Source: a virus | DNA length: 64,000 nt | Reading direction: 5' to 3' (one strand) | Virus record (IMG/VR): IMGVR_UViG_3300030108_004965 | Location: 124,001-188,000 of that record | Shown: one piece after another, positions 1-64,000 of the stretch | Layout of the letters: the number at the start of each line of letters is the position of its first letter | How positions within the stretch are numbered: the first letter of the stretch is position 1 | Notes under the pieces: generated by a model | What the model saw: only the letters and a program-made list of their open reading frames with translations | What the model was told of the DNA's origin: nothing | Databases searched by the model: none | Program-made: the position numbers and the translations under genes

Positions 1-557
1 AAGCCATCTTTAAAGGTCTTTCCTTCTGATGAAATATAAAAGTTTTTTGTAGAAGAAATCAGCTTCCTGTGTTCTCGAAGTTGCCATGCTGGAAAGTAAC
101 CATAAGGAAAACTGACATAGTATTTGTTTGGTATGACCCACTTAGAAATTTCGTCGGCTATTTTAAAAACAGATAAAGATCCATGTATAACAGACCATGC
201 CAAGCAATCTCTTTTGTCTCTATCTTTTGGGTGCACCGGGACGTAGTAAACAGGTATGTATCTTATCGTTTTTTCAGGCTTCCTTTCGTGTCTCCTGTGG
301 GCATACACTGGGTCTTTTACAAAGTCTCCAATCTTCTTTTTTATCAAAGGAGAAATGTCATCATTACAGATGATCCAAATAGTGTCGCAGCCAACATAAG
401 CACACTCAGCAACAGCAGCCTCAAGCAAAGAATAGTCAGGGGCGATTGGCATTAAACAATCAGGCCATGCTTGATTAAAATCTAAGGGTTGCCCAGCAAC
501 TGGGATGATCCCTGCTAGGTGAAAGTATGTTGTGTCATTTTCTCTAGTAACTTCCAT
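1..557 (-). CDS. Nucleotidyltransferase-like protein, C-terminus beyond window edge
   Basis: An open frame begins at ATG 557 and runs off the left edge (185 residues visible, no stop). AAGGA lies 5 nt upstream of the start. It overlaps the last 43 nt of the preceding gene, which suggests coupled translation. The N-terminus (HLAGIIPVAGQPLDF, then PDCLMPI, SLLEAAVAEC and GCDTIWIICND) has the rhythm of a GT-A-fold NTP-transferase, as in sugar-nucleotide pyrophosphorylases: a small nucleotide loop followed by an alternating strand/helix. The fold assignment is inference from pattern, and the substrate is unknown. The canonical GxGxRL loop is not obvious, so it could be a divergent glycosyltransferase-like protein. 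Confidence 0.5.
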   Translation of the reverse strand, partial: MEVTRENDTTYFHLAGIIPVAGQPLDFNQAWPDCLMPIAPDYSLLEAAVAECAYVGCDTIWIICNDDISPLIKKKIGDFVKDPVYAHRRHERKPEKTIRYIPVYYVPVHPKDRDKRDCLAWSVIHGSLSVFKIADEISKWVIPNKYYVSFPYGYFPAWQLREHRKLISSTKNFYISSEGKTFKDG

Positions 558-1312
558 GTGTATCCTTTTTTCTGCTTCATTTCATAAACATTTTTAAAAG
601 AAATTTCTGGGACATAATGCGGTACTGTCACGCGCTTATTAAACTCAATCACCGGCTTCCGAAACTTAGGTAAGCCCTTAGAATTATATCCAACAACGCT
701 TCCATTAATACCTTCTTTTTTTATCATCTGTAACATCTTTAATCTAGAGTAAGTTGGGGACATTTCTAAGTCATTTAATTGACTCTCTGAGAGGTATGAA
801 ATACCAACCAAATCTTTGACGTGGGAGCCAACATTTTCTCTCTCCGAAGAGAAGAATTTTATGTTCTTTATGAACTCATCTTGTGGGTCAATTATTTCAT
901 CGACATCGTGGTTCCCACCCACTCGCCAATCATAAAAATCATAGACGTGATACCACCCCGTTTCACGGTGGTCAAACTCATTTAATTTGTCGTAAGAAAT
1001 AGTGATTTTTTTATTGAAATTTGTTAGCAATACTAAATTTTCATTTTCTTTACGATAACCCGCAATGTTGTTAGGAAAAAGCAAAATTCCGGACATGCTC
1101 AGTAAAAAACAAAGCCTATCCCACACTTGCAAAGGTGTTGCTTTGTCAATACCAAGCCATGCAAAGTCATAGTCATCATACTGTACATCTAAATTAAAGG
1201 GCGGAATAGGGGATATTAATACGCAGGGAGTTTCAGTACGAAATGAGTGCAGTAAACACGTTATTGTTTTCCCTATATTGAGTTCTTTGTAGTGCAATTC
1301 TAAATCTGACAC
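515..1312 (-). CDS. Conserved-looking phage protein of unknown function
   Basis: 265 residues, GTG start with GAGG 5 nt upstream. The protein is soluble-looking, with no signal peptide or membrane segment and many aromatic residues (WYHVYDFYDWRVGGNHDVD around residues 121-139). I do not recognise the family. It sits between a tagged protein (1322-1987) and the nucleotidyltransferase-like gene, whose start lies inside its 3' end, so the two are probably co-expressed. The C-terminal part is rich in Lys and Tyr. Confidence 0.65.
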   Translation of the reverse strand: MSDLELHYKELNIGKTITCLLHSFRTETPCVLISPIPPFNLDVQYDDYDFAWLGIDKATPLQVWDRLCFLLSMSGILLFPNNIAGYRKENENLVLLTNFNKKITISYDKLNEFDHRETGWYHVYDFYDWRVGGNHDVDEIIDPQDEFIKNIKFFSSERENVGSHVKDLVGISYLSESQLNDLEMSPTYSRLKMLQMIKKEGINGSVVGYNSKGLPKFRKPVIEFNKRVTVPHYVPEISFKNVYEMKQKKGYTWKLLEKMTQHTFT

Positions 1313-1321
1313 GAATACCTC

Positions 1322-1987
1322 TTAACTTCTACCGAATTTTTTCATTTGCGCTAACATTTCTTCCGGGGACATTTTAGGTTCTCTTCTAGATCTTTTCTTT
1401 TGTTTTGGTGCTGATTTTTGTGTCGCATATCCAGAATTTTTTAATACCGGAATCAAGTGTCTATTGATCGCAGAACTAGTGGTCATGTAAGCATCCTGAA
1501 CCTTCTGTCCATTGATGACTCCAATGCCCACAGCAAGGTCAGTTGGAAAGACCATTCCGCCTCTGTCCGACGACACCATTTGTAGTATGTTTTTCATCCC
1601 TTCTTGTTTTAGAAATTCCAGTTCCTCTGGTTCTAAATTTGCTTCAAGAATTTTTAGTTTTTTATCGATAATTTTCTTAACAATCTCAGAGGACCCATAG
1701 CCTCTTCTGCTTTCGTCTGACCAGTAAAGAGTGAGGCCGATGTTAGCATTCCCAAGAATGGTTGAAACATCATCATCAGATAGTGAAGTGTTAGATGCTA
1801 CTGATTTTTCTAGATCAGAATAAAGCAAATCAAATTCTTTATCATGTAGTCTTTTATATTCATCATCCCAACTATTGTAAGCACCAAAAAATATGTCACG
1901 AACCTTGTCCAATAATTTATCTTTATCAATGTTAAATCTGGAATTTTCTTTGAGAAAAATTTTCCACTCTTTAAGTATTTTTTTCAT
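1322..1987 (-). CDS. Unknown protein with class II N-terminal tag (KILKEWKIFLKE)
   Basis: 221 residues; GAGG lies 10 nt before the ATG. The first 14 residues (MKKILKEWKIFLKE) form an amphipathic helix with a Trp at position 8 and an (L)-x-E triplet at 12-14. It resembles the N-terminus of the GNAT-like protein at 46992-47786, so I group the two as class II tagged proteins. The rest is Lys/Glu-rich helix, then a Gly-containing middle (GGMVFPTDLAVGIGVING) and a basic tail (KQKKRSRREPK) before the MSPEEMLAQMKKFG end. Function unknown; internal virion protein is an inference from the tag. Confidence 0.65.
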   Translation of the reverse strand: MKKILKEWKIFLKENSRFNIDKDKLLDKVRDIFFGAYNSWDDEYKRLHDKEFDLLYSDLEKSVASNTSLSDDDVSTILGNANIGLTLYWSDESRRGYGSSEIVKKIIDKKLKILEANLEPEELEFLKQEGMKNILQMVSSDRGGMVFPTDLAVGIGVINGQKVQDAYMTTSSAINRHLIPVLKNSGYATQKSAPKQKKRSRREPKMSPEEMLAQMKKFGRS

Positions 1988-2210
1988 TTTTGATTATCCT
2001 CAATAAAAACTTTTCCGGTATCTCTTTAAATAGTCTATCTTTTATTAAAATATCGTACCCATAATACTCTACCATACGCGTTTCGGACTCAAAATCCTTT
2101 TCATATAACAAGTACGGATCCGTCATTATGATTCCGTTTTCTCCTCCAATATGCTGGAACAAAATGAAACCCTCTGTGTTTAGGAAGAACAAATCTCCCT
2201 TTTTAAACAC
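1971..2210 (-). CDS. Small hypothetical protein
   Basis: 79 residues, GTG start overlapping the end of thyX, with AGGA 9 nt upstream inside the thyX stop region. It overlaps the next gene by 17 nt, typical of the tight packing here. The start MFKKGDLFFLNTEGFILF followed by a DPYLLYEKDFE segment suggests a small beta-barrel (SH3-like), as often seen in phage accessory proteins. I do not recognise a named family. Confidence 0.55.
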   Translation of the reverse strand: MFKKGDLFFLNTEGFILFQHIGGENGIIMTDPYLLYEKDFESETRMVEYYGYDILIKDRLFKEIPEKFLLRIIKNEKNT

Positions 2211-2916
2211 CCTTTAGTTTCCTATATGACCATACGGCTGAAGGCCATAGGTCTGTTGCTATTTCCAGACAAGCATTGGCCACATCCTGTATCTCTTGTT
2301 GGGCACCCTCATGCGTCCTTAGGTCTATAAACTTCAGCAGATTATTTAAATTAACAGTCCCGTAATACTCAGTATACATGTTTTGAGGGAGAACCATTCT
2401 AGCCTGCTCGCGACACACACCAGCGGCCATCAACTGCTCAAAGAGTTCTTTAGCCATTCTAGTGTGCCGTTTTAAATAATCACTACAAGTTAAGCCAAAG
2501 TTAGGGTCAGACAAATCCGGATAAAGTATCGGATCTATTTGGTCTGGATTTGAAGACTGCCTGTTGGACTTATGCTGTGTACGGAATGCATCTGGGCAAT
2601 GAAAAGTAAGATCTTTATCTGTGTATCTTCTGGAAATTTCATTGTAACTCCAAGTACGGTGTCGCATATGTTGAGAGCGCACAAACAAAGGAACAACAAA
2701 CTTAAAGGTAACCACATTGTGCTCGAACGTGCTCGTATGTCTGTGTTTGACAAGATAGTTAATAAGTTTTTTATCTCGAGCATCCAAATCCTCCTTTTCT
2801 ACTCCAAATGAAACACGGGCGCTGTTCACGATTGTGAGGTCAGAGCCCATGTGGTCAATATATTGTACTTTGCCTATACCGTCTTCGTATAGGTCAATTG
2901 TTTTTTGATAAGACAT
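2203..2916 (-). CDS. thyX: Flavin-dependent thymidylate synthase ThyX
   Basis: 237 residues. It methylates dUMP to dTMP using FAD, NADPH and methylenetetrahydrofolate. The ThyX signature RHRxxSxNExSxRY is intact as RHRTWSYNEISRRY at residues 85-98. The upstream HTSTFEHNVVTFKF and the downstream CREQARMVLPQNMYTE and LRTHEGAQQEIQ segments also match the family. GGAG lies 5 nt before the ATG. It sits four genes from a class II ribonucleotide reductase, so together they supply deoxynucleotides for phage replication. Length is typical of ThyX. Confidence 0.96.
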   Translation of the reverse strand: MSYQKTIDLYEDGIGKVQYIDHMGSDLTIVNSARVSFGVEKEDLDARDKKLINYLVKHRHTSTFEHNVVTFKFVVPLFVRSQHMRHRTWSYNEISRRYTDKDLTFHCPDAFRTQHKSNRQSSNPDQIDPILYPDLSDPNFGLTCSDYLKRHTRMAKELFEQLMAAGVCREQARMVLPQNMYTEYYGTVNLNNLLKFIDLRTHEGAQQEIQDVANACLEIATDLWPSAVWSYRKLKGV

Positions 2917-2918
2917 AC

Positions 2919-3614
2919 CTACTCCTTGGATTGATATGCTTTTTCTGCTGAGTATACACCAGTTTCATCACCCATTGCAAGACTTGGGTCGTCGCTATTA
3001 AAGAAGGGAATCTGAAACTTCTTACCTCCGATAGCACTAAACAAATCTGGTGCGTCTTGTGCTACTTTCCCAGAAACAATAACATCTCTGTCGTCCACAG
3101 CATAATATTCTTGTGGACCAAACGCTGGTTCGTCAGAACCATCCGGTTCTGTCTGATAATAGGTCAACCTAAAGTAGACACTCGGTTGACCTTTACGATA
3201 ATTGCGTATTAATTTTTCGCCACCAATAACAGCAGCCTGACCGTATTTTTTTCCAAGATCAATTAGGTCTTGCTTTTTAATGTTCAGTACAAAATAACTT
3301 GTTTCATCACCGCCATACTTACCAGCAAGTTGAACATAATCAAGACCTGCTGAGTCTAGTGTGTTTCTTAAGTCACTCATTCTTTCTGCGTTAGATCCTT
3401 CGTCAGCAGACTCTCCTCTCGGGTTTTCCGCTGTTAGTATACCTATTCTCTGTAGTTCTGCTCGTGGGTTGGGATCCCTTAGCATTCCCAAGACTTGATC
3501 TAAGGACAAATCAACTTGTTTTTCAGTTAAAAAAGGACTCTCCAGCAACACAGATTTCTTTCTACTCTCTAGTATTACTTGTTTAATCATCTGTTTTAAA
3601 TTTTCTTTATTCAT
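2919..3614 (-). CDS. Tagged protein with DUF3293-like domain
   Basis: 231 residues, start overlapping the GroES-like stop (ATGA). The N-terminus MNKENLKQMIKQVILESRKK is a looser form of the class I tag, with an I-L-E|S site at residues 14-16 that fits the gp21 prohead protease preference (L/I-x-E). Residues from about 58 on (GILTAENPRGE, then NTLDSAGLDY, SYFVLNIKKQDLIDLGKKYG and QAAVIGGE) resemble DUF3293, a small domain of unknown function. The C-terminal third is a beta-rich extension. A possible head-internal protein; the DUF3293 match is by eye. Confidence 0.65.
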   Translation of the reverse strand: MNKENLKQMIKQVILESRKKSVLLESPFLTEKQVDLSLDQVLGMLRDPNPRAELQRIGILTAENPRGESADEGSNAERMSDLRNTLDSAGLDYVQLAGKYGGDETSYFVLNIKKQDLIDLGKKYGQAAVIGGEKLIRNYRKGQPSVYFRLTYYQTEPDGSDEPAFGPQEYYAVDDRDVIVSGKVAQDAPDLFSAIGGKKFQIPFFNSDDPSLAMGDETGVYSAEKAYQSKE

Positions 3615-3883
3615 TCCTTTAGTCTCCCGTAAACATAATTCTCTAACACTAGGTAATTAGTTTCTCCCATTGCTTTTACTTCTGATAGCATTCTTCTCTC
3701 GACAACTATTCGGTCTCCTATGTCAACATTTACAGTACAATCATCAGAGATCCCTAGGACATCACACACAACATATACAGATTGTGGAGTCTTAAAATCA
3801 TCAGGTAAAACGATGATTGAATTTTCCTTTTCTTCTTCTAATGGTAGAACAAGGATGTGCCTATTCTTTGGCTCAAGATACAT
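3611..3883 (-). CDS. GroES-like co-chaperonin (gp31-type)
   Basis: 90 residues from ATG 3883, which has a perfect GGAGG 4-5 nt upstream. An in-frame ATG at 3919 lacks a ribosome site and overlaps the promoter, so I reject it. The protein has the GroES layout: LEPKNRHILVLPLEE opening strand, SIIVLPDDFK where GroES has its mobile loop, GDRIVVERR, and a closing strand YLVLENYVYGRL. By analogy with T4 gp31 it may replace host GroES when the capsid protein is folded by GroEL; this role is inference. A near-consensus promoter lies 42 nt upstream. Confidence 0.7.
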   Translation of the reverse strand: MYLEPKNRHILVLPLEEEKENSIIVLPDDFKTPQSVYVVCDVLGISDDCTVNVDIGDRIVVERRMLSEVKAMGETNYLVLENYVYGRLKE

Positions 3884-3924
3884 TTTTCCTCCATTTATAT
3901 AACCAATGCCTTTTAGCATATCAT

Positions 3925-3953
3925 ATTATAACACACTAAAAGGCAACTGTCAA
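3925..3953 (-). promoter_or_regulatory. Sigma-70-type promoter for the GroES-like gene
   Basis: On the minus strand TTGACA (3948-3953), a 17-bp spacer ending GTGTGT, then a perfect TATAAT (3925-3930). This is the closest to consensus of the eleven related promoters in the window. Confidence 0.85.
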
Positions 3954-3956
3954 CTA

Positions 3957-4145
3957 TTATTCGTGAGAATTTTTCTTTATTTGAATCTCTGCTCTCAATT
4001 CTTTTAGTTCTTTGATTGCAGTAAGAGCGGCTTTTCTAGCGCGTGGTGCTGCTGCCTTATAGCCATAAGTGCCAGCATCAACCTTGTCTACGTCAACCAT
4101 TGCCTCTTTCAATTCTAAAATAATTTGTTCTAATCGTTCTCTCAT
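3957..4145 (-). CDS. Hc1/histone H1-like small protein
   Basis: 62 residues; AGGAG 6 nt before the ATG. The stretch YGYKAAAPRARKAALTAIKE matches the core of bacterial Hc1-like proteins (usually GNKAAGTRARKA...EI.KL.KE.R), a small helical family sometimes linked to nucleoid binding. It is short and carries charged ends. It lies between RNR and the GroES-like gene and upstream of the latter's promoter, so it shares the RNR transcript. DNA or membrane association is inferred from the family only. Confidence 0.6.
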   Translation of the reverse strand: MRERLEQIILELKEAMVDVDKVDAGTYGYKAAAPRARKAALTAIKELKELRAEIQIKKNSHE

Positions 4146-4154
4146 TATGTTCTC

Positions 4155-6008
4155 CTAAAATAACTCACAAGATCCACCGGCACATGCCAATTCACCTGAT
4201 AAATTTGTTTCATCTTTTTCTTCTCTAATTAGGTCCAAGTCAATACTTTTTACATAAGGAAGCAAACTTTCATACTCTTCTTTAGTACAATCTTCGAAAG
4301 GCGCCTGAACGTAGGTGTGGTCTGAATAAGGAAGAACTGATAATCCGTTATATGATTTCCTATTTAGCCACATCCATTCACCAACACACTTCCATTCATC
4401 AGGTTTTATTGTTATCGTTGCCGAAACATTATGTGTATTGTGGCCATTTTGGTGCCCTCCTTGAATCCAAGTGTCACTTATTGTTCTTACCCTATTGAGA
4501 AGATCCAAAGCGCTCTCGTGGCGCGTGATGGCTCCGTGCGGTGCCCTCTGAGGCACCTTAATGATGGCTGTATCATGTGGACGAAACTTATCATCTTCTA
4601 CTAGTTGAGGTATGTTGTTTACCAAATAAGAATAGATAGCTTCATTTTTTCCTACGCGGATTCTGCGTAGATAATAATCATTGTGCCACGCATGGATACC
4701 ACTAGAAGTACCAAGGGTCAAAGAAGTTGTCCCAGCCGGCTTGACACATGTAGTTCGTGCCGCCGGTTTGATTCCAATTTGCATTGCTATTCTTCTATTT
4801 TCTCTTTTTACAACGAGCGATGCTTTTGTGAGGTCTAAACCGAGAACTCCCCCCGATGCGATACCCGTCATAGAAACGCCAATAAGGGCATCCTTTTCAG
4901 TGTTTCGCTTCCAGATAGGTCTCAGGTAGTGAAAGTCCGTGTAAGACGCTTGAAGGGTACCTATGAACGTTGCAGCAGCAACTCTTTCTTCGAGTTCATC
5001 TTGGTTTGTCACATCACTCACATTTACTTCTGTCAGGTTACAGAATTGGTACGGTCTTAATCCTATTTCACAACAGGGATTAGTTCCCCAATCTTTGTCG
5101 TTTGAAAAATAGAATCCGGGCTCGCCTGCTCCTGATTCACGAACTCGATCCCATATAGACATAAAAGTGCTACGGTCAATACGATGCCGCATAAGGACAA
5201 CAGAATTGTTTGCTCGGCCTCGCTGAGGGTTAAGTTCCCACCAGTCTCCCGTTTTCGCTGACAGCATTTCTTTGTCGTCAGCAGAGAACAAAGAGATAAG
5301 AGCAGCGCGACGAATACCCCCAGCCAAAACTGCATCCGCAATGTAGCAGATGATATCATGAACCTCAATAGGGGTAAGTTGTTCTCCGTCGTCTTTTTCA
5401 TCTAATATTCCTTCAATTTTTAATAAACACTCTTTGAGTGGCTGAGGTCCGGGTGCCTTTCCTCCGGATGTAACTAGTCTCGCTCCCTTCGGACGGATGT
5501 CAGAAAAGTCAAATCTTAGTCTGGACGTGCCTTTAAAGTAAGATGTAACTAACGCCTTGACTGAATCTGCCCACCCTTCAATACTATCTCCTACTAAGAA
5601 CCTACGACTTCTTGTAGACGGTCTTCTTATTTCTGGTAGTTTGTTAACATGATGTTTTTGCACAGAAAACCCAACTCCTGTACCTCCGAGCAAAAGAAAC
5701 ATGATTTCAGAAAAAACATGGTAATTATCTACTGGACAAAAAGCACAATTGAAAATACGATTTGGGGATACCTCTATCGGCTTTCCTCCAAACTGCATTG
5801 AACGCATTGATGGCAACACTTTCTTTTGAAACACAAACTGATAAGCGTTTGTTATTTCTGACTTTAGTGAAGGAAACTTCTTTATGTGCATCTGCATGTT
5901 CCGAGAAACCAACTCGTGCCAGTTTTCCCTTCTGTTTAAGTCTTCTAAAAACCTAGCATATTTCATATGCACAGTTACATCTGATAAAATTTTATTTTCT
6001 AGTTCCAC
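4155..6008 (-). CDS. nrdJ: Adenosylcobalamin-dependent (class II) ribonucleoside-triphosphate reductase
   Basis: 617 residues; GTG start with AAGGAG 7 nt upstream. It reduces ribonucleotides to deoxyribonucleotides. Visible features are FNCAFCPVDN with Cys88, GGTGVGFSVQ (108-117), the catalytic NPCCEIG region (310-316, thiyl Cys expected at 312) with Cys323 nearby, VKPAGTTSLTLGTSSGIH near the C-terminal third, and the redox tail CAGGSC (Cys609/Cys614). This layout is the monomeric RTPR type rather than class I NrdA. There is no partner subunit, as expected for class II. Shorter than the Lactobacillus enzyme. It implies access to B12 in the host. Confidence 0.93.
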   Translation of the reverse strand: MELENKILSDVTVHMKYARFLEDLNRRENWHELVSRNMQMHIKKFPSLKSEITNAYQFVFQKKVLPSMRSMQFGGKPIEVSPNRIFNCAFCPVDNYHVFSEIMFLLLGGTGVGFSVQKHHVNKLPEIRRPSTRSRRFLVGDSIEGWADSVKALVTSYFKGTSRLRFDFSDIRPKGARLVTSGGKAPGPQPLKECLLKIEGILDEKDDGEQLTPIEVHDIICYIADAVLAGGIRRAALISLFSADDKEMLSAKTGDWWELNPQRGRANNSVVLMRHRIDRSTFMSIWDRVRESGAGEPGFYFSNDKDWGTNPCCEIGLRPYQFCNLTEVNVSDVTNQDELEERVAAATFIGTLQASYTDFHYLRPIWKRNTEKDALIGVSMTGIASGGVLGLDLTKASLVVKRENRRIAMQIGIKPAARTTCVKPAGTTSLTLGTSSGIHAWHNDYYLRRIRVGKNEAIYSYLVNNIPQLVEDDKFRPHDTAIIKVPQRAPHGAITRHESALDLLNRVRTISDTWIQGGHQNGHNTHNVSATITIKPDEWKCVGEWMWLNRKSYNGLSVLPYSDHTYVQAPFEDCTKEEYESLLPYVKSIDLDLIREEKDETNLSGELACAGGSCELF

Positions 6009-6018
6009 GTTGTTCTCC

Positions 6019-7374
6019 TTATTTTGCGCTTAATTCACTATACTTTTCTCTCAAGATACTCAAGGCATCTTTTGTTGATGGCATATCCACATCATTATCT
6101 TCTCTGCTCAGAACCTTGATGGTTACGTCTGACCAGTCCACAAAACAAGGGAACACTAGACCATCTGGTCCATTTCTATTTTTAGCAACAAAAATCCTGC
6201 CCTTGTTAGATTGCTTATCCTGCACTGTTCTTGATAAAGAAAAGATAAAATCAGCCACAAAGCACTTATTAAATGCTTCTGAGATGGATTCCATTGTAAT
6301 CACCTCAGCATTGAGTCCACTACGATTTGTCTGAGATGCTGTCCATACAGGTATCTCGTATATTTGAGCCAAAGCACGGAGACCTTCATAGGTTTCTTCC
6401 AGTTCGTGACGCTTTTCTCTTCCATTTCTGTCTGGTCTAAGCAGGTCAGCATAATCACACAGAATCATGTCAGGATATACTCCTCTCTTTTTCAGTTTTT
6501 CAATGTGATTCTTAATTGTTTGAACAGATGCAGATTTTGTTGGGTACTCTTTAATAATCAAGGTACCATCAATCCCTTCAACACAATTCAAGACCTCTTC
6601 TTTCCTCTGCTTAAGATCGGACAAAGGTATGCCGCTAAGATTTGAATCAAATCTACCACCCACTACAGTATCTTTTAATTCTAAAGTGTAGTAAACTACT
6701 GTTTTTCCTTGCTTGACCGCTTGGGCTGCGAGGTGGACAAGAACCATTGACTTTCCAGCACCAGTAGGAGCAATAACAACTCCAAGTTCATTTTTACCTA
6801 ATCCTCCTTTGATAATTTCATCCATTCTATCCCAACCAGTGGAGATAGGATCTCTGTTAATGTACTCAAATCTTTTGAGAGCATCTGTATGGTAATTATG
6901 TCCGAAATTATTGTCTGTCCCTAATTTGAGAGCATCTTGTATAACTTTTTCAATTTCATCAAACGATGAAGATTTGATAAGTTTTATTGATTGCATCATT
7001 GCTCCCTTAAGAACCTGTTTGCGACAAAAATCTAGAGACTTGTCTTTTATGTACTCTGCTTCCTCAACGCCATCTGACTGCATGATCCTTGCAAAGTAAT
7101 TTCTCACCTGTGTAGCAGCCGCATCATCGTAATGATTCAATTCTGTTCTGAGTATTGACATCATAACTTCATGATTTGGGTGCGTATTATATTTAGCTCT
7201 GTATTTGATTAATGTCTCCGCAAAAATTTGCAAATACTTCAATTCAAAAAACTCTATTTTTAATACTTCTGAGATCTGATCGAAGAAGGGACGATCCTCT
7301 AGCATTAATTGACACATGTTTTCTTGGAATTTTTTTCCAAATCTTAAAAATGTTTCCTGTTCGTTATTATTCAT
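6019..7374 (-). CDS. Replicative DNA helicase (DnaB/T4 gp41 family)
   Basis: 451 residues; GGAGG 5 nt before ATG. The N-terminal helical domain (1-160) is followed by a RecA-type ATPase core: Walker A APTGAGKS at 202-209, YYTLELKD after it, Walker B DMILCDYADLL with Asp307, and WTASQTNRSG (345-353, sensor/motif H3-like). It unwinds duplex DNA ahead of the polymerase and recruits the primase. A dedicated promoter lies just upstream, inside the 3' end region of the flap nuclease. Length and motifs fit phage gp41/DnaB helicases. Confidence 0.92.
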   Translation of the reverse strand: MNNNEQETFLRFGKKFQENMCQLMLEDRPFFDQISEVLKIEFFELKYLQIFAETLIKYRAKYNTHPNHEVMMSILRTELNHYDDAAATQVRNYFARIMQSDGVEEAEYIKDKSLDFCRKQVLKGAMMQSIKLIKSSSFDEIEKVIQDALKLGTDNNFGHNYHTDALKRFEYINRDPISTGWDRMDEIIKGGLGKNELGVVIAPTGAGKSMVLVHLAAQAVKQGKTVVYYTLELKDTVVGGRFDSNLSGIPLSDLKQRKEEVLNCVEGIDGTLIIKEYPTKSASVQTIKNHIEKLKKRGVYPDMILCDYADLLRPDRNGREKRHELEETYEGLRALAQIYEIPVWTASQTNRSGLNAEVITMESISEAFNKCFVADFIFSLSRTVQDKQSNKGRIFVAKNRNGPDGLVFPCFVDWSDVTIKVLSREDNDVDMPSTKDALSILREKYSELSAK

Positions 7375-7394
7375 TTGTCCTCCAGTGTTTTATA

Positions 7395-7423
7395 AATATA
7401 ACCTATCTTATTCAAAAAGTCAA
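7395..7423 (-). promoter_or_regulatory. Sigma-70-type promoter for the helicase
   Basis: Minus strand TTGACT (7418-7423), 17-bp spacer ending AGGT, TATATT (7395-7400). It lies in the 55-nt gap before the helicase start. Confidence 0.75.
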
Positions 7424-7429
7424 GTTTGA

Positions 7430-8386
7430 TCATGACCTTTTTACTTTTTTCATTATTCTTGATAATTCTTCAAAATTGACATATGACAAATCATCGGAAA
7501 ATAACATTTTTGTAAATTTTAATCTTGAAAACTCAGGTTCAAACTGCATTAATGCGTTATCAATCATTACTCTATTTATGGGTCTGATGTTTGGATTGTA
7601 CAACTGCATGATTTTATAGTTGTCTTTTATAAGACTTGCAGATTTGATAATGTTTTCATGTAATTTAAGCCTTTTTCCTTGCATTGAACAATTTGTGACA
7701 ATTTTTTCACAATCCGATTCTTCCTCGTTAAGTAGGAAAGGAAAGCGCTTTGCGATTGTCTTAAGGCCAACACCAGAAACTCCGGGTAAGTTATCGCTTG
7801 GGTCTCCAGCAATGGCACGAGCAAGGGCAAAGTTGTTAGGGTGAATTTTAAACTCTTCAAGAATAGTGGATTTTGAAACAACCTTATCTTGGATGGGTCG
7901 ATAGACATATGTGTAGTCATCACATAATTGGAAAAAATCTTTATCGGATGAAACAATGATTTTATCCCAGAATCCGTAAATAAGGTGCCGTGTTGCATAA
8001 GCGATGACATCATCGGCTTCAACATAATCAACTGAGATTTGGATAATTGGTAATTCATTTAAATACTCCATAAGTCTAAGAAGTTGATACGCTTTGTTTC
8101 TTTCTTGCTCTTTTGGATCTAAATCAATTAATCTTCTATTAAATCTGACTGGCTTGCGCCCTTCTTTATAGTCTTTATTGATAGCCCTTTTGCGCTGTGA
8201 GCCTTGATGACCATCCCAAACTACAATCACCTCTTGGGGTTCGAATTTTTTGCAAACCTTCTGTAGTGATTTTAAGAAACCGGCGCAACCCCCTATAGGG
8301 TTACCATTTCTATCAAGAGTTGGGTTAACTATGTAACTTCTTATAAACATGTTAAGTCCATCAATTATTAAAACTTTACTTTTCAT
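7430..8386 (-). CDS. 5'-3' exonuclease / flap endonuclease (T4 RNase H type)
   Basis: 318 residues; GGAGG directly upstream. It has a PIN-like FEN fold: metal ligand Asp9 in LIIDGLNMF, VVWDGHQGSQRKR, VEADDVIAYATRH, VSSDKDFFQL, and the helix-three-turn-helix DNA clamp DPSDNLPGVSGVGLKTI. These enzymes remove RNA primers and flaps during lagging-strand synthesis. The small polymerase at 13573-14769 has no nuclease domain, so this free-standing nuclease would supply that activity. It overlaps by 4 nt (ATGA) with the small gene before it. Confidence 0.93.
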   Translation of the reverse strand: MKSKVLIIDGLNMFIRSYIVNPTLDRNGNPIGGCAGFLKSLQKVCKKFEPQEVIVVWDGHQGSQRKRAINKDYKEGRKPVRFNRRLIDLDPKEQERNKAYQLLRLMEYLNELPIIQISVDYVEADDVIAYATRHLIYGFWDKIIVSSDKDFFQLCDDYTYVYRPIQDKVVSKSTILEEFKIHPNNFALARAIAGDPSDNLPGVSGVGLKTIAKRFPFLLNEEESDCEKIVTNCSMQGKRLKLHENIIKSASLIKDNYKIMQLYNPNIRPINRVMIDNALMQFEPEFSRLKFTKMLFSDDLSYVNFEELSRIMKKVKRS

Positions 8387-8550
8387 TTTTCCTCCACTAT
8401 TTCAAATTCGTGCGAAGCCTTTGGGTAGTGATATTCTATACCATATTGACCTACCTTAATGATGAACTTTGTTTCTTTTTCTTCTACAAGAAATCCCTCA
8501 TGGATTTTATTTTTATTGGTGTGTTTCTGCCAAAATCTAATCTTTTTCAT
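8383..8550 (-). CDS. 55-residue hypothetical protein upstream of the flap nuclease
   Basis: Short frame starting MKKIRFWQKHTNKNK and ending EFEIVEEK, with GGAGG 5 nt before the ATG and an ATGA overlap with the nuclease gene. A strong promoter sits 24 nt upstream, so it is the first gene of the nuclease-helicase operon. Alternating hydrophobic pattern (FLVEEKETKFIIKVG) suggests a small beta-sheet protein. No family recognised. Confidence 0.7.
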   Translation of the reverse strand: MKKIRFWQKHTNKNKIHEGFLVEEKETKFIIKVGQYGIEYHYPKASHEFEIVEEK

Positions 8551-8573
8551 ACTGTCCTCCGTATTATGTTAAT

Positions 8574-8602
8574 AATATAACCTGTCTGTTGTCTTTTGTC
8601 AA
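8574..8602 (-). promoter_or_regulatory. Sigma-70-type promoter for the 55-aa gene and flap nuclease
   Basis: Minus strand TTGACA (8597-8602), 17-bp spacer ending AGGT, TATATT (8574-8579). It follows directly after the terminator of the recombinase transcript. Confidence 0.85.
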
Positions 8603-8611
8603 ATAAATAAA

Positions 8612-8644
8612 GAAAAAACCCCCACACTCAAAAGAGCATGGGGG
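8612..8644 (-). terminator. Rho-independent terminator after the recombinase gene
   Basis: Minus-strand hairpin: CCCCCA pairs with TGGGGG and CTC with GAG around a short loop, with a 2x2 internal mismatch, followed by TTTTTTCTTT. It lies 24 nt past the recombinase stop. Confidence 0.85.
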
Positions 8645-8667
8645 CGAGGTTGGTTGCTTTACGTCGT

Positions 8668-9789
8668 TTATTTTTCTTTGTCGACATCAAAGTTCTTACC
8701 TTCGGTATCGAACTTCTTAATTATCTCTTCATCCATAATCTCAAAGACCAGAGATTTAAACTTTTGATCTTTTAGTTTATCTAACCAAGAGGATGATCGG
8801 AACTTATGTTCCTTACCTTTAGCGTCGGTAAGGTAGTACCAGCCGCCCCCTACCCGAAAACGGTCTGATTGAGATAAACGCAAGGCTTCGAGCCACGATT
8901 CTTCATCTTGAATTCGCGCCTCTCCACCCCACAGGATTTTGAACCCACAAGTTCTTCCTTCCGTTCCAAAGCGAGATTTTTCAACCTTAACCTTGACCTC
9001 AGACCCAATCCGGAGACCAGAGTCGTCAGTAACGTATCCTGCTTTAGCCTTTCGCTTTGTTAACCAAATACGTTGGGAGCAGAAATACTCAATCGCTTTA
9101 CCGCCCGGAGCAATAAACGGGGTTGTCATTGCTTCGGCCACATTGCTTGTGATGTTGGTCTTGAGTTGGTTGATCAAGATTAACGTGCACTGCTGATTAG
9201 CAAGTGGGATTGTTAGTTTCGGAAAAGCCTTAGCAAAAATGCGAGGCTTGACTGCCATGGTAGATTGAGGATTGAAGTCAGATTCAATCTCTTTTTCAGA
9301 AGAGGTAGCAGCAATGCTATCCCAAATGAATAGAAACTGAGTCTCGGGATATTCTCCCATCAAATCCTCAATTGTCTCGAGAACCTTTTCCACAGAAAGA
9401 GCCTGAATGTAGAGTAGCGAGTCTACATCGACTCCCGCAGTCGTAAGAAACTGTGGGTCGATAGCACTTTCAGCATCGAAGTAAACCACAGTGTGGCCCA
9501 TCTTCTGTGCATTGGCGGCTATCTGAACTGCCATAAACGATTTTCCGGCTGAGGACAGTCCAGCAATCTCGGTGATTTTCCCAACAGGGATACCACCATA
9601 CCTTCCTCTACACGTTATAGAGTCCAGCCATCTGGATCCTGTAGGGATCCAAGTCTTTACTTCCGTAGGATTATCCTGACGGAGATCGTGCGCAATATCA
9701 ATTCCAACTTGTTTATTAACAAATTTTTTCATTGCACTGATATCAATTTTTCCGGGTTTTGTTTTTTTCATTTTAATTACTTTTCCCAA
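8668..9789 (-). CDS. UvsX/RecA-like strand-exchange recombinase
   Basis: 373 residues from a TTG start at 9789, chosen because AGGAG stands 6 nt upstream; longer in-frame starts run into the upstream gene and lack a well-spaced ribosome site. RecA-fold ATPase: Walker A GLSSAGKS (residues 77-84), YFDAES with Glu107, Walker B FLFIWDS (Asp157), LILINQLKTN, and APGGKAIEYF near the L2 region. It pairs and exchanges DNA strands in recombination-dependent replication, together with the SSB and Mre11-Rad50 protein encoded here. The Lys/Glu-rich C-terminus may bind partners. Confidence 0.92.
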   Translation of the reverse strand: MGKVIKMKKTKPGKIDISAMKKFVNKQVGIDIAHDLRQDNPTEVKTWIPTGSRWLDSITCRGRYGGIPVGKITEIAGLSSAGKSFMAVQIAANAQKMGHTVVYFDAESAIDPQFLTTAGVDVDSLLYIQALSVEKVLETIEDLMGEYPETQFLFIWDSIAATSSEKEIESDFNPQSTMAVKPRIFAKAFPKLTIPLANQQCTLILINQLKTNITSNVAEAMTTPFIAPGGKAIEYFCSQRIWLTKRKAKAGYVTDDSGLRIGSEVKVKVEKSRFGTEGRTCGFKILWGGEARIQDEESWLEALRLSQSDRFRVGGGWYYLTDAKGKEHKFRSSSWLDKLKDQKFKSLVFEIMDEEIIKKFDTEGKNFDVDKEK

Positions 9790-9809
9790 TTTGTTCTCCT
9801 GTAAATAGT

Positions 9810-9833
9810 GAGGCATCTTTAAACCCATGCCTC
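9810..9833 (-). other. Hairpin between the DUF262-like gene and the recombinase
   Basis: GAGGCAT and ATGCCTC form a perfect 7-bp stem with a 10-nt loop, 14 nt after the upstream stop and before CACTATTTACAGGAG. There is no U tract, so it is more likely a processing or stability element than a terminator. Confidence 0.45.
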
Positions 9834-9847
9834 CCTGCGGTGTAAAT

Positions 9848-10996
9848 TTATTTTGCCGCGTTCTGTACGGGGAACTGGATTCCGTATACAGAAGGCTGTG
9901 TAACAATCTCATTCCAAATTGTCGACTGTCGTCTCTTTCTGTAGTCACCATTCCAGTTCAAACGCATTTGTTCAAAATAATAATTAGCCTTAACAGTGGG
10001 ACCAGATTTTTCATCTTGAACTTGTTTGTTGCGTGAGTCCTGTTCTAGTTTTGAGTCTAGTTTTGAAACTTCAGATACAAACTTAGATTCATCAGTGATG
10101 ATCATTTTGTTATTAACAATCGACTCGCAGACCAATGTAAAACACAAGTGTTTTTTACTTGGAACGTTATGGACACTGTTAATTGATGTCATCAAATCTA
10201 AAATTTTTGAAGTTTTTAGACTAGAGAAACCACAATATGCTTCAGACCAGCTTAAATTAACTCCATCTTTATAGAGACGATTAAGGGCACCATCACCAAC
10301 ATCAGCTTTTGGGTCAGTACAGTGTACATAAAGCTTAGAAATGAACTGCTCTGGTTTCATTAAAGATAGAGATCTCTTTCCAAATAGAGACTCAAACAGA
10401 GGCACATGTTTTTTGGCCTCACTCCTAGTCCATTCAGACATCTCAGTTTGTAGAGCATTTCTTTTATGCTGGGCTGTTAAGGATTCGCCCTCATTAAGAC
10501 CCAAGAAGATTCGAGACAAATCTTGCTTCTTAACATCTTCAAACACAGTCATACAGATTTGACTATTAAGAAATTTAGTTTGCACAGATTCGGGCAAATC
10601 TTTAAAAAGTTTGTTTCTTACAGAAACTTGATTGCCATCCAAGTCTATAGTAACACCGGTAAATGCAGAGCCCTCTTCATTATTTAGAAAATCACTAATG
10701 CATTTTGTTCTGTGCTTTCCATCTAGACTTATGTACCTAAATTTTCTACCAATCATTTTGGCAAAGTATTCTTCACTAACTACATCGCCTTCGTTTTCTG
10801 CATAAGTACGGCAACTGTTAACGTCTGCTAAGACAATAGGGGTTGCTGCGAATTCAAAGAAAATATCTTGAATAAAACCATTCTTGTTGTTTTTATTCCA
10901 ACAACCGTGAGGTCTCTCGAACGACTCTTCTGTTGTGATAGTTTTGATTATAGACCGGTTATAATCACGAACGGTCTTCGTTTTTTGATCAAACAT
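9848..10996 (-). CDS. DUF262/ParB-superfamily-like protein
   Basis: 382 residues from ATG 10996, which has AAGGAG 7 nt upstream; longer in-frame starts have none. The core resembles the DUF262 (GmrSD N-terminal/ParB-like) pattern: FIQDIFFEFAATPIVLAD, YISLDGKHRTKCISDFL (the DGxxR motif), LPESVQTKFLNSQICMTVFE, and IFLGLNEGESLTAQHKRNAL. Such domains bind or hydrolyse nucleotides. Placement between the SSB and recombinase suggests a link to DNA processing, but the role is unknown. The C-terminal half has no recognisable HNH nuclease motif. Confidence 0.6.
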   Translation of the reverse strand: MFDQKTKTVRDYNRSIIKTITTEESFERPHGCWNKNNKNGFIQDIFFEFAATPIVLADVNSCRTYAENEGDVVSEEYFAKMIGRKFRYISLDGKHRTKCISDFLNNEEGSAFTGVTIDLDGNQVSVRNKLFKDLPESVQTKFLNSQICMTVFEDVKKQDLSRIFLGLNEGESLTAQHKRNALQTEMSEWTRSEAKKHVPLFESLFGKRSLSLMKPEQFISKLYVHCTDPKADVGDGALNRLYKDGVNLSWSEAYCGFSSLKTSKILDLMTSINSVHNVPSKKHLCFTLVCESIVNNKMIITDESKFVSEVSKLDSKLEQDSRNKQVQDEKSGPTVKANYYFEQMRLNWNGDYRKRRQSTIWNEIVTQPSVYGIQFPVQNAAK

Positions 10997-11067
10997 TGTT
11001 GATCTCCTTGTTAAGTTGTGGATTCGGCCCACATTCCGTTGATGGGTACTTGCGATAAGCACCGATC

Positions 11068-11116
11068 AAAAAAATTTAAAAAATGCCGTCACTTTTTTCA
11101 CTAGGGTGGACGGCAT
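11068..11116 (-). terminator. Rho-independent terminator after the SSB gene
   Basis: Minus strand ATGCCGTC pairs with GACGGCAT, with an inner CAC/GTG-type pairing around an A-rich loop, then TTTTTTAAATTTTTTT. It starts 20 nt beyond the SSB stop, so SSB has its own promoter and terminator. Confidence 0.85.
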
Positions 11117-11135
11117 ACCCTTTCAACTTGGAGGA

Positions 11136-11903
11136 CTAATCGTTGTTCATGAATTTATCAAAGGCCTCGTCGATTCCCGATGACTTCTTAGAGTATTTTG
11201 TAGTTTCACTCGAATGGTTTTCGGAAGATGATTCGGAGGACAAGAAATCATCCAAAAGTGCCTGTACTTCTTCAGTAGATTTGCGATCAAATAGACCGCC
11301 AATGTCAGGGATAGAATCTAACAATTCTCCGCAATCAGCAATTGCTTCATCGCAAAGCACACTCGGTCGTCGACGAGGTTTTAGGGTAGTCTTAGGGAAA
11401 GACCCCGGAGTTCCGGGTACATCATAGTTCAGAACAATATCTGTTCCAGTTTCAGGATCCGTCACGTCACCATAGTCAGGGTCGAGGACATAACCCAGCA
11501 AGGTTTCATACGCGGTCTTTCCATAAGACCAAACTTTTACTCCCTCGGTTTCCTTGCCTCGAACGATGATTGGTGAATAGTAACGCTTACGAACAAATAG
11601 TTTCTTTGCTTCACTCTTAAGAGTTGCGTCATCGTTTTCTATACCTTGTTTCCATAGTTTGGATGCAAAATTACAAATCGGGCAATCCTCTCCATGGTTT
11701 CGTTTAGGGCACATAATCCCGGGATTTTTTCCTACATTATAATGGAAGTGAAACTCCTTGAACGGATCTCCATCTTCTGTAGGTAGAATACGAATGGTTT
11801 GGTCTCCTTGTGTTGGTCTCCACTTCGTATTGTTTGTTTGTGGTTTGTTGCCATTTTTAGATGCGTTTAGTTTGGCGCGCATCGCTTCAATATCAATAGC
11901 CAT
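11136..11903 (-). CDS. gp32-like: Single-stranded DNA-binding protein (T4 gp32 type)
   Basis: 255 residues. Basic N-terminal segment (MRAKLNASKNGNKPQ), an OB-fold core with the gp32-type zinc site as C65-x4-H70-x3-C74-x2-C77, FVRKRYYSPIIVRGKE, and an acidic, Ser-rich C-terminal tail ending DEAFDKFMNND that would contact helicase, primase and polymerase partners. It coats single-stranded DNA during replication and recombination. GGAG lies upstream. The gene is a single-gene transcription unit between a strong promoter and a strong terminator, fitting the high copy number such proteins need. Confidence 0.9.
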   Translation of the reverse strand: MAIDIEAMRAKLNASKNGNKPQTNNTKWRPTQGDQTIRILPTEDGDPFKEFHFHYNVGKNPGIMCPKRNHGEDCPICNFASKLWKQGIENDDATLKSEAKKLFVRKRYYSPIIVRGKETEGVKVWSYGKTAYETLLGYVLDPDYGDVTDPETGTDIVLNYDVPGTPGSFPKTTLKPRRRPSVLCDEAIADCGELLDSIPDIGGLFDRKSTEEVQALLDDFLSSESSSENHSSETTKYSKKSSGIDEAFDKFMNND

Positions 11904-11997
11904 AATTAGTTCTCCTTACAGTTGCTATTTTAAGGTGAGCAGGGTTTCGACCTTACTCCCAGTTTGTTTTTTGTTGTGAAACTTAACTCACAGTATT

Positions 11998-12026
11998 AAT
12001 ATAACATGTTTATTAAACCTTGTCAA
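11998..12026 (-). promoter_or_regulatory. Sigma-70-type promoter for the SSB gene
   Basis: Minus strand TTGACA (12021-12026), 17-bp spacer ending CATGT, TATATT (11998-12003); the TGT directly before the -10 gives an extended -10. The leader to the ATG is about 90 nt. Confidence 0.85.
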
Positions 12027-12081
12027 GTATAAAAGTGAACATTTTTTTAAGGAAAATGAACAAAAACCTTCGTTACAAATC

Positions 12082-12336
12082 TTATACAGAGATTGTAACC
12101 ATACGGGTCACGGAAGATAACTTGCCGTTCGTAGTGTTGTAATTGAAGGTACGATACTGTTTGAGGTCTACATCATATACTGTTTCGTAGCCATCTTTAA
12201 GTTTTCGTGTCTTCTTGAAACGACTTGTGATTGAAGCCGGAAAATCAGAAAGTCTAATGAATTGCATTTGACGTTGAAATCCTGATTTGTTTCTAAAGGT
12301 ACCAGTGTATACTGGGAATTGTTGAGTGATGTTCAT
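12082..12336 (-). CDS. Small Sm/SH3-barrel-like protein (WYL_2/DUF2693-like)
   Basis: 84 residues; GGAGG upstream. The pattern is beta-rich: RQMQFIRLSDFP, then YETVYDVDLKQYRTFNYN, ending LSSVTRMVTISV. This is the arrangement of the short WYL_2/DUF2693 Sm-like barrel proteins common in phages (a conserved D-x-x-x-x-x-R-x-F near the end). It has its own promoter. Function unknown; nucleic-acid or ligand binding is possible. Family call made by eye. Confidence 0.6.
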   Translation of the reverse strand: MNITQQFPVYTGTFRNKSGFQRQMQFIRLSDFPASITSRFKKTRKLKDGYETVYDVDLKQYRTFNYNTTNGKLSSVTRMVTISV

Positions 12337-12369
12337 AATTCCTCCTATTTTGATTTATTGAACATTAAT

Positions 12370-12398
12370 AATGTAACACGTTTGAGACAGTGTGTCAA
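12370..12398 (-). promoter_or_regulatory. Sigma-70-type promoter for the 84-aa barrel protein
   Basis: Minus strand TTGACA (12393-12398), 17-bp spacer ending ACGTGT, TACATT (12370-12375), followed by ATTAAT. Confidence 0.8.
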
Positions 12399-12406
12399 AA
12401 ATTTTT

Positions 12407-12484
12407 TTAAAGTTTGTCATGTACATACATCCAAAGCCAAGTGAATGCAAATACAAAGACGATTGTTGCAAATATGAGTTCCAT
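12407..12484 (-). CDS. 25-residue single-span membrane peptide
   Basis: Frame from ATG 12484, with GGAG 8 nt upstream, overlapping the preceding stop as TAATG. After Met-Glu the peptide is almost all hydrophobic (LIFATIVFVFAFTWLWMYV) with a charged HDKL end, so it is one transmembrane helix. A longer in-frame extension up to 12664 lies inside the FtsZ-like gene and has no ribosome site. Function unknown. Confidence 0.5.
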   Translation of the reverse strand: MELIFATIVFVFAFTWLWMYVHDKL

Positions 12485-12570
12485 TACTCTGTCTCCGTAA
12501 TGGCTGTATCTGCTGAATCGGTTTCTTTTTCGCCACAACCGAATAAAAGTGTCGTAATAAACAAAATCAT
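12484..12570 (-). CDS. 28-residue predicted lipoprotein
   Basis: Frame from ATG 12570, AGGAG 5 nt upstream, overlapping the FtsZ-like stop as ATGA and the next peptide as TAATG. It starts MILFITTLLFGC, a short signal with a lipobox-like LFGC (Cys12), followed by a 16-residue acidic tail (GEKETDSADTAITETE). If processed it would leave a tiny acidic lipopeptide. Too short for a normal outer-membrane spanin. Function unknown. Confidence 0.5.
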   Translation of the reverse strand: MILFITTLLFGCGEKETDSADTAITETE

Positions 12571-13379
12571 TTAATCTCCTGAATAAAGTGTGTATAGTGT
12601 TTTGTGTAATAATAACTTTCTGATTCTTCTGTGGACCAGATAGCAAATGAAGTTTCTCTTCCAAGATCTTTGCTTTCTTTTGCCATTGCTCTTACATTAG
12701 GCAGAATAGAAATGTCGTTAGCAAGTTCTTCTTCATTTATGTTAATAATATAACTTGTTTCAGTAATGTTGTCAAGTGGAAAGAGTAACTTTTCTTCATT
12801 TTTTTCTAATAAACCATAGCCGAGTGTTGTTATCCTGCTGATTTCTTTAGGAATATGCATAGAGCCAAATTCTGACTTGACATTATTACAATAATTAAAG
12901 GTGTGAATTGCTGTGTAGATGTAGTGATTTACTTTTTTATAGTAATCATAAATTGTTCCGTGACCTACAAGGCTTACAAGCATTTTATTATCAACCAAGA
13001 TCATTTCTTTTATCTTACCAGACCTTGTATACTCCTGTAGGACGTTAAAGTGAACTTTGTGTCTCAATTGTTCCTTCTTGGATGAAAATTCCAAATCCGG
13101 ACACACATATAAAACAGTCATTTCAACGTGCAATAAACCCTCTAGAACGCGTAGCGTGGCACCAGAGATCTTACCACTACCACAAACAATTAAAATGCCT
13201 TCAGAGGCAGATTTGATGGCTTTCTTGCGTGGTCTATAATTGATTGCATCATACTCTTCAACTGACTGTTGTTTTTTTATACCCTTCCCTTCATCTAATA
13301 ACTCAACATGATATTGACTGTGTTGTTTGAAAAGAGTTGCGATGTTACACCCAGCCTCTCCAAGTCCTATGATTAGCAT
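12567..13379 (-). CDS. Divergent FtsZ/tubulin-like GTPase
   Basis: 270 residues; GGAGG 4-5 nt upstream. It opens with LIIGLGEAGCNIATLF, matching the FtsZ/tubulin T1 nucleotide loop (GxGxxGxN). It then has CGSGKISGATLRVLEGLL at the position of the tubulin signature GGGTG(S/T)G, VLYVCPDLEFSSKKEQLRH after it, and MILVDNKML, the counterpart of the FtsZ 'IPND' segment. The T4 loop is degenerate (only some glycines kept) and the protein is shorter than FtsZ, so GTP hydrolysis or polymerisation may be reduced. Phage tubulins position DNA in some giant phages; here the role is open. Forms a run with the small genes around it. Confidence 0.6.
   Translation of the reverse strand: MLIIGLGEAGCNIATLFKQHSQYHVELLDEGKGIKKQQSVEEYDAINYRPRKKAIKSASEGILIVCGSGKISGATLRVLEGLLHVEMTVLYVCPDLEFSSKKEQLRHKVHFNVLQEYTRSGKIKEMILVDNKMLVSLVGHGTIYDYYKKVNHYIYTAIHTFNYCNNVKSEFGSMHIPKEISRITTLGYGLLEKNEEKLLFPLDNITETSYIININEEELANDISILPNVRAMAKESKDLGRETSFAIWSTEESESYYYTKHYTHFIQEIK
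12747..12775 (-). promoter_or_regulatory. Internal promoter inside the FtsZ-like gene
   Basis: Minus strand TTGACA (12770-12775), 17-bp spacer ending CAAGT, TATATT (12747-12752), then ATTAACAT. It lies 180 nt before the stop of the FtsZ-like frame and would drive the lipoprotein/membrane-peptide pair independently. Confidence 0.65.
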
Positions 13380-13585
13380 TTTTCCTCCAATTTTTCTATT
13401 TCGTCCTCAAACAAATAGTATATTCTACCGTTGATGGCAACGCCGTAAACATTCATCCTATCAAAGTACGCATTAGTTTCTGAGACGACACCAATTTCGC
13501 CCTCTTTAAGTTGTCCCATGATAGCCCTGATGTTTTCTACTTTTTTTAAAGTAACAACCAAGTCACCGTTTTTCAAGGGTGCCAT
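13373..13585 (-). CDS. Small KOW/SH3-like hypothetical protein
   Basis: 70 residues between the polymerase and FtsZ-like genes, overlapping both ends by a few bases. The pattern LKNGDLVVTL, LKEGEIGVVSETNAYFD, VYGVAINGRIYYLFEDEIEKLE is a typical small SH3/KOW-like barrel with a C-terminal helix. No catalytic motif. No name can be given. Confidence 0.6.
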   Translation of the reverse strand: MAPLKNGDLVVTLKKVENIRAIMGQLKEGEIGVVSETNAYFDRMNVYGVAINGRIYYLFEDEIEKLEEKC

Positions 13586-14769
13586 GTGAATTCTCTCATG
13601 TCTCCAAGGTTATGTCCGATGTGACAAGAAGATGGGAACTTGCCCAACTTTGTATCCTCAAAGATCTCTTTCAATTGCGGAATAAGGCAACGATCATCCC
13701 GATGAAGGTCAATAATACAGCAATCGTGTATAGTAAAGGCGACATAACTTTTTCTATCCCTTAAGAATACATTGATCTTACTGACCCGTTCCAAACAATT
13801 ATCACTGGAATGAGACTGGAGAACATAATTGAGGGCGTGGAAGGGGCCGCAGGCGGCTTGTCGTCCGAATTTGGTGTGTATTTTTTCTTCTCGGTAGTAT
13901 TGTCCCAGAATGGCTTGTTTGTCATAGGGAGAGGATTCGAGTGCTTGGGAGTTGGGGTTGTAGAGCCATGCGAAGAATTTTTGCTTTGCTTCGTCACGAC
14001 TAATTTCTTGCTTAAATATTTTCTGTTGATGCCATTCATGTATATCTCCTTGTGGCTGGTTCTCTCCTGAGAGAGATAATAGTGTTCTGATTTCGGCTGC
14101 GTTGAAATCCAGTTCCAAAAAGCAGTCCCACTTTGGTTCTACTATAGGTTTCAATTCTTTTTTCAAGTTCATAATTGGAAAACTGCCCGTTCTAGTAGTG
14201 AGGCGACCGGTCTTGCTGCCGAATAAATTATAATTCACAGTTGGGTGTGGATTGTCTTGCATCCATTTCAAAAGATTTCTTGCCTTTATATCGGTTTTTG
14301 CTAAATTATATAGTTTGTGCATGTTAATATTCACTCGGTTTTTCGCTATGTCCTGTATGGTTAGGTAAGCCTCATGCATAAAAGAATAGTTTCTAGGTTC
14401 TTCAAAATTTTCAAAAACCCATTCGCAGATTTCGTTTTTGACCTGAAAATAATGTTGCAAGTGTTTCTGAGGTACAAGATCATAGAAACATACGTCTTCG
14501 AAATTTATTTTTGCTTTATTGAATGATTTAAAATGTGCTTTTATTTTGTTCTCATAACATAAGAATCTATTTTTCAAGTGCTCTGGGCAAACATCTCTAA
14601 TACTCTGACCACCAGACCAAATGTAACCGTAATGTATAAACTCGTCCCTAAGATGATCAGAATAATTCCAAGTGCTGTCGAGATTTTTAAAATTCTCTTC
14701 ATAAATAAATTCTCCATTTGCAAAAAAGCCAACACAATCTCTCTTGTCGTCTAGGATTTGAAATACCAT
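13573..14769 (-). CDS. Family A DNA polymerase, polymerase domain without 3'-5' exonuclease
   Basis: 398 residues; GGAGG 5 nt upstream. The C-terminal half shows the Pol I palm and fingers: SKTGRLTT (185-192), motif A LELDFNAAEIR with Asp221, motif B SRDEAKQKFFAWLYN (Arg258/Lys262), and motif C TIHDCC with catalytic Asp349 where Pol I has HDE. The N-terminal 170 residues are Lys/Phe-rich and do not show exonuclease motifs (no DxE/YxxxD set). The protein is much smaller than Pol I (about 930) or T7 polymerase (about 700). It could be the replicative enzyme or a repair enzyme; proofreading must come from elsewhere if it replicates. Confidence 0.88.
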   Translation of the reverse strand: MVFQILDDKRDCVGFFANGEFIYEENFKNLDSTWNYSDHLRDEFIHYGYIWSGGQSIRDVCPEHLKNRFLCYENKIKAHFKSFNKAKINFEDVCFYDLVPQKHLQHYFQVKNEICEWVFENFEEPRNYSFMHEAYLTIQDIAKNRVNINMHKLYNLAKTDIKARNLLKWMQDNPHPTVNYNLFGSKTGRLTTRTGSFPIMNLKKELKPIVEPKWDCFLELDFNAAEIRTLLSLSGENQPQGDIHEWHQQKIFKQEISRDEAKQKFFAWLYNPNSQALESSPYDKQAILGQYYREEKIHTKFGRQAACGPFHALNYVLQSHSSDNCLERVSKINVFLRDRKSYVAFTIHDCCIIDLHRDDRCLIPQLKEIFEDTKLGKFPSSCHIGHNLGDMREFTWHP

Positions 14770-14798
14770 TTGTCCTCCAGTGTTTCATAATCTTATAT

Positions 14799-14827
14799 AA
14801 GATAACATTAATAGGTTCTTTTGTCAA
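14799..14827 (-). promoter_or_regulatory. Sigma-70-type promoter for the DNA polymerase
   Basis: Minus strand TTGACA (14822-14827), 17-bp spacer ending AATGT, TATCTT (14799-14804), followed by ATATAAGATTATG. The -35 overlaps the 3' end of the structural gene 14808-16049. It marks the start of the replication arm. Confidence 0.75.
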
Positions 14828-16049
14828 GTTTTTTTCTTAACCTTTTTTTATGATGAGTTAGTGTTCCTTTTTTGCTCATGAACTTTTTACTAAATTGATT
14901 GTCAATTTGTTCAAGCATTCTATTTTCAGAAATTTTTCTTACAACTAAAGCGCTTTCACAAATTTTATTTAATTCATATTTTGTATAAGGATTTCTTTCT
15001 TCTATGTTTCTTATATAAATATATAATTTAATAATATCATTATTATATATATCTAAATTATTTACTGGTCTTCTGAATACAATATTGGATTGTGTTTTAT
15101 TATGTTTTCCACAAACATAAACTGTATTGTGAATCCTATTACTATTGACAAACGAATTATAATAAGATCTCAAATGTTTTCTCAACTCATCCAAGTCAAA
15201 AAACAAAGACTTTTCAAATTGTGTGCTGAAGACCAAATCTAAACTACCTAAGTCAGGGTACCTTTCTCTATATTTTCTAATAGGCATGCCTATTTCTGGG
15301 TCTTCAAAAAGAGCATAAAGATTAGAAACTAAAACACCCGGATTTCTTTTACTAACTGAGAATCCATACTGTCTTGCTAAATTTAGATAAAATTGAAAAG
15401 CCGGATTATCAAGCATGACATCCTGTGTTAACTCGTCATTATGGAACGGTAACCCTGCTATGTCTATAGTCAATCCTGTTGTAAATATGTTGCTTCTATT
15501 TGATCTTTGAAAACCAGAGAACGTAACTGGGGAGCTTGGTCCTTTGTGCTCTACAAAATCGATAAAATGTCTCATAAAATCTTCAAAATTTATAACATCT
15601 TGTGTCCTATCCTCTAAAAAAGTTTCATAATACTCTGTCATCAATCCGGAAATGTAGTCAGAATATTCACTGAAAGGGTCAGAGTATCCTTTGTTAATGA
15701 CAATTTCAGATAATACACTATCTCCGGAGGGTATAAGTTGCATCTGTGTTGCTCTAAAAAAATGCTGTTGAAAATCATTAAACTGATCTGCTACAAAATT
15801 CATAGCACTGACTGTGGAGTTCTTGTTGTTGGAGTCCCGAACAACAAAAATAAAATCAGTCCTTGGAATCACTGCATTATGTTGCCTATCTATTCTGCCA
15901 TAAAGAGTTCTTTCTGCAAAATTAAAATCCAGTACATTTTGGGGACCGAGTCCGTTGTTTTGGGGAAAAGCATATAGGCTGTATTGTGACCTTTCGTACA
16001 TCAAAGACCCTGCGGATTTTATTTCATTATTTCCTTTAAACTCAGCCAT
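14808..16049 (-). CDS. Virion structural protein, probable baseplate or tail component
   Basis: 413 residues, overlapping the stop of the 1540-residue baseplate protein by 1 nt (TAATG), with GAGG 7 nt upstream. It is Asn/Phe/Tyr-rich with no signal peptide or membrane segment and a very basic tail (KKGTLTHHKKRLRKKLDKRTY). I do not recognise a family. Its position at the end of a baseplate gene run (gp53-like, hub-like) supports a tail role. It is the last gene before the replication arm. Confidence 0.7.
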   Translation of the reverse strand: MAEFKGNNEIKSAGSLMYERSQYSLYAFPQNNGLGPQNVLDFNFAERTLYGRIDRQHNAVIPRTDFIFVVRDSNNKNSTVSAMNFVADQFNDFQQHFFRATQMQLIPSGDSVLSEIVINKGYSDPFSEYSDYISGLMTEYYETFLEDRTQDVINFEDFMRHFIDFVEHKGPSSPVTFSGFQRSNRSNIFTTGLTIDIAGLPFHNDELTQDVMLDNPAFQFYLNLARQYGFSVSKRNPGVLVSNLYALFEDPEIGMPIRKYRERYPDLGSLDLVFSTQFEKSLFFDLDELRKHLRSYYNSFVNSNRIHNTVYVCGKHNKTQSNIVFRRPVNNLDIYNNDIIKLYIYIRNIEERNPYTKYELNKICESALVVRKISENRMLEQIDNQFSKKFMSKKGTLTHHKKRLRKKLDKRTY

Positions 16050-19000
16050 TATTCATCCTCACTGTTCGGTTTATTTAACTCGTATGGCGTATGGGTGGAC
16101 TCAGATTTTTGAAGCAAGTCAAATAATTCCGTTGTATCCATATATGTTTGTCGTGTGTCCTTTCCTTTGGTTTGGAGTGTAACTTCGTACTTTGGTGTTC
16201 CCTTGGAATTTGCTTTCTCGCTACCCCAATCTCCAACATTTTCATAAGTAAGAATATTCTCATCGATAACATTTCCATCAACTACCAACCCTTCATCAGT
16301 CACTTCAACAGAGACTTCTAATAGATTCTTTTGATTTTCTAGATATTCTCTTGCATCTTGCCATAATTTTGCATTTTCAGAAGAATAAACGACATTTCCA
16401 CCTTCTACATAGGTCTCAGACCTAGTCTCGGCCTCTGATCGTGCCGCTTCTTGTTCTCGCGCTTCTTGTTCTTCTTCTTCAGTTAGATCTAATTCATCTA
16501 TCTCTGGGATATCTTCTACTGGAGCATCCTTCAGGCTGAGATTATCAACCGGATCTCCATCCGTTAACGTTGTGTCAATACGAGTTTCGCCTACGTCACT
16601 GATGCTGAACCCAGAAGAGTCACCCGACTCTAGTCTAGCTAGGTCGGCTTGCATTTCAATAACAGCGTTAGTGCAGAAACCGGCATCTTTATTGTCAGCA
16701 TGTGATGCCAGCGGATCAAGTTTATCTGGATCGAACCTACTTAGTCCGTCATCAGCTTGACCATTGCTATCCGGGGATCCCCTGCCGTCTCCGGAGTAAT
16801 ACCATTGAGCCCTAATTGTTGTTGAAAATTTCCCCGGAGTTATAGAACTATTTACACCAACAATAGTATGATATCCGCCAAATCCAAGTTTATTAGCAAT
16901 ACTATTGGCTTTATTTGGAGCACCCATAACAGTACCTCCAATACCGTATGGATTGATGTATAGTTCCATACCCGGATAGAAAATAGTATTACCAAACATT
17001 TCCACGTTTGCAATGTAAACATTAGATAACTGCAATAGTCCGTCAATGCCGTTCTGAAACATTCTGGCTTCTCTCACATATTCGATGTCTGTTTTCTCAA
17101 ATGAAATAGATTTAACTATACCTCTATTTGAGCCGACGTGAACATGGAATCTTCCATCGTCTATGTCGTCTGCGTAGTTTCCGGTACCAGTAAATGATAG
17201 GTTACTACCTACAACATTCAAAAACATGTAGTTATAAAAATTATCAATCTTAGAGACACCAGAAGCATCACCTTTGAGAGGTAAAATCTCATCTTTTTTG
17301 TTGCCCCCATCAACAAAAACAAAAAGATTTACTTTGTCATCTTTTTTATCATAACCCACCGTATTCAACAATGGGTTTTCTCCGGATTTTGAATATGCAG
17401 TGATCTGGCCTGTGTGAAATCTCAAATTTTTTATTAAAGAAATGTTACTACAACTTTCTAGTAAAGATTTTTGTATTAAATTGTTAGAAAGGTTTCTTAT
17501 GAAATTCAAAATAGGAAAAGTTTTCCTAGTCGATCCTTTCGTAAGAACATTATCAGTAAACCATGTCGTAAAATAATCTAAAGAAATAGGTAATTCTGCC
17601 ACATTTATCCCATGAACTTTTCTACCAAAAGCATCTAAATCAAAACTACCTAAGATAATAGACATATTTTGTGCACCGGCTGTTGGAGTGGTGCCGTTAG
17701 TTCTCGTAAACATGGTGTCCATGATTGTGTATAGTAAATCACCAAAATAAAAAAATTGTATAACGCAATCCTCAGCATCTGTGTGGTCAATTTCTTCACT
17801 ATCAGAAATCCCAACTGAGGAGTAAAAATCTATAATTTCTGTTGTATCTTCGTCACAAGTTTCTATAGTGGTAGTCCTAGTCAGTCTACATTTTTTAAAA
17901 AACCCATTCTTCCGGAAGTGCTTGGCATCTTGTTCATTGACTTTTATGTTATATAATTTTTTTCTTCGTATTATCCTTCGAATAATAGATTGAAGAGACT
18001 TTTTTCTTAAAATCTGTTCTTCCGCATCCATCAGTGCCTTAAATTCTTGTATTCTGCCTACGCTACATCTGCCGCTGTCAATAAGATCTTGTAAGTTTTT
18101 TGTGTTTTGTCTTTTTTTTCTTAGTAACTGCGGGGTCAATAAAGCATCAAACCTAGGAGACTTTAAAGCACTCTCAATGTAGGCTCTGTATGAAATTTTT
18201 ATTTCTACACTACCGTCTACATTTACAGTTATGTCATGATCAACCATGTTAAGATAAAATGACTTGTTTGTATTTTGTATAGCAATTATTAAATTTTCTA
18301 TCTCTTTTTCTCCGAAATTACTACCAGCCATTTCATACAAATTATCAGGAACATGATAGCCCACTTCGGCCCTAATTCTATAGAAAGAAGGGTCATACTG
18401 GCTCGGGAGGATAACCGGTATATTTGGTCTCTTACCAGCAACCGGTTGAATTATCAAATCAACAAACCTATAGGTGTTACCATCACTTGATATTCTTTCT
18501 TTCACAAAATCTGAGAACGACTGGAAAAACAAAGTTAGGTCTGCTGTTATGTCATTTCTTGATTCCGCCGGGTTTGTTCCGTTGAAATTAAAAGAAAAAC
18601 TTTTCATTCCAACCCCATCACCTTTATCAAAGTTGCTTAGTAAAAAACTTTTTGGACTATCGAATTCTGAATGTGTGTAATTTTTTACCCTATCAATGTC
18701 TGTGCTCTGAGGAAAAATAAATTCTGTCTCTGACAGTTTGAGATTTTGTTCTTCAATTTTATAAAACTTTACTTTTGGAGTGAGATAACTCATTATTGAT
18801 GGAGGTATCTGAAAAAACATAGCACTGTGTTTAGACGAAACCAAACCGTTCAAAATCTTTGATTGATCTTTTGCGCTTTTTGCCATAAAAAAGCGTCCAT
18901 TAAAAGGTGGTCTTTTCGTTTTTTTAACTTCATTTTCCAATCTAAATTGAAATTCTCCCTTTAATCTTTCGATATTTCTCATTAAAGCACACTGCTTGAA

Positions 19001-20671
19001 AAACCTCTGTCTTTCATCGATTCCTTGCCCAAGTTCTTTTTCAGAGAGTTCTCCTTCTATTTGTGGATCTTTATTGTTTTTCAATGCGTCGTTTGCTGCT
19101 TTCTCTATTTCATCTTCTGAAGGTGCCTTTTCTCCATCTTTATCTGGACAGCTAGGATCGTCGCGCCGGAGTGTCATCGATTTCCAAAGCGCAACCCTGA
19201 AGGCATTTTCTAAGTTTTGCAGAATAATTGGGTACATCTCAATTGCTGCATCCTCTACTATATTATAAAATTCATCCAGTAAAGTCTCTGTTTTAACTTC
19301 CTTATCAAATGTTTTAACTGACTGGACCAGAAATTTACTATAAAAAATACAAACAATCGTTGCTAAAGAATTAGGTTGTTCTAACGCTTGTAGTTTTGGA
19401 GCCAGCACCTCTTTTATACCAGTATCTTTAAAAAGCTCAGAAAACAAGCCCTCGAAATTTTCCCTTTCAATGTTTATAATGTAAGCATTTGTATTATTGA
19501 GACTATTATTCTCAGTCATTTTCAGAGAAGCAACTGAGCCTAAATCTTGAAAAAAATTTCTTACTTGATCTTCTCCATCTCTTTGCGGTAATCTCATCTT
19601 AGGTATAACTAAAGATCTGCCTCTGCTTGACATTGCACCATCATTATAATTGCGTACGCAATAAGGAAATCCTTGATTTTTGTTATAATTGACGAGTGTC
19701 GAATGGGCATTTTTCAAACTTTTAACTGATTCTGAATTGCCAATATTGTGAATCCCTGCGTTAGCGGCCGTTTTGGCAAATTCACGATTTCCAACTTTAT
19801 CTTCGTCGTCGCCTGATGATCCCCTAAATGGCTCGGGTACCCACAGGTTTTCAACATTTTGGTGCGTTACATCGTCTGCAAATTTTTTCAATGTAGCAGT
19901 GATTTCTGCATCGAATTTCTTTATATCTAGTGCCAATGCTCGCAGTGCAGACCATAATGCAAACTCTCCAAGAACTTTATTAAGGATCTCATCATTTGCT
20001 TTTACTAGTAATTTTTGAAAAAGACTGTTGCTGATTACTTCGGGAAATTTTTCTATAACCTTCCATTCTTGATCTGTTATTTGCTTGAGATCATCAGCAG
20101 AATCTGACTCAGGGTCCTTAACGATTGCTTTTGCTAATTTGTATCTAATTTGAAAAGCCATACGATACAGAAAAGCCTCCTGTAGGGTGTACTCCTCTAC
20201 AGCAGTCCCTCCAATTTGCTTTAGCTTTATCCAAAAGTCAAACAAGTTATTTTCCAGTTCCGCAGCCCTCAAATAAACTTCAATTGCTTCATCGTTTAAA
20301 AGATCAATAGGGTCTTGGCTCGCGATTTCTTCTGGAGTATTATCAATTGATAAATTTTCTTGTGCTTGTCGATCAAACAAAACGTTGTTACGTACAATTG
20401 CTCCTATGAGGTTTTGGAACACCCTATCGTCGGCCTGACCCGGTGTGGTAACTTCTGTTCCTTGAACGGCGGTAAAATAATTTGTTACATATGGGCTGTA
20501 TTCTCCATCATCTTCGTTTCTGAAATATTCCCAAAATTCTTCTTTGGATAAATCCACAACTTGATCTCGTCTTAGTCTGGTCCAATAAGAGCCAGACCTT
20601 TGTCTTGGATCGTGTATTAAAAATCCCTCCCCAATAACGAATGTTCGTTTGATTTGACCCCAGATAGACAT
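16049..20671 (-). CDS. Very large baseplate/tail structural protein (hub-like)
   Basis: 1540 residues, the largest gene in the window. N-terminal region is helical and charged. The C-terminal third (about 1150-1330) includes FYPGMELYINPYGIGG and GYHTIVGVNSSITPGKFSTTIRAQWYYSG, a beta-rich pattern like the domain in tail-hub proteins where a 'pG..i.v' strand precedes an H-x-I/T-x-I turn. A Glu/Ala-rich linker (LTEEEEQEAREQEAARSEAE) precedes a final small domain. It follows the gp53-like gene with 1-nt overlap. No lysozyme motif was seen. The hub assignment is inference; structural protein is well supported by context. Confidence 0.75.
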   Translation of the reverse strand: MSIWGQIKRTFVIGEGFLIHDPRQRSGSYWTRLRRDQVVDLSKEEFWEYFRNEDDGEYSPYVTNYFTAVQGTEVTTPGQADDRVFQNLIGAIVRNNVLFDRQAQENLSIDNTPEEIASQDPIDLLNDEAIEVYLRAAELENNLFDFWIKLKQIGGTAVEEYTLQEAFLYRMAFQIRYKLAKAIVKDPESDSADDLKQITDQEWKVIEKFPEVISNSLFQKLLVKANDEILNKVLGEFALWSALRALALDIKKFDAEITATLKKFADDVTHQNVENLWVPEPFRGSSGDDEDKVGNREFAKTAANAGIHNIGNSESVKSLKNAHSTLVNYNKNQGFPYCVRNYNDGAMSSRGRSLVIPKMRLPQRDGEDQVRNFFQDLGSVASLKMTENNSLNNTNAYIINIERENFEGLFSELFKDTGIKEVLAPKLQALEQPNSLATIVCIFYSKFLVQSVKTFDKEVKTETLLDEFYNIVEDAAIEMYPIILQNLENAFRVALWKSMTLRRDDPSCPDKDGEKAPSEDEIEKAANDALKNNKDPQIEGELSEKELGQGIDERQRFFKQCALMRNIERLKGEFQFRLENEVKKTKRPPFNGRFFMAKSAKDQSKILNGLVSSKHSAMFFQIPPSIMSYLTPKVKFYKIEEQNLKLSETEFIFPQSTDIDRVKNYTHSEFDSPKSFLLSNFDKGDGVGMKSFSFNFNGTNPAESRNDITADLTLFFQSFSDFVKERISSDGNTYRFVDLIIQPVAGKRPNIPVILPSQYDPSFYRIRAEVGYHVPDNLYEMAGSNFGEKEIENLIIAIQNTNKSFYLNMVDHDITVNVDGSVEIKISYRAYIESALKSPRFDALLTPQLLRKKRQNTKNLQDLIDSGRCSVGRIQEFKALMDAEEQILRKKSLQSIIRRIIRRKKLYNIKVNEQDAKHFRKNGFFKKCRLTRTTTIETCDEDTTEIIDFYSSVGISDSEEIDHTDAEDCVIQFFYFGDLLYTIMDTMFTRTNGTTPTAGAQNMSIILGSFDLDAFGRKVHGINVAELPISLDYFTTWFTDNVLTKGSTRKTFPILNFIRNLSNNLIQKSLLESCSNISLIKNLRFHTGQITAYSKSGENPLLNTVGYDKKDDKVNLFVFVDGGNKKDEILPLKGDASGVSKIDNFYNYMFLNVVGSNLSFTGTGNYADDIDDGRFHVHVGSNRGIVKSISFEKTDIEYVREARMFQNGIDGLLQLSNVYIANVEMFGNTIFYPGMELYINPYGIGGTVMGAPNKANSIANKLGFGGYHTIVGVNSSITPGKFSTTIRAQWYYSGDGRGSPDSNGQADDGLSRFDPDKLDPLASHADNKDAGFCTNAVIEMQADLARLESGDSSGFSISDVGETRIDTTLTDGDPVDNLSLKDAPVEDIPEIDELDLTEEEEQEAREQEAARSEAETRSETYVEGGNVVYSSENAKLWQDAREYLENQKNLLEVSVEVTDEGLVVDGNVIDENILTYENVGDWGSEKANSKGTPKYEVTLQTKGKDTRQTYMDTTELFDLLQKSESTHTPYELNKPNSEDE

Positions 20672-21003
20672 TAAAGCAGCGCCCCCAGAACTACATCTAG
20701 GTTGATTGGGATTTTTATTACATCCCCCGGAGTCAAGTGAGACTCAGTAGGTTTTCTATTAAATTGGGCAACGACCCACCATAATCGTGGATTGCCAAAA
20801 TGTTTCGACGCTATTCTCCAAAATCTATCTCCTTGTTTCCAAGTATAGTCAACTGTTTGTATTCTTAGCAATTCTTCTTCATCTGGGAACTTCAATACAG
20901 GAGTTGTATATTGGATGATTTTCTTTACTCCACGATCATCTAGTAAATTTTTATACATTTCTTCGTCATTAAATGCTTTTTTTCTATCATTAAATCTAGA
21001 CAT
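20671..21003 (-). CDS. gp53-like: Baseplate wedge protein with LysM-like domain (gp53-like)
   Basis: 110 residues; GGAGG upstream. Residues 53-103 read YTWKQGDRFWRIASKHFGNP, RLWWVVAQFN and LTPGDVIKIP, a LysM-like fold used in phage baseplate wedges (T4 gp53 and the gpX-like proteins of simpler phages). The N-terminal 45 residues are a charged arm. It sits between a tail-tube-associated protein and the giant hub-like protein, the expected position for a baseplate gene. LysM here binds protein rather than cell wall, by family analogy. Confidence 0.8.
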   Translation of the reverse strand: MSRFNDRKKAFNDEEMYKNLLDDRGVKKIIQYTTPVLKFPDEEELLRIQTVDYTWKQGDRFWRIASKHFGNPRLWWVVAQFNRKPTESHLTPGDVIKIPINLDVVLGALL

Positions 21004-21006
21004 TTT

Positions 21007-21669
21007 TTATCCTCCGAATGGGAATTTTTTTATTTTGTCAAAGCCGCCAACAGAGCCACTAGTCCATCCTAAATCATGCTCATGAACAACTGTAAAATCA
21101 ACATTAAGGACTATTACTTTTGGAAATAATTTATTTCCTATTTCAAATGTTCCCATGTCAATCGTAGGGGTCCAATTGAGACTGCCAACCCAACCTAAAA
21201 GACCATCCTGTGTTCCAGAAGCGTCGTTTATAAGATTAGCGTATTTTAGTCTAATTAACGGTGGCTTTGATAAGGTTAGGGCATTTGATGTGTAAAGAAT
21301 TTGGTCGCTTGTTTTTTTGTCTTTTGTGTCTATTGTTTCATCTGGTAATTTTGACGAGTAAAATGGGTATAAAAGTTGCGCTAGTGATGATGCTCTTTGT
21401 AAATTTGTTCTTGCCTCGAGTGCATTTGATGATGGTATGGTCCAAGACAGGCTGATCGTTCTTTGTGTGCCTTGAAATGTTCCAATAGGATCATTGCGAC
21501 CATAAACATTTTCTGTATTCCAAGTCGATGTGAAATTTTGACTAAATGACTCGATGAAAGCAAGGAACTCTATGCTTTTCCCAATATGCACACCTGTAAA
21601 CCTAAGAACGTGCGCCTCCCCAGCGGCTGTTTTTGCTGTATTGGCTGTAAAACTAGTTGGAAATGACAT
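21007..21669 (-). CDS. Baseplate protein at the tail-tube junction (gp48/gp54-like)
   Basis: 220 residues; GAGG upstream. It contains VYGRNDPIGTFQGTQRTISL, then SWTIPSSNALEARTNLQRAS and LLYPFYSS, a motif set seen in phage baseplate/tail proteins next to the tape measure gene. The C-terminal half (LLGWVGSLNWTPTIDMGTF, VIVLNVDFTVVHEHD) is a beta sandwich. T4 gp48/gp54 initiate the tube on the hub, and the position directly after the tape measure gene agrees, but sequence identity cannot be checked here. Confidence 0.65.
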   Translation of the reverse strand: MSFPTSFTANTAKTAAGEAHVLRFTGVHIGKSIEFLAFIESFSQNFTSTWNTENVYGRNDPIGTFQGTQRTISLSWTIPSSNALEARTNLQRASSLAQLLYPFYSSKLPDETIDTKDKKTSDQILYTSNALTLSKPPLIRLKYANLINDASGTQDGLLGWVGSLNWTPTIDMGTFEIGNKLFPKVIVLNVDFTVVHEHDLGWTSGSVGGFDKIKKFPFGG

Positions 21670-21682
21670 TTATTTATCCTCT

Positions 21683-23806
21683 TTATCCGTTGGCAACTTT
21701 TGCTATGTGAGCGTTAAATTTAGTTCCATCATTTAGCACCAACTGTAGATTGTCCGGAAACAAACCTTCTAAGTTGTTTGTAATGTTTATTTTTTGTGCT
21801 GTAACAAAAGCATTCTGCATTGCAGATTTCGCTTTACCTGCGGAGATTAATGCTAAGTTTGCTAAATCAGCAGACACCGCAGGGGTAACTTGTGATTTAT
21901 ATTTGATTATGCCTTCGGCCTCTTTTTCTGCCTGAGAAGGCTCAGGTCCTGCTTCAAAAAGACTTCCAATACCACTAAACGCTTTATAAGCTAAATATAG
22001 TCCGCCTAAAATTAAAGCTAACTTGGCTAAAGGCACAGCGGCAGCAACAGCAGCGGCTCCCATCCCTGTTAAGCCCCCGATCATTCCTACACCACCAGCG
22101 ACCCCAGCCCCACCAACAACACCCATGATAGTTGTAATAGCGCTTATAACAGGAATAAGTAATTTTGCTACAACCACTAGTCCTGCTATTTTTGCAATTA
22201 TTTCAACAAATCTTCTTTTCTGTTCTGGAGAAAATTGCTTGAGAAAATCCAATGCAGCACTGGCCATATCGTGCAGCATTTCTAGCACTGGTTGAAATTC
22301 TACGATAAATTCTGCTGCAATTGCTTTCAACTTGTTTGTTATGGTCTGGGTGCCTCTGAGTGCTTCTGTTAATTTTTCTTGGGCGGCGGCATTCTCATCC
22401 ATTTCGGCTTGAGCCTCCTGATATTGCCCAAGGCTCATCCCAAAGATTCTTTGTGCCTCGTTTAAATCATCAATACCGGCAGCAGCGGCAATCGCTTTTT
22501 GTTGGAAACGGTCCATGTCCTTAAATGCAACACCTTGTGCCTGAACAGATGAGATAAGCGTCTCTATACGCTCGTCCTCAGTCATCATAAGCATTTGAGT
22601 AGTAGACAGTTGAGTCCCCAAGAGTGCATTTAGTTTACCAACTGTTTCGGCTGAACTTTGGAAGGTATCAAATTTACCAGCGATAGATAATAGTTTTGAA
22701 GTTTCCACCCCAGCAGTCTTTGCGGCACCTGCCAAGTTCTTAAATACAGTAACTGCTCTTGGTCCATACACCGCAAGAGTCCCCATTGATTGAGTAAAAT
22801 CTTTTGTTATTTTCTCCGAACTTATTCCCAATTCTGTACCCAGCATTGCCAACTGATTTGTGGTTTTCAAACTTTCCTCAGCAGTCAACCCAAGGTTCAA
22901 GTTCATGAATTGGAAAATCTCTGCAGCGCTTTGGGCTGATACTCCAATTTTTTCTAGTTCTGCTGTGTTCGCGATCATTTTCTTTTGCATATCGCTCGAG
23001 ACATTTACAAAGTTTGTCGTAGCCCCAAACAAAGTTTGTGCTGCTTTTCCAGCATCTTCCATAGAAACGCCAAAACCAAGCGCTTCTTGACCAGCATCTT
23101 GAATTTGATCTGCAAATGCTCTTCCTGCTCCAGTAGCAGATGCAAAAGCAGCCTGTGCTTTATCGGCTTCCAGTGCTGTCTTGATTGTTCCTTCGGCAAT
23201 CTTGGCGATTACGCTAAGCATTAAATTCAATACACTAAATGATTGGCGGAAGTTTTCAACAAATGCTAATTTGGCTGCATCACCGCCTGATTTTAATTCT
23301 TCGTTGACTTTTATCAAAGTGCCTATGAAAGAATTTCCTAAAGTATTACTTATGCCCAAAGCACCAGTCAAATCATTCAATAATTTTTTTTGATTTTTTC
23401 CGTATTTTTTTTGTCCTTCGCTGATTTGGTAATCAGTCTGTAACTGTTTGAGTTTTTCCTCTCCAATACTTTTAGTAATGACATCTATATCTGAAAGAGA
23501 ACTTGCCTCACCTTGTAGTAGAAGATCTATTTCTTTTAGTAATTCCGTTCTTCTTTTTTCCTGATCTTCTATGCCTGAGAGAGCATCAGAGTTTTCAAGG
23601 GCCTGCAGCATTTCTATTTTTGCAAGATCAAGATTGGCTTCTCTTTGTTCTTTGACATCACCTAGAATCTTAGAATATTCACGAATTGCTCTCAACTGTT
23701 CTTCGGTATCATCTTTTCGTTCTTTTGATAACTCCGCGAGTCTCTCTCTTAACTTTACTTCTTTTTCTAGCTCTTCGTTGGTCTTTTCTTTACCTTCATC
23801 AGACAT
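21683..23806 (-). CDS. Tail tape measure protein
   Basis: 707 residues. The N-terminal 170 residues are highly charged coiled coil. The middle is Ala/Gly/Gln-rich helix. Residues about 535-620 form a long run of hydrophobic and small residues (ILGGLYLAYKAF at its end) that would be membrane-active. This is the normal tape measure layout. It follows the gp26-like/overlap gene pair, the standard position after tail assembly chaperones. At about 1.5 A per residue a 707-residue helix spans roughly 105 nm, close to T4 tail length; that is an estimate, not a measurement. Confidence 0.88.
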   Translation of the reverse strand: MSDEGKEKTNEELEKEVKLRERLAELSKERKDDTEEQLRAIREYSKILGDVKEQREANLDLAKIEMLQALENSDALSGIEDQEKRRTELLKEIDLLLQGEASSLSDIDVITKSIGEEKLKQLQTDYQISEGQKKYGKNQKKLLNDLTGALGISNTLGNSFIGTLIKVNEELKSGGDAAKLAFVENFRQSFSVLNLMLSVIAKIAEGTIKTALEADKAQAAFASATGAGRAFADQIQDAGQEALGFGVSMEDAGKAAQTLFGATTNFVNVSSDMQKKMIANTAELEKIGVSAQSAAEIFQFMNLNLGLTAEESLKTTNQLAMLGTELGISSEKITKDFTQSMGTLAVYGPRAVTVFKNLAGAAKTAGVETSKLLSIAGKFDTFQSSAETVGKLNALLGTQLSTTQMLMMTEDERIETLISSVQAQGVAFKDMDRFQQKAIAAAAGIDDLNEAQRIFGMSLGQYQEAQAEMDENAAAQEKLTEALRGTQTITNKLKAIAAEFIVEFQPVLEMLHDMASAALDFLKQFSPEQKRRFVEIIAKIAGLVVVAKLLIPVISAITTIMGVVGGAGVAGGVGMIGGLTGMGAAAVAAAVPLAKLALILGGLYLAYKAFSGIGSLFEAGPEPSQAEKEAEGIIKYKSQVTPAVSADLANLALISAGKAKSAMQNAFVTAQKINITNNLEGLFPDNLQLVLNDGTKFNAHIAKVANG

Positions 23807-23810
23807 CTAA

Positions 23811-24152
23811 TTAATCCTTAAATGGCCATGGAAGACCTGTTTGTTTAACAAAGGCAGAGGAGGCCGTATTGGCCCTTTCCTTGGCTTCTTTTGTCTTGGG
23901 GCTATCTTTACCCTCATCGACATAAGAACGTAAGTATTCGGCCTCAGACTTAAGCGCATTTGCATAAGACTTTACATCCTCAAATTCTCCTTTGATTGAG
24001 AACTTAATTTCCTGTCCGTTCTCTTCATTCAAGTTTGCAACAACATTTGCATCTTTGCCGTAAATGTATTTTAAGAGTTTTTTGTTCCAAAAACCCCACA
24101 TCTTTAGCCAAGATTCATTGAGCACTTTACTTGTCAAGTCTATGGTAATCAT
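23811..24152 (-). CDS. Tail-region protein of unknown function
   Basis: 113 residues from ATG 24152, which has GAGG 9 nt upstream; an in-frame ATG at 24176 has no ribosome site and is less likely. A CTATTTAT element lies just upstream (24175-24182). It starts MITIDLTSKVLNESWLKMWG and is Lys/Glu-rich and helical after residue 60. Position before the tape measure gene suggests an assembly or chaperone role. No family recognised. Confidence 0.65.
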   Translation of the reverse strand: MITIDLTSKVLNESWLKMWGFWNKKLLKYIYGKDANVVANLNEENGQEIKFSIKGEFEDVKSYANALKSEAEYLRSYVDEGKDSPKTKEAKERANTASSAFVKQTGLPWPFKD

Positions 24153-24214
24153 TACAGGAATCCTCGTCTTTTCCATAAATAGTTGTGAAACAGAAATGAC
24201 AATGAGAACACGAA

Positions 24215-24376
24215 TTACCTTCTTGCTTTTTTCATTTCCTTTGCTTCATCTTCATATTGTTTTTGAAGCCTTTCAACGAACCAGTTCCTCAAACCTATAG
24301 GTAAATTATATGCTTCTATGAAACTCCAACCACCAAAATGTTTTAAAAGAAAGAATTGCTCATATACGGCTTCCAT
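24215..24376 (-). CDS. Small gp26-adjacent frame, tail assembly chaperone-like; possible +1 frameshift partner
   Basis: 53 residues from ATG 24376 (MEAVYEQFFLLKHFGG...), 4 nt after the upstream stop but without a ribosome site. The frame stays open upstream to 24439 across the end of the gp26-like gene. It contains WSFIEAYNLPIGLRNWFVER, a pattern of short phage proteins just upstream of tape measure genes. Because a run of seven T lies in the overlap (24395-24401) in a place where +1 slippage would fuse the two frames, it may be made mainly as a C-terminal extension of the gp26-like protein. Otherwise it is translated by coupling. Confidence 0.6.
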   Translation of the reverse strand: MEAVYEQFFLLKHFGGWSFIEAYNLPIGLRNWFVERLQKQYEDEAKEMKKARR

Positions 24377-24380
24377 GTAT

Positions 24381-25211
24381 TTAGAAGTCAGGCCAAAAAA
24401 AGTCAGTTCCAAAAGGAACGTCGACCTCCTGTTCTGCACTACAAGATTTGCAGGTTAATTTCGATCTTATTTCTATGTTAGGGGTTATGTTCCTTAACAA
24501 TAGTTTCAGGTGCCTAGAGTCCATGACAGGCATATTATCAACGTATTGGTTAATTATGTCTTGTTCTGTGTGGCCTTCGATAGAAAGTATCATTCTTTTG
24601 TACTGTTCTGTCATCAAATTATCTGAATCTTCTTCTGCTAGGAATTGTTTTGAAATGATTGTTTCATCTAAACCATTCATAAAACGAAATTCAACTTTGA
24701 ATTTAGAAAATGGCATTTCGGTAACAAGTCCACCATTCTCTGTTTGAATTAAGTTTAGTTCTTCTGGTATTTCTTGCCCTGTATAAGTTGGGCTCATAAG
24801 ATCAAACTGTACATAATTAGTGGCTTGACACTCTTTGCATTTAACGTGCCCATCATATAGGCTCCCAAAACCATTAGCCCTTAGAGAGATCAAAATAGCG
24901 TTTTTGTCTCCAACCAAAAGAGTTTGTGGATCAAATGATTTATCTATTATCACGTTTTCTAGTAAACGATCAATAGCGACTCCTTTCTTTAGCAGAGTCT
25001 GCGAAGTCAAAATGTCTTCATCTTTTGCTGTCATGTATCTTATCTCAATGGTGTCTTTTCCACTTAAAGGGTGCTCCTTAGGGTACCACTTTCCTTGAGA
25101 TGGAAGCTCAACAAATTCAGTCGGCGCGACAAAATTCAAAGGATTGAATTGCGTTGGGGCCTCTGTGTGTTCAGGCTTGTGACCGCCAAGCCTATCTTTA
25201 TTTCTACTCAA
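24381..25211 (-). CDS. gp26-like: Baseplate hub / tail assembly protein (T4 gp26-like)
   Basis: 276 residues, TTG start with GAGG 6 nt upstream. It has the conserved core of this family: FVELPSQGKWYPKEHPL, IEIRYMTAKDEDIL, LLENVIID, LLVGDKNAILISLRANGFG, with two Cys pairs CKEC and CKSC that could bind zinc. T4 gp26 is a baseplate hub component. In simpler phages the equivalent position holds the tail assembly chaperone, and the overlap with the next frame suggests a frameshift product. The final residues PFGTDFFWPDF end at the slippery T run. Confidence 0.8.
   Translation of the reverse strand: MSRNKDRLGGHKPEHTEAPTQFNPLNFVAPTEFVELPSQGKWYPKEHPLSGKDTIEIRYMTAKDEDILTSQTLLKKGVAIDRLLENVIIDKSFDPQTLLVGDKNAILISLRANGFGSLYDGHVKCKECQATNYVQFDLMSPTYTGQEIPEELNLIQTENGGLVTEMPFSKFKVEFRFMNGLDETIISKQFLAEEDSDNLMTEQYKRMILSIEGHTEQDIINQYVDNMPVMDSRHLKLLLRNITPNIEIRSKLTCKSCSAEQEVDVPFGTDFFWPDF
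24395..24401 (-). other. Candidate programmed frameshift site (T7 run)
   Basis: Minus strand GAC TTT TTT TGG in the gp26-like frame. Slipping forward one base on the T run gives TTT TTT GGC, the frame of the next gene, within 20 nt of the gp26-like stop. No ribosome site precedes the downstream frame. Confidence 0.4.
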
Positions 25212-25220
25212 ATTTCACCT

Positions 25221-25775
25221 CTAATTATTATTTGCATCTGGATTGAATACGTCTGCGGCTTGACCGAAAAAGCCTGTTTCTTGTTTTTGGAACGTTGCAT
25301 AATCAAAACCGACAGTTATTTGGATTTCAACTAATTCATCATCTGAGTAACTCAGAGATCCAAAATTGACTGATTTGAAAAAAGCATTATTTAATGTCCA
25401 CGTTTCAATTGTTTCACCTTTCGCATTAAGTTGAAGAATCAAAATTTTATAAAAGGTTTTTCCGGGCTTTTCTATCTTTTTTATTGCATTTTTCGATCCC
25501 GGGACATTCCACCCCATTTTTGATAAATTGTCATACAAACCATTTGTCTTGCCTCCTGTATCAACAGCGGTTATGGTTATGTCATTCCAAGTAACAATAC
25601 CCGGATATTTTAGTTTTTGATTTCCGATTTGATACTCACCAACATTCATTTCATAAGTTGGCTTATCAATTGTTTTAGCGTGTATCCAAAATGATTTTTC
25701 AATACTGCCCGGAGTTTGAATTTGAAATCTAAACTTTCTCGTTGGCTCTAGTTTTGGTAAATTCCAAAAAGTCAT
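25221..25775 (-). CDS. gp19-like: Tail tube protein, second copy (gp19-like)
   Basis: 184 residues. It starts MTFWNLPKLEPTRKFRFQIQ and includes IWHAK-like (FWIHAKTIDKPTYEMNVG), YPGIVTWNDITITAVD, TWTLNNAFFKSVNFGSLSYS and VEIQITVGFDYATFQ, the gp19-type tube fold. It is a paralogue of the next gene (25789-26340), with the same motif order, FxxP...KSVxFxxLSYxxDxL. It lacks several glycine and Ser/Thr segments of its neighbour, so the two have diverged. It may form the tube, a terminator or a cap. Confidence 0.85.
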   Translation of the reverse strand: MTFWNLPKLEPTRKFRFQIQTPGSIEKSFWIHAKTIDKPTYEMNVGEYQIGNQKLKYPGIVTWNDITITAVDTGGKTNGLYDNLSKMGWNVPGSKNAIKKIEKPGKTFYKILILQLNAKGETIETWTLNNAFFKSVNFGSLSYSDDELVEIQITVGFDYATFQKQETGFFGQAADVFNPDANNN

Positions 25776-25788
25776 CGGTCACCTGTTG

Positions 25789-26340
25789 TTAACTGGTAGT
25801 AGTAAATTGTTCACCGTCCTCAGTAGATGCCCCAGTGTTATCACACTCTGCCCAATCATAACGGAAAGTCAAATCAATAGTTCTAAGGTCGTCATTGTCG
25901 TAACTCAGATCAGAGAAAGAGACAGACTTGAGGAAGGAATTTTTCAAAGTCCAAACCTCAATAGCATCACCATTTGCATTCAAAATTGAAACAACAACGT
26001 TTTTAACCGCACTTGTGGAACTTGCTTTTGACATCGTTTCTTTTTGATTCACGCTAGTTTTTACATTATAGCCAGCACTTTCAATTAATTTGTTGGTTAA
26101 GGCAACTGCATTAGGAGAGACTGGGTCTATGAGGGTCATGTTTACATCTGCCCAAGTAAGTCTTCCCGGAAAATAATATTTATTATCCAAGTAATCGTGC
26201 ACCACTTCACTGATTTCATATGAGGGTGGCTTAAAGGTTTTAGCCCACCAAATGACAGAGTCTCCTTCAAGCCCTGTTATTTCAACTTGAAATCTATAAT
26301 TTCTTTTAGGCTCTACGCTTGTTTCGTTCCAAAATGCCAT
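25789..26340 (-). CDS. gp19-like: Tail tube protein, first copy (gp19-like)
   Basis: 183 residues from ATG 26340; AGGAG lies 10 nt upstream, while an in-frame TTG 6 nt earlier is only 4 nt from AGGAG, so either may be used. It starts MAFWNETSVEPKRNYRFQVE and has WWAKTFKPPSYEISE, FPGRLTWADVNMTLIDPVSP, VWTLKNSFLKSVSFSDLSYD and TIDLTFRYDWAEC. This is the expected position right after the sheath gene, so it is the best candidate for the main tube subunit. Confidence 0.87.
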   Translation of the reverse strand: MAFWNETSVEPKRNYRFQVEITGLEGDSVIWWAKTFKPPSYEISEVVHDYLDNKYYFPGRLTWADVNMTLIDPVSPNAVALTNKLIESAGYNVKTSVNQKETMSKASSTSAVKNVVVSILNANGDAIEVWTLKNSFLKSVSFSDLSYDNDDLRTIDLTFRYDWAECDNTGASTEDGEQFTTTS

Positions 26341-26372
26341 TACCAATGTTCTCCTATAAATTAATTAGTGGC

Positions 26373-29216
26373 TTATTCAAATTCAACACCAGTTTTAGTG
26401 ATGATGAAGTCAATTGCGATAAACTCAATTGCTCTAGCAGGCTTGATAAAGATTTTTGCATACAATATGTTTCTATCTATCAAATCTGGTGTTGTAGTAG
26501 TTGTGTCTAATACTAGTTTGTACTCTGTGATACCTAGTTCTGTTTTTACTTCTGACAAAACAGCATCGGCTCGGGCTTTAAATCTGTTCCAAGTAGCCTC
26601 AACATTTTGATCAAACAAAATAGTATCAGCAATGTCTCCGATATGTCTCTTCAAGTAAATAAGCAGTCGACGAACATTGATTCTATCAAGTGCGGAAGCG
26701 GCCTGTTGTAGTGTTCTTTGTCCGAAGATCACAGTGTCACCCGTTGCTGGGAATCTTGCTATAGGATTGACGTGCGCCTCGTATAATTGATCGCGTTCTG
26801 CTTTTGTCAGGTGCTCAACCGTTCCGACAACAATCGGACCTAGAGACCCACCAAGTCTATTGAGACCACCACGGTTAAATCCAGCAGGAGCAAACCACGG
26901 TTGAGACATAGCCTCTGATTTTGCAATGGCTCCAATAGCAGCAACAGATGGCGGCGCGATTATGATTGTATCATTTCCATTTAATGTATCTCTGATTCTA
27001 ACATTAGGATAATATGTGGCCGCATACGAGTTGTCAACCAATTCAGTTTCTAATTTGTTGATCATCGTTAGAATATTAGAGTTTAATGCTGAATCCTCTC
27101 TATCGTAACCGGGCCTGTAAATACCGCTAAAATCAATAATAGCAAGGTTGTCACCTCGGTTGGCTGAATTTAACATTAGTTTGGTATTTAGGTTATCATT
27201 TATGATTCCGGGCATTGAAACCAATTCATATCTAATGTTATCTCTGTCCTCAATCATGTCTAGCGCTTCATTAACCGTAAACTGCGGATACCTGTTGGCT
27301 CCTTTATCTAATCTTGCGTTACTAAATGGGTTAGCGTATCTAATGTCAAGCCCTTCGCTTCCTCCAAAAAACGGAGCAGCAAATTGTCTGATTCCTTTGC
27401 TTGTAAACAACCCGTCACTACCAGTTAGTCCAAATTTAGCAGAATAACTCATTTTATCGGAGTTAAACCGGAAAGATCCAGAAGCAAAATAGAACCTATT
27501 TGTTTCGGTAGCAGACCCAGATCTTATATCATCTAGTGTGAATACGAAAGAAGCATTTTTTAAAGCATCAGTCGCAGCAAGATGAGGATTAATTGCAACT
27601 CTTTTTCTCAAATGTTCGTTTAAACTATAAGAGTGCGAATTAGTTCCTTTTCTATTGTGTCTTAACCCAAATACATCAGTTGCTAAATAATTTTGTTCAT
27701 GAGGGCCGTTGCTATTAAACACTGTGGTTAAAATCAGAGGATATTTGAAAGTATAATCTACTGCACCAGTTGCGTTTAGAAACTTTGTATTATCCGCAGG
27801 AAAAGGAATTTCACTCTCACCAGTGAGCCATTTAAACATATTCACACTACTGTCCCCATTGACATGGATAGGATCAAGAGTTTTTGGTCCCACAAAACCA
27901 ACTGGTAAATCCATTCCTGATGGCAAAATCTCTGGGTTTACTGTGACCCTGACATAGCTTGACATGTTTGGATAAAGACCACTTAAATCGAACTTGTCTG
28001 TTGTAGAATTCCATTGTTCGTTAACATCTCCAATTCTTTTTACAATATAATCGTCATCCGTCGGGTCCATTGTAAGGCCAGAATAAACTTCAACCGCTAC
28101 ATCGTTAGCACCGCCCCTCTTCATTATGCTTAATGTAAAAGAAGATCTACCGCTTGGAGGCGTTCCTAGTTTACAGTCAGAAATTTTGACATAATAATTG
28201 TTCTGCAGTTCGACCCCCTCACTTAGTGCGGTGAGGTAAAAAAGCTTCTTTTGGTCGGCTGCTCCTTGTCTTGGTCCGATAAACCATCCAGTTCTTGCTG
28301 CTGTCATTTCTTCCCTGTGATCTGCGAAAGAATCCGTTGCATTTCCAGTTAATGCTAAAATGACTCCTTGGACTTTTCCTGCTGAAGAAGAAAACATTGC
28401 CGAAACATTTACATCGAAGGTTTCTCCTAAGAAATATGGTACGGCTTTACTAACACTACCTTGGTAATTTTTAGTCCCCTTATACATTGTCGGGTCTGTA
28501 TTTAGCACATTTCTAATATAATTTGACTTGGTAGGATCAAAACTAACACTGTGAGTAACATTTAATGTAGAATTACCCGACGATGTAAAAGCCAAATCAA
28601 AAGTCCAATTGTCACCAGAACTATCTACAACAGCAGAGGTTGCTCCTTTAGTAGTAGAATTGTGAGCAGTTCCAACCAACAGAGGGGTTGTACCAGAGCA
28701 ATAAAAAATAGCACCTAGAGTTCCTGTTACTCCAATGTGACCTACAGCGTCGATGTGTGCATGACCATCATCGTCCAGAGATGCCGAAGGAAATAACCAA
28801 AGAGCCATGGCAGTTGTATTGTGCACTAGATCATTGTTAGGTTCACCATCACCGATAGTCCATCCAGCCTTATTTACCTCAGCATCATCCGCTGGGCCGT
28901 TTTTACCTAGTAATCTGATGAACTTGACAGGTCCAGTCCCTGCAGCAAGGTATGCTTGGGCTGCGTATGCAGCATAGTTTGGAGCACCAGTGTTTCCAAA
29001 TCTCCATGGGTCAGATTGTCTGACACCATCCATAGGATTTCCAAAAATTTCAACAAAATCATTTAGGTTTGTAACCTTAACCGGTCTCATTGCCGGTCCT
29101 GATCTAGCCCTACCAATTAAGAGTAATCCATCTTTTTCCGGCGTCGGTTCGAGAACTGATTCATCGATCTCGCGTAGTTGAATCCCGGGAGAAACAAAGT
29201 CAAATTTTCTAGCCAT
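26373..29216 (-). CDS. gp18-like: Contractile tail sheath protein (gp18-like)
   Basis: 947 residues; AAGGAG upstream. N-terminus ARKFDFVSPGIQLREIDESV is the sheath start pattern (VSPGVxxxEID). The C-terminal region has IIAPPSVAAIGAIAKSEAMS, QPWFAPAGFNRGGL, VIFGQRTLQQAASALDRINV and RRLLIYLKRHIGDIADTILFDQN, which is the conserved sheath core that builds the contractile assembly. The middle (about 120-480) is a surface-exposed insertion rich in Thr, Ser and Asn, making it larger than T4 gp18 (659). Flanked by neck and tube genes. Confidence 0.95.
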   Translation of the reverse strand: MARKFDFVSPGIQLREIDESVLEPTPEKDGLLLIGRARSGPAMRPVKVTNLNDFVEIFGNPMDGVRQSDPWRFGNTGAPNYAAYAAQAYLAAGTGPVKFIRLLGKNGPADDAEVNKAGWTIGDGEPNNDLVHNTTAMALWLFPSASLDDDGHAHIDAVGHIGVTGTLGAIFYCSGTTPLLVGTAHNSTTKGATSAVVDSSGDNWTFDLAFTSSGNSTLNVTHSVSFDPTKSNYIRNVLNTDPTMYKGTKNYQGSVSKAVPYFLGETFDVNVSAMFSSSAGKVQGVILALTGNATDSFADHREEMTAARTGWFIGPRQGAADQKKLFYLTALSEGVELQNNYYVKISDCKLGTPPSGRSSFTLSIMKRGGANDVAVEVYSGLTMDPTDDDYIVKRIGDVNEQWNSTTDKFDLSGLYPNMSSYVRVTVNPEILPSGMDLPVGFVGPKTLDPIHVNGDSSVNMFKWLTGESEIPFPADNTKFLNATGAVDYTFKYPLILTTVFNSNGPHEQNYLATDVFGLRHNRKGTNSHSYSLNEHLRKRVAINPHLAATDALKNASFVFTLDDIRSGSATETNRFYFASGSFRFNSDKMSYSAKFGLTGSDGLFTSKGIRQFAAPFFGGSEGLDIRYANPFSNARLDKGANRYPQFTVNEALDMIEDRDNIRYELVSMPGIINDNLNTKLMLNSANRGDNLAIIDFSGIYRPGYDREDSALNSNILTMINKLETELVDNSYAATYYPNVRIRDTLNGNDTIIIAPPSVAAIGAIAKSEAMSQPWFAPAGFNRGGLNRLGGSLGPIVVGTVEHLTKAERDQLYEAHVNPIARFPATGDTVIFGQRTLQQAASALDRINVRRLLIYLKRHIGDIADTILFDQNVEATWNRFKARADAVLSEVKTELGITEYKLVLDTTTTTPDLIDRNILYAKIFIKPARAIEFIAIDFIITKTGVEFE

Positions 29217-29275
29217 TAATTATACTCCTTAAATACGTTATTATTCCTAGTAAATAGTTTAGTAATTTGTGAAAG

Positions 29276-30121
29276 TCAAAATTCTCGAAATTTACCATCA
29301 TCGCCAGAAATGTTAGAAGACCAAGGCCTTTTATCACCGACGATAACTCTCTCTCTTGAAATTTTTACTTCAACCGCATTTTGTGTTTTTGTTATCTGAG
29401 GTCTGTCGCGGTTATTTCCATCTCCAACGAGATATCCAAGGACTTTAAATTGTATTTTAGCAGTGAACATTCTCTCGTCGGAACCCAGTGAGTTGAGATT
29501 GTTTCCAAGACCATAATCATCTTGAATAAAAAGTTCATATTGGTGACCTTCGCTAACGATAGGGAATACATTCTTCTGATCAATAACGAACGGAGGTATG
29601 ATGTCGTTCATTTGTTGTTGATATTCTGTTCTTATATTGATCTCGAACATGCAGGTAACATAAGTTGGCTTTGGTATTGTTATTGTTTCATAGACAATTT
29701 TTTTATTTACTTTACTTGTCTTTCTTGTTTCATCGCCTTTTGTTTCACGATTTGTATCAGCATTTGCAAAATTTCTTGTTTTGTCTTGCTTTATTACTCT
29801 GGTGATTGCTACTGTTCCGCCTTGATACCCTTTTTCTGTTGGGTAATATGACTGATAGGAGCCTTTAAATTCATCACGGGTAACGCCTGTCCTTGTAACT
29901 GTTATTAAAGGTAACTTAAGTTTGCCAACTTTGTCTCTTAATTCTTTGTTATTTTTTACCTGATAAGGTCTCTCGGTTCCAAGCCACAATACAGGAACTT
30001 TAGACCACCCAGTATTTGTACTTGTGTGTGCATCAACAATTTGATTAACGAAATTGTAGACTGCGTTGTCTATTGTCTCTAATGTGGAAGGATCAAATGT
30101 CATTGCTTTTTCATTCGCCAT
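29276..30121 (-). CDS. gp15-like: Tail sheath stabilisation/completion protein (gp15-like)
   Basis: 281 residues from ATG 30121; an alternative ATG at 30133 is also possible. It has KVPVLWLGTERPYQV near the N-terminus, PKPTYVTCMFEINIRTEYQQ, QMNDIIPPFVI, GHQYELFIQDDYG and FTAKIQFKVLGYLVGDG, the motif order of T4 gp15 family proteins that lock the last sheath ring to the neck. It directly precedes the sheath gene, as expected for neck-to-tail order. A CTATTTAC element lies downstream of it and before the sheath gene. Confidence 0.72.
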   Translation of the reverse strand: MANEKAMTFDPSTLETIDNAVYNFVNQIVDAHTSTNTGWSKVPVLWLGTERPYQVKNNKELRDKVGKLKLPLITVTRTGVTRDEFKGSYQSYYPTEKGYQGGTVAITRVIKQDKTRNFANADTNRETKGDETRKTSKVNKKIVYETITIPKPTYVTCMFEINIRTEYQQQMNDIIPPFVIDQKNVFPIVSEGHQYELFIQDDYGLGNNLNSLGSDERMFTAKIQFKVLGYLVGDGNNRDRPQITKTQNAVEVKISRERVIVGDKRPWSSNISGDDGKFREF

Positions 30122-30596
30122 TGAATAGTCCATCCCTTGCTCTTATGCATTCTGCTTGTATCTCGAATCGAGATTCTGGTTGTCCGAAGAGTAATTTTGG
30201 CTCAATTACCTTCACAATTTCATAATAAATTTCCCCAAACCTTACAAAATCTCCCTCTCTTACAAAAAGGTTTTGATCTTCGGTCAACCGTCTTTTGTGA
30301 AAATTGATCTTTATCTTTGTCGCCTTATCTAAGGCAAAATTATCCATATCCGAGGTCTCAACTCCTTGATATTCTACCAAAGCAAAGACTCTAATTGGGT
30401 GTAAAAAGTTTTTTTCTATTGCCTCGCCATATAAAGGGTGATAGTTTGTGTGTTCGATGTCGATTGGGAAATATAAAACTTGTTGCCCGACAACGCGTTC
30501 GATAATTTCATCATTAACCTGCTTGACAAGGTTCTTTTCTTTCTCCCCTAAGAATAAAGGCGGCGGTGGTTGAGTTGGTCTTGTCCATTTTGACAT
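30111..30596 (-). CDS. gp14-like: Neck protein (gp14-like)
   Basis: 161 residues. After a Pro-rich start (TRPTQPPPPLFLG) it shows LYFPIDIEHTNYHPLYGEAI, FLHPIRVFALVEYQGVE, TKIKINFHKRRL, LFVREGDFVRFGEIYYEIVK and VEP-like (VIEPKLLFGQ). T4 gp14 has the same order (YYVPRE..., KFTKAWKFAAYL, KEGDLIYFP...FEINWVEP...LGQ). It lies between the gp13-like and gp15-like genes, which supports the call. It overlaps the next gene by 11 nt. Confidence 0.7.
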   Translation of the reverse strand: MSKWTRPTQPPPPLFLGEKEKNLVKQVNDEIIERVVGQQVLYFPIDIEHTNYHPLYGEAIEKNFLHPIRVFALVEYQGVETSDMDNFALDKATKIKINFHKRRLTEDQNLFVREGDFVRFGEIYYEIVKVIEPKLLFGQPESRFEIQAECIRARDGLFNGE

Positions 30597-30600
30597 TTAT

Positions 30601-31863
30601 TTACCCCACGAAAATTTTCATTGGTGTTTTGGCGACGATAGCATCCGTATTGTCGACAAAAGCCTTGTCGGTTTCTGCCAATTTAGCGTAAAGCATTTCG
30701 TCTAACTGTTTATTTAATTCTTCTCTCAAGGCTGTTTGTTCATTTGCTGCTTGAGTTAACAACTCTGCTGCATTTAACGATACATTATCTCCCGGAATAG
30801 GCACAGAATTGCCAAATTTACCTCGAATCTGCCCTAGAGTTTCTTTTGATAAGGCTAAAGAAAATCTACGTATCCATTGTTGTCCCATAGAGTTGATGCT
30901 TTCAAAAGGAAGGTTCGAGAAGGGTAAATTATTGACGTTATTGATACCGTTTACACCAGAATCATAAGATCCTGTGGCATATGCATCGTTTTCTTCAACA
31001 GTAAATCTAAACCAGAAATTCTCAGGCGATGCTATCGATGGGATCGGAAATAATCTCAAAGTATTATCAAAGATTTCATACGAATAATGGGATGTTCTTG
31101 TGTATAAGTGATCTTCGTATGTCACTGCTTGGATTTTGTTTTGCCAAACGGGTATTACTTGAAAACTTGAGTCGTCCGCATATTGACCGTAAGTTGTCAT
31201 ATCGCCGGTCACATTTAGGCCACCATAATATCCATAAAATCGCCACATAGCCAAAGGTGTTGTATAAAAAACTTGTCTAATTTTAATTCTAGGTGTTGTT
31301 GTTCTATTCGGGTCTGCCAAACTAGCATAATCAACACCTCCATCCGCTGCTGACGAGCTAACTATCGCTTGTAAGTCATAATCTTGTTGGTCTGCTACGC
31401 TGGCAAAGGAAGCAGAGTAAATTTGTTCCGTTCCTCCGATTCCGACTTCCGTAGAGAACTTATCTCCAACTCTAAATGCATAATCAAATAAGAATTTAGG
31501 GTATTTCGTTGACTTACTTTCGGTACCAGCGATCTCACCTTTATAATCAAAAGAGCCTGTTTCACCTCCGAGAGCAGAACCAAGAGAGTTTCTTGCTTGG
31601 TGTAAATTTACAATGTAAGAGTATTCTAATACGGCTTCTTCGTAATGATTATAAACATTTTCTGCTTTTAATTCAATATCTAAGACATCACCACCCAATC
31701 TTTTGAACGTATATGCAACTTGTGCGGCTGCACCAGTTATAAAAGCAACGCTTCCTGTGTAGAAACCAATTGCCAACGAGTCCTTAACAAGATCAGTCGA
31801 CCCAGTTGAGGTTAGGACAATCGCCGATGTTGTCGATGATGGGGTTAAACTTGGAAAAGCCAT
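30601..31863 (-). CDS. gp13-like: Neck / head-tail connector protein (gp13-like)
   Basis: 420 residues; GGAGG 8 nt upstream. It starts MAFPSLTPSSTTSAIVLTST and includes DVLDIELKAENVYNHYEEAV, LEYSYIVNLHQARNSLG, IKIRQVFYTTPLAMWRFYGY and a C-terminal helical TQAANEQTALREELNKQLDE. The HYEEAVLEYSY segment is a common feature of gp13-like head completion proteins in marine myoviruses. Position after the capsid and before gp14/gp15 supports a neck role. Family identity is inferred from context plus that motif. Confidence 0.65.
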   Translation of the reverse strand: MAFPSLTPSSTTSAIVLTSTGSTDLVKDSLAIGFYTGSVAFITGAAAQVAYTFKRLGGDVLDIELKAENVYNHYEEAVLEYSYIVNLHQARNSLGSALGGETGSFDYKGEIAGTESKSTKYPKFLFDYAFRVGDKFSTEVGIGGTEQIYSASFASVADQQDYDLQAIVSSSAADGGVDYASLADPNRTTTPRIKIRQVFYTTPLAMWRFYGYYGGLNVTGDMTTYGQYADDSSFQVIPVWQNKIQAVTYEDHLYTRTSHYSYEIFDNTLRLFPIPSIASPENFWFRFTVEENDAYATGSYDSGVNGINNVNNLPFSNLPFESINSMGQQWIRRFSLALSKETLGQIRGKFGNSVPIPGDNVSLNAAELLTQAANEQTALREELNKQLDEMLYAKLAETDKAFVDNTDAIVAKTPMKIFVG

Positions 31864-31866
31864 ACA

Positions 31867-31968
31867 TTATTCCTCCGCTATTTGTAAGTAGTTTCTAAAC
31901 GTAGAAACCTCCGACATTCTAAATGCCGGAGGCTTACAGTTCAATAAATCATTGGAGGAGTTAATCAT
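31867..31968 (-). CDS. Possible 33-residue leader peptide (low confidence)
   Basis: An ATG frame from 31968 (MINSSNDLLNCKPPAFRMSE, then VSTFRNYLQIAEE) ends 3 nt before the start of the gp13-like gene. No ribosome site precedes the ATG. Its frame overlaps two perfect hairpins. It reads like natural protein, but nothing else supports translation, so it is offered as a possibility only. Confidence 0.25.
   Translation of the reverse strand: MINSSNDLLNCKPPAFRMSEVSTFRNYLQIAEE
31891..31932 (-). other. Tandem hairpins upstream of the gp13-like gene
   Basis: First stem (31908-31932): an 11-bp arm CCTCCGGCATT with AATGTCGGAGG (one G-U pair) and a 3-nt loop TAG. Second stem (31891-31908): GTTTCTA with TAGAAAC, 4-nt loop. 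The first is followed only by TTTC, so it may be a weak terminator or a processing/stability structure in the gp13 leader. Confidence 0.6.
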
Positions 31969-31986
31969 TATATAACTAGTTCCAAT

Positions 31987-32010
31987 AAAACAAAACCCCC
32001 AAATAGGGGG
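31987..32010 (-). terminator. Rho-independent terminator after the Lys-rich small gene
   Basis: Minus strand CCCCC-TATTT-GGGGG followed by TTTTGTTTTATT. It begins 22 nt after the stop of the 38-residue basic protein. Confidence 0.85.
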
Positions 32011-32032
32011 CTTGTATTAATAAAATGAAATA

Positions 32033-32149
32033 TTATTTCTTTTTACTGGTTGGTTTTTTAGTAGAAGCTTTTTTAGCGGGTGCTTTTTTGACCTCAGACT
32101 TTTCAGCAGGAGCTTCTTTCTTTTCAACTGTTTTTGTCGTAAAACGCAT
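32033..32149 (-). CDS. 38-residue Lys/Ala/Pro-rich basic protein
   Basis: Frame from ATG 32149, AAGGA 8 nt upstream, closed by a strong terminator. After MRFTTKTVEKKEAPAEK it repeats KK-A/P motifs (VKKAPAKKASTKKPTSKKK). The composition matches the C-terminal tails of histone H1 and bacterial Hc1/AlgP-like proteins, so I expect an unstructured DNA- or RNA-binding peptide. It sits between the capsid-linked gene and the neck genes, so it is probably made late, and it might be packed with the DNA. Confidence 0.7.
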   Translation of the reverse strand: MRFTTKTVEKKEAPAEKSEVKKAPAKKASTKKPTSKKK

Positions 32150-32183
32150 AATTTTTTTCCTTATTTATCTTGAATAATGTGCA

Positions 32184-32200
32184 GGGGGAAATGTTCCCCC
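32184..32200 (-). other. Perfect GC hairpin after the capsid-linked gene
   Basis: GGGGGAA and TTCCCCC form a 7-bp stem with a 3-nt loop, 17 nt after the stop of 32218-32790. No U tract follows. It may limit read-through or protect the mRNA 3' end. Confidence 0.5.
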
Positions 32201-32217
32201 CGACACTATACTAAACA

Positions 32218-32790
32218 TTAACCAGCAGAAATATCGGCTGATTTCATACCAATAAAGCGAACAACTAATTGTCCAGCATTAATAGTTGTACTGGCGCCAT
32301 CTGTATTGCACAAAAAGATATACTTTCCATCTGGTGATGTAGCAGGCGCCACTACTGCGGCTCCAACTCTTTTAGCATTACAAGCAAAATCATGATTTAA
32401 ATCAACAGGGTTGGTTGGTGCAACATTAATAGCAGCCTCAACATCACCTTGTTTAAGACTACATTGAGTGATAGTAGTTAACGCTTCCATAATGTATGTT
32501 TCTGTCGATTGCAGAACACCATGTACATCATCTTCCCACTTGAGCAAATGCGCTGATGCTGTGGACGAATGAGTTCCAATTGGACGATCAACAGTTGCAG
32601 ATCTGATATCTGTTGTACTAACCCCGAGATCCAAAACGATCTCAGTGATAATAAAAACCCCATCTTTAATAATTCTGTGGCTTATAATGGCTGGTGAAAT
32701 GCTCGCACCTGCTTGGTACGAAGTATCAGTACCGGTAGATCCTCTTCTGAGGAGAGCATTTAATCTTTGAGCCCCTATTCTTCTTCCCAT
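32218..32790 (-). CDS. Capsid-associated structural protein (possible decoration or head protein)
   Basis: 190 residues; AAGGAG upstream. It starts MGRRIGAQRLNALLRRGSTG, a basic N-terminal arm, then a beta-rich body (HRIIKDGVFIITEIVLDLG, NAGQLVVRFIGMKSADISAG). It follows the major capsid gene and its terminator with a 204-nt leader, which suggests separate expression. No named family recognised; the head role is inferred from position and composition. Confidence 0.65.
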   Translation of the reverse strand: MGRRIGAQRLNALLRRGSTGTDTSYQAGASISPAIISHRIIKDGVFIITEIVLDLGVSTTDIRSATVDRPIGTHSSTASAHLLKWEDDVHGVLQSTETYIMEALTTITQCSLKQGDVEAAINVAPTNPVDLNHDFACNAKRVGAAVVAPATSPDGKYIFLCNTDGASTTINAGQLVVRFIGMKSADISAG

Positions 32791-32837
32791 AATATTTTCT
32801 CCTTATAAATTATATTATTGCAATAACTTGATTTTAA

Positions 32838-32926
32838 TCAATGATTTATACCAGCGGCCTCGGTATAGATCTTTCTAGGAGCAGCCGCCCCGCCCCAAGG
32901 AGAATAAATCCAAGTTATAATAAATA
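32838..32926 (-). other. GC-rich structured element with coding-like frame in the leader of 32218-32790
   Basis: On the minus strand a GGCGGGGCGGC patch pairs with GCCGC (GCGGC/GCCGC stem) around an inner TAGA-AAGA-TCTA hairpin, in an otherwise AT-rich leader. One frame through it is open, reading WIYSPWGGAAAPRKIYTEAA before a stop (TGA at 32838-32840), but has no ATG/GTG/TTG start or ribosome site. It could be an RNA element or the remnant of a small gene. Confidence 0.4.
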
Positions 32927-32929
32927 GTT

Positions 32930-32966
32930 CAAAACAAAAGAAAACCCCCACTCCGAAAAGTGGGGG
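32930..32966 (-). terminator. Rho-independent terminator after the major capsid gene
   Basis: Minus strand: perfect stem CCCCCACT / AGTGGGGG with a 6-nt loop, then TTTTCTTTTGTTTTG. It begins about 28 nt after the capsid stop. Confidence 0.9.
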
Positions 32967-32994
32967 CTATCATTTAATTTACCTCAAGGGTGAA

Positions 32995-34821
32995 TTAGGA
33001 AGAACCTTCCTCACCAGCAAGTCCACGAACGATAACAAGACCGTACATATCCGGACGAACCATCTTCTTCGCATAGCGAGTCATTACGCCTTTACGAGGA
33101 ACAAAGTCTTCTGGTCCGAAGATTGTAGGTGTAGTCTGTAGCGGTACGTATGGAGCATAGACATATCCACTTTCGAGGAATGAAGAGCCTTTACGACCTA
33201 CTAGGACCACGTTACGTGGGAAGTATGGGTCAACCAAGACGTCAAACTTACGGCTCAAAGAACCTACGTTAACGGCCCCGATGTCGCCTTTGTCAGCGTC
33301 AGCAGTAACATTAGCACGGAAGCCTGCGGTGAATTCAAGAATGTTAGCAACTTCTGGAGAAACAACTACGAAGTTTGCTCCACCACGAAGAGTCTTTCTG
33401 TGGATTTGAGCAGAAACGTCGTTGATAGTTTCAACGAGAGTCTCGTACCATTCAGAAACAGTTCCGGTGAAATCAGGAGCAGCAGAAGCAGCGCCGAGTT
33501 CAAGACCAGTTTCACGGTTCACAAATAGACCCGGAGAACGAGACCAGTAATAAGTAGCAGCATGAGCACCGTTTACAAGATCAGCAAGAATCTCACGATC
33601 GATCTCAAGAGCAATTTGCTCAGAAAGGATAGAAGTCAACTCTACCTCAGCATCCAAATTGTGGTAAGCGTTCAAGTCTTGACCCAATTCTGGAGTCCAC
33701 TTGGCTTTCAATTTCTTGGTTTGTGCTGTGATAGCGCTTGAGTCAACTTTGATATCAATCTCTGGAATTTTTTCGATTCCTTCCATTGCGTATTCGTATC
33801 CCTGAAGACCACCTGCAGGTGCAGTACCAGCAGTAACATCATCTTTAACTGGGAAAATCAAAGAGTCAATTGCCAAACCAGCAGCGCTAAATGCCCCAGA
33901 TTGACCTGCTGTGATGTTTGAACCTACAACAACATAACGAATGGCTGCGATTTCATTTGTCAACGATGATCCAGTATCTTTAGCTTGAGTCAAGCGACGG
34001 ATCTGGCCTGTCAAAGTATTAAAGGCACCATCAGCGTCCTGAAGACCACCTGTACCGGTTAGGTTTTTGATGTCAAAAGCCGCGAGATTATCAAGATCAG
34101 GAGACCCTAACGAAGCACTGTGGCTGGCCTGTGCGATATCAAGAACTCCAACCATAAGAGTTGAATCAGTCACAGACAAGAGGTCTGGGTCGAATTTGAT
34201 AAGTTTTTTGTTTGCTGCGGATACGTTGCCATCCAAGGTAAACGTAGAAACCAAGGTTGCCTCAGCTTCTGTTTGACCAATTATTGTTGAATTACTTCCG
34301 CTTGGAGAAGCATAAGCATAACCAACCATTCCACGAGGACCAGATAGGTCGGCTTTAGTAGTAGTGTCAATAAGATCTACACCTTCTTCAATTCCAGAAC
34401 CCTTTTTATTAGTACCATAGATAGAAGCATCAGCGTCGTTTCCAAAGCGAGGATCAAGACCACCACCAGAACTTTTTGCATCAGGTGAATACACAAAGTC
34501 AAGGAAGAAGATCAGCCCACTAGGGAGTGACATTGGTTGAACACTAACAAGATCGTTAGCGATAAGTCCGGCGAATACACGACGAACAATTGGAAATGCA
34601 ACGGCAGCGAAACCTTCAACATCTCCAGCAGTCATTGAAGAACTCTCACGAAGAAGTTCTTTTGCTTGGTTTTCCAACAATCGAGCCATGTTGTGCTTAT
34701 GATTGTCGCTTTGAAGGCCTTCGAGCAAACCAGTAGCCGACCACTTGTCAAGAAGAGCTTGTCCTTCTTGGGCCATATTACGGCTTACAATACCTTCGGT
34801 TAATTTTTGTACAATAGACAT
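32995..34821 (-). CDS. gp23-like: Major capsid protein precursor (gp23-like)
   Basis: 608 residues; AAGGAGG upstream. The N-terminal propeptide (1-59) ends in ELLRE, giving an L57-R58-E59|S60 site of the gp21 type. The mature protein starts SSSMTAGDVEGFAAVAFPIV, then RRVFAGLIANDLVSVQPMSLP, the conserved HK97-fold opening of gp23. Further conserved parts: LKAKWTPELGQDLNAYHNLD, ELTSILSEQIALEIDREIL, DVLVDPYFPRNVVLVGRKGS, YAPYVPLQTTPTIFGPEDF and RKGVMTRYAKKMV. It builds the icosahedral head. It follows the scaffold gene and ends at a strong terminator, fitting high expression. Confidence 0.96.
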   Translation of the reverse strand: MSIVQKLTEGIVSRNMAQEGQALLDKWSATGLLEGLQSDNHKHNMARLLENQAKELLRESSSMTAGDVEGFAAVAFPIVRRVFAGLIANDLVSVQPMSLPSGLIFFLDFVYSPDAKSSGGGLDPRFGNDADASIYGTNKKGSGIEEGVDLIDTTTKADLSGPRGMVGYAYASPSGSNSTIIGQTEAEATLVSTFTLDGNVSAANKKLIKFDPDLLSVTDSTLMVGVLDIAQASHSASLGSPDLDNLAAFDIKNLTGTGGLQDADGAFNTLTGQIRRLTQAKDTGSSLTNEIAAIRYVVVGSNITAGQSGAFSAAGLAIDSLIFPVKDDVTAGTAPAGGLQGYEYAMEGIEKIPEIDIKVDSSAITAQTKKLKAKWTPELGQDLNAYHNLDAEVELTSILSEQIALEIDREILADLVNGAHAATYYWSRSPGLFVNRETGLELGAASAAPDFTGTVSEWYETLVETINDVSAQIHRKTLRGGANFVVVSPEVANILEFTAGFRANVTADADKGDIGAVNVGSLSRKFDVLVDPYFPRNVVLVGRKGSSFLESGYVYAPYVPLQTTPTIFGPEDFVPRKGVMTRYAKKMVRPDMYGLVIVRGLAGEEGSS

Positions 34822-34841
34822 TATTTTAACCTCCTTATATG

Positions 34842-36050
34842 TTATTTAATGCCTGCAAGTTTCTGCATTTTCTTTATAAAAGAATCATCAGAATTCTTGC
34901 GTTCGTTTAAGTTTTGTCCCCGGTTAAGCATACCAGACAAGTTCGATCTACGATTAACGGTTTCGCTCAGTGATTGTGGACCCTTTTTGTTGTCGGATCC
35001 CACTGTCGTCCTTAATGTTTCATGAAGTTGCTTGGCCTCTTTGGGAGACTCCGCGTTTGCGATGGCTTCGACAATTTTTGACTTTTGTCGCTCATTCAAG
35101 GAGGCATCATTTAAAGTGCGGTTTTGGTAGAGAAGTTTTGCGTTTGAAAGCAAAGTCTCTTCTAACTTATCGTTTAATTTGTAAACGATTGACTCAAGTT
35201 TTTCGTTTTGAGTCATAAGTAATTCGATTGTTTCTTGAAGTTTGGAAGTTTCATCTTCTTCCTCTTCTTCATCTTCTTCGTCATGAGCGTCATGTGCTTC
35301 TTGTTTTAGTTCTTCGTATTCCAAAGTGGCTTCATTTGTTTGAAATGTACCATCCTTTTGGTGGCTCATGTCGACCGTGATCTTTTCTTCGATCACATCA
35401 GTTTCATATTCTTCTAATAAATCTAGTAATTCTTGTAGTGGCTGTTCGGCGTCTTCTTGTTCTTCGTCCTCTTCTCCTCCGAGATCAAGACCGCCAAGAA
35501 GATCTTCTTCTGCTTCGACCTCTGGTGCGATGTCGTCACCAATTGAAAACATATCATCTTCTGGCATTGGGGTATCATCCTTTGCCATTTGATCTTCAAG
35601 TTCTCCAAGATCGATTGTGATGTCGCCTTCAATGTCATCAATCCTCAAGTCTAAGGTAACTGGTTCATCTTCCGAAACTCCGGGGTCTGATGCTAGTGGA
35701 GCAACAATATTGGTCAAGTCACCTTCACCACCAGCGTCCGTTGCCATGTCGGCTTCTTCTTCGTTTAAAAGATCATCAGCGGAAGCATGTTCTAAGTCTG
35801 CTTCTTTGACCATAAAAGGCTTGCCTCCTGCCTCAGAAACGGTAACATTACCGTCGTCATCTGCTTCATGAACAATAGACACGATCCGACCTTCATATTT
35901 CATCGTGGTGGGCGTGTCCTCCAACATTGTTTTGACGGCCTCTTTAATTTGAGGTGCATATTTTTCAATCAGCGACTGTTCCGCATTTTTCAACGCAGCC
36001 TCACGAAGCGCTGCAGCATCAATGATGGCTTGTTCTAACATGCTCGACAT
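34842..36050 (-). CDS. gp22-like: Prohead core scaffold protein (gp22-like)
   Basis: 402 residues; AGGAG upstream. Very acidic middle (runs of Glu/Asp at about 165-230 and 265-275), mainly helical, with a conserved C-terminal part: LLSNAKLLYQNRTLNDASLN, ERQKSKIVEAIANAESPKEA, and the basic end DSFIKKMQKLAGIK. This is the gp22 scaffold layout; it forms the core on which gp23 assembles and is later digested by gp21. Several L/I-x-E sites are visible. It sits directly before the capsid gene, as in T4. A CTATTTATTAGGAATAAT element lies about 30 nt upstream. Confidence 0.85.
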   Translation of the reverse strand: MSSMLEQAIIDAAALREAALKNAEQSLIEKYAPQIKEAVKTMLEDTPTTMKYEGRIVSIVHEADDDGNVTVSEAGGKPFMVKEADLEHASADDLLNEEEADMATDAGGEGDLTNIVAPLASDPGVSEDEPVTLDLRIDDIEGDITIDLGELEDQMAKDDTPMPEDDMFSIGDDIAPEVEAEEDLLGGLDLGGEEDEEQEDAEQPLQELLDLLEEYETDVIEEKITVDMSHQKDGTFQTNEATLEYEELKQEAHDAHDEEDEEEEEDETSKLQETIELLMTQNEKLESIVYKLNDKLEETLLSNAKLLYQNRTLNDASLNERQKSKIVEAIANAESPKEAKQLHETLRTTVGSDNKKGPQSLSETVNRRSNLSGMLNRGQNLNERKNSDDSFIKKMQKLAGIK

Positions 36051-36120
36051 TCATTCATCTCCTAGAAATAATATTATTCCTAATAAATAGTGTTCTTGTC
36101 AAGAAAAGGAATAAATGCGT

Positions 36121-36879
36121 TTAGTAAGATTCGTTCGAGAAAGTAATTGTTGCTGGTGATGAGTGCGAGGTGGCTGTCGCGACGATCGTTCCTCTGACGT
36201 ACCAATAGGTGCCATCGGAATAAAAGTCTATGTCTGATCCCTGAAGAGCATTATCAAGTGTAATAGTGTTTTTCGAACCTTCGCTAGCGCCACCAATAAA
36301 AGTGTGGGCTGCAGAACCAATATAAGATGTTGGATCACCATCATATCCAGTGTCCGTATCTCCACCAAAAGAAACTCTGTATAGCAGGCCAAAAATCTTT
36401 TGAGAACTTTGTTTGGTTCTGAATATTATATTATGATTAATAGCATTTGATACTAGTACAAATTTGATTTTAAAATTTGCTTCTGGGGCTGGTAGTGTAT
36501 ACGTCGCATTACTAGACAGTGGTGTTATCAAAATTGTATCTCTGTTGTTTGATGATGCGAGAGATAAGCTTGCTGACTCTGTTATTACATTCTCAGAAAC
36601 ATTACTTCCTCCACCACCGCCAGATTCATTTTCCCAAGTGACAACTCCACTTCCATTTGTTTTTAAAACTTGATTGTTGCTCCCATCAGTGGTTGGGAAT
36701 GTAAATGCTTCATTGAAAGTTATAGCGCCGGAAGAACCTGAGACTTTAAATCTTGTTGATCCACCTGTTTCAAGTTTTATCTGGTCGTCTTCAAAATCAA
36801 TTTTGGTATCTCGGTCTGAATCGTCTGCTCCAATGATATCTCCTAAGATCCTTTTACCTTTCGAATATAAATATGACAT
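36121..36879 (-). CDS. Tail fibre/appendage protein
   Basis: 252 residues from ATG 36879, with GGAGGAG 6 nt upstream; the longer frame to 37038 lacks a ribosome site and overlaps the terminator. It has FPTTDGSNNQVLKTNGSGVV TW-type motif (residues about 75-95), a Gly-rich hinge (ESGGGGGSN) and a beta-rich C-terminal domain with ATYTLPAPEANFKIKFVLVS and GSDIDFYSDGTYWYVRGTIV. This is common in phage fibre trunk and tip proteins. It lies at the end of the fibre cluster and its terminal domain is probably surface exposed. Confidence 0.75.
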   Translation of the reverse strand: MSYLYSKGKRILGDIIGADDSDRDTKIDFEDDQIKLETGGSTRFKVSGSSGAITFNEAFTFPTTDGSNNQVLKTNGSGVVTWENESGGGGGSNVSENVITESASLSLASSNNRDTILITPLSSNATYTLPAPEANFKIKFVLVSNAINHNIIFRTKQSSQKIFGLLYRVSFGGDTDTGYDGDPTSYIGSAAHTFIGGASEGSKNTITLDNALQGSDIDFYSDGTYWYVRGTIVATATSHSSPATITFSNESY

Positions 36880-36904
36880 AACTTTCTCCTCCAAATAAAT
36901 AGCA

Positions 36905-36945
36905 AACACAAAAGAAAAACGACCACCCCGTGGGGTGGCCGTCCA
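36905..36945 (-). terminator. Rho-independent terminator after the 708-residue fibre gene
   Basis: Minus strand GGCCACCCC AC GGGGTGGTC-type stem followed by GTTTTTCTTTTG. It sits 38 nt past the fibre stop and just before a CTATTTATTTGGAGGAG leader. Confidence 0.88.
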
Positions 36946-36982
36946 AGAATAAACTTGTTGTTGAGAAAGTAGTAACCAAAGA

Positions 36983-39109
36983 TTACACGATCGCCCAACC
37001 ATTAGAATCATCAATATAAACCATAGAAACAGCAGCAAAACTTAATTCAAGTTTGATAGTGTCTTCGCCATCCATCTGTTTATTGTGAGAACCATGCTTG
37101 TTGATAGTAATTTTTTGACCAGAATTCAAAGTCATTGCTTTGATAATAACAAGATCACCAGCATCAGCATCAGCAGGCATTGTAACAGTAACGTTAGTGT
37201 TACCAGTATACACATTGTATCCTTCTTCAGCAGTGTGAGCACCACTGAAGGTTGACATTGCATTTGAAGTAACTTCAAGTTTCTTGCTGGAGCTATTTAC
37301 AGTTAAACCAGCACCTGCAAGAAGAGCAGAGAAGTCCGCAAAGGCTTCTGACTTAAGGCTAGAACCATCATTAAAAACAATCGAGTGAGCGTTTGTCATT
37401 GTATCATCAGCAAAACCAGTAAGTTGGTTAAGTTCAGTAGCACTAGTAGTAACAAGAGTACCACCTAATTTAAGACCATTAGTGGCATCATGAGATGCGA
37501 TGTCAAAATCGTATGTACCATCTTTAACAGTAATGTGACCTGCTCCGGCAAGTGTAATCAAGTCTTTAATAGAGTCCGGGCCGATTGTTGAACCGTCATC
37601 TACCTTAAGAGATCCACACTCAATCTCACCGGTGAAAGAAGCATCACCAGATCCAGAAAGACGAATCTTAAGAGTTTCTGCTAACATGATATCGAGTCTT
37701 GGGCTATCATTTTTTTGTCTCAAGTCAATTGAGCCATTAGAGCCACTGATCATTACTCTTGAACTGTTAGAATTTCCGAAAAGATTTCTGAAACCAACAA
37801 GGTCAACGTTATCGTCAAAAATTGCTGCTTTTCCGCCTTGGGCAGTACCCGCAGTAGTTACTTTCACTCTGTTCAATTCAGCAGCAGTTGCTTGGACAAG
37901 GGCTCCGCCTAGTTTAAGACCATTGGTGCCATCATGAGCAGCAATGTCAAAATCGTATGCACCATCTTTAATAGTAATGTCACCAGCACCAGCAAGTGTA
38001 ATCAAGTCTGTAACAGAATCAGGGCCAATCGTAGAACCATCATCTACAGCCAAAGATTTAAGAGCAGTATCACCATCAGCATCAACAGTGAAGCCAGTCA
38101 TTGTAATTGTTCCCATTGTAAGATCACCAGATCCGTCAACAGAAGTTGCACCAGCAATTGCACCAGCAGCGCTAATACCACCACTTTGGAGTGCCAAAGA
38201 GGTACCAGCAAGAGCGTCGAACGTTCCAGCAGCACCAGAAACGATACCTTCAATGGTAGCGTTTGAAGAAGCAGCAATGGTAGTGACACCAGTTACTGCA
38301 CCGGCAATAGCAAGAGATGCATTTCCAAGAGTTAAAAGATCTGAATCTGCAGCAGTACCAATAGTGGAAGCATTTTTTAGTTGAAGACCATTATCGTTAA
38401 TTTCTAAAATATTAACCTCATCAACATCAAACTTCATTTTACCAGCGTGAGCACTAGATCCATCAGTTTTAGTGATGAATGAAACTGATCCTACTTCTTG
38501 ATTTGCATCTCCATATTTAGCCTCGATTACCAAGGCCTCTGTTGCAGCAGAACCAAGTGAAATAGTAGGGTTTCCACCATTCACTGCGTTATACATTGTA
38601 AGATCACCAGCGGCGATGTTAGTAGTTGCGTCTGCTTTACCTATAGTTGCAAGTTCTGTGAGACTATCAATTGCGGCTTCTATTGTTGCTTCTGATGTAG
38701 CATCAAGAGAAGCAATATTTTTAAGTTGACGAGCAGAAGAAACGATTTCTGTTCCACCAACACCAAAACCACCAAGAGCATCAACGGTTCCCTCGGCATC
38801 AAAATTGAAACCGCTAATACCAGCAGAGCCCGAAACAGAAACTGCTACAAGAGCCCCTGTTGAAGTCAAGTTACCAACGTTAGCAATGTCGCGAGATCCA
38901 TCAACAACAAGTGCTTTACCTGCTTGAGCAGATCCTGCTAGAGCAGATCCGCCATTAACATCAAGAACTTCTAATTCCGCAGCCGTCAACTCGGCAGAAC
39001 CGATAGACAATGTAGAACCAGATAAATTCTCGCTTTTTGCTCTAATTTGTCCATCGGCGGTGATAGCGCCGTTGAACTGCATAGCAGCATTCGAAAAGTT
39101 ATAAGACAT
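36983..39109 (-). CDS. Repeat-containing tail fibre protein
   Basis: 708 residues from ATG 39109, with GGAGG 9 nt upstream; the frame up to 39178 is not supported. It starts MSYNFSNAAMQFNGAITADG. Two copies of a module share VDDGSTIGPDSV/I, TDLITLAGAGDIT/KDLITLAGAGHIT, DFDIA(A/S)HD, and NGLKLGG.LV (about 370-435 and 530-595). The many Ala, Gly, Ser and Asp residues and beta repeats fit a trimeric fibre shaft. The C-terminal 90 residues (AHTAEEGYNVYTGNTNVTV onward) form a different domain, likely the tip. Confidence 0.8.
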   Translation of the reverse strand: MSYNFSNAAMQFNGAITADGQIRAKSENLSGSTLSIGSAELTAAELEVLDVNGGSALAGSAQAGKALVVDGSRDIANVGNLTSTGALVAVSVSGSAGISGFNFDAEGTVDALGGFGVGGTEIVSSARQLKNIASLDATSEATIEAAIDSLTELATIGKADATTNIAAGDLTMYNAVNGGNPTISLGSAATEALVIEAKYGDANQEVGSVSFITKTDGSSAHAGKMKFDVDEVNILEINDNGLQLKNASTIGTAADSDLLTLGNASLAIAGAVTGVTTIAASSNATIEGIVSGAAGTFDALAGTSLALQSGGISAAGAIAGATSVDGSGDLTMGTITMTGFTVDADGDTALKSLAVDDGSTIGPDSVTDLITLAGAGDITIKDGAYDFDIAAHDGTNGLKLGGALVQATAAELNRVKVTTAGTAQGGKAAIFDDNVDLVGFRNLFGNSNSSRVMISGSNGSIDLRQKNDSPRLDIMLAETLKIRLSGSGDASFTGEIECGSLKVDDGSTIGPDSIKDLITLAGAGHITVKDGTYDFDIASHDATNGLKLGGTLVTTSATELNQLTGFADDTMTNAHSIVFNDGSSLKSEAFADFSALLAGAGLTVNSSSKKLEVTSNAMSTFSGAHTAEEGYNVYTGNTNVTVTMPADADAGDLVIIKAMTLNSGQKITINKHGSHNKQMDGEDTIKLELSFAAVSMVYIDDSNGWAIV

Positions 39110-39141
39110 ATTTTTATTCCTCCAAAAATTATGTTTTTTAT

Positions 39142-39182
39142 TACGTAAAAACGTAGAGGATCTCGGGTATACCGGCATCCTC
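39142..39182 (-). other. Structured leader of the 708-residue fibre gene
   Basis: Two stems lie in the 164-nt gap: GAGGAT/ATCCTC (39156-39161 with 39177-39182) and TACGT/ACGTA around an A/T loop (39142-39155). A CTATTTAT element is at 39188-39195. Apart from these and a T-rich stretch near 39210, I see nothing else in the gap. Confidence 0.4.
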
Positions 39183-39273
39183 GATAGATAAATAGTTTAA
39201 GGAAATCAAAAAAAACCGACCAAAATACTTATTTTTTGCCAAGATACTATTGGGTGCTTTAAAATCAATACTT

Positions 39274-42200
39274 TTAGAAAATAAAATATTTACTAGCGCC
39301 ATCTGTATAAATGCTGACAGATGCAAATGAACTGGGTATGGTAATTTCCCCTACACCATCAATAGTTTCCCCAGCAGAGGCGGACACAGTGAATGTATGC
39401 GACGCTGCTGTTCCGCCTTCATCTTTAATTGTGAACGTTTGACCATTTGGCAAGGAAGCAGCGGCAATTAATGTTATTTTGACGTTCCCTGCTGCATTTA
39501 TTCCAATATAATAATCATCAACAGCCAACGTTGTGTCACCAGAGATCACTCTTCTGTTTCTGGTTTCAATACCCGGCGCGGCAGACGAGGTCAATATAAC
39601 ATTGTTACTAGAATCTAGCGCTAAATACTTTGTTGTCACCCCGGTGCCTGTGGCCAATCCAGTAATTTGTAAACTATTGTCAATTTTTGTCTTTCCTCCA
39701 GAACCTGAAAGAACAAGGAATCCAGAAGAATCTGTGGATAAATCAGAAAACACATTAGCAGATACCCCAAAAACATATTTGGAATATGAAACTCTAAATT
39801 GTTTCCCTGTATCTAAAACCTCTAATGTTTTTTGTGGGTCAACTCTCCCAATGCCCACCCTATCGTTTGTGGAATCAACTTTTAAAGTATCCGTGTCCAC
39901 TGTTAGATCACCAGTGATAGATAAGGTTCCCAGTGTCCCAAGCGATGTTACGTTTGGTTGTGCGGCTGTTGATAAAGTACCTGCGACATTTGTAGCGGTA
40001 AGCGTATTTACACCTGAGATGTTACCTCCTTTGATCGTGGCGGTGCCATCTGTTACGGCAGAGGAAGTTAATTCCGTGAAGCGACCCAATGATGAAGAAA
40101 CAGCAACAGACGCGGTTAATTCACCTGAGACAACTGTGTGTTGTGTTGGTAGAGTACCTAAGAAACTTGAACCAGAAATACGGACATCGGATGATGCAGT
40201 CAGATAATTGCCCGATGGTTTTATAGTCAAATCACCAGAATGTGTTGCGGTGAATTGAGCATCATTTAATCTTAACAGGGTCTGACTTGATGATGAAACA
40301 TGTAGTTTTGCTTCTGGAAAGGGTAGTCCCATGCCTATTCTGTTATTGTCCGAGTCCATCACAAAGGTGTCGCCATCCCAGTTCAAACCATTCATTACAG
40401 TTCCGGAGGCTGCATTAAAGATTACAGTGTCCTCGGCATCTTGGCCAAAAGTAATATTATCAGCGGTAACAATGAACTCACTCACCTTTGCGTGTAGGGA
40501 GCCTGTTATTTCAAGATTACCACCAATCCTAACATTGCCGTCTACATCCAACATACGACTTGGAGACTCAGTTCCTATACCAACTCTTTGAGCAGTTCCA
40601 CTTAAAATCAAATAACCTTGACCTGTTGTGTATAGATCAGAGTGAACTGCGTCGACCCCCAATGAGGCCTTGGTATGAGTTAGTCTTAGTTGTCGATCTG
40701 TATCGAGAACGTCTAATTTTTTTTCTGGGTCGGTTCTTCCAATGCCTACTTTATTTGAAGTTGAGTTGACCTTGAGCGTATTGGTGTCGACAGTGACATC
40801 ACCTCCAACAGTTAGGCTGGTTAAGGTCCCAAGTGATGTTACATTTGGTTGTGCTGCTGTTGATAGAGTGCCTCCTAGGCTGGTGGCATTTACATTTGTG
40901 GCCGTTAAGGTACCAACCGAACTTATGTTGCCTCCTGTAATCTTTGCTGTTCCATCTGTAAGGGTGCTGCCCGTGATGCTTCCTGTTACGCCTAGGTTCT
41001 GCGTTATGATTGTATTACCAACTACGTGTAGTTTTTCTTCTGGATTTGTGGTTGCAATCCCGACGTTTCCTCCGTTATCGATAACCATTCTGTCGCCGAC
41101 ACCAGCAACACGGAAAGCTAGCATATTATTAGCATGGTGATATGCAATCTTTCCAACATCTTGATCTTGGTAATCTCCAAAACTGATGGTTGATGATCCT
41201 CCTGTTGCACCCAGAATAGTGATGTTCGCTTCGTCATTCACATTGTTTCTCTGAAAGAGAGCGACGGTTGGACCATCAACAGTTGGAAGGTTACCCTCAC
41301 CTGATCTTTCAACAACATGAAGTTCAGTCTGTGGATTTGGTATTCCGATACCAATTCTATTATTTGCACTATCTAATACCCAAGTGTTTGAGTCCAAATT
41401 CAATCCATTAGGAGCAGAACCAGATGACGCATTAAAAGTTAGTTGGTCTGTTTTGCTATCACCAAAGACGATGTTGTTGGCTGACACAACAAAGTCAGTG
41501 ACTCGGGCACTCAGAGTACCTGTCACTTCTAGGTTTCCTCCAACTCTGACATTCCCATCTACATCAAGCATACGAGTTGGTGATGTTGTCCCAATGCCAA
41601 CTCTCTGCCCAGAAGACGATAAGATCAAATAACCATCACTGTTTGTTTTAAAGTCTGTGTGGACATTTGATTCCAAAAATGGTATGTGCTTAGAGTAAGT
41701 CAATCTTAGTTGATCGTTTTTATCATATACCTCCAGTCTTTTCTCGGGACTGTTTGTTCCGACCCCGACTCTTTCGTTCGATGAAGACACAAACAATGCA
41801 GACGCTGATAGGTCACCTGATACGTTCAGTGCGGTAAGTGTTCCTAGTGATGTGACATTTGGCTGCGCAGCAGTTGTCAAAGTGCCCCCAAGACTCGTAG
41901 CAGAGACTGTAGTGGCGTTGACAGTTATTATGTTACCTGTTGTTGAGTCTATAGAGGAACCAGAGATCCTAGACCCTGTGAGTTCTGTGAATTGTCCTAC
42001 CGATGAAGACACTCCGACAGAAGAGGATAGATCGCCAGTAACCACAAGGGTAGAGCCGTCAAAAGTTAAGTTAGCCTCAGCGTTGATGCCAGAGGGATCT
42101 ATGCTCGTTATGATTCTGTTGTTTGCAGCGTTGGTGTATTCTTTTATCTCTCCACCCGGTGATGATGTTAGAAACAGATTGTTGTCAGATCCAAGAACCA

Positions 42201-42564
42201 CAAAACTATCTCCGGGAATACCAGAGCCGGATTGTAATCCAAATAATTTTAAAGGATTCGTTGCGCCAGATACATTTAGACTACCAGTAAAGATGTGCGT
42301 ATCATCTATTGAGTTTCCAAATTTTGTATTACCAGATGCGCTAATGTTTGTGACCGTTTCATTAACGACATTGACATTATATTGGTTCGCGGTGATCGTA
42401 CCAGATACATGCATAGACCCAGAAAGAGTTAATACATCGGTTATGTGATCAAAGATTAATCGATTACTACCTGTTAATCCTAAGTCAGGCCTTGCGGTCT
42501 GGACTGAGCCTGAAACCCCGCCAGCCTGCGAACCAACGACATAGGCCCATCCAAATTCTGACAT
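39274..42564 (-). CDS. Long modular tail fibre protein with three repeated units
   Basis: 1096 residues, starting as TAATG overlap with the preceding gene. Three long imperfect repeats each contain LSTAAQPNVTSLGTLT, a '(V/I)GIG...(P/D)E..L.V' motif, and in the first two ML DVDGNVR(V/I)GGNLE(V/I)TG. The repeats start near residues 225, 560 and 845. The last 110 residues (ETRNRRVISGDTTLAVDDYY onward) are a compact beta domain that probably caps the fibre; the expected intramolecular chaperone (S74) signature is not obvious. This repeat style is frequent in marine phage fibres and adhesin-like proteins. Confidence 0.8.
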   Translation of the reverse strand: MSEFGWAYVVGSQAGGVSGSVQTARPDLGLTGSNRLIFDHITDVLTLSGSMHVSGTITANQYNVNVVNETVTNISASGNTKFGNSIDDTHIFTGSLNVSGATNPLKLFGLQSGSGIPGDSFVVLGSDNNLFLTSSPGGEIKEYTNAANNRIITSIDPSGINAEANLTFDGSTLVVTGDLSSSVGVSSSVGQFTELTGSRISGSSIDSTTGNIITVNATTVSATSLGGTLTTAAQPNVTSLGTLTALNVSGDLSASALFVSSSNERVGVGTNSPEKRLEVYDKNDQLRLTYSKHIPFLESNVHTDFKTNSDGYLILSSSGQRVGIGTTSPTRMLDVDGNVRVGGNLEVTGTLSARVTDFVVSANNIVFGDSKTDQLTFNASSGSAPNGLNLDSNTWVLDSANNRIGIGIPNPQTELHVVERSGEGNLPTVDGPTVALFQRNNVNDEANITILGATGGSSTISFGDYQDQDVGKIAYHHANNMLAFRVAGVGDRMVIDNGGNVGIATTNPEEKLHVVGNTIITQNLGVTGSITGSTLTDGTAKITGGNISSVGTLTATNVNATSLGGTLSTAAQPNVTSLGTLTSLTVGGDVTVDTNTLKVNSTSNKVGIGRTDPEKKLDVLDTDRQLRLTHTKASLGVDAVHSDLYTTGQGYLILSGTAQRVGIGTESPSRMLDVDGNVRIGGNLEITGSLHAKVSEFIVTADNITFGQDAEDTVIFNAASGTVMNGLNWDGDTFVMDSDNNRIGMGLPFPEAKLHVSSSSQTLLRLNDAQFTATHSGDLTIKPSGNYLTASSDVRISGSSFLGTLPTQHTVVSGELTASVAVSSSLGRFTELTSSAVTDGTATIKGGNISGVNTLTATNVAGTLSTAAQPNVTSLGTLGTLSITGDLTVDTDTLKVDSTNDRVGIGRVDPQKTLEVLDTGKQFRVSYSKYVFGVSANVFSDLSTDSSGFLVLSGSGGKTKIDNSLQITGLATGTGVTTKYLALDSSNNVILTSSAAPGIETRNRRVISGDTTLAVDDYYIGINAAGNVKITLIAAASLPNGQTFTIKDEGGTAASHTFTVSASAGETIDGVGEITIPSSFASVSIYTDGASKYFIF

Positions 42565-44444
42565 TATTCATCGATCCCCGCACCTGATAACGTATACATG
42601 CTGCCTGTTGGGATGTTTGTTAATTCTGCTATGACCTCGAAAGTGGTTTGAGAATTTACCGATGAGATATATAACTCTTTTGTTTTCATTGGAAGGTCTA
42701 TGGAGGAACCATAGCCTTGTAGTTCATAATAATGTTTGCCATTTTCAACAGCACTAGTTGGACCTGCTATGAATTGGGCGTTACGAGGATTGCCACCTAT
42801 TAAAATAGTAGCGTTGTTAGAGCCAATTCTATCATAGATTGTTGTTGTGGTATCTGCTGGGGATAGATTTGGATTAAATCTATACCAACTTTGCAAACTA
42901 TCACTGAAAGAGTGTGTTGTGGGATCTTTTACATAACCTCCATTATATAATTCACTAATTTGCGTTGAGTCCAAGGCTGAAGTCCAAATCAATAGTTCAG
43001 ACCAGTTTTGAACACCTCCTTCGCCGGCGGCAGCATGGGTAGTAGGGAAATAAAGGGTTGACACTGACTCGGTACCGACTAAAGAACCGTTTACGACTTC
43101 GGTACCATCGACATACATTAGTGCTTTATTGGAAACCGGATCAAAAACCATAGCAAAGTGGTGCCAATTACCATCAAAAATCCCGGCAACATCGGCTTGA
43201 ATGTCAACACCTAGGGAGTTACGAATTCTTGCTGAGCCTCCTCCAATGTCCATAATCCGTCCCTGTATCCCATTCGTCTGAGTTCCGTAAAATCTTTGAT
43301 ATCCCGCTGCGACCCCTGCAGGTTGTTTAAACCAGAATGAAAATGTTAATGCGTCTGTTTGCATTACAGCGGTGCGACCTTGAGGAACTTCTAACTGATT
43401 ATCGGCCCCGGCGACACCACTTTCATCCGGATAATGAATTGCACTTATCAAAGCGCGAACCGGAGAGATTCTAATTTTCCCTGTTGTTTGTGAGGCAAAA
43501 GGACCGGGAGTAAGTTCTGCAAAATCATCAGCAAGATTAAAGAATATTGCATGCACATTCCTTTCCGTTGAGTCACCGTTATTGTAAAACCAAGCCGGAC
43601 CGCTTATGCCCAAGGAAGGATCAGTTGCGCCATTCCATGGAAACCCAGAAAAATTCCCGACAGCGCGACCATCGGGGGAAGAGTCTCCCATAGTCCACCA
43701 CGCTATCAAACTAGAGGCTTTAGAGTGATTTTTTGGATTAAACCACTCACCATTATTATAAAGTTCACTCACTTGCGCTTGATTGAAACCAGATGTAAAC
43801 ACGGTAACCTCGTCATAAATAGCAGAATCTCTCCCGCCACCACCATTCCAGCCAAACTTGATTGTATCTATAACAGCCGGTAAATTTCCATTATAAAAAT
43901 TTGATCCGGGGTTACCATCAACGTAAAGATAGACTTTGCTGTCATTCTGTGTTATTAGTATGTGGTGCCAGTTACCATCAAAGCCGTTAGTTGTATCATT
44001 GACTATCGCAGTTACCGCAGCATTTCCACCGGCACCAACAAGTTGATAGTGATAATCAGCGTTGTTGTTATATTCAAGCGCTAATTGATTGGCAAAGCCA
44101 CCATCGCCCTTAAACATAGTTAGAATAAAAAGTTGGGTATTCGGCCCAGTGTGGGTGTCTTTCATCCACCAAGAAAAAGTAAAATCGTTTCCACTACCAC
44201 CCACCTCGGGAAGATAAGATCCTCCCTTAATATATTGCGATGTCGATAACCAAGAGCCATCTTGATTGCCAATATTTATTGCGGTATTCGGAGGTGAGGG
44301 TATTCGTATTTTTATGTTCTTAGTCACAAAAGGGAATTCTATTTTTACTTCCCCGCCTGCGTTAACAGTACTACCAGTTATATAGGGCTGTCCGGATACC
44401 ATGTATGATCCGACATTTCTGAGGCCTACTGAATATTTGCTCAT
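42564..44444 (-). CDS. Appendage protein with two LamG-like domains inserted in a small barrel
   Basis: 626 residues. N-terminus SVGLRNVGSYMVSGQPYITG and C-terminus KTKELYISSV...TNIPTGSMYTLSGAG match the 136- and 143-residue neighbours almost end to end. Between these halves lie two concanavalin/LamG-like units, each with DGNWHH(I/F) and a (Y/M)VDG motif: about residues 60-240 (FTFSWWMKDT, KVYLYVDGNPG) and about 340-510 (LTFSFWFKQPAG, KALMYVDGTEV). LamG folds usually bind glycans, so this protein is a good host-adhesion candidate. The ribosome site AAGGAGG is strong. Confidence 0.8.
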   Translation of the reverse strand: MSKYSVGLRNVGSYMVSGQPYITGSTVNAGGEVKIEFPFVTKNIKIRIPSPPNTAINIGNQDGSWLSTSQYIKGGSYLPEVGGSGNDFTFSWWMKDTHTGPNTQLFILTMFKGDGGFANQLALEYNNNADYHYQLVGAGGNAAVTAIVNDTTNGFDGNWHHILITQNDSKVYLYVDGNPGSNFYNGNLPAVIDTIKFGWNGGGGRDSAIYDEVTVFTSGFNQAQVSELYNNGEWFNPKNHSKASSLIAWWTMGDSSPDGRAVGNFSGFPWNGATDPSLGISGPAWFYNNGDSTERNVHAIFFNLADDFAELTPGPFASQTTGKIRISPVRALISAIHYPDESGVAGADNQLEVPQGRTAVMQTDALTFSFWFKQPAGVAAGYQRFYGTQTNGIQGRIMDIGGGSARIRNSLGVDIQADVAGIFDGNWHHFAMVFDPVSNKALMYVDGTEVVNGSLVGTESVSTLYFPTTHAAAGEGGVQNWSELLIWTSALDSTQISELYNGGYVKDPTTHSFSDSLQSWYRFNPNLSPADTTTTIYDRIGSNNATILIGGNPRNAQFIAGPTSAVENGKHYYELQGYGSSIDLPMKTKELYISSVNSQTTFEVIAELTNIPTGSMYTLSGAGIDE

Positions 44445-44457
44445 TTATTTTGCCTCC

Positions 44458-44868
44458 TTACGATGAAATACCAGAGCCGGCTAGTGCGTACATACTCCCT
44501 GTTGGAATGTTGGTTAGACTTGCATATAACTTCCAAGTAACATCGCCTGCTGCTGTGGCACTTAACCAAACTTCTTTGCACTTAAGATTAACGGTCAACG
44601 ATTCATCTTTTGCAAGTTCATAATAATGCTTACTTGTTGGATGGTTTGTTATTGAACTACTTGAAACCAAATGAAGCCTCAACATTTCTGTCCCTGCGGA
44701 AAAATTCCAAAGAGTTATCGATTTTGTAACATAAGGAAACTTAACTTGCAATTCATGATGAGCCGGGACAGCATTGTCTCCGGAATCGGTAAAAGAACCT
44801 GTGATGTATGGTTGCCCCGATACAATGTAAGAACCAGCGTTCCTAAGGCCTACTGAATATTTGCTCAT
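44458..44868 (-). CDS. Small appendage protein, paralogue of the LamG protein
   Basis: 136 residues. It starts SVGLRNAGSYIVSGQPYITG and ends YASLTNIPTGSMYALAGSG, nearly identical to the two ends of the 626-residue protein. It contains KVFPYVTK-like (VKFPYVTKSITLWNF) and SKHYYELAKDESLTVNLKCK. It is the minimal form of the domain without insertion. A likely virion surface or fibre-attached subunit; start overlaps the stop of the previous gene. Confidence 0.75.
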   Translation of the reverse strand: MSKYSVGLRNAGSYIVSGQPYITGSFTDSGDNAVPAHHELQVKFPYVTKSITLWNFSAGTEMLRLHLVSSSSITNHPTSKHYYELAKDESLTVNLKCKEVWLSATAAGDVTWKLYASLTNIPTGSMYALAGSGISS

Positions 44869-45296
44869 GTGCTAATCCCTTCTAATCCATCAAATGAATA
44901 CATGCTGCCGGTTGGAATATTTGTTAGCTCTGCGTATACAGATATGAAATCTACAGCATTGGCTGACGCAGGGGCAACAAAAATCTCTTTACATTTTACA
45001 TCTAATTCAATAGATGTCCCTTTTTGCAATAAAAGCCAGTTACCAGAACCAGATGCATCATTTGCAAAGCCATAGGTCTTTATAGTTCTATCAAAAGGTA
45101 CAAAACTTACAATTGCATCTCTGGTTGAAGATTCATTTGATACGATAACTTTTTTTGTTACATATGGAAATTGAAAGTACCCATCTTGATTAGATCCCAA
45201 CGTAGCAGACGTAACAGCCCCACTTAGATAAGGCTGGCCTGATACTTGATATGATCCTACATTTCTAAGACCGGCTGTGTAGATGTTTGACGACAT
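44865..45296 (-). CDS. Small appendage protein, paralogue of the LamG protein
   Basis: 143 residues; AGGAG upstream. It has the same frame: YTAGLRNVGSYQVSGQPYLS, FQFPYVTKKVIVSNES, LDVKCKEIFVAP and VYAELTNIPTGSMYSFDGLE. First of three tandem paralogues, all starting with 'GLRN.GSY.VSGQPY'. They probably assemble in the same virion structure, perhaps as alternative or heteromeric subunits. Confidence 0.75.
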   Translation of the reverse strand: MSSNIYTAGLRNVGSYQVSGQPYLSGAVTSATLGSNQDGYFQFPYVTKKVIVSNESSTRDAIVSFVPFDRTIKTYGFANDASGSGNWLLLQKGTSIELDVKCKEIFVAPASANAVDFISVYAELTNIPTGSMYSFDGLEGIST

Positions 45297-45329
45297 ACAG
45301 TTCTCCTATTACATAACTAGTAATTTTAT

Positions 45330-45545
45330 TTAATTTTGTCTCCGGAGACGCTTGCGAAGTTCTTTTTTGTGCTTTGCGATCGCTCTCTTTTTTGCTAGTC
45401 TTTTCTTGACAGAAGGTTTTGTATAATATCTATTATCCTTTACCTCATCAATAATGCCTAATTTTTTACATTTTTTGATGAATCTTTTGATAAATCTATT
45501 TGGGTCTTCGTTCTTTCGAGGTTTTTCTATGTGATTAGTAGCCAT
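45330..45545 (-). CDS. rpsU: Ribosomal protein bS21
   Basis: 71 residues, beginning directly after the preceding stop. The line NEDPNRFIKRFIKKCKKLGI, then RYYTKPSVKKRLAKKRAIAK and KHKKELRKRLRRQ, matches bS21 along its length (E. coli NEPFDVALRRFKRSCEKAG and [20 protein letters not shown]). bS21 sits near the anti-Shine-Dalgarno end of 16S rRNA and helps initiation. A phage copy could replace host bS21 on ribosomes and favour phage mRNA; that role is inference, though bS21 genes are known in several marine phages. It sits among late genes, next to the prohead protease. Confidence 0.92.
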   Translation of the reverse strand: MATNHIEKPRKNEDPNRFIKRFIKKCKKLGIIDEVKDNRYYTKPSVKKRLAKKRAIAKHKKELRKRLRRQN

Positions 45546-45956
45546 TTATTTTCCCGCCAGTTTTTTCCAAACTTGCTTAGACATGCCGAACTGAGAGATG
45601 TCCACTCCCGGATCGTTTGGGGCTACACCATCTAAGGCTTTAGAGCCATGGGGAGACGATGATCCTTGAGATCTGGGCATCGGTGTGGTTCCTTCAAACA
45701 AATCTACTCCATTATAAGCATCTTTGCCAATTGCATCAAGCATTTTTCTTTTTTGCTCCAGCAATTGTTTTCTTTTCTGCTCAAACCGTTCAGAATTGTC
45801 ATCGTGGCTATTTTCTTTTACAACTATTTGTGAAGAAGATGTGCCCTTTACAACCTCAGAAATGATTGTAGAAAGAGTACCATCTTCGAAAATTACCTCT
45901 TTGATGCATTCTTTTATCAATGGTTTTAGGATTTTTCTAAGTTGGTTTTTATTCAT
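45546..45956 (-). CDS. Tagged protein between bS21 and the prohead protease
   Basis: 136 residues; GGAG 5 nt upstream. It opens MNKNQLRKILKPLIKECIKE, a variant of the class I tag with three L/I-x-E sites (residues 14-16, 18-20 and 22-24). The middle is helical (SERFEQKRKQLLEQKRKMLD) and the end MSKQVWKKLAGK resembles the basic C-terminal tail of the scaffold. Position next to gp21 recalls the small T4 core proteins gp67/gp68, so I propose a prohead core or internal protein. Confidence 0.65.
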   Translation of the reverse strand: MNKNQLRKILKPLIKECIKEVIFEDGTLSTIISEVVKGTSSSQIVVKENSHDDNSERFEQKRKQLLEQKRKMLDAIGKDAYNGVDLFEGTTPMPRSQGSSSPHGSKALDGVAPNDPGVDISQFGMSKQVWKKLAGK

Positions 45957-46574
45957 TTATTCTCCGAGGATTTTCTTAAAAAGATCATTGATACTGTTTT
46001 CTTTGACTTCCCGTAAACGTGTTGAAACATTGTTCATTTGATCTTTTGGATAAACGTATGCGTTGGGGGTTGATGGCTCTGAAACAATATCGAAACAGAT
46101 TAGTTGAAAATCATTTTCAACCGTAACAGTACCGTTTGATGATTCTGTTACGGACCCCAATCCTCGGGAAGAAATTCCAAGTTTCACACCAGCGTTTATC
46201 AAATCTTTGAGTATTCTACCTGAAGGTGTGTCAAGTACTTTTAGTTTTCCCATAACATCTTTACCTTCCCACCAAACATCCGTAACAATGTGCGAAACAT
46301 TTTTGAGGTTGACAACTGAGTCATCAGGGTGATCTAGTTCCCCGCAGGCTCTGGCATCTTTTACGATTTTATCATAGTTATCCATTTCACGTTTCAAGAC
46401 GTTATATGGATAAACTCTGCCGTTTCCGTTTTGCTTGTCAGCAGTTTGCAAACGACCAGACATGTAAAGGACTTTGCCATTTGCCATTTCTTTTTTCTCT
46501 CTTTCGGTTAAAAGATCTTGACAAATGCCCCCTTCACAGAGTGCATAGAATTCTCGTAATAAAGTTTTTGACAT
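45957..46574 (-). CDS. gp21-like: Prohead core protease (gp21-like, peptidase S77 type)
   Basis: 205 residues; GAGG 5 nt upstream. The hallmark segments are present: GRVYPYNVLKREMDNYD, ACGELDHPDDSVVNLKNVSH with His82, VMGKLKVLDTPSGRILKDLI and NAGVKLGISSRGLGSV with the catalytic Ser in GISSRG (135/136). The enzyme matures the T4-like prohead by cutting after L/I-x-E. Its own N-terminus has TLLRE, an L-x-E site. It should cut the capsid propeptide (L57-R58-E59), the scaffold and, by inference, the tagged proteins in this window. Confidence 0.92.
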   Translation of the reverse strand: MSKTLLREFYALCEGGICQDLLTEREKKEMANGKVLYMSGRLQTADKQNGNGRVYPYNVLKREMDNYDKIVKDARACGELDHPDDSVVNLKNVSHIVTDVWWEGKDVMGKLKVLDTPSGRILKDLINAGVKLGISSRGLGSVTESSNGTVTVENDFQLICFDIVSEPSTPNAYVYPKDQMNNVSTRLREVKENSINDLFKKILGE

Positions 46575-46596
46575 TGTTACCTCAAATAAAATAAGT

Positions 46597-46637
46597 GCCG
46601 GCGCTACCGGCGCGCCTCAGGATCCGCTGCAGCAGCG
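46597..46637 (-). other. GC-rich double hairpin upstream of the prohead protease
   Basis: In the gap between a membrane protein gene and gp21, GCCGG/CCGGC form a stem (46597-46611) and CGCTG/CAGCG another (46625-46637). The 60-nt block is far richer in G+C than its surroundings. The first stem is followed on the minus strand by ACTTATTTTATTT, so it could end the upstream transcript, but the U tract is poor. Confidence 0.4.
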
Positions 46638-46659
46638 ACGGACTGGTTGAAGCATCCAT

Positions 46660-46989
46660 CTAATCATCAACATAATCACCTCCTGATCTTGATGATACTC
46701 TTATACCAAAGTCATCAACGACCATGGAGAGCAAATAAGTAGTTCCGGCTCCCAAACAAGAGAGACAGAAAGCATTCCCTAGGGAATATTCAAATGTAAA
46801 TAGTTCTGTGTAGCCGTTTATGCAAAACAAAAATAGAGAACACCAGAAGCCCATACACAAAGGACAGTGAAAAAGAGTGTTCCATTTTTTAGAATAATCC
46901 TTCTCCGGTCTTATGTCCTCAAAGATCTTACCGTGAACAATTATGAAAGTCATGCCATAGGCTACTAAAATGAAATTAAGTATGTTCAA
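46660..46989 (-). CDS. Small membrane protein with CPLCMGFW motif (DUF1360-like)
   Basis: 109 residues from a TTG start, GAGG upstream. It has about three hydrophobic segments (NILNFILVAYGMTFIIVH; CSLFLFCINGYTEL; SLGNAFCLSCLGAGTTYLL) and the motif HCPLCMGFWCS, typical of DUF1360-like phage and bacterial membrane proteins. Two CxxC groups suggest metal or disulfide chemistry. Role in infection unknown. It lies between the tagged GNAT-like protein and gp21. Confidence 0.65.
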   Translation of the reverse strand: MNILNFILVAYGMTFIIVHGKIFEDIRPEKDYSKKWNTLFHCPLCMGFWCSLFLFCINGYTELFTFEYSLGNAFCLSCLGAGTTYLLSMVVDDFGIRVSSRSGGDYVDD

Positions 46990-46991
46990 TT

Positions 46992-47786
46992 TTACCCTCG
47001 ACGGTATCGTGTCACAAATAAATCTGTAGACTGTTTTATTAGTTCGTCTTCTAGAGAACCTATGTTTTTAACATTTCTAGAGTATTCCTGATGTCTTTCA
47101 GACATGTTGTTATATACTTTGGAATACTGGTTTGGCTCCATAGCCCAACTGTTGCTGGTCCCTATCCCTCCTCTATACTTCTTTCCAAAAAACATTGATT
47201 TAAATGTGATATCTGTCGCTTTACCAACGTCACAATCATCCTCTTTATCATCCGGAGTATCATTTTCATAATCAAATTCATCATTACCGGCATCCGTTGT
47301 TCTTTTAATTAAGTTTTTTGTCTTAGAAAGTTTATCCCAAGCGGCTTTAGAGTGCTTATTACTAGAAGCAGCGTGATCAGAGGTGAGCCCCCCACCAAGC
47401 ACTTGATTGACATAGTGAAATACCAAACCATAGATCAGTGGCCCCACGCCTTGACCTTCGAATTCTTTACGTATTGAAACATAATTTACCTGATAAGTAT
47501 CGGGGATGCAAGGCTTGTCAGTTTTAGAAAACCACAACATCCCTAGGACTTCTCCCCTAAGTATCCAGCCTTTATTATTAATTTTGGTAGGTCTCCATAA
47601 AATTAACTTGTAAATTTCGCCGTCTTTTCTTATAAACAAGGCAGGCTGTTCCGGTTTCGGTTGTCCCATTTTGTACCCGAAAGCCGAAAGAGATGGTTCA
47701 CGCGGTTCTAATTTATCTTCTGGTTCTGATGGTCTGTTGAAGAAGTCTCTCCAACTTTCCATTATTAAGTTCATTTTTTTAGACAT
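46992..47786 (-). CDS. Class II tagged protein with GNAT-like acetyltransferase core
   Basis: 264 residues; GAGG 6 nt upstream. It starts MSKKMNLIMESWRDFFNRP, the class II tag (I-M-E|S at residues 8-10). The core VNYVSIRKEFEGQGVGPLIY, then GLVFHYVNQVLGGGLTSDHA, with SKAAWDKLSK, matches a GNAT fold: GQGxG acetyl-CoA loop at about residues 112-116 and the strand/helix after it. It may acetylate a host or virion target. If the tag directs packaging, the enzyme would be delivered with the DNA. Substrate unknown. The C-terminal 80 residues carry no known motif. Confidence 0.65.
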   Translation of the reverse strand: MSKKMNLIMESWRDFFNRPSEPEDKLEPREPSLSAFGYKMGQPKPEQPALFIRKDGEIYKLILWRPTKINNKGWILRGEVLGMLWFSKTDKPCIPDTYQVNYVSIRKEFEGQGVGPLIYGLVFHYVNQVLGGGLTSDHAASSNKHSKAAWDKLSKTKNLIKRTTDAGNDEFDYENDTPDDKEDDCDVGKATDITFKSMFFGKKYRGGIGTSNSWAMEPNQYSKVYNNMSERHQEYSRNVKNIGSLEDELIKQSTDLFVTRYRRG

Positions 47787-47801
47787 AAGGATCCTCGGGT
47801 A

Positions 47802-48410
47802 TCAATAACTATATCTACCGTAAATGTAAGGCGCGAACACACCCTGTTGATAAATAGATCCTTTTTCTGCTGCTTGTGGTACTTGTCCGAGTTCAGTTGA
47901 ATGCTCACCATCAGGCTCAAGCAAAGCATCGTCTTCCATGTCCTCGTAGGCTGTCATCCCTTTGATGTATGGCTCCTCTGTTTTCAGCCATTCTGAAATG
48001 TTCAGTAGTGTTGCCTTTATCGGATCGTGGGTCTCTGATTCCATTAGAGTGCCCTCTAAGGAGCCGTAAATGTTCCCACCTTGTATCGAGTCATAGTTTA
48101 TGATACCGTTCCTTTTAAGGTACTCTAGGAGCCTAGACTCTGCTCCATAAACAACATCTGACATTATTTCTTTTGCAAAGGTTACAACTTTTTTGTTCTT
48201 TGATTGAATCACTATGTCAATGTCTTTGTGGTCTAAAATTATCAGATCGCCATTGAGAGCAGACCTTAGTTGCAATTGGAACTGCAGGCCTTCCTTTTCT
48301 TTAATTTCGATCTTAACACCTGAGGTTGGGCCCTCGGGTTCATTAAAACCTATCTTAACGGCTGATTCTGGTTCTGTTTTTTCGTTTTCGATGTTAATTT
48401 TTACTGTCAT
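47802..48410 (-). CDS. Structural or assembly protein of unknown function
   Basis: 202 residues; GAGG 9 nt upstream. It begins with two similar acidic repeats (TVKINIENEKTEPESAVKIG and SGVKIEIKEKEG), then FQLQLRSALNGDLIILDHKD IDIVI, a helical part, and ends QQGVFAPYIYGRYSY. The C-terminal aromatic tail is unusual. Position between terminase/portal and protease suggests a head assembly role. No known family. Confidence 0.6.
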   Translation of the reverse strand: MTVKINIENEKTEPESAVKIGFNEPEGPTSGVKIEIKEKEGLQFQLQLRSALNGDLIILDHKDIDIVIQSKNKKVVTFAKEIMSDVVYGAESRLLEYLKRNGIINYDSIQGGNIYGSLEGTLMESETHDPIKATLLNISEWLKTEEPYIKGMTAYEDMEDDALLEPDGEHSTELGQVPQAAEKGSIYQQGVFAPYIYGRYSY

Positions 48411-49215
48411 TCTTAGATACCTCTGCTATCAGGTCTTGAATATAAAAAATTTCCTCAACCATTTGTTGATTTATTGGAGTTTGTGCGTAGTTGTCCAGCT
48501 TTTGCTTAAGTTTTTTAAAATTTTCCAAATTAGAGTTAGTCCTCCCTTCTGCAATCCGCTGCTGTACGGCATTTTTGAGTCGCCCAATCTCTTCATTTAA
48601 AAAACTTTTAAGACCAACACCATTATCAGAAAACGACACGATGTAGTTAGTGAGAAGATTTTTCTGTTCAGTTCTCAAAGTTCTATCATATGCGTTATTG
48701 AATTTGTTAACAAACGTTCTGTATTCAAGATTGTCTAAGTGTTTCATTTCTGTCAGTGTCTGTTCTTTTCTTCCTAGAAATTTTACCAAATTATTCTCCA
48801 GCATAATTCTTTTCTTGGCTGGTAGTTTATCGTTTTGGAAGTACAAACCAACAGAGGCAATGTCTTTATAGTTGGGAATAAAGTTTGAAAAAACACCATG
48901 CCCTAAGTGTTTGTTCATAACATTTATCAGGCTCGTTTGAGAATTGAAAATAGCTTTTCTGTTGAGACCAAAAAAATCTTTTTTAGTTTCTTCCAATAGT
49001 CTTTTGGAGAAAGATTCATCTTGTGACTTTACTTCGAGTAAAGAATTGTAAAGATTTAATTCTTTTCCTAACTCACTGTTTTTATTAAAGAATTCTTTTA
49101 AGATTTTCTTTGTAATTTTTTGTCTTTTTTTGTCTTCTCGAACGATTGCTTTTGTTAATTCCTTGATAAGGCATTCGTAAAGAAAAGCGGTATTTCTTTT
49201 CTTATTGTGTTTCAT
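48394..49215 (-). CDS. Head-region protein of unknown function
   Basis: 273 residues from ATG 49215, with AAGG 9 nt upstream; an earlier in-frame TTG (49224) is less likely. It is almost all helix, rich in Lys, Leu and Asn, starting MKHNKKRNTAFLYECLIKEL. No signal, membrane segment or catalytic motif. Directly downstream of the portal gene with 14-nt overlap, so it belongs to the head assembly transcript. Confidence 0.65.
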   Translation of the reverse strand: MKHNKKRNTAFLYECLIKELTKAIVREDKKRQKITKKILKEFFNKNSELGKELNLYNSLLEVKSQDESFSKRLLEETKKDFFGLNRKAIFNSQTSLINVMNKHLGHGVFSNFIPNYKDIASVGLYFQNDKLPAKKRIMLENNLVKFLGRKEQTLTEMKHLDNLEYRTFVNKFNNAYDRTLRTEQKNLLTNYIVSFSDNGVGLKSFLNEEIGRLKNAVQQRIAEGRTNSNLENFKKLKQKLDNYAQTPINQQMVEEIFYIQDLIAEVSKNDSKN

Positions 49216-51130
49216 CTTCGTCAACCTTTTTTAATGATTCAATTAATGATTTGATTTCAAAATCAGTACTAAATAGTTTCTCTTCTTCTAAAATATCAGA
49301 TTTACCCTCTTCTACGACACCTCGGGCTAGTGAATCAAGTCCACCAAAGCCAACTTTTCCGGGAAAGGTTTTTCTTAATGTGCCAAGTTCACCTGAAAGT
49401 GCCGTGTTGGTCATTTGTTTTCTCTTGCCGCCTTTCCGGTATGTATGTTGCCTTCTCTTGTATTTGCCTCGGCGCTTCGGTCTTGCGTTGTCATCTCTTT
49501 TTCCGGGCGGTTCTGCCAGAAGAACGTCATCCTCCGCATCATCACCTCCAGTATCATCAGCAGCACCTGCATCATCACCACCTAGGTCTAAATCACCACC
49601 TTCGTCACCGCCAAGGTCTAAATCTCCTCCGCCAAGATCACCTCCGCCAAGATCACCTCCGCCACCTTCAGCGGCTCCGCCTGATGTAGCGGCCTCAATG
49701 GCAGCAGAGAATTTTGCATCAGAGAACATTTCTCTTTGCATACGAATGTATTCGTCTTCAGAAATACCAAGTAAGTTTTGAGCAACCCATCTCTTAGAAA
49801 AGTACCCCTCAGTTGCACTGCCTGCAATGTCAAACTTGGTCTTCCAATGTTCAAGTTCTTGCATCTCTGCTATTTTGCTAGGATTGTTCAAGGACAAACT
49901 AAAAGCCAAAAGATCATCACTTCGAAAGCCTAATGTGAACAAATGTATGATACCGATTTTTTCTAATTCAGATATCAAAACTCGTTGAAGTCTCTGAATT
50001 GTTCTAGCAAACCTGATGTCTTTTTGAGCCAACGTTGTCTTGTCCTCTGTTGCTCCTTCGCCCATTGAAAGATAGGATTGGGGAACTTTGAGAGCAGAAA
50101 ACAGTTTATCTCTGAGATATTTTACATCTTCAATTTGTGCTGTGAATTGGCCTCCGGGAAGATTGACGATGTCGGTAGACGATTGTCCTCCCCTGATTGG
50201 GATAAAGTAATCCTCTTCGATCGAGAGAGGGTTATACCGCAGATCAACACGACCCGTCTGTGGATCGACAACTTGGTGTCGTTTCATCTGAGTCATGATC
50301 TTTTGCATATACTGCTCTACATCTTGTGGTGCAATACCGCCTACGTCTATCTTAAACACTCTTCTTTCTGGTGATCTAACAATTCTGTATGCCATCATTG
50401 CATCTTCTAAAAGCGTTAATTGTCTCCAGATTCTTCTTGCAGGTTCCAGCGCTGAGGTTCCATAGGGAGCATACTTGTCGTTCCCAAGGATTCTAAAGTG
50501 TGCCATCTGCCAGTTCTCCAGAGTAAGCCCTGCGGAGTTCCATTGGTATTGAATGTAATTTGGGTTTGTTGGATCTTCTCCTTCTAATCGCTCTATCTCT
50601 TGTGATGGAAGACCTATGACGTTTCTAATTCCCATGTTTTCTTCGATGTCCAGATACAAAAACAGATCTCCATACTTACACATTGTTCTCGCCCAACCAA
50701 AAAGATTAGACGATACATTCAGAATGTCATAATAAAGTGAGTGAAGAATGTATTTGATTTCTTCATTGGGGCACTTAATGTGTAACATAGGAGTCAAACT
50801 AGAGTATGTTGTCATCTCATCCGCATAAATGTCAAGCGAGGATGCTATCTCTGGTGTGTACTCCATCTGATCAAAATCGTGATATCTTTCTGTTCTGCTC
50901 CTATTTGAGATCGCATTGATCGCGGTCATGTTCATAGGGTTGTATTCAGACTTTTTAAATTGAAGTCCGGAGGTTGATTTGAACCTAGAAGAATATTTAT
51001 CCAGATCTCTTCTTCTTAGTTGCCTACCTGTCTGAGTTCTTCTATTAACAATAGGACCAGAGAAAAGTTTTGTTAGCGATTTAAACAAACTGTTCTGATT
51101 ATTGTATGGGTTTCTGTCATTACGTGCCAT
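49202..51130 (-). CDS. gp20-like: Portal vertex protein (gp20-like)
   Basis: 642 residues. Conserved gp20 segments: RTERYHDFDQMEYTPEIASS, LDIYADEMTTYSSLTPMLHI, KYGDLFLYLDIEENMGIRNV, DAMMAYRIVRSPERRVFKID, VGGIAPQDVEQYMQKIMTQM, PLSIEEDYFIPIRGGQSSTD, QIEDVKYLRDKLFSALKVPQ SYLSMGEG. It forms the dodecameric ring at the DNA entry vertex. The C-terminal part carries a Gly/Asp-rich repeat (GGGDLGGGDLGGGDLDLGG) then a basic patch (RRGKYKRRQHTYRKGGKRKQ), not usual in T4 gp20. Confidence 0.95.
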   Translation of the reverse strand: MARNDRNPYNNQNSLFKSLTKLFSGPIVNRRTQTGRQLRRRDLDKYSSRFKSTSGLQFKKSEYNPMNMTAINAISNRSRTERYHDFDQMEYTPEIASSLDIYADEMTTYSSLTPMLHIKCPNEEIKYILHSLYYDILNVSSNLFGWARTMCKYGDLFLYLDIEENMGIRNVIGLPSQEIERLEGEDPTNPNYIQYQWNSAGLTLENWQMAHFRILGNDKYAPYGTSALEPARRIWRQLTLLEDAMMAYRIVRSPERRVFKIDVGGIAPQDVEQYMQKIMTQMKRHQVVDPQTGRVDLRYNPLSIEEDYFIPIRGGQSSTDIVNLPGGQFTAQIEDVKYLRDKLFSALKVPQSYLSMGEGATEDKTTLAQKDIRFARTIQRLQRVLISELEKIGIIHLFTLGFRSDDLLAFSLSLNNPSKIAEMQELEHWKTKFDIAGSATEGYFSKRWVAQNLLGISEDEYIRMQREMFSDAKFSAAIEAATSGGAAEGGGGDLGGGDLGGGDLDLGGDEGGDLDLGGDDAGAADDTGGDDAEDDVLLAEPPGKRDDNARPKRRGKYKRRQHTYRKGGKRKQMTNTALSGELGTLRKTFPGKVGFGGLDSLARGVVEEGKSDILEEEKLFSTDFEIKSLIESLKKVDEDETQ

Positions 51131-51133
51131 TTT

Positions 51134-52717
51134 TTATCCTTTATAAATCCAAAAAAATTCTTTTGATTTTTTTATTTCTTCTTTATGTTTCTCTTCAAAT
51201 GACTGCTTGAATCCTTCTTGTCCTTTTATTTTAGTATTCATTATGGTTGAAGACTTTTTGATGCCTCCTAGCATAGCCTTTTTGTATTCAACTTCCCGTT
51301 GGTTTTCTTGTAAGGCCGTATCGCGTACCCAGCAAGCAATTGCCAGAGACATAACAAGGTCATCATTATATGAGCGCATTGCTTGAGGTTTGCCATTGTA
51401 CCAAATAAAAGTTTTAAATTCATGAAACAGTCTTGTAGAGTTTAATTTAATTAGTTTGTTTCTCACGTACTCTTCTAATTTGGCCACAATTAAAGGTCTT
51501 GTCTTCGTGCTGGTGGTGAAACCCATTACTGCTCTACTGTTGTTTTCTCCCAAGTTTGATTCTATAAATTCGTGAGTTGATTTAATCGAATAGTAAATGT
51601 TAGGATATTCTAAAGAATTTAGCTTTTCTAGTACAGAGATGCCTATTCCATTATTCTCTACTACCAAAAGGCATTGGCCGTATTCTCGACCTGATTCATT
51701 TAGGATACTGGCGTATAAATCTAAGTTTGGTTTCCCTTGGTATTCAGCAACCACCTCCATTGTGTCCAGCCTTATAATGTGAAATACAGAATAATCTGCT
51801 CCATCTCCACGAGCCACATCGGCAACCAAAACATAAGAAGCTCCATCGACATATTTCTCCCAAATCCAAAAGTTTCTATCATAACCGGTCCTGTATACAG
51901 GATCTCGAACATTTTCAAACAACCACTGCATGTCATCCGGATGAATCACAGTATCACCAGACGTATTGAAATTACATTCCAATTCTTGGGCAATTTGTCT
52001 ACGAGACATGTTTTTAGTCTCTTTAGCAAACCAGTCATCGCCACGTTCAGGGTGAACATCCCAAGGTAAAATAATTGGATGGAAATCGTTCTCTTCTGCT
52101 TCAGAATCAACGTATGTCTTGTGGAACCAATTTCCTACCCCATTAGGGGTCGATAAGGCTATGCAGCGCCCTCCAGTAGACAAAGTAGGGTAAAGACCCG
52201 TCCACAACTCGTCAAGGCCTTCTACGTGTGCTGCCTCGTCTATAACGAGCAGCGATAATGCTTCCGAACGACCTGCGTCTCCAGAGGTGGTTCCGGCTTT
52301 GATCTGAGAGCCGTTTGATAATTCGAATGAGGTTTTGTTGTCCGTGACGATCTTTGCTATCTTGATCCAGTCCGGAAGGTGCTTCATAATTGATTTTACT
52401 TTCTTTACCAAGTTCGCTGCCGTGCCAAATTTGGTTGCGATAACAAGAATGTTCTTGTCTCGGTGAAAAAGCATAAACCAGACAATGTATCCCGCTGAAA
52501 TTGTGGAGATACCTAACTGTCTGGCTTTGAGTATAATATTAAAACGATAGTCATTGAAGTCTTTGAGGAGATCCTTCTGATAATCGAAAGTTTTAAAGGG
52601 TATGAGGCCCTTGAGTGGATGTGAAATTAGACAATAATTATCAATGAAGAACTGAGGATTCTTGCCACATTTGACAATCTCCTTGACAATTTCTTGCTTT
52701 GAGAGTTTAAACGCCAT
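51134..52717 (-). CDS. gp17-like: Terminase large subunit (gp17-like)
   Basis: 527 residues; GGAG 4 nt upstream. Packaging ATPase: Walker A variant LKARQLGIST (63-72), Walker B SLLVIDEAAHVEG with Asp160/Glu161, coupling motif LSTPNG (188-193). The C-terminal RNase H-like nuclease has SYVLVADVARGDGADYS with Asp300 and Asp309 and VVENNGIG. It cuts concatemeric DNA and packs it through the portal encoded downstream. No small terminase gene is recognised in the window. Confidence 0.95.
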   Translation of the reverse strand: MAFKLSKQEIVKEIVKCGKNPQFFIDNYCLISHPLKGLIPFKTFDYQKDLLKDFNDYRFNIILKARQLGISTISAGYIVWFMLFHRDKNILVIATKFGTAANLVKKVKSIMKHLPDWIKIAKIVTDNKTSFELSNGSQIKAGTTSGDAGRSEALSLLVIDEAAHVEGLDELWTGLYPTLSTGGRCIALSTPNGVGNWFHKTYVDSEAEENDFHPIILPWDVHPERGDDWFAKETKNMSRRQIAQELECNFNTSGDTVIHPDDMQWLFENVRDPVYRTGYDRNFWIWEKYVDGASYVLVADVARGDGADYSVFHIIRLDTMEVVAEYQGKPNLDLYASILNESGREYGQCLLVVENNGIGISVLEKLNSLEYPNIYYSIKSTHEFIESNLGENNSRAVMGFTTSTKTRPLIVAKLEEYVRNKLIKLNSTRLFHEFKTFIWYNGKPQAMRSYNDDLVMSLAIACWVRDTALQENQREVEYKKAMLGGIKKSSTIMNTKIKGQEGFKQSFEEKHKEEIKKSKEFFWIYKG

Positions 52718-52747
52718 GCTACTCCATTAATGTTAAAGAGCCGGACC

Positions 52748-53221
52748 CTATTCGGAACGAAGGTCTAGATCTGGTTTTTTAGAAGCCTCTGTGTCTTCGT
52801 CATCAACTGCTTTAAATTTCGCCTCGTAAGAGGAATTGATTTGCTGTAACGCTTGAAGTGCTTCTGGGTCTTTCGCTACATTTTCGGCTCTGTCAATGAG
52901 TGCATCTAGTAATTCACCAAGCCCTATGAATCCGTCTCTATCTTGGCGTATCATCTCGGAAGTTATGGCACCGATAGCTTGTGCTGCATTTTCTAATGAA
53001 TTTCGTCCCATATCAGACTTACCTTTAAGTCTTAGTTTGGGAGCCGCCAATCTAGAAAGTGCCACAAATTGTTTACGAAAAGTTTCGTTTTTTCGATAGT
53101 ATTCTTGGCTCATTGCAACCTCTCGTCCGAGATAATCAGCATCTCCAGCGCTTGCTTCCGCCAAAACAATTTTTAATTCTTCTTTTATAATTTGTTTTAG
53201 TCGTTCTTTTGTAACTCTCAT
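52748..53221 (-). CDS. Class I tagged protein of unknown function
   Basis: 157 residues; GGAG upstream. The N-terminus MRVTKERLKQIIKEELKIVL is a textbook class I tag: T4, K5, L8, I12-K13-E14, with a second L20-A21-E22|A23 site. The rest is helical and soluble (MSQEYYRKNETFRKQFVALS, RLAAPKLRLKGKSDMGRNSL) with an acidic C-terminus. It overlaps the start of the terminase transcript region. Candidate internal head protein. Confidence 0.65.
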   Translation of the reverse strand: MRVTKERLKQIIKEELKIVLAEASAGDADYLGREVAMSQEYYRKNETFRKQFVALSRLAAPKLRLKGKSDMGRNSLENAAQAIGAITSEMIRQDRDGFIGLGELLDALIDRAENVAKDPEALQALQQINSSYEAKFKAVDDEDTEASKKPDLDLRSE

Positions 53222-53775
53222 TTTTGATTTGCTCCTTTTTTACGCGTATCGTTCTGGGGTCGCTTTGTTGAATGTTGAGCCAGAAACTTTCTGGTTACAT
53301 CTCTTTCCGTGGGTTTTGATGGCTCAAGAAGCCCATCGATTTCTTTCATTCCTGAAATTTTATAATGCTGATATGCTTGAACAAAAGTTCTAACTCGGGA
53401 GGTTGTTTGTACTAAAATTTGTGGCTCACCTTTTTTGGTCAAAGTGATCCCCTTTCCAGTTATTGCTTTGTATTCTCTTTGAAGGAATTTTTTTACTTCA
53501 TTTAACATTCGCTCTATTTCTTGTTCATATTTTGGATCAGCAACATCTTTAAGTCTTGTGTCGCTCTGGTAATTAATACAAACAGAATCGGCATAAAATT
53601 TGACACCAAAGCCATCGTTGACTCGACTATCCATAAGAGGACAACCTTGTTCTCTATTTAGACCTACCTTTCTTACTTGTCCGTCCAAGGAGAACCGCTC
53701 ATCGTGCGCACCGTCATAAGCGTTTGAGGCTGCTTGTGCTAAGCCTTGAATAATTTCTAAAGTGGTTGAACTCAT
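53218..53775 (-). CDS. Conserved phage protein of unknown function, terminase-proximal
   Basis: 185 residues; AAGGA 10 nt upstream. It starts MSSTTLEIIQGLAQAASNAY, then DGAHDERFSLDG, GFGVKFYADSVCINYQSDTR, LKDVADPKYEQEIERMLNEV. The C-terminus is basic (RKFLAQHSTKRPQNDTRKKG). I have the impression of a widespread marine phage protein, but no function is known to me. Its place before the tagged protein and the terminase suggests a structural or packaging role. Confidence 0.65.
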   Translation of the reverse strand: MSSTTLEIIQGLAQAASNAYDGAHDERFSLDGQVRKVGLNREQGCPLMDSRVNDGFGVKFYADSVCINYQSDTRLKDVADPKYEQEIERMLNEVKKFLQREYKAITGKGITLTKKGEPQILVQTTSRVRTFVQAYQHYKISGMKEIDGLLEPSKPTERDVTRKFLAQHSTKRPQNDTRKKGANQK

Positions 53776-53790
53776 GTTGTTTTTTTCCTT

Positions 53791-54519
53791 TTAAATAGTT
53801 GCGACAAACACAGTAATATCGCAAGCAGACCCTGATGCCTGAGCAGAAATAGAATCAAAATTATAAAAATCTGTTGGGGTCCATAGTGCATCAGCAACTA
53901 GAATTGCTTTTGCTGCTGCGCCACTACCACCACCGCCTGAGAAGCCAATGGTCGGAGCAGAAGTGTACCCAGTTCCCGGGTTTGTTATTGTAACTGATGC
54001 GACGGTATTACCATCTAATACCGCTGTTCCGGTTGCGCCACTACCACCACCTCCACTAAAAGCTACAGTAGGCGGAGAACTATAGCCACTCCCAAGATTT
54101 GACATGGAAGCAGAGAAGACTGATGTTGTATCTGAAACAGCCCCGCTCATTGCAGCATTTGTTGTGTTAACATTCATCTTTAGACTATAAAAAATCTCAG
54201 TACTGTCTCTCCCAATTGTTCGGTAGAAAGTTTGTCCGCTTGCTTTATGGTTTAGTTTCATCACAATCTGTTTTTGGTCATCTAGATTGGTAATCCTAAC
54301 GTATCTAACATCATCATCTATAAAAGTTCCCGGCGAAACACTGGAAGAAAAGCTCACAATTTCGGTGAAACTCCCAGTCCCTATGTTCATTTGTCTTTGT
54401 GAAATGTGAGTCATCCCACTCTTCTGAAATGAACTGGTAAACTCATGCGCAATACCACCGATGTTAATAGTCTCTGTAGTCTTAACAGTCAAGGTGGCTG
54501 GTGTTATTGTCGTTGCCAT
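53791..54519 (-). CDS. Virion structural protein with Gly/Ser repeat
   Basis: 242 residues; GGAG upstream. N-terminal beta domain (NIGGIAHEFTSSFQKSGMTH, FIDDDVRYVRITNLDDQKQI). Residues about 140-205 hold two copies of a 'GxGY(S/T)S(P/A)P(T)(V/I)xFSGGGGSGA' unit followed by VASVTITNPGTGYTS, then a short beta end (ACDITVFVATI). Such repeats occur in phage fibre and tail proteins. The DNA of the two copies is also similar. Surface or fibre role is inference. Confidence 0.65.
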   Translation of the reverse strand: MATTITPATLTVKTTETINIGGIAHEFTSSFQKSGMTHISQRQMNIGTGSFTEIVSFSSSVSPGTFIDDDVRYVRITNLDDQKQIVMKLNHKASGQTFYRTIGRDSTEIFYSLKMNVNTTNAAMSGAVSDTTSVFSASMSNLGSGYSSPPTVAFSGGGGSGATGTAVLDGNTVASVTITNPGTGYTSAPTIGFSGGGGSGAAAKAILVADALWTPTDFYNFDSISAQASGSACDITVFVATI

Positions 54520-54522
54520 TTT

Positions 54523-54897
54523 CTACTCCGGTCTCCATCCTGTAGCCCATCGCTCTTCTCTGCCTTCAACCCATTGAATGTAACATTTAAAGCAACATTT
54601 AAATTTGGTCATGTATACGTCATCATTCGATTTAAATGAATATGTATTACAAACAGGACAAGAACGCTTGGATTCTTCTTTAAGTAGTTTTGAGGGTATA
54701 AAAACGCCAAAGATCTCTTCTTTGTCAAGATCTTCGGTGTCTGCATCCGGAGAGAATGTGTCTTTTAATTGTTCTAAATATTCTTTTTCTTTATTGTTAT
54801 CCCATCTTGATTTTGGATTAACAACAGTTTCTTTTCCGTATTTCTTTGCAATTGCTTGCTCTACTTTGATAGCGTAGTTTGGATCTTTATCCTTCAT
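54523..54897 (-). CDS. Small zinc-ribbon-like protein
   Basis: 124 residues; GGAGG close to the ATG. The C-terminal part has CPVC (residues about 81-84) and CCFKC (about 101-105), a Cys4 zinc ribbon, then a Trp-rich end (WVEGREERWATGWRPE). The N-terminal half is a charged helix. No family known; possibly protein or nucleic-acid binding. It lies next to a row of tagged proteins. Confidence 0.65.
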   Translation of the reverse strand: MKDKDPNYAIKVEQAIAKKYGKETVVNPKSRWDNNKEKEYLEQLKDTFSPDADTEDLDKEEIFGVFIPSKLLKEESKRSCPVCNTYSFKSNDDVYMTKFKCCFKCYIQWVEGREERWATGWRPE

Positions 54898-54909
54898 GAA
54901 ACCTCCGCT

Positions 54910-55164
54910 TTATTTAGAAAGAGATAATCTTAAAAATTCAGCAGCCTTGTCAAAACCGGCAAGCTCCAACCTAGAGGCTAAGTCGTCAATTTGAAAAGGC
55001 TCAAGGTCAAGTTCTCGACCAACCAAATCAGGTTGAATGTCCTTGTATGATGTAGTTTTGGTCACCATATCTGACATTTCTTCGGGACTCAAATTTTCAT
55101 ATTCCTCAAGATTTTCGATCTCTTCTTTAATAATTTTTTTTAATTGTTCTTTAGTTATTTGCAT
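54910..55164 (-). CDS. Class I tagged small acidic protein
   Basis: 84 residues; GAGGAATAATAAA before the ATG. N-terminus MQITKEQLKKIIKEEIENLE is the consensus tag (I12-K13-E14). The remainder is acidic and helical with a compact C-terminal domain (QIDDLASRLELAGFDKAAEF). A candidate internal virion protein; function unknown. Confidence 0.7.
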   Translation of the reverse strand: MQITKEQLKKIIKEEIENLEEYENLSPEEMSDMVTKTTSYKDIQPDLVGRELDLEPFQIDDLASRLELAGFDKAAEFLRLSLSK

Positions 55165-55168
55165 TTTA

Positions 55169-55492
55169 TTATTCCTCGTAACTTAATGGGTCGTCATGCT
55201 TACCCCGCATACCTGATCGGTACAAGTCTGCTAATTCTTCTGCTACGACCTGAACCAGTTCCGTTCCGGGCGCCATCTGTGTTAGCAGGAGCGAATACAT
55301 GTCGTCGGTCTCATCATCATCAGGCGAGATTCCTGACATTGTCTCTGCTGTTTTCAACACTTCTTCGATAAACATTTCCAAGTCCTTTGGCATCTCAAGC
55401 GGAGTGTTTGGGTCAAGCATGTCTGCTTCGGCAGTCAGGCTTTGGATCTCTTCTTGAATCATTTTCTTCAAATTTATTCTAGTTATTTTCAT
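55169..55492 (-). CDS. Class I tagged small acidic protein
   Basis: 107 residues; GAGG upstream. N-terminus MKITRINLKKMIQEEIQSLT is a tag variant (I12-Q13-E14). The body is very acidic (GISPDDDETDDMYSLLLTQM) and helical, with a C-terminal LYRSGMRGKHDDPLSYEE. Overlaps the spanin-like gene by 14 nt. Function unknown. Confidence 0.68.
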   Translation of the reverse strand: MKITRINLKKMIQEEIQSLTAEADMLDPNTPLEMPKDLEMFIEEVLKTAETMSGISPDDDETDDMYSLLLTQMAPGTELVQVVAEELADLYRSGMRGKHDDPLSYEE

Positions 55493-55886
55493 CTATTTTC
55501 CTCACGGCGTAATATGTTCCCAGTGATGTTCCCGAGGCTAATAAAAAACCGCCAAAGAATGCCCACATGGTTTTGTTTGGTCTTATTTCTTTTCGGAGCG
55601 CCGCAATCTCTTGATCTCGAAGTTCCAATAGAGTTGTATTTTTTTCCGTTTCGGTTTCCAACTCTGCTTTTAAATAGTCTAATTCCAATTGTAATTCCGC
55701 TTTTGATAAAGATAATGCAAGTTCTTTTTGGATCTCGCATTGCTCAACTGACATCTCTCGACCAGCAATAATGTTGGCCACTGCCTCATCGTTCATTAGA
55801 CGACCGTAAAAGGGTGCTGCTTCGCCTTCTTCAAGGTGAACCATCAAAGGCTCTGCTATCGCTGAAGAAAGCAAAAATAGTAGCAC
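55479..55886 (-). CDS. Secreted or membrane protein, spanin-like
   Basis: 135 residues, GTG start overlapping the previous stop (TAGTG). N-terminal signal-like MLLFLLSSAIAEPLMVHLEE, then EGEAAPFYGRLMNDEAVANI, a coiled coil (about 50-100), and a C-terminal hydrophobic segment (MWAFFGGFLLASGTSLGTYY). The 'L..G..APF.G.L' motif occurs in small phage lysis-region proteins. With the next gene it may form a spanin-type envelope-disrupting pair. The call rests on layout only. Confidence 0.5.
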   Translation of the reverse strand: MLLFLLSSAIAEPLMVHLEEGEAAPFYGRLMNDEAVANIIAGREMSVEQCEIQKELALSLSKAELQLELDYLKAELETETEKNTTLLELRDQEIAALRKEIRPNKTMWAFFGGFLLASGTSLGTYYAVRKIDENN

Positions 55887-56290
55887 TACTTCTTTCCTTT
55901 TGTATCCATAACAAGGATACCAAACTCTTCGTTGAGAATACGATCAATCTCTTGTGGGTTCTCTTTGTTCGTTTCAATAAGCCTACGCACTCTTTCTGCT
56001 TTTACTAATTCAATGTGGTCGTTAGACTCCATAGCAGTTTTGTGAGCGATCTCTAGGGCTCGTTGATATTTTAAATTTGCCACCGTCATTTTTTCTATTT
56101 TTTTGTCGGAGGCACCTTCGATAGCGTCGATTTCTTTTTTATAAAGTTCTCGAGCCATCTGCATTTGTGTCTGGAGGGCTTTGACTTTCTTTCCTCCAAG
56201 AAGATAGGCTAAAAGTATAGCGCCCCCAATAACCAGAAATCTCCAGTTATGGAAGCACCATAGTTTTATTTTAGCCCAAGTAATAGTCAT
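55886..56290 (-). CDS. Inner-membrane protein with periplasmic coiled coil (i-spanin-like)
   Basis: 134 residues from ATG 56290 (ATGA overlap with the preceding stop). A single N-terminal membrane segment (WRFLVIGGAILLAYLLGGKK) is followed by a long helix (ALQTQMQMARELYKKEIDAI onwards) that would be periplasmic. This matches i-spanins. It directly precedes the signal-bearing coiled-coil gene. Lysis role is inference. Confidence 0.55.
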   Translation of the reverse strand: MTITWAKIKLWCFHNWRFLVIGGAILLAYLLGGKKVKALQTQMQMARELYKKEIDAIEGASDKKIEKMTVANLKYQRALEIAHKTAMESNDHIELVKAERVRRLIETNKENPQEIDRILNEEFGILVMDTKGKK

Positions 56291-56535
56291 TGCTTGCCCT
56301 GACTCTTTCCCCACTCATAAGCCGCCTGAACGTATTCTGGGTCATACTCGCCCCATTCTGGGTCGTCTTGCATGATTCTCATGTCTTCTATGAAGTCTTC
56401 AATAGAGGAAGCAGTCCGCGCAGCAGTGACAATCTCTCGATCTTCTACTGGGTCAAATCCATAGGCCTGATCTTCCATGACAGCACTAAGTTCTTCTTTG
56501 ATAATTTGTTTTAATTGTTCTTTGGTTATTTGCAT
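56287..56535 (-). CDS. Class I tagged small acidic protein
   Basis: 82 residues. N-terminus MQITKEQLKQIIKEELSAVM, the consensus tag (I12-K13-E14). The rest is acidic and contains DREIVTAARTASSIEDFIED and DDPEWGEYDPEYVQAAYEWG. The GAGGA that serves as its ribosome site lies within the end of the cysteine-rich peptide gene just upstream. Function unknown. Confidence 0.7.
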   Translation of the reverse strand: MQITKEQLKQIIKEELSAVMEDQAYGFDPVEDREIVTAARTASSIEDFIEDMRIMQDDPEWGEYDPEYVQAAYEWGKSQGKQ

Positions 56536-56537
56536 GT

Positions 56538-56606
56538 CTATTCCTCACAAGTTGGACACGTACAGCAAGGGCAACAATCACCACAGCATTCATGTAAGTT
56601 TTCCAT
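56538..56606 (-). CDS. Cysteine-rich 22-residue microprotein
   Basis: Frame from ATG 56606, with AGGAGG 8 nt upstream. Of 22 residues, eight are Cys (positions 7, 8, 11, 12, 14, 15, 17 and 20), in a CCxxCCxCCxCxxC array. The remaining residues are mainly acidic (MENLHE at the start, EE at the end). The array recalls metallothionein-like or metal-cluster peptides. The next gene starts 2 nt after its stop. The ribosome site is as strong as any in the window. Function unknown. Confidence 0.65.
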   Translation of the reverse strand: MENLHECCGDCCPCCTCPTCEE

Positions 56607-56610
56607 TTTA

Positions 56611-56847
56611 TTATCCTCCTAAAATGTCTTTAATCTCTTCTATGTCAGACGGATCTATTTTGAGTTCTAAATATAATTCCTCTCCGTTTTCGAATTTTAT
56701 ATCAATAGCAGCAGTCCCAGCATTTAAATTGATTTGTACTGGTGCAGTAGGTTGTGCCATTGTCGTGCCTACACGCCTTGCCGACCTACTATAATCTGCC
56801 ATCCCTTCTATTATTAAATTCTTTAGTTGTTCTTTTGTGATTTCCAT
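56611..56847 (-). CDS. Class I tagged small protein
   Basis: 78 residues; GGAGG 7 nt upstream. N-terminus MEITKEQLKNLIIEGMADYS, the tag with I12-I13-E14|G15. The rest contains TAPVQINLNAGTAAIDIKFE and ELYLELKIDPSDIEEIKDIL, a small alpha/beta fold with a C-terminal DILGG. Function unknown; candidate internal protein. Confidence 0.68.
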   Translation of the reverse strand: MEITKEQLKNLIIEGMADYSRSARRVGTTMAQPTAPVQINLNAGTAAIDIKFENGEELYLELKIDPSDIEEIKDILGG

Positions 56848-56850
56848 GTC

Positions 56851-57090
56851 TCAGCCTCCGTGTTTCCAAGATTTAGCGAAGTCAATAACAGATTGACCCC
56901 CAATATAGCAAACCGCTATCATGCCCCAGATGTCAGGATCTAGTCCTGCCCAGAGCATAAGAGCGGTCGCTGTCAGAAAAACAAGTAACTTACGACTTGC
57001 AACTTTTTCTTGAACGGAATCTAAGATTCCTTTCTCTTTGTTTTTAAGATACAATTCGTTTTGTATCATTACTTTTTTTTCTTGTTCCAT
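56851..57090 (-). CDS. Two-span membrane protein, holin candidate
   Basis: 79 residues, overlapping the stop of the Mre11-Rad50 gene by 1 nt. The N-terminal charged helix (KNKEKGILDSVQEKVASRK) is followed by two hydrophobic segments (LLVFLTATALMLWAGL; IWGMIAVCYIGGQSVIDFA) and a short basic tail. This size and topology fit small phage holins. Two spanin-like genes follow, but no endolysin gene is visible in the window. Confidence 0.5.
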   Translation of the reverse strand: MEQEKKVMIQNELYLKNKEKGILDSVQEKVASRKLLVFLTATALMLWAGLDPDIWGMIAVCYIGGQSVIDFAKSWKHGG

Positions 57091-60000
57091 TATATTTTTA
57101 CCTTTGCATAACCATCTACTTTCTGAATATCGATTGTCATGTCGACAATGTCTTTCAAAGATTCGAGATGGGAAATAAGAAGAACCGTCTTGAATTGTCC
57201 TTTGATCATTTGCAAGAGTCGAATAAACCCTTCCATATGTTCTTCGTCCAATGCCGTTGCTGGTTCGTCAAGTATAAATAGTTCGCTTTTGGGTAAATTA
57301 GTAACAGAGATTAATGCAAGACGAATAGCCATTGACGCAATGGTCTTCTCCGCACCAGAACCCATGGACAATGGTCTTGGATCATATTTTGGATGCTTAA
57401 TGTAAATCTCAAGCCTATCACCAACATTATCAAAAAACACTTCAAAGTTGACAAGAGAATTCAGAATCGAAGAGATCTCTGCATTGATGATGGGCAACAT
57501 GGATTTAATGACCTGATAGGATACACCATTGGCATGCATCGCTTGCCCAAACAAATCATAGGCAATGTAATCTTTCTCAGCATCGTCTATTTGTTGAATC
57601 CTTTCTCTGGCTTCTTCAATTTGGCGACGTGTAGCACCTTCTTCAGACATAAGGCTAAGAACCTTTTTGTTGCACCTTTCCACTTCTGATTCTTTCTTTG
57701 TGATAGTCGAACGGATAGCTTTCGAGTCTCGCTGCAGGGATTCCAAGTTTTCGTATGCCTCTTGGTTTTCGTAGTAGTGGTTAATTTTTGCATTGACTTC
57801 CTCGATCTCTTTTTCCGCAAGAGCCTTTTTACTCTGGTTTGCCTCAATTTGTGCTTTAATCTTTTGTATTTGTACTTCATTTGTCTTTACCTCTCTGGTT
57901 TTTACATTGTGGTCTTTTAACTCTGCTTCGATGTAAACAATGTTGATGTCATCTTTACTTTTGTTCGTTATCTCTAAATCATATTCAAATCCCTTTAGGG
58001 CTTCTCTAGATTTTTGAATTAGAATTTTTGCCTCTTCGGCTTCTTTAACGAATTGGTTGTTAGAGCAGTACTGACAGTCTGGGTCGTACTCATGGTCGTG
58101 AAGTAGATCAATTTTATTTTGATAATTCGCTATCTCCATCTTGGTTGAACGAATGTGCCTTTCTATAATTGAAATATCTTTCAAAAGACCCTTGTGTTTT
58201 TCAACTTGTTCTTCTCTCGACTCGCGATCAAAATCTTCAATAAAGTCTCGTAAACGCACTTTTAAGGCAAGCAGTTTCTTAAGCCTACTCTCACCATTGA
58301 CTAATGACTCGGAAGCCGTAGAGAGGTCGTTTTGCTTCTTTAAAAGGTTGTTTTTGAGTTCATCTATGTCAAGCCAATCAGTCCCAACAGAATCTAGTTG
58401 ATCCTGTATGGTCTTTTGTTCTTCTTGGAGAACTTTTATCCTAGCATTATGTTTGTCACATAAGTCCGTTTGGTCCGCTACTTCCTCTTTGATTTCGATT
58501 AAGGCTTCCCTAGACCACTGTAGTTTCTTCCTCCAGTCAATAGAATTAAGGTGCTTAATAACACCTTTCATTTCGGCAGAATCTTTTTTGGCAAGTTTAT
58601 GTTTTGCCTCAAACATTTTGAGATCAAGAAATTTTGCAAGAATCTCCTTGCGCTTGGTAGAGCCTTCATTAATAAAACCAAAAGCATCTGTTTGAGATGC
58701 CATTGAGGTTATCAAGAAGTCACTAAATGTTCCGAAAGTTTTCTGTATATTCTTATCGGTCTCTGTTCGGGTTGTTCCATTTTTGCTTTCAAAATGTTCA
58801 CCAAGAGCATAACGGGTAAAATCAAGTTCCGTCTTTGCTTCTTTTGTTTTCTCCCCTTTTACTGTTTTTTCGTATTTTTCAAGATTTCTAGTAATCTCGT
58901 AGGTATCATCGCCGACTCCGATCTGGAGTTGACACTTAGCCTTTTGCTTATTTTGATTGATGATGTGAACATTCTTTCTTTCTCCTTTTGATGTTGCATT
59001 GAATAAACCGAATAGGGCTGCATCGATAATGCTAGACTTACCCGAATAATTTTTACCGAAGATGCCAACAAGGCCATTTAACTTGTCAAAATCGATTTCA
59101 TTCTTTTCGCCGTAGTTAAATAGATTGTTCCATTTCATTTTACGGAGTTTCCAAACAATATTACGAGAAACCTCTTCAGAGCCCTCTATCTGCTTGGAAT
59201 ACTTACGATTTAGTTCCAAAACTCTTTCAAGAACTTCTGGTGAGATTTCCTTATCGGACAGAAATGCTCTTATGTATTTTTCTTGAGTGTTTTGGTCTCG
59301 CATGTTTATACGTTCACCATCAGCCTCAACGGTCTCCTGTTGAGAGTAGCCGGCTTTATTTACAAAATTAACAGAATAAGGATGCCACTTAAGATTTGCA
59401 TAATCACAGGCTCGTCGTAATTTAACAAGAGGTAAATTATAATTTGAAACAAGTCTTAGTCTGGCGTTCTTTGGTACGTCTATTTTTGGTAATGTTCCAT
59501 CTTTATTTATCTCCACGGTATAAAATGGACGCGGAGAAACAAACAGTCTTTTCTCCACAGAAAAATTATCTTTATCACGAATGTTCCAAAGGAGATAACC
59601 TTTCCTCAAAGACTCGCCAAAGTTTTGCTGGACTGTTGATCCTGCGTACCAAACTCTTTTTTCATCATCAAGATATTGTGTTCTGTGAATGTCGCCAAGC
59701 ATAGCAAAGTCAAAATCTTTAAAAATGTCAACTTCATCCTCGCCGTTCTCTAAAGACCATCCGTCTGATACCTTACAACCCATGATAGCACCATGGTAAA
59801 GCGCAATGTTTACCATGGATTTATCAGAGGGAGAGACCCAGTTGTCTCGATCAAACACAGAGAGGACATTTAGGCAGATCGAATCTGTCAACTGGGTCTC
59901 CCCTGAATCTTTTAAAAGATATAGATTAGGATGTTGTAGTGCTTCAATGATAGGCGTAACAGCATCTTGTCGATTTTCATTCTTTAGGTTTCCATCATGA

Positions 60001-60239
60001 TTCCCAAGAATAATGTAAGTCGGAGCGATGTCCGCTAAATTCTTGAGGAACTCTGATGTTAACTCAAAATACTCAGGAGATAAATGAGTTTTAGTGTGAG
60101 CCATGTCTCCTGTGTGGATAATGTAATCCGGCTGATCTTGATGAAGTTGGTCGTAAATTTCCTTAAATACAATCTTGTATTCATCGTGGTATTTTAAGTT
60201 TCGAATGTGTGTATCAGAAATATGTGCAAAAGTAGTCAT
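57090..60239 (-). CDS. Fused Mre11-Rad50 (gp47-gp46 / SbcD-SbcC) recombination nuclease
   Basis: 1049 residues in one frame. Residues 1-350 are a Mre11-type metallophosphoesterase: SDTH (8-11), GDMAH (Asp45), GNHD (79-82), YHG (148-150), GDIH (182-185). Residues about 365-1049 are Rad50-type: Walker A GKNYSGKS (395-402), long coiled coil with zinc hook CQYC (722-725), signature LSMGSGAEKT, and Walker B FILDEPATALD (Asp991/Glu992). In T4 and cells these are two proteins. The complex resects DNA ends for UvsX-driven recombination. A promoter with a palindromic spacer drives it. Confidence 0.95.
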   Translation of the reverse strand: MTTFAHISDTHIRNLKYHDEYKIVFKEIYDQLHQDQPDYIIHTGDMAHTKTHLSPEYFELTSEFLKNLADIAPTYIILGNHDGNLKNENRQDAVTPIIEALQHPNLYLLKDSGETQLTDSICLNVLSVFDRDNWVSPSDKSMVNIALYHGAIMGCKVSDGWSLENGEDEVDIFKDFDFAMLGDIHRTQYLDDEKRVWYAGSTVQQNFGESLRKGYLLWNIRDKDNFSVEKRLFVSPRPFYTVEINKDGTLPKIDVPKNARLRLVSNYNLPLVKLRRACDYANLKWHPYSVNFVNKAGYSQQETVEADGERINMRDQNTQEKYIRAFLSDKEISPEVLERVLELNRKYSKQIEGSEEVSRNIVWKLRKMKWNNLFNYGEKNEIDFDKLNGLVGIFGKNYSGKSSIIDAALFGLFNATSKGERKNVHIINQNKQKAKCQLQIGVGDDTYEITRNLEKYEKTVKGEKTKEAKTELDFTRYALGEHFESKNGTTRTETDKNIQKTFGTFSDFLITSMASQTDAFGFINEGSTKRKEILAKFLDLKMFEAKHKLAKKDSAEMKGVIKHLNSIDWRKKLQWSREALIEIKEEVADQTDLCDKHNARIKVLQEEQKTIQDQLDSVGTDWLDIDELKNNLLKKQNDLSTASESLVNGESRLKKLLALKVRLRDFIEDFDRESREEQVEKHKGLLKDISIIERHIRSTKMEIANYQNKIDLLHDHEYDPDCQYCSNNQFVKEAEEAKILIQKSREALKGFEYDLEITNKSKDDINIVYIEAELKDHNVKTREVKTNEVQIQKIKAQIEANQSKKALAEKEIEEVNAKINHYYENQEAYENLESLQRDSKAIRSTITKKESEVERCNKKVLSLMSEEGATRRQIEEARERIQQIDDAEKDYIAYDLFGQAMHANGVSYQVIKSMLPIINAEISSILNSLVNFEVFFDNVGDRLEIYIKHPKYDPRPLSMGSGAEKTIASMAIRLALISVTNLPKSELFILDEPATALDEEHMEGFIRLLQMIKGQFKTVLLISHLESLKDIVDMTIDIQKVDGYAKVKI

Positions 60240-60249
60240 GTGTCCTCCA

Positions 60250-60462
60250 TTACTTTCTTACTATAATATAACCCATATCGTATGGGTTGTCAAGTGAAAA
60301 GTTCAACTGATAAAACTTTAAAATGTCTGTTACGATCTTTTTCATCATCAGTGAATTACCAGTTATAATTTTCATTTCGTGTCCCCAATTGTCATTAATA
60401 AAAAGGTGACAAGTGTCATTAACTTCATAGTGCTTTAGGCCATGTAGATCAAGAATTTTCAT
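60250..60462 (-). CDS. Small MutS-related (Smr)-like domain protein
   Basis: 70 residues; GGAG 6 nt upstream. The opening ILDLHGLKHYEVNDTCHLFI matches the Smr core (LDLHG), followed by HEMKIITGNSLMMKKIVTDI and LDNPYDMGYIIV, the Smr closing strand. Smr domains are nicking nucleases or RNA-binding modules. This copy is a free-standing minimal Smr. Its last 40 nt double as the promoter of the fused Mre11-Rad50 gene. Confidence 0.75.
   Translation of the reverse strand: MKILDLHGLKHYEVNDTCHLFINDNWGHEMKIITGNSLMMKKIVTDILKFYQLNFSLDNPYDMGYIIVRK
60265..60293 (-). promoter_or_regulatory. Promoter with palindromic spacer, for the fused Mre11-Rad50 gene
   Basis: Minus strand TTGACA (60288-60293), TATATT (60265-60270), with a 17-bp spacer that is the perfect inverted repeat ACCCATA-CGA-TATGGGT. 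The repeat is a candidate operator; it lies inside the last codons of the Smr-like gene. Confidence 0.8.
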
Positions 60463-61309
60463 ACTTAACTCCCTGTAGTACCATCGGTGTTCTTGCTTTG
60501 GCTAAATGTAGAATTTTTAAGTAAGATTTTATTATTTGTTCATATTCTTCTTTAGAAGAATATAATTCTACAAAATGATGAAGTCTTAAAAAATTATGAA
60601 AATCATCCCTGTTTAGTTTACCAAACAGATTGTTAAAAAGCTCTACTGCCTGCTCTGGAGTTTTCGCGACGAATTTATTTGTTTTCTTATCTTTGATACC
60701 ATGTAAGTGAGAAAAGGTATAACCTTTATTGGACAGCATCGCTACCATCAACTGAGTTCGATGTAATCCTTTTAAACTACCTGATTCTCCTGAATGGTAA
60801 GCAAACTTTAACCATGGTAAGTCACCAACCATCCAGTCAATCTGAACATAAGTCTCTCTTTGTCGATAGTAATCATATTGAGGAAACATTGTAAAAATGT
60901 TACCATTTGTAGTTTTGTCATCTGCTACGTGAATCATGCCCTCGCTTGCGATGGGGTGTGCCAATAACTTTAAGAACGCCTTCAACTTGCACATATCATC
61001 AGTGCTAGTTCTGGCTCTGGATTTTATTTTTTTATAAAGCGTTTGCCATTCGCTTGCTATGATTCTATATTCTCCTAGTTCTCTAGTGTTGTAAGGCTCA
61101 TCATCAAACAAGTGCTTGAAGTCCAGAGCCAAATCCAAATCTCCGGAAATTTCTTTTTTACCCACGCTACCCACGGGATAAAAGTTCTTAAATACATGAG
61201 CCTTTTTTGGAAAAATGAATCCAAGATGCTCAATGTACTTACTCATTGTTGGTCTAACGTTTTCGCGAACTATTGGCTTCGCGTAGCCTTTAAAAATGTT
61301 TCCACCCAT
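60449..61309 (-). CDS. DNA polymerase beta-superfamily nucleotidyltransferase
   Basis: 286 residues; AGGAGG 5 nt upstream. The motif VGSVGKKEISGDLDLAL (residues 46-61) gives the GS-x...-D-x-D arrangement of the Pol beta nucleotidyltransferase fold with Asp57 and Asp59; the third acidic residue is probably in YVQIDWMVG. Family members transfer nucleotides to RNA, protein or small molecules. The helical C-terminal part (LFNNLFGKLNRDDFHNFLRL) is not recognised. Substrate unknown. Confidence 0.75.
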   Translation of the reverse strand: MGGNIFKGYAKPIVRENVRPTMSKYIEHLGFIFPKKAHVFKNFYPVGSVGKKEISGDLDLALDFKHLFDDEPYNTRELGEYRIIASEWQTLYKKIKSRARTSTDDMCKLKAFLKLLAHPIASEGMIHVADDKTTNGNIFTMFPQYDYYRQRETYVQIDWMVGDLPWLKFAYHSGESGSLKGLHRTQLMVAMLSNKGYTFSHLHGIKDKKTNKFVAKTPEQAVELFNNLFGKLNRDDFHNFLRLHHFVELYSSKEEYEQIIKSYLKILHLAKARTPMVLQGVKYENS

Positions 61310-61318
61310 TGGTGCCTC

Positions 61319-62254
61319 CTATATGTTTCTTAGTTGTTTTTCAAGGAAATAAAGATCTCCATCTATTTCCTCTGCTTGTGTTAATCTTTCTTGAAATACG
61401 CCCTGAGACATTGACCCAATGTCTTCGTAGTTTCCTATGTTCAGTTTTCTTATTTCCAAATCATACTTCATTAACGAACGAATAATCCAGTGTGCTTTCT
61501 TCTCTGCGTCGGGATCCAAGGCAATGTATACTGGTGTATCATGGATTGCTATCGCTTGGAATAACTTTGAGTCTTCTCTCAAAGTTGAGCCAAGAATTGG
61601 AATAGCATTTTCACCTGCCACAATAGCATCAAATACGCCTTCAACAAGGATTACTGGTTCATCCCAATCAATATTGAGTTCGTTGAAGATGATGTCTCGA
61701 CCACAGGGTGGATTAAGATACCTACGATGATGCCCCACAAATGAACGAGCAATAAAATAATTAGAATTTCCTTCGTCGTTAAAAGACGGGATGATGATTC
61801 TTCCTGCATATTTCCCCTTTGGGCAATAGCCCATTTTCCATTTTAAAATTTCTTTTCTTGCTATGCCTCGGCCTCTTAGATAGTCTAAGGCGGCTTTGGA
61901 TTTGAGTGGCAATCTTTTATTACACAACGACACAAACTCTTCAGGAAGATCAATAACTTGCCTCTCCTCAACGCTGTTGATAGCATCAAATAATTTGTCA
62001 AACTCTGACAAATCAAGTCGACCTTGTAATTCAAGATACTTTTGTCTTTGCTGATAGTTTCCAAACTTTCTTACAAGTCGGTAAATGTTCTTGCCTCGAG
62101 CATCGCAAATCCAACACTTATAAGAGTTGATCGAAAAGTTGACTGACATCTTTTTCTTGTGATGTTTGCAAAACGGGCAGTGATATAAGTGTTCATCGCC
62201 AGCACGGCGATAGGAACCGAGTATGTCGGTTATTATCTGTCGTTTATTATTCAT
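61319..62254 (-). CDS. DNA primase (DnaG/gp61-like)
   Basis: 311 residues from ATG 62254, with GAGG 5 nt upstream; the frame to 62299 would overlap the promoter. N-terminal zinc site Cys26-x2-Cys29 (CPFC) and Cys47-x2-Cys50 (CWIC). TOPRIM core PVILVEGVFDAI with Glu205 and Asp209, then YIALDPDAEKKAH with Asp247/Asp249. It makes RNA primers and works with the helicase encoded at 6019-7374. Small compared with DnaG (no helicase-binding domain seen). Confidence 0.93.
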   Translation of the reverse strand: MNNKRQIITDILGSYRRAGDEHLYHCPFCKHHKKKMSVNFSINSYKCWICDARGKNIYRLVRKFGNYQQRQKYLELQGRLDLSEFDKLFDAINSVEERQVIDLPEEFVSLCNKRLPLKSKAALDYLRGRGIARKEILKWKMGYCPKGKYAGRIIIPSFNDEGNSNYFIARSFVGHHRRYLNPPCGRDIIFNELNIDWDEPVILVEGVFDAIVAGENAIPILGSTLREDSKLFQAIAIHDTPVYIALDPDAEKKAHWIIRSLMKYDLEIRKLNIGNYEDIGSMSQGVFQERLTQAEEIDGDLYFLEKQLRNI

Positions 62255-62271
62255 GTTGTCCTCTCTTTTAT

Positions 62272-62299
62272 AATGTAACACGTTGAGAGGATTTGTCAA
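62272..62299 (-). promoter_or_regulatory. Sigma-70-type promoter for the primase
   Basis: Minus strand TTGACA (62294-62299), 16-bp spacer ending ACGTGT, TACATT (62272-62277). The only related promoter here with a 16-bp spacer. Confidence 0.72.
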
Positions 62300-62313
62300 G
62301 AAAAAATTTAAAA

Positions 62314-62751
62314 TTAATCTAAATCATTCATCGCATCTTGATAAGCACGTTCATCACCAGTTGGACTAATCAATCTTTTTACAACATAATATTCTGGGTC
62401 GCCTTGTGTGTCGCCGGGATCCAGAATCCAGTAGTCACCAAAGTGATTTGGGGTCAAATCTCGCATCGGTTCAGGGGACCACGAATAGTAATCTAAAGTA
62501 GAATGCTTCCCAAACGTTCCGGGCTTTTTAAATTTAATGTATGGAATAGGACTACTATGTCTCTTTTCCCAGTTATCCCACTTATCAGACATTGGAATTC
62601 GAGCGAACGCTCTCATTGCTCTAGCGCGGCGCTGTTGTAGTAAACGCTCTTTCTCTTCACGCTCGCCCTCTGCATCAAGTTCAGGTCTAAAATCACTTTC
62701 GTTAATTGTTTCTAAGATTAATTCTTTTAATTTTGCTTCTGTTAGTTTCAT
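62314..62751 (-). CDS. Class I tagged protein of unknown function
   Basis: 145 residues; GAGG before the ATG. N-terminus MKLTEAKLKELILETINESD: tag variant with I12-L13-E14|T15 and I16-N17-E18|S19. The next 30 residues are charged helix (GEREEKERLLQQRRARAMRA), then a Trp/Tyr/Pro-rich globular part (DNWEKRHSSPIPYIKFKKPG, DYWILDPGDTQGDPEYYVVK). It sits in the replication arm, unlike most tagged genes. Function unknown. Confidence 0.65.
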   Translation of the reverse strand: MKLTEAKLKELILETINESDFRPELDAEGEREEKERLLQQRRARAMRAFARIPMSDKWDNWEKRHSSPIPYIKFKKPGTFGKHSTLDYYSWSPEPMRDLTPNHFGDYWILDPGDTQGDPEYYVVKRLISPTGDERAYQDAMNDLD

Positions 62752-62768
62752 GCCGGACCCTCGTCCTA

Positions 62769-63314
62769 CTAATTAGTGAAAATTTTCTTTATTTCCTCTG
62801 CTGAAATGTGGTCTGGTATAAATTCGTCAATGGGATCCCCTGCCTTCAAGGCTTCGCGAAACTCTGTTGCAGAGACAAGATGCTCTTGTTCATAGGTGTG
62901 TTGGATCTCGACGATGTTAGCGAATGATTTGAAATAACTGAGGAAACCTGCTTGGTATCCCGTATCTTTTGAAGAAAGCCCTAGGGAGATTTCGTTCTCT
63001 GTTTTGTCGTGATTTTCCTCAGCCCAATCATACACATCAGCAAAAGGGTTTGTATAGTGGCCGTTAGACCCCTTTCTTACCTTCGCACGTTGATAGATGA
63101 CCTTTGGGTTATCCAAGATGCCGTAAAGCCTTAAAACGGCTTCTGCTTGCTCTATAGAGACCGCAAAGTCATCGCCAACTTTTCGCTGACGTTCCCCGCA
63201 GAAAATTCTAACCTCAGATACATGAGGGTTGTTGATGTAGTGCATAAAAAATTTGTAATGTCCTACGTGTGGCGGCTTAAAACCGCCGGGTATTAATACA
63301 GTAACCATGTCCAT
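62769..63314 (-). CDS. Nucleotidylyltransferase of the NadR/NMNAT class
   Basis: 181 residues from ATG 63314, which has AGGAGG 4 nt upstream; the longer frame overlaps the promoter. It has the HxGH nucleotide site LIPGGFKPPHVGHYKFF and the closing motif LVSATEFREALKAGD (the (I/V)S(A/S)T..R of this superfamily). These enzymes transfer an AMP or CMP group to a phosphate, as in NAD, CoA or lipid precursors. Substrate cannot be fixed here. A role in keeping NAD during infection is possible. Confidence 0.72.
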   Translation of the reverse strand: MDMVTVLIPGGFKPPHVGHYKFFMHYINNPHVSEVRIFCGERQRKVGDDFAVSIEQAEAVLRLYGILDNPKVIYQRAKVRKGSNGHYTNPFADVYDWAEENHDKTENEISLGLSSKDTGYQAGFLSYFKSFANIVEIQHTYEQEHLVSATEFREALKAGDPIDEFIPDHISAEEIKKIFTN

Positions 63315-63341
63315 GTGTCCTCCTAGTGCATGATAATATAT

Positions 63342-63370
63342 AATGTAACGTGTTAAGTAGTATTTGTCAA
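63342..63370 (-). promoter_or_regulatory. Sigma-70-type promoter for the NadR-like gene
   Basis: Minus strand TTGACA (63365-63370), 17-bp spacer ending ACGT, TACATT (63342-63347). The -35 overlaps the stop of the RuvC-like gene. Confidence 0.78.
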
Positions 63371-63876
63371 GTAGAAAAGTGAGACAAAGCAACGACAATT
63401 GAATCAGCCATGTCGTCAGTCCCGGGCTTAGGGTTTCCGTGGCGGGTTAATTCAACAATAAATTCTTTTGGGTATTTTTGCTCAACCCATTCAATAATTT
63501 TTTTCTTTGTATTTTCGCCTCGTTTAATTTTAATTCCGGATTTTGATCTGGCTGTTCTTGACGGAACAAGGATTGGGATTTTATTAAAACAATGATAAGC
63601 CATTAAACAAATCATTCCATTAAATCTTTGCAATTTGGCCATAGTTCCAGCAGTAGTTTTTCCTCCACTGAACATTGTAAATGGCTCCTCAACTCTTACT
63701 TCAGAGATTTTATATTTTCTTTGGATTACCTTAAGTTCATTACAAAAAAATGCCCAAGCCTTTTCTTCTAGAGTTTCCTCTTTTAGTTTTTTAAAGTTGA
63801 CTTCTAAAAGTTTTTGTTTATCATCAAGCACACAGTAGCCTATTTTGGAGGTACTCACATCTATCCCAAGTATCAC
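63367..63876 (-). CDS. RuvC-like Holliday junction resolvase / RNase H-fold nuclease
   Basis: 169 residues, GTG start with GAGAGG 8 nt upstream. It shows the RuvC pattern: Asp6 in ILGIDVSTSKIGYCVLD, VRVEEPF with Glu, and the C-terminal GTDDMADSIVVAL with two Asp residues for the metal site. FSGGKTTAGTMAKLQRFNG fits the conserved helix. It would cut branched DNA formed by recombination before packaging; T4 uses an unrelated enzyme (gp49). Confidence 0.85.
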   Translation of the reverse strand: MILGIDVSTSKIGYCVLDDKQKLLEVNFKKLKEETLEEKAWAFFCNELKVIQRKYKISEVRVEEPFTMFSGGKTTAGTMAKLQRFNGMICLMAYHCFNKIPILVPSRTARSKSGIKIKRGENTKKKIIEWVEQKYPKEFIVELTRHGNPKPGTDDMADSIVVALSHFST

Positions 63877-64000
63877 TTTTTGAGCCTCTCGAGTTCATCT
63901 TCAAGATTGGATATCTCATTCATTAATTCTGAATAGCCTCTTATGTTGCCATTCCTTTGAAACTCTATCGCTTTTTCATAGTTGCTTTTTATTTGCTTCT
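63873..64000 (-). CDS. C-terminal fragment of an unknown gene, runs off right edge
   Basis: An open frame enters from the right edge and stops at 63873-63875, overlapping the GTG start of the RuvC-like gene (GTGA). The visible 42 residues are charged helix (EKAIEFQRNGNIRGYSELMN, then EISNLEDELERLKK), vaguely similar to a UVR-type coiled coil. No family can be given from the fragment. Confidence 0.6.
   Translation of the reverse strand, partial: KQIKSNYEKAIEFQRNGNIRGYSELMNEISNLEDELERLKK

What the first reader, a model, noticed from the sequence alone, without database searches (positions are those of the whole stretch)
52748..56847. Class I N-terminal tag family with built-in prohead protease site: a candidate cargo-to-capsid system
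Proteins at 52748-53221, 54910-55164, 55169-55492, 56287-56535, 56611-56847 and 62314-62751 begin with the same short amphipathic helix (roughly M-x-I/L/V-T-x-x-x-L-K-x-x-I-x-E) and then diverge fully. In all six an I-x-E tripeptide falls at residues 12-14. Looser forms open 2919-3614 and 45546-45956. The gp21-like protease (45957-46574) is in the window, and the capsid propeptide ends in L-R-E|S. In T4, internal proteins carry a short capsid-targeting sequence that gp21 removes after L/I-x-E. I infer that this phage uses a standard tag to load many small cargo proteins, perhaps for ejection into the host.
Basis: partly seen in the sequence, partly recalled or inferred. Interest (0 to 1): 0.82.

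Follow-up and report, generated by a model that had tools for sequence, protein, structure and literature searches.

The report
Swappable capsid-loading tag in ocean phages
Large uncultivated, mostly marine T4-type phages put the same short helix, followed by a probable cutting site, on the front of up to about 26 otherwise unrelated proteins, and several of those proteins occur elsewhere with the known T4 head-loading tag instead, so the helix is most likely a second address label for packing proteins into the virus head.

Summary
Six proteins in the window start with the same helix; a six-frame scan of the 191,696-base record finds only those six, all within 10 kb of the head genes. The tag is widespread in IMG/VR: 736 distinct tagged proteins, up to 26 per genome. 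It is absent from a random IMG/VR sample and from 84,980 bacterial and archaeal genomes. It sits at start codons (894 of 923 hits), is conserved as peptide and not as DNA, and fades by residue 22. In several cargo families the tag alternates with a second one (MKLLxENWRxFLxE) that keeps the spacing of the T4 capsid targeting sequence, often with the E| boundary aligned. All 23 tagged records of 120 kb or more encode gp21. In cyanophage S-CREM2, enzymes found in virions by mass spectrometry carry T4-type tags, and one detected protein contains a domain that is class I-tagged elsewhere. Best reading: an alternative capsid targeting sequence removed by gp21. Not shown: any class I protein in a virion, cleavage, ejection.

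The parts
52748..53221 (-). Class I tagged protein, 157 aa, directly upstream of the terminase; probable site VLAE|AS (Glu 22)
   Evidence: model without alignment shows only a separate helix 5-23 at low confidence
54910..55164 (-). Class I tagged protein, 84 aa; probable site NLEE|Y (Glu 21)
55169..55492 (-). Class I tagged protein, 107 aa; no strict second site (SLTAE|A), I-x-E at 12-14 only; a full-length 35% homologue is also tagged
56287..56535 (-). Class I tagged protein, 82 aa; probable site VME|D (Glu 21)
56611..56847 (-).
62314..62751 (-). Class I tagged protein, 145 aa; probable site INE|S (Glu 18)
2919..3614 (-). Looser class I start (MNKENLKQMIKQVILE|S) on a DUF3293 protein; a homologue carries the canonical tag
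45546..45956 (-). Conserved tag-like protein next to gp21 (MNKNQLRKILKPLIKECIKEVIFEDG), candidate prohead core protein
   Evidence: no relative in cultured phages
45957..46574 (-). gp21-type prohead protease, presumed to cut the tags
   Evidence: phrog_207 E 5e-57
46992..47786 (-). Protein with a degenerate T4-type (class II) start MNLIMESWRDFFNR, weakly GNAT-like; relatives carry full class II tags (KLIMESWRKFLTE|S) or a class I tag (c10)
34842..36050 (-). Scaffold-like acidic protein before the capsid gene, ends FIKKMQKLAGIK; this C-terminal motif recurs on large putative cargo in relatives
32995..34821 (-). gp23-type major capsid protein, propeptide ends LLRE|SSSM
   Evidence: phrog_138

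Best explanation
The class I tag (MKITKxQLKxIIKEELxxVLxE) is an alternative capsid targeting sequence of a large, mostly marine branch of T4-like phages. During head assembly the helix docks the tagged protein onto the prohead core (inferred). The gp21-type protease then cuts after a hydrophobic-x-Glu site, usually with the Glu at residues 18-24, which frees the mature cargo inside the head (site shown by statistics and by aligned boundaries; cutting inferred). The same cargo can instead carry a T4-type tag (MKLLxENWRxFLxE|), so the two tags are interchangeable address labels (the swaps are shown, the equivalence of function is inferred). Some cargo domains sit in longer proteins just after such sites, and some proteins carry a second tag near the C-terminus (shown as sequence). 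The cargo is probably delivered to the host with the DNA, as with T4 Alt and the IPs (inferred).
For: N-terminal and peptide-level. 736 distinct tagged proteins, 2-26 per genome, none in random viral DNA or bacterial genomes. Second site in 75% vs 14-23% with strong residue coupling. Internal and C-terminal tags have the site on the opposite flank, 12/24 vs 15%, p 6e-5. Class I/class II swaps on the same cargo with aligned E|. Class II has the aromatic..aromatic-hydrophobic-x-Glu spacing of T4 MKTYQEFIAE|A, whose residues 4, 7 and 8, 10 are the tested determinants (PMC9026906). gp21 in 23/23 tagged records of 120 kb or more. The gene right after gp21 is often tagged. S-CREM2 virion proteome: T4-type tags on detected enzymes, and detected gp160 shares a domain with class I-tagged c345.
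Against: No class I protein has been found in a virion or shown to be cut. Two of the six window proteins lack a strict second site. Only 16 of 41 tag-differing pairs share an aligned site. Mature class I cargo is mostly acidic (median -0.05 charge per residue), while T4 IPs are described as basic (PMC9026906). The protease co-occurrence control is small (3/6 random records). S-CREM2 has no class I tags that I know of, and its authors allow for co-purification.
Confidence: 0.8

Rival explanations
1. The tag is a docking helix that brings small proteins to another phage structure or machine (tail or baseplate, lysis apparatus, replication or transcription complex, a phage-built compartment) and is not removed.
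For: It is an amphipathic helix of coiled-coil type; some tagged genes in the window lie among membrane-type, possibly lysis genes; in the largest genomes the tagged arrays lie far from gp21.
Against: Conserved flanking gp21-type site whose side depends on tag position; swaps with a T4-type capsid targeting sequence; gp21 in all large tagged records.
Confidence: 0.12
2. The tag targets proteins to the head, but the cut is at I-x-E 12-14, or at both sites.
For: I/L-x-E at 12-14 is nearly invariant and fits the T4 gp21 rule; 56611-56847 has only that site, followed by Gly.
Against: P1' is Glu in 630 of 736; conservation continues past 14; the aligned boundary in swapped homologues is the later site.
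Confidence: 0.2
3. The shared start is a DNA-level or expression-level element (translation start region, recombination seat, recent duplication) and not a protein tag.
For: Some tags in one genome are close at DNA level (36 bases at 89%), so copying or recombination at the tag probably happens.
Against: Third codon positions vary freely across about 240 tags with no conserved upstream DNA beyond the ribosome site; internal and C-terminal peptide copies exist.
Confidence: 0.02

Closest known systems
T4 capsid targeting sequence (CTS) of IPII, IPIII (MKTYQEFIAE|A) and related propeptides, cut by gp21
   Same: Short N-terminal tag on unrelated small proteins, followed by a hydrophobic-x-Glu site; phage has the gp21 protease; some large putative cargo has signals at both ends, as T4 Alt does; the class II tag in the same phages keeps the CTS spacing
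   Different: Class I is a longer helix (about 16-22 residues) without the aromatic pair; it is used on up to 26 proteins per genome; cargo is mostly acidic; no experimental test
P1 DarB N-terminal capsid targeting signal
   Same: N-terminal signal of 10-30 residues that packs a protein, also a reporter, into the head (PMC9024508)
   Different: No consensus among Dar proteins was found by the authors, whereas class I is a strong shared consensus; P1 is not reported to have a separate scaffold
Ejection proteins of giant phages SPN3US and phiKZ
   Same: Many head-packed proteins with propeptides cut after x-Glu by a gp21-related protease (PMC10052503; PMC9026906)
   Different: Different site (AXE in SPN3US); no common short tag in the passages read

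Membership tests
T4-type capsid targeting sequence | N-terminal position on otherwise unrelated proteins | tested here: met
   894 of 923 hits at a start codon; cargo diverges after residue 22
T4-type capsid targeting sequence | Aromatic residues at the targeting positions (T4 Tyr4, Phe7) | tested here: not met
   Class I profile has Thr4 and Gln7 and no aromatic pair. Class II in the same phages does fit
T4-type capsid targeting sequence | Tag ends at an L/I-x-E gp21 site | tested here: met
   [LIVMF]xE at 16-22 in 552/736 vs 14-23%; aligned with class II sites in homologues
T4-type capsid targeting sequence | Phage encodes the gp21-type protease | tested here: met
   23/23 tagged records of 120 kb or more
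T4-type capsid targeting sequence | Tag is sufficient to bring a protein into the head | not testable with these tools
   needs fusion proteins
T4-type capsid targeting sequence | Tag is removed in the virion | not testable with these tools
   needs N-terminomics
gp21 prohead protease (window 45957-46574) | Homology to head maturation proteases | tested here: met
   phrog_207 5e-57

The most novel reading that the evidence does not exclude
A large branch of uncultivated T4-like and jumbo phages runs a modular cargo system with at least two interchangeable address tags (class I helix, T4-type class II), a C-terminal tag that copies the scaffold's own tail (xRMQKLAGI), and multi-domain cargo precursors cut apart inside the head, so that dozens of small proteins are loaded per virion, freed by gp21 and injected.
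Probability: 0.5. Interest if true: 0.88.

Novelty: new variant of a known kind. Interest (0 to 1): 0.78.

Why it matters
T4 internal proteins are known in detail from a few phages. A recognisable tag lets one read candidate head cargo (proteins likely to act at the first moments of infection) straight from genome sequence in abundant ocean phages with no cultured member. It makes the old question of which proteins T4-like phages carry into the cell testable across thousands of genomes, and offers new tags for loading proteins into phage heads in the laboratory.

Tried and rejected
DNA-level element: rejected. Class I tag as a copy of a helix inside the scaffold: a PSSM scan of 23 scaffold-type and LAGI-tailed proteins gave nothing above background. 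My first counting pattern was too narrow and was replaced. Naming the cargo: Pfam and PHROG leave almost all unknown; a few pentapeptide-repeat, DnaJ and EF-hand hits (class I) and NUDIX, GNAT, exonuclease and weak zeta-toxin-like hits (class II). Tag in cultured phages: tblastn of the 22-mer finds one weak hit, in an uncultured record; Flavobacterium phage immuto has a looser form, MKKSQLRQIIKEAL. Homologues of 52748-53221 mostly share only the tag. AlphaFold without an alignment gave pLDDT 54, so no fold search was made. No paper describing the tag was found in the held library, which lacks most subscription journals. The S-SM1 virion protein table is in a supplement I could not open.

Full report
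Setting. The window is bases 124001-188000 of a 191,696-base uncultivated virus record. Its terminase is closest to Flavobacterium phage immuto (46%) and Microcystis phage Mel-JY01 (43%), then T4-like cyanophages. Terminase, portal, gp21-like protease, a scaffold-like acidic protein and a gp23-like capsid protein lie in one block on the minus strand (terminase and portal named and by position).

Observation. The six proteins begin as described, with I-x-E at 12-14 in all six. A six-frame scan of the whole record, requiring a start codon, gives exactly these six, in a 10 kb stretch beside the terminase.

How general. From about 3 Mb of loci I obtained 736 distinct tagged proteins. Whole-record counts are 2-26 per genome, all on one strand, in arrays of up to 13 tagged genes, while the reversed pattern gives 0 (once 1). 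A random sample of IMG/VR (120 loci, 1.05 Mb, chosen by an arbitrary 14-mer) has none at the same threshold. The consensus pattern has no match in 84,980 bacterial and archaeal genomes. Caveat: the tagged corpus was selected by the tag, so counts within it are not population frequencies.

A peptide tag. 894 of 923 deduplicated matches to residues 2-16 sit at a start codon. Third codon positions vary, and upstream only a ribosome site is conserved. Conservation is high to residue 16, weak to 22 and gone after that.

Cut site. The data favour a second site. [LIVMF]-x-E with its first residue at 16-22 occurs in 552/736 (75%), against 14% for equal windows downstream and 23% in untagged long ORFs. 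Hydrophobic and Glu are coupled within proteins at 20/22 (p 2e-52), 19/21 (2e-18) and 17/19 (2e-39), with no comparable coupling beyond about 26. P1' is rich in Ala, Gly, Gln and Ser, whereas after residue 14 it is Glu in 630/736. The capsid propeptide in this phage ends LLRE|S, and gp21 of T4 cuts after L/I-x-E (PMC9026906). Tags that are internal or C-terminal have the site on the other flank, within 10 residues upstream, in 12/24 against 15% (p 6e-5): FQE|S, VVE|N, LGE|S, IVE|N are examples. Two loci carry a C-terminal copy after a site (QPPLQESRNLMSISRERLQEIIKEEL in L149, a near copy in L147).

Tag swaps. BLAST of tag-stripped cargo against all ORFs finds homologues with another start. A second tag recurs, MKLLxENWRxF[LVI]xE (class II; 48 distinct). 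Its core, aromatic-x-x-aromatic-hydrophobic-x-Glu, has the spacing of T4 IPII and IPIII MKTYQEFIAE|A, in which residues 4 and 7 target and 8 and 10 govern processing (PMC9026906). Class I/class II pairs on the same cargo include c53/L101 (MKITKQQLKQIIKEELSKVMNE|SMPGMEPYDLS against MNKLFENWNKFLKE|SPPGMEPYDLS), c6/L342, c98/L114, c521/L069, c330/L267, c639/L355 and the c10 family, which includes window 46992-47786. Other homologues embed the cargo in a longer protein just after a site (LNE|A, LLQE|G, LTE|G). In the formal count, 16 of 41 non-redundant pairs share the aligned site; 26 of the tagged partners have one (background for sites elsewhere 14/53). The record itself encodes a multi-domain protein outside the window (about G000:118,535-119,914) with three tag-like helices.

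Link to the head. gp21 (phrog_207) is in 23 of 23 tagged records of at least 120 kb, against 3 of 6 random records of that size (Fisher p 0.005; a small control). The gene directly after gp21 is often class I, class II or of the conserved MNKxxLKKxLKPLIKECIKEV family. Scaffold-like proteins across the clade end in xRMQKLAGIK, and eight large proteins (233-714 aa) end in the same kind of motif, each with a hydrophobic-x-Glu shortly before it. They recall T4 Alt, which is processed at both ends.

Experimental handle. Cyanophage S-CREM2 has a published virion proteome (PMC10665884, Table 3). I read the N-termini of its proteins: the detected SAM hydrolase (MKDFDSFLEE), kinase (MKRFDAFLTE), cytidylyltransferase (MKNFSSFLTE) and gp13 (MKDLHSFLTE) carry the T4-type core at residues 4-10, and the Cas9-like nuclease has FASFMAE|A near its start. 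Genome-wide, 4 of the 5 annotated proteins with the core are detected, against 52 of 219 overall (p 0.012; the motif was defined after seeing some of these proteins). Detected gp160 contains DACYHKVKARYDVWPSAYASGALVKCRK, a domain found in the multi-domain protein of this record and, with a class I tag, in c345. The authors caution that detected enzymes could have co-purified.

Shown and inferred. Shown: the tag, its spread, its peptide nature, the flanking site, the swaps, the association with the protease. Inferred: docking to the prohead core, cleavage, presence in the virion, ejection. Class I lacks the aromatic pair of the T4 sequence, so it works like a capsid targeting sequence without being a member of that sequence family.

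Noticed in passing
window 45330-45545 (-): A ribosomal protein bS21 gene (PF01165, E 3.5e-10) lies two genes after gp21 in the head block; Microcystis phage Mel-JY01 has RpsU at the same place.
   Followed up: partly
G000:118,535-119,914 (-), just outside the window: A 460-residue multi-domain protein rich in Lys and Cys, with three tag-like helices and hydrophobic-x-Glu sites between domains; one domain (VWPSAYASGALVKCRK) is found in 366 marine phage records, mostly cyanophages, often beside the terminase.
   Followed up: partly
window 34842-36050 and C-termini of L045:977-2383, L082:346-2310, L086:7559-8260, L115:599-2680, L120:4922-6691, L197:12398-14542, L200:5984-7597, L297:9302-11077: The scaffold-like protein's C-terminal xRMQKLAGI motif recurs at the C-terminus of eight large proteins, each preceded by hydrophobic-x-Glu; one (L297) has a weak zeta-toxin-like match. 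In Flavobacterium phage immuto a similar motif opens a small protein (MKKQILSEQFRRMQKLAGIITES).
   Followed up: partly
window 62769-63398 (-): Looks by eye like a cytidylyltransferase/NMNAT-type protein (GGFKPPHVGH) beside a tagged gene; no Pfam hit. Related proteins are reported in cyanophage virions.
   Followed up: no
Synechococcus phage S-CREM2 OR473000, gp6, gp12, gp13, gp14, gp154: The non-structural enzymes detected in this phage's virions carry T4-type capsid targeting starts, which would explain why they were found there.
   Followed up: yes

What the first reader, a model, noticed from the sequence alone, without database searches (positions are those of the whole stretch)
57090..60239. 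Single-chain Mre11-Rad50 fusion
One 1049-residue frame carries a complete Mre11-type phosphoesterase (all five metal motifs) followed by a complete Rad50 ATPase with zinc hook and Walker B. T4 gp47/gp46, bacterial SbcD/SbcC and cellular Mre11/Rad50 are separate proteins. The fusion fixes 1:1 stoichiometry and would place the nuclease at the root of the coiled coil.
Basis: partly seen in the sequence, partly recalled or inferred. Interest (0 to 1): 0.75.

Follow-up and report, generated by a model that had tools for sequence, protein, structure and literature searches.

The report
Fused Mre11-Rad50 protein of marine phages
This marine phage makes the two halves of a standard DNA-end repair machine as one protein chain, a fusion already described in 2011 and found here in well over a hundred related viruses; the less expected part is that the tip joining two copies of the machine comes in two forms that seem to be swapped between phages.

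Summary
One 1049-residue frame (57090-60239, minus strand) holds an Mre11/SbcD nuclease, a capping domain, a helix-loop-helix, a linker of about 7 residues and a complete Rad50/SbcC ATPase with coiled coil and CxxC zinc hook. It is not an assembly artefact: all 258 fetched relatives that span the junction are fused and none is split. It is also not new. Yoshida, Claverie and Ogata (2011, PMC3175470) described such fusions in Mimivirus R555, a Bacillus phage, plasmids and eukaryotes. They also noted abundant marine homologues beside phage primases, as here. Annotated phages (Mel-JY01, PAU, PTm1, pT24, MA9V-1) carry single-CDS versions. One detail needs correcting: motif V is GDIH, with Asp replacing the first His. 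The likely role is end resection and tethering for UvsX-type recombination-dependent replication (inferred). A further result came from the relatives. The coiled-coil apex has two main forms, DPxCxxC (window; 66 of 166 distinct proteins) and a non-canonical PC[G/S]-x5-6-C (92). On a tree of the head domains the form changes at least 13 times. Proteins with about 97% identical heads can carry different apexes. Recombination of an apex cassette is the best reading; why it happens is unknown.

The parts
57090..60239 (-). Single-chain Mre11-Rad50 fusion gene, 1049 aa
   Evidence: ORF; domains; single continuous frame in the 191,696-base record; fused in all relatives spanning the junction
59565..60239 (-). 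Mre11/SbcD phosphodiesterase domain (aa 1-225)
   Evidence: Pfam Metallophos aa 3-153; model aa 1-295 aligned with SbcD/Mre11 structures, Z 24-25.5
60207..60215 (-). Metal motif I, D9/H11
60096..60107 (-). Metal motif II, D45/H48 (GDMAH)
59997..60002 (-). Metal motif III, N80/H81 (GNHD)
59793..59795 (-). Metal motif IV, H149
59685..59693 (-). Metal motif V, D183-I-H185 (GDIH; Asp in place of the first His)
   Evidence: D183 in 164 of 164 covered sequences; same substitution reported for Mimivirus R555
59355..59564 (-). Mre11 capping domain (aa 226-295)
   Evidence: secondary structure of the model; alignment with SbcD nuclease-plus-capping structures to aa 295
59178..59294 (-). Helix-loop-helix, the expected Rad50-binding element of Mre11 (helices aa 316-327 and 334-354)
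   Evidence: role by analogy with T. maritima Mre11
59157..59177 (-). Inter-domain linker (aa 355-361)
   Evidence: ends of helix 334-354 and of strand 362-371 in the model
59151..59165 (-). Conserved junction motif R359-N360-x-x-W363
   Evidence: R 165/166, N 165/166, W 166/166
58536..59156 (-). Rad50 N-terminal ATPase lobe (aa 362-568)
59034..59066 (-). Walker A, GIFGKNYSGKS (aa 392-402)
   Evidence: K401 166/166
58098..58535 (-). Coiled-coil outgoing arm (aa 569-714)
   Evidence: helices in the model
58056..58097 (-). Apex loop with CxxC zinc hook (C722, C725), apex type A
   Evidence: the region around it (about aa 700-790, 57870-58142) is the segment replaced between relatives
57537..58055 (-). 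Coiled-coil returning arm (aa 729-901)
57093..57524 (-). Rad50 C-terminal ATPase lobe (aa 906-1049) with signature SGAE 961-964, Walker B D991/E992, D-loop D998 and H1024
61319..62299 (-). DnaG-type primase, conserved upstream neighbour
   Evidence: PHROG_47 E 9e-37, TIGR01391; present in 111 of 114 relative loci with enough upstream flank
63367..63876 (-). RuvC-like Holliday junction resolvase
   Evidence: PHROG_159; present in 89 of 114 relative loci with enough upstream flank
8668..9951 (-). UvsX-like recombinase of the same phage
   Evidence: PHROG_97 E 1e-65
6019..7374 (-). DnaB-like replicative helicase
   Evidence: PHROG_19 E 2e-79
56851..57090 (-). 79-aa gene overlapping the last base of the fusion's stop codon, a conserved downstream neighbour of unknown function
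   Evidence: found in 131 relative loci

Best explanation
The gene encodes a phage Mre11-Rad50 (SbcDC-type) nuclease-ATPase as one chain. Two chains would form the usual two-nuclease, two-ATPase assembly, dimerised at the nuclease, at the ATP-bound heads and at the zinc hook. It would resect and tether phage DNA ends, giving 3' single strands to the phage's UvsX-like recombinase for recombination-dependent replication and repair, as T4 gp47/gp46 do. Shown here: the domains and their order, the catalytic and ATPase residues (with Asp replacing one His of motif V), fusion in every relative, absence of another copy of either half in this record, and the company of primase, helicase, UvsX and RuvC genes. 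Inferred: the enzyme activities, dimer formation and role in replication. From the 7-residue linker I infer that the helix-loop-helix can just reach its own chain's coil root: about 8 peptide steps or 28 A fully extended, equal to the distance quoted for T. maritima.
For: Domains and folds. Residues. Only copy in the record: one PHROG_77 match and one PF00149 match, both in this frame. Context. Closest predicted viral structures are single-chain giant-virus and phage DNA-repair exonucleases over nearly the whole length (Tupanvirus E 2e-67, Harvfovirus, Yasminevirus, Tenacibaculum phage pT24). T4 parallel and linker geometry: Yoshida et al. 2011.
Against: No biochemistry exists for this family as far as I found. 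The Asp-for-His change in motif V could alter or weaken metal binding; it is conserved in the family and also occurs in a split T5-like homologue, so loss of activity is unlikely but untested. The record is classed linear and may be incomplete, so a second Mre11 or Rad50 gene outside it cannot be excluded. The dimer was not modelled.
Confidence: 0.88

Rival explanations
1. Assembly or sequencing artefact: two adjacent genes (SbcD then SbcC) joined by a lost stop codon or frameshift.
For: In many phages the two genes are adjacent and in this order, so a single error could join them.
Against: 258 of 258 relatives spanning the junction are fused, at roughly 27-95% identity; the junction motif RNxxW is all but invariant; annotated phages have single CDSs of 1066-1326 aa. 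In SPO1-like phages the space between the genes holds several stops in all frames.
Confidence: 0.01
2. The fused protein acts in counter-defence or host DNA degradation rather than in phage replication.
For: Phage nucleases sometimes degrade host DNA (general knowledge). The apex is swapped between two forms, the kind of pattern that conflict can drive.
Against: Conserved neighbours are replication and recombination genes (primase in 111 of 114 loci, RuvC in 89 of 114), and UvsX and DnaB lie in the same genome. No flanking gene tracked the apex type (9-12 independent pairs).
Confidence: 0.08
3. The two apex forms arose repeatedly by point mutation and small deletion, not by recombination.
For: The flanking KF[VI]xDA helix start can be aligned between forms, and coiled coils evolve fast in all pairs.
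Against: Each form differs at several positions plus a 3-residue indel. Apart from a rare GCKC form (2) and four other CxxC apexes, one of them type-A-like (L215), no intermediate was seen among 166 distinct proteins. In L064/L072 the DNA is mostly 85-97% identical up to a sharp edge and then 42-48% over about 120 bases. Same-form pairs with heads at least 95% identical keep 74-100% apex identity against 37-49% for different-form pairs.
Confidence: 0.2

Closest known systems
Mimivirus R555 and the Mre11/Rad50 fusion proteins of Yoshida, Claverie and Ogata 2011 (PMC3175470)
   Same: Same order in one chain (Mre11 domain, capping and HLH, linker, Rad50 with coiled coil); GDxxH in motif II and Asp for His206 in motif V; marine homologues beside phage primases. 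Giant-virus members are the best predicted-structure matches.
   Different: R555 is 1351 aa with a longer coil and lies in a eukaryotic virus; this protein is 1049 aa and lies in a tailed phage genome of at least 192 kb. R555 itself was not aligned here.
Single-CDS fusions of annotated phages: Microcystis phage Mel-JY01, Sphingomonas phage PAU gp288, Tenacibaculum phages PTm1/PTm5/pT24, Chryseobacterium phage MA9V-1
   Same: One CDS spanning both halves; Mel-JY01 also shares the primase neighbour, the RNxxW junction and the DPxCxxC hook.
   Different: 32% identity to Mel-JY01 and less to the others; PAU, PTm1, MA9V-1 and pT24 lack the full RNxxW junction and are about 1300 aa.
Bacteriophage T4 gp47/gp46
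   Same: Same two activities expected, in phages with a UvsX-type recombinase.
   Different: T4 makes two separate proteins. T4 sequences were not aligned here; the role is from the literature.
SPO1-like and T5-like phage SbcD/SbcC pairs (Bacillus BSP10, Enterococcus TJE1, Vibrio PG07)
   Same: Same two domains; neighbouring primase in the SPO1-like phages.
   Different: Two separate genes, with stops between them in the SPO1-like phages; canonical His in motif V of the SPO1-like ones.

Membership tests
Mre11/Rad50 single-chain fusion (R555-like) | Mre11-type phosphoesterase and Rad50-type ATPase in one open frame, Mre11 first | tested here: met
Mre11/Rad50 single-chain fusion (R555-like) | Fusion conserved in relatives, not a local error | tested here: met
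   258 of 258 spanning loci fused
Mre11/Rad50 single-chain fusion (R555-like) | HLH and a short linker between the halves | tested here: met
   helices 316-327 and 334-354, linker 355-361
Mre11/Rad50 single-chain fusion (R555-like) | Common ancestry with Mimivirus R555 on a sequence tree | not tested
   R555 sequence not at hand; only fold similarity to giant-virus relatives
Mre11/SbcD nuclease | Two-metal ligands of motifs I-V | tested here: met
   All present except that the H206 equivalent is Asp
Mre11/SbcD nuclease | NCBIfam TIGR00619 sbcd score cut-off | tested here: not met
   37.6 bits against a cut-off of 77.65; a distant relative, not the cellular SbcD subfamily
Rad50/SbcC ATPase | Walker A, Q-loop, signature, Walker B, D-loop and switch His in split lobes joined by a coiled coil | tested here: met
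Rad50/SbcC ATPase | CxxC zinc hook | tested here: met
   C722/C725 in the window protein; only 70 of 166 distinct family members have CxxC
Rad50/SbcC ATPase | NCBIfam TIGR00618 sbcc score cut-off | tested here: not met
   44.5 bits against a cut-off of 478.5; a distant relative, not the cellular SbcC subfamily
Rad50/SbcC ATPase | DNA-stimulated ATPase, Zn-mediated dimer | not testable with these tools
   needs purified protein

The most novel reading that the evidence does not exclude
In this phage family the apex of the Rad50 coiled coil is an exchangeable cassette. At least two apex forms circulate: canonical DPxCxxC and a non-canonical PC[G/S]-x5-6-C with its two cysteines spaced by 6-7 residues. 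Recombination replaces one with the other while the heads and most of the arms stay, so closely related phages may make machines whose hooks cannot pair with each other.
Probability: 0.6. Interest if true: 0.6.

Novelty: new member of a known kind. Interest (0 to 1): 0.4.

Why it matters
The fusion supports the 2011 suggestion that the abundant marine homologues of Mimivirus R555 belong to phages, and gives complete gene neighbourhoods for them. The apex result could matter more. The CxxC hook is described as highly conserved (PMC9569753), and engineered swaps show that the hook is a modular dimerisation unit (PMC6969161). A natural family that keeps its heads while exchanging two hook types would give a ready set of matched proteins for asking what the hook does, whether a C-x6/7-C hook binds zinc, and whether hook type controls which molecules pair.

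Tried and rejected
1) Artefact at the junction: rejected. 2) SPO1-like phages as a recently split version: one tblastn alignment runs across both genes in one frame, but the space between them has several stops and the match there is not real. 3) Asp in motif V as a mark of fused proteins: rejected, since a split T5-like homologue also has it and fused PAU gp288 has His. 4) A neighbour gene that follows apex type: none after correction for relatedness (9-12 independent pairs; low power). 5) A donor for the L064 apex: a degenerate DNA pattern hit only the L064 contig. 6) The PCx6C apex in annotated phages: only chance matches. 7) A cellular origin from genome contigs: seven hits, of which five are relatives on MAG contigs (likely viral) and two are only short weak matches to the phosphoesterase part; the WOR-3 hit is a phage fragment between runs of N. 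8) Insertion in the megaphage gene L002 as a known RNA family: no credible Rfam match.

Full report
The observation. The frame at 57090-60239 on the minus strand is real and complete: 1049 residues with an ATG start. Pfam and PHROGs find a calcineurin-like phosphoesterase at the N-terminus and an SbcC-like ATPase over 316-1048. A model from 66 aligned relatives (mean pLDDT 83.3) shows a phosphodiesterase, a capping domain to about residue 295, two helices at 316-327 and 334-354, a linker of about seven residues, and a Rad50 with two long coil arms around an apex loop at 715-728. Structure comparison splits the chain where expected: residues 1-295 align with SbcD/Mre11 structures (Z 24-25.5) and residues 363-1049 with SbcC/Rad50 from its own residue 1 (Z up to 29.6).

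The Asp is present in all 164 family members that cover the position. Yoshida et al. noted the same replacement in Mimivirus R555. It is not a mark of fusion: split T5-like D12 also has Asp, and fused PAU gp288 has His.

Not an artefact. The window lies in a virus record of 191,696 bases. Four protein-based scans of IMG/VR and one of genome contigs, with three annotated or metagenomic phage loci, gave the 266 loci analysed. 258 cover the junction and all are one frame across it; none is split. These come to 166 distinct proteins including the window's. The three alignment-based scans stopped at about 600 candidates each, of which 561-586 encoded relatives, so the family is larger than the sample. 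The junction motif RNxxW is all but invariant (R and N in 165 of 166, W in 166 of 166). Annotated phages carry the fusion as one CDS: Mel-JY01, PAU gp288, PTm1, MA9V-1 and pT24. SPO1-like and T5-like phages keep two genes, as does T4 (literature).

What it is. The fusion is a known kind. Yoshida, Claverie and Ogata (2011, PMC3175470) described R555 and twelve others, argued that many of the marine homologues belong to phages rather than giant viruses, and noted phage primases on the same scaffolds. This window fits: a DnaG-type primase lies a few genes upstream (61319-62299), and the primase is present in 111 of 114 relatives with enough upstream flank, RuvC in 89 of 114. The best viral structure matches are single-chain DNA repair exonucleases of giant viruses and Tenacibaculum phages.

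How it most likely works. The record has no other match to either half, while the window also encodes a UvsX-like recombinase, a DnaB-like helicase and a RuvC-like resolvase. The best explanation is end resection and tethering for recombination-dependent replication, as for T4 gp47/gp46. Activities and role are inferred. Fusion does not create a new place for the nuclease: separate Mre11 already binds the coil root through its helix-loop-helix, and the distance of about 28 A quoted for T. maritima is about the reach of the linker here when fully extended (8 steps of 3.5 A, my estimate). The tool output for the model does not show whether docking is within or between chains.

A second result: the apex. 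The window protein has a CxxC hook (HEYDPDCQYC). Among 166 distinct family members, 66 have this DPxCxxC apex, 92 have PC[G/S]-x5-6-C with the two cysteines 6-7 residues apart, two have GCKC, four have other CxxC apexes and two are not covered. On a tree from head columns only (719 columns, apex excluded), apex form needs 19 changes over all forms and 14 between the two main ones; supported branches alone force 13 to 15. Holding the DPxCxxC proteins as one clade is rejected (p-AU 0.000135, 60 proteins).

Local replacement. L064 and L072 have heads 97.3% identical and different apexes. Their DNA is mostly 85-97% identical up to a sharp edge before the apex, then 42-48% over about 120 bases, recovering gradually. 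L089 and L201 (heads 97.6%) show a softer version. As a control for generally fast coil evolution, same-form pairs with heads at least 95% identical keep 74-100% identity over residues 700-760, against 37-49% for different-form pairs, whose arms stay at 71-96%. The two forms look ancient in the family: Mel-JY01 at 32% identity has the DPxCxxC form, and L126 at 33% identity has the other. In the split phages and in the more distant fused phages examined, the hook is CxxC, so the long-spaced form is probably the derived one.

Limits of the apex result. The contigs are metagenomic, so single pairs could be chimeras, though the number of independent changes argues against that as a general cause. 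No donor was found, no neighbour gene follows the form, and repeated point change plus deletion is not fully excluded. Whether the PC-x6/7-C form binds zinc or dimerises is unknown; a model of one such protein (mean pLDDT 75.2) puts its cysteines in the same apex loop. I found no report of such a form in the papers searched, which cover open-access papers only.

Verdict. The fusion is confirmed but already described; this is a new member of a known kind in an uncultivated marine phage lineage. The interest lies more in the exchanged apex, which is a family-level observation rather than a property of the window alone.

Noticed in passing
57870-58142 (apex region) and loci L064, L072, L089, L201, L179: The coiled-coil apex occurs in at least two forms across the family and appears to be exchanged by recombination (see report).
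   Followed up: yes
L002:3663-4569: The Mre11-Rad50 gene of a 484-kb metagenomic phage (LR756508) has an insertion of about 0.9 kb with stop codons right after metal motif V; it may be an intron. Rfam gave no credible match.
   Followed up: partly
L125 (CP070664.1, WOR-3 MAG): A phage stretch (RuvC, primase, truncated Mre11-Rad50) sits between runs of N in a bacterial chromosome record, probably a scaffolding error in the MAG.
   Followed up: partly
54910-55164, 56287-56535, 56611-56847 (minus strand): Three small ORFs share an almost identical start, M[QE]ITKEQLK[KQN][IL]I, followed by unrelated sequence; similar starts (MKITRINLKKMIQEEI, MKLTEAKLKELILETI) occur at 55169-55492 and 62314-62751. 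A shared N-terminal tag of unknown role.
   Followed up: no
60449-61309: 286-aa ORF with a GSVGKKEISGDLDLAL stretch that resembles a nucleotidyltransferase active site; no Pfam, PHROG or NCBIfam match. Found only in relatives with the window's apex type (11 of 114 loci), which fits shared ancestry.
   Followed up: partly
L093, L111: Two related proteins have a third apex form, GCKCLHEAEK, with neither CxxC nor the long-spaced pair.
   Followed up: no
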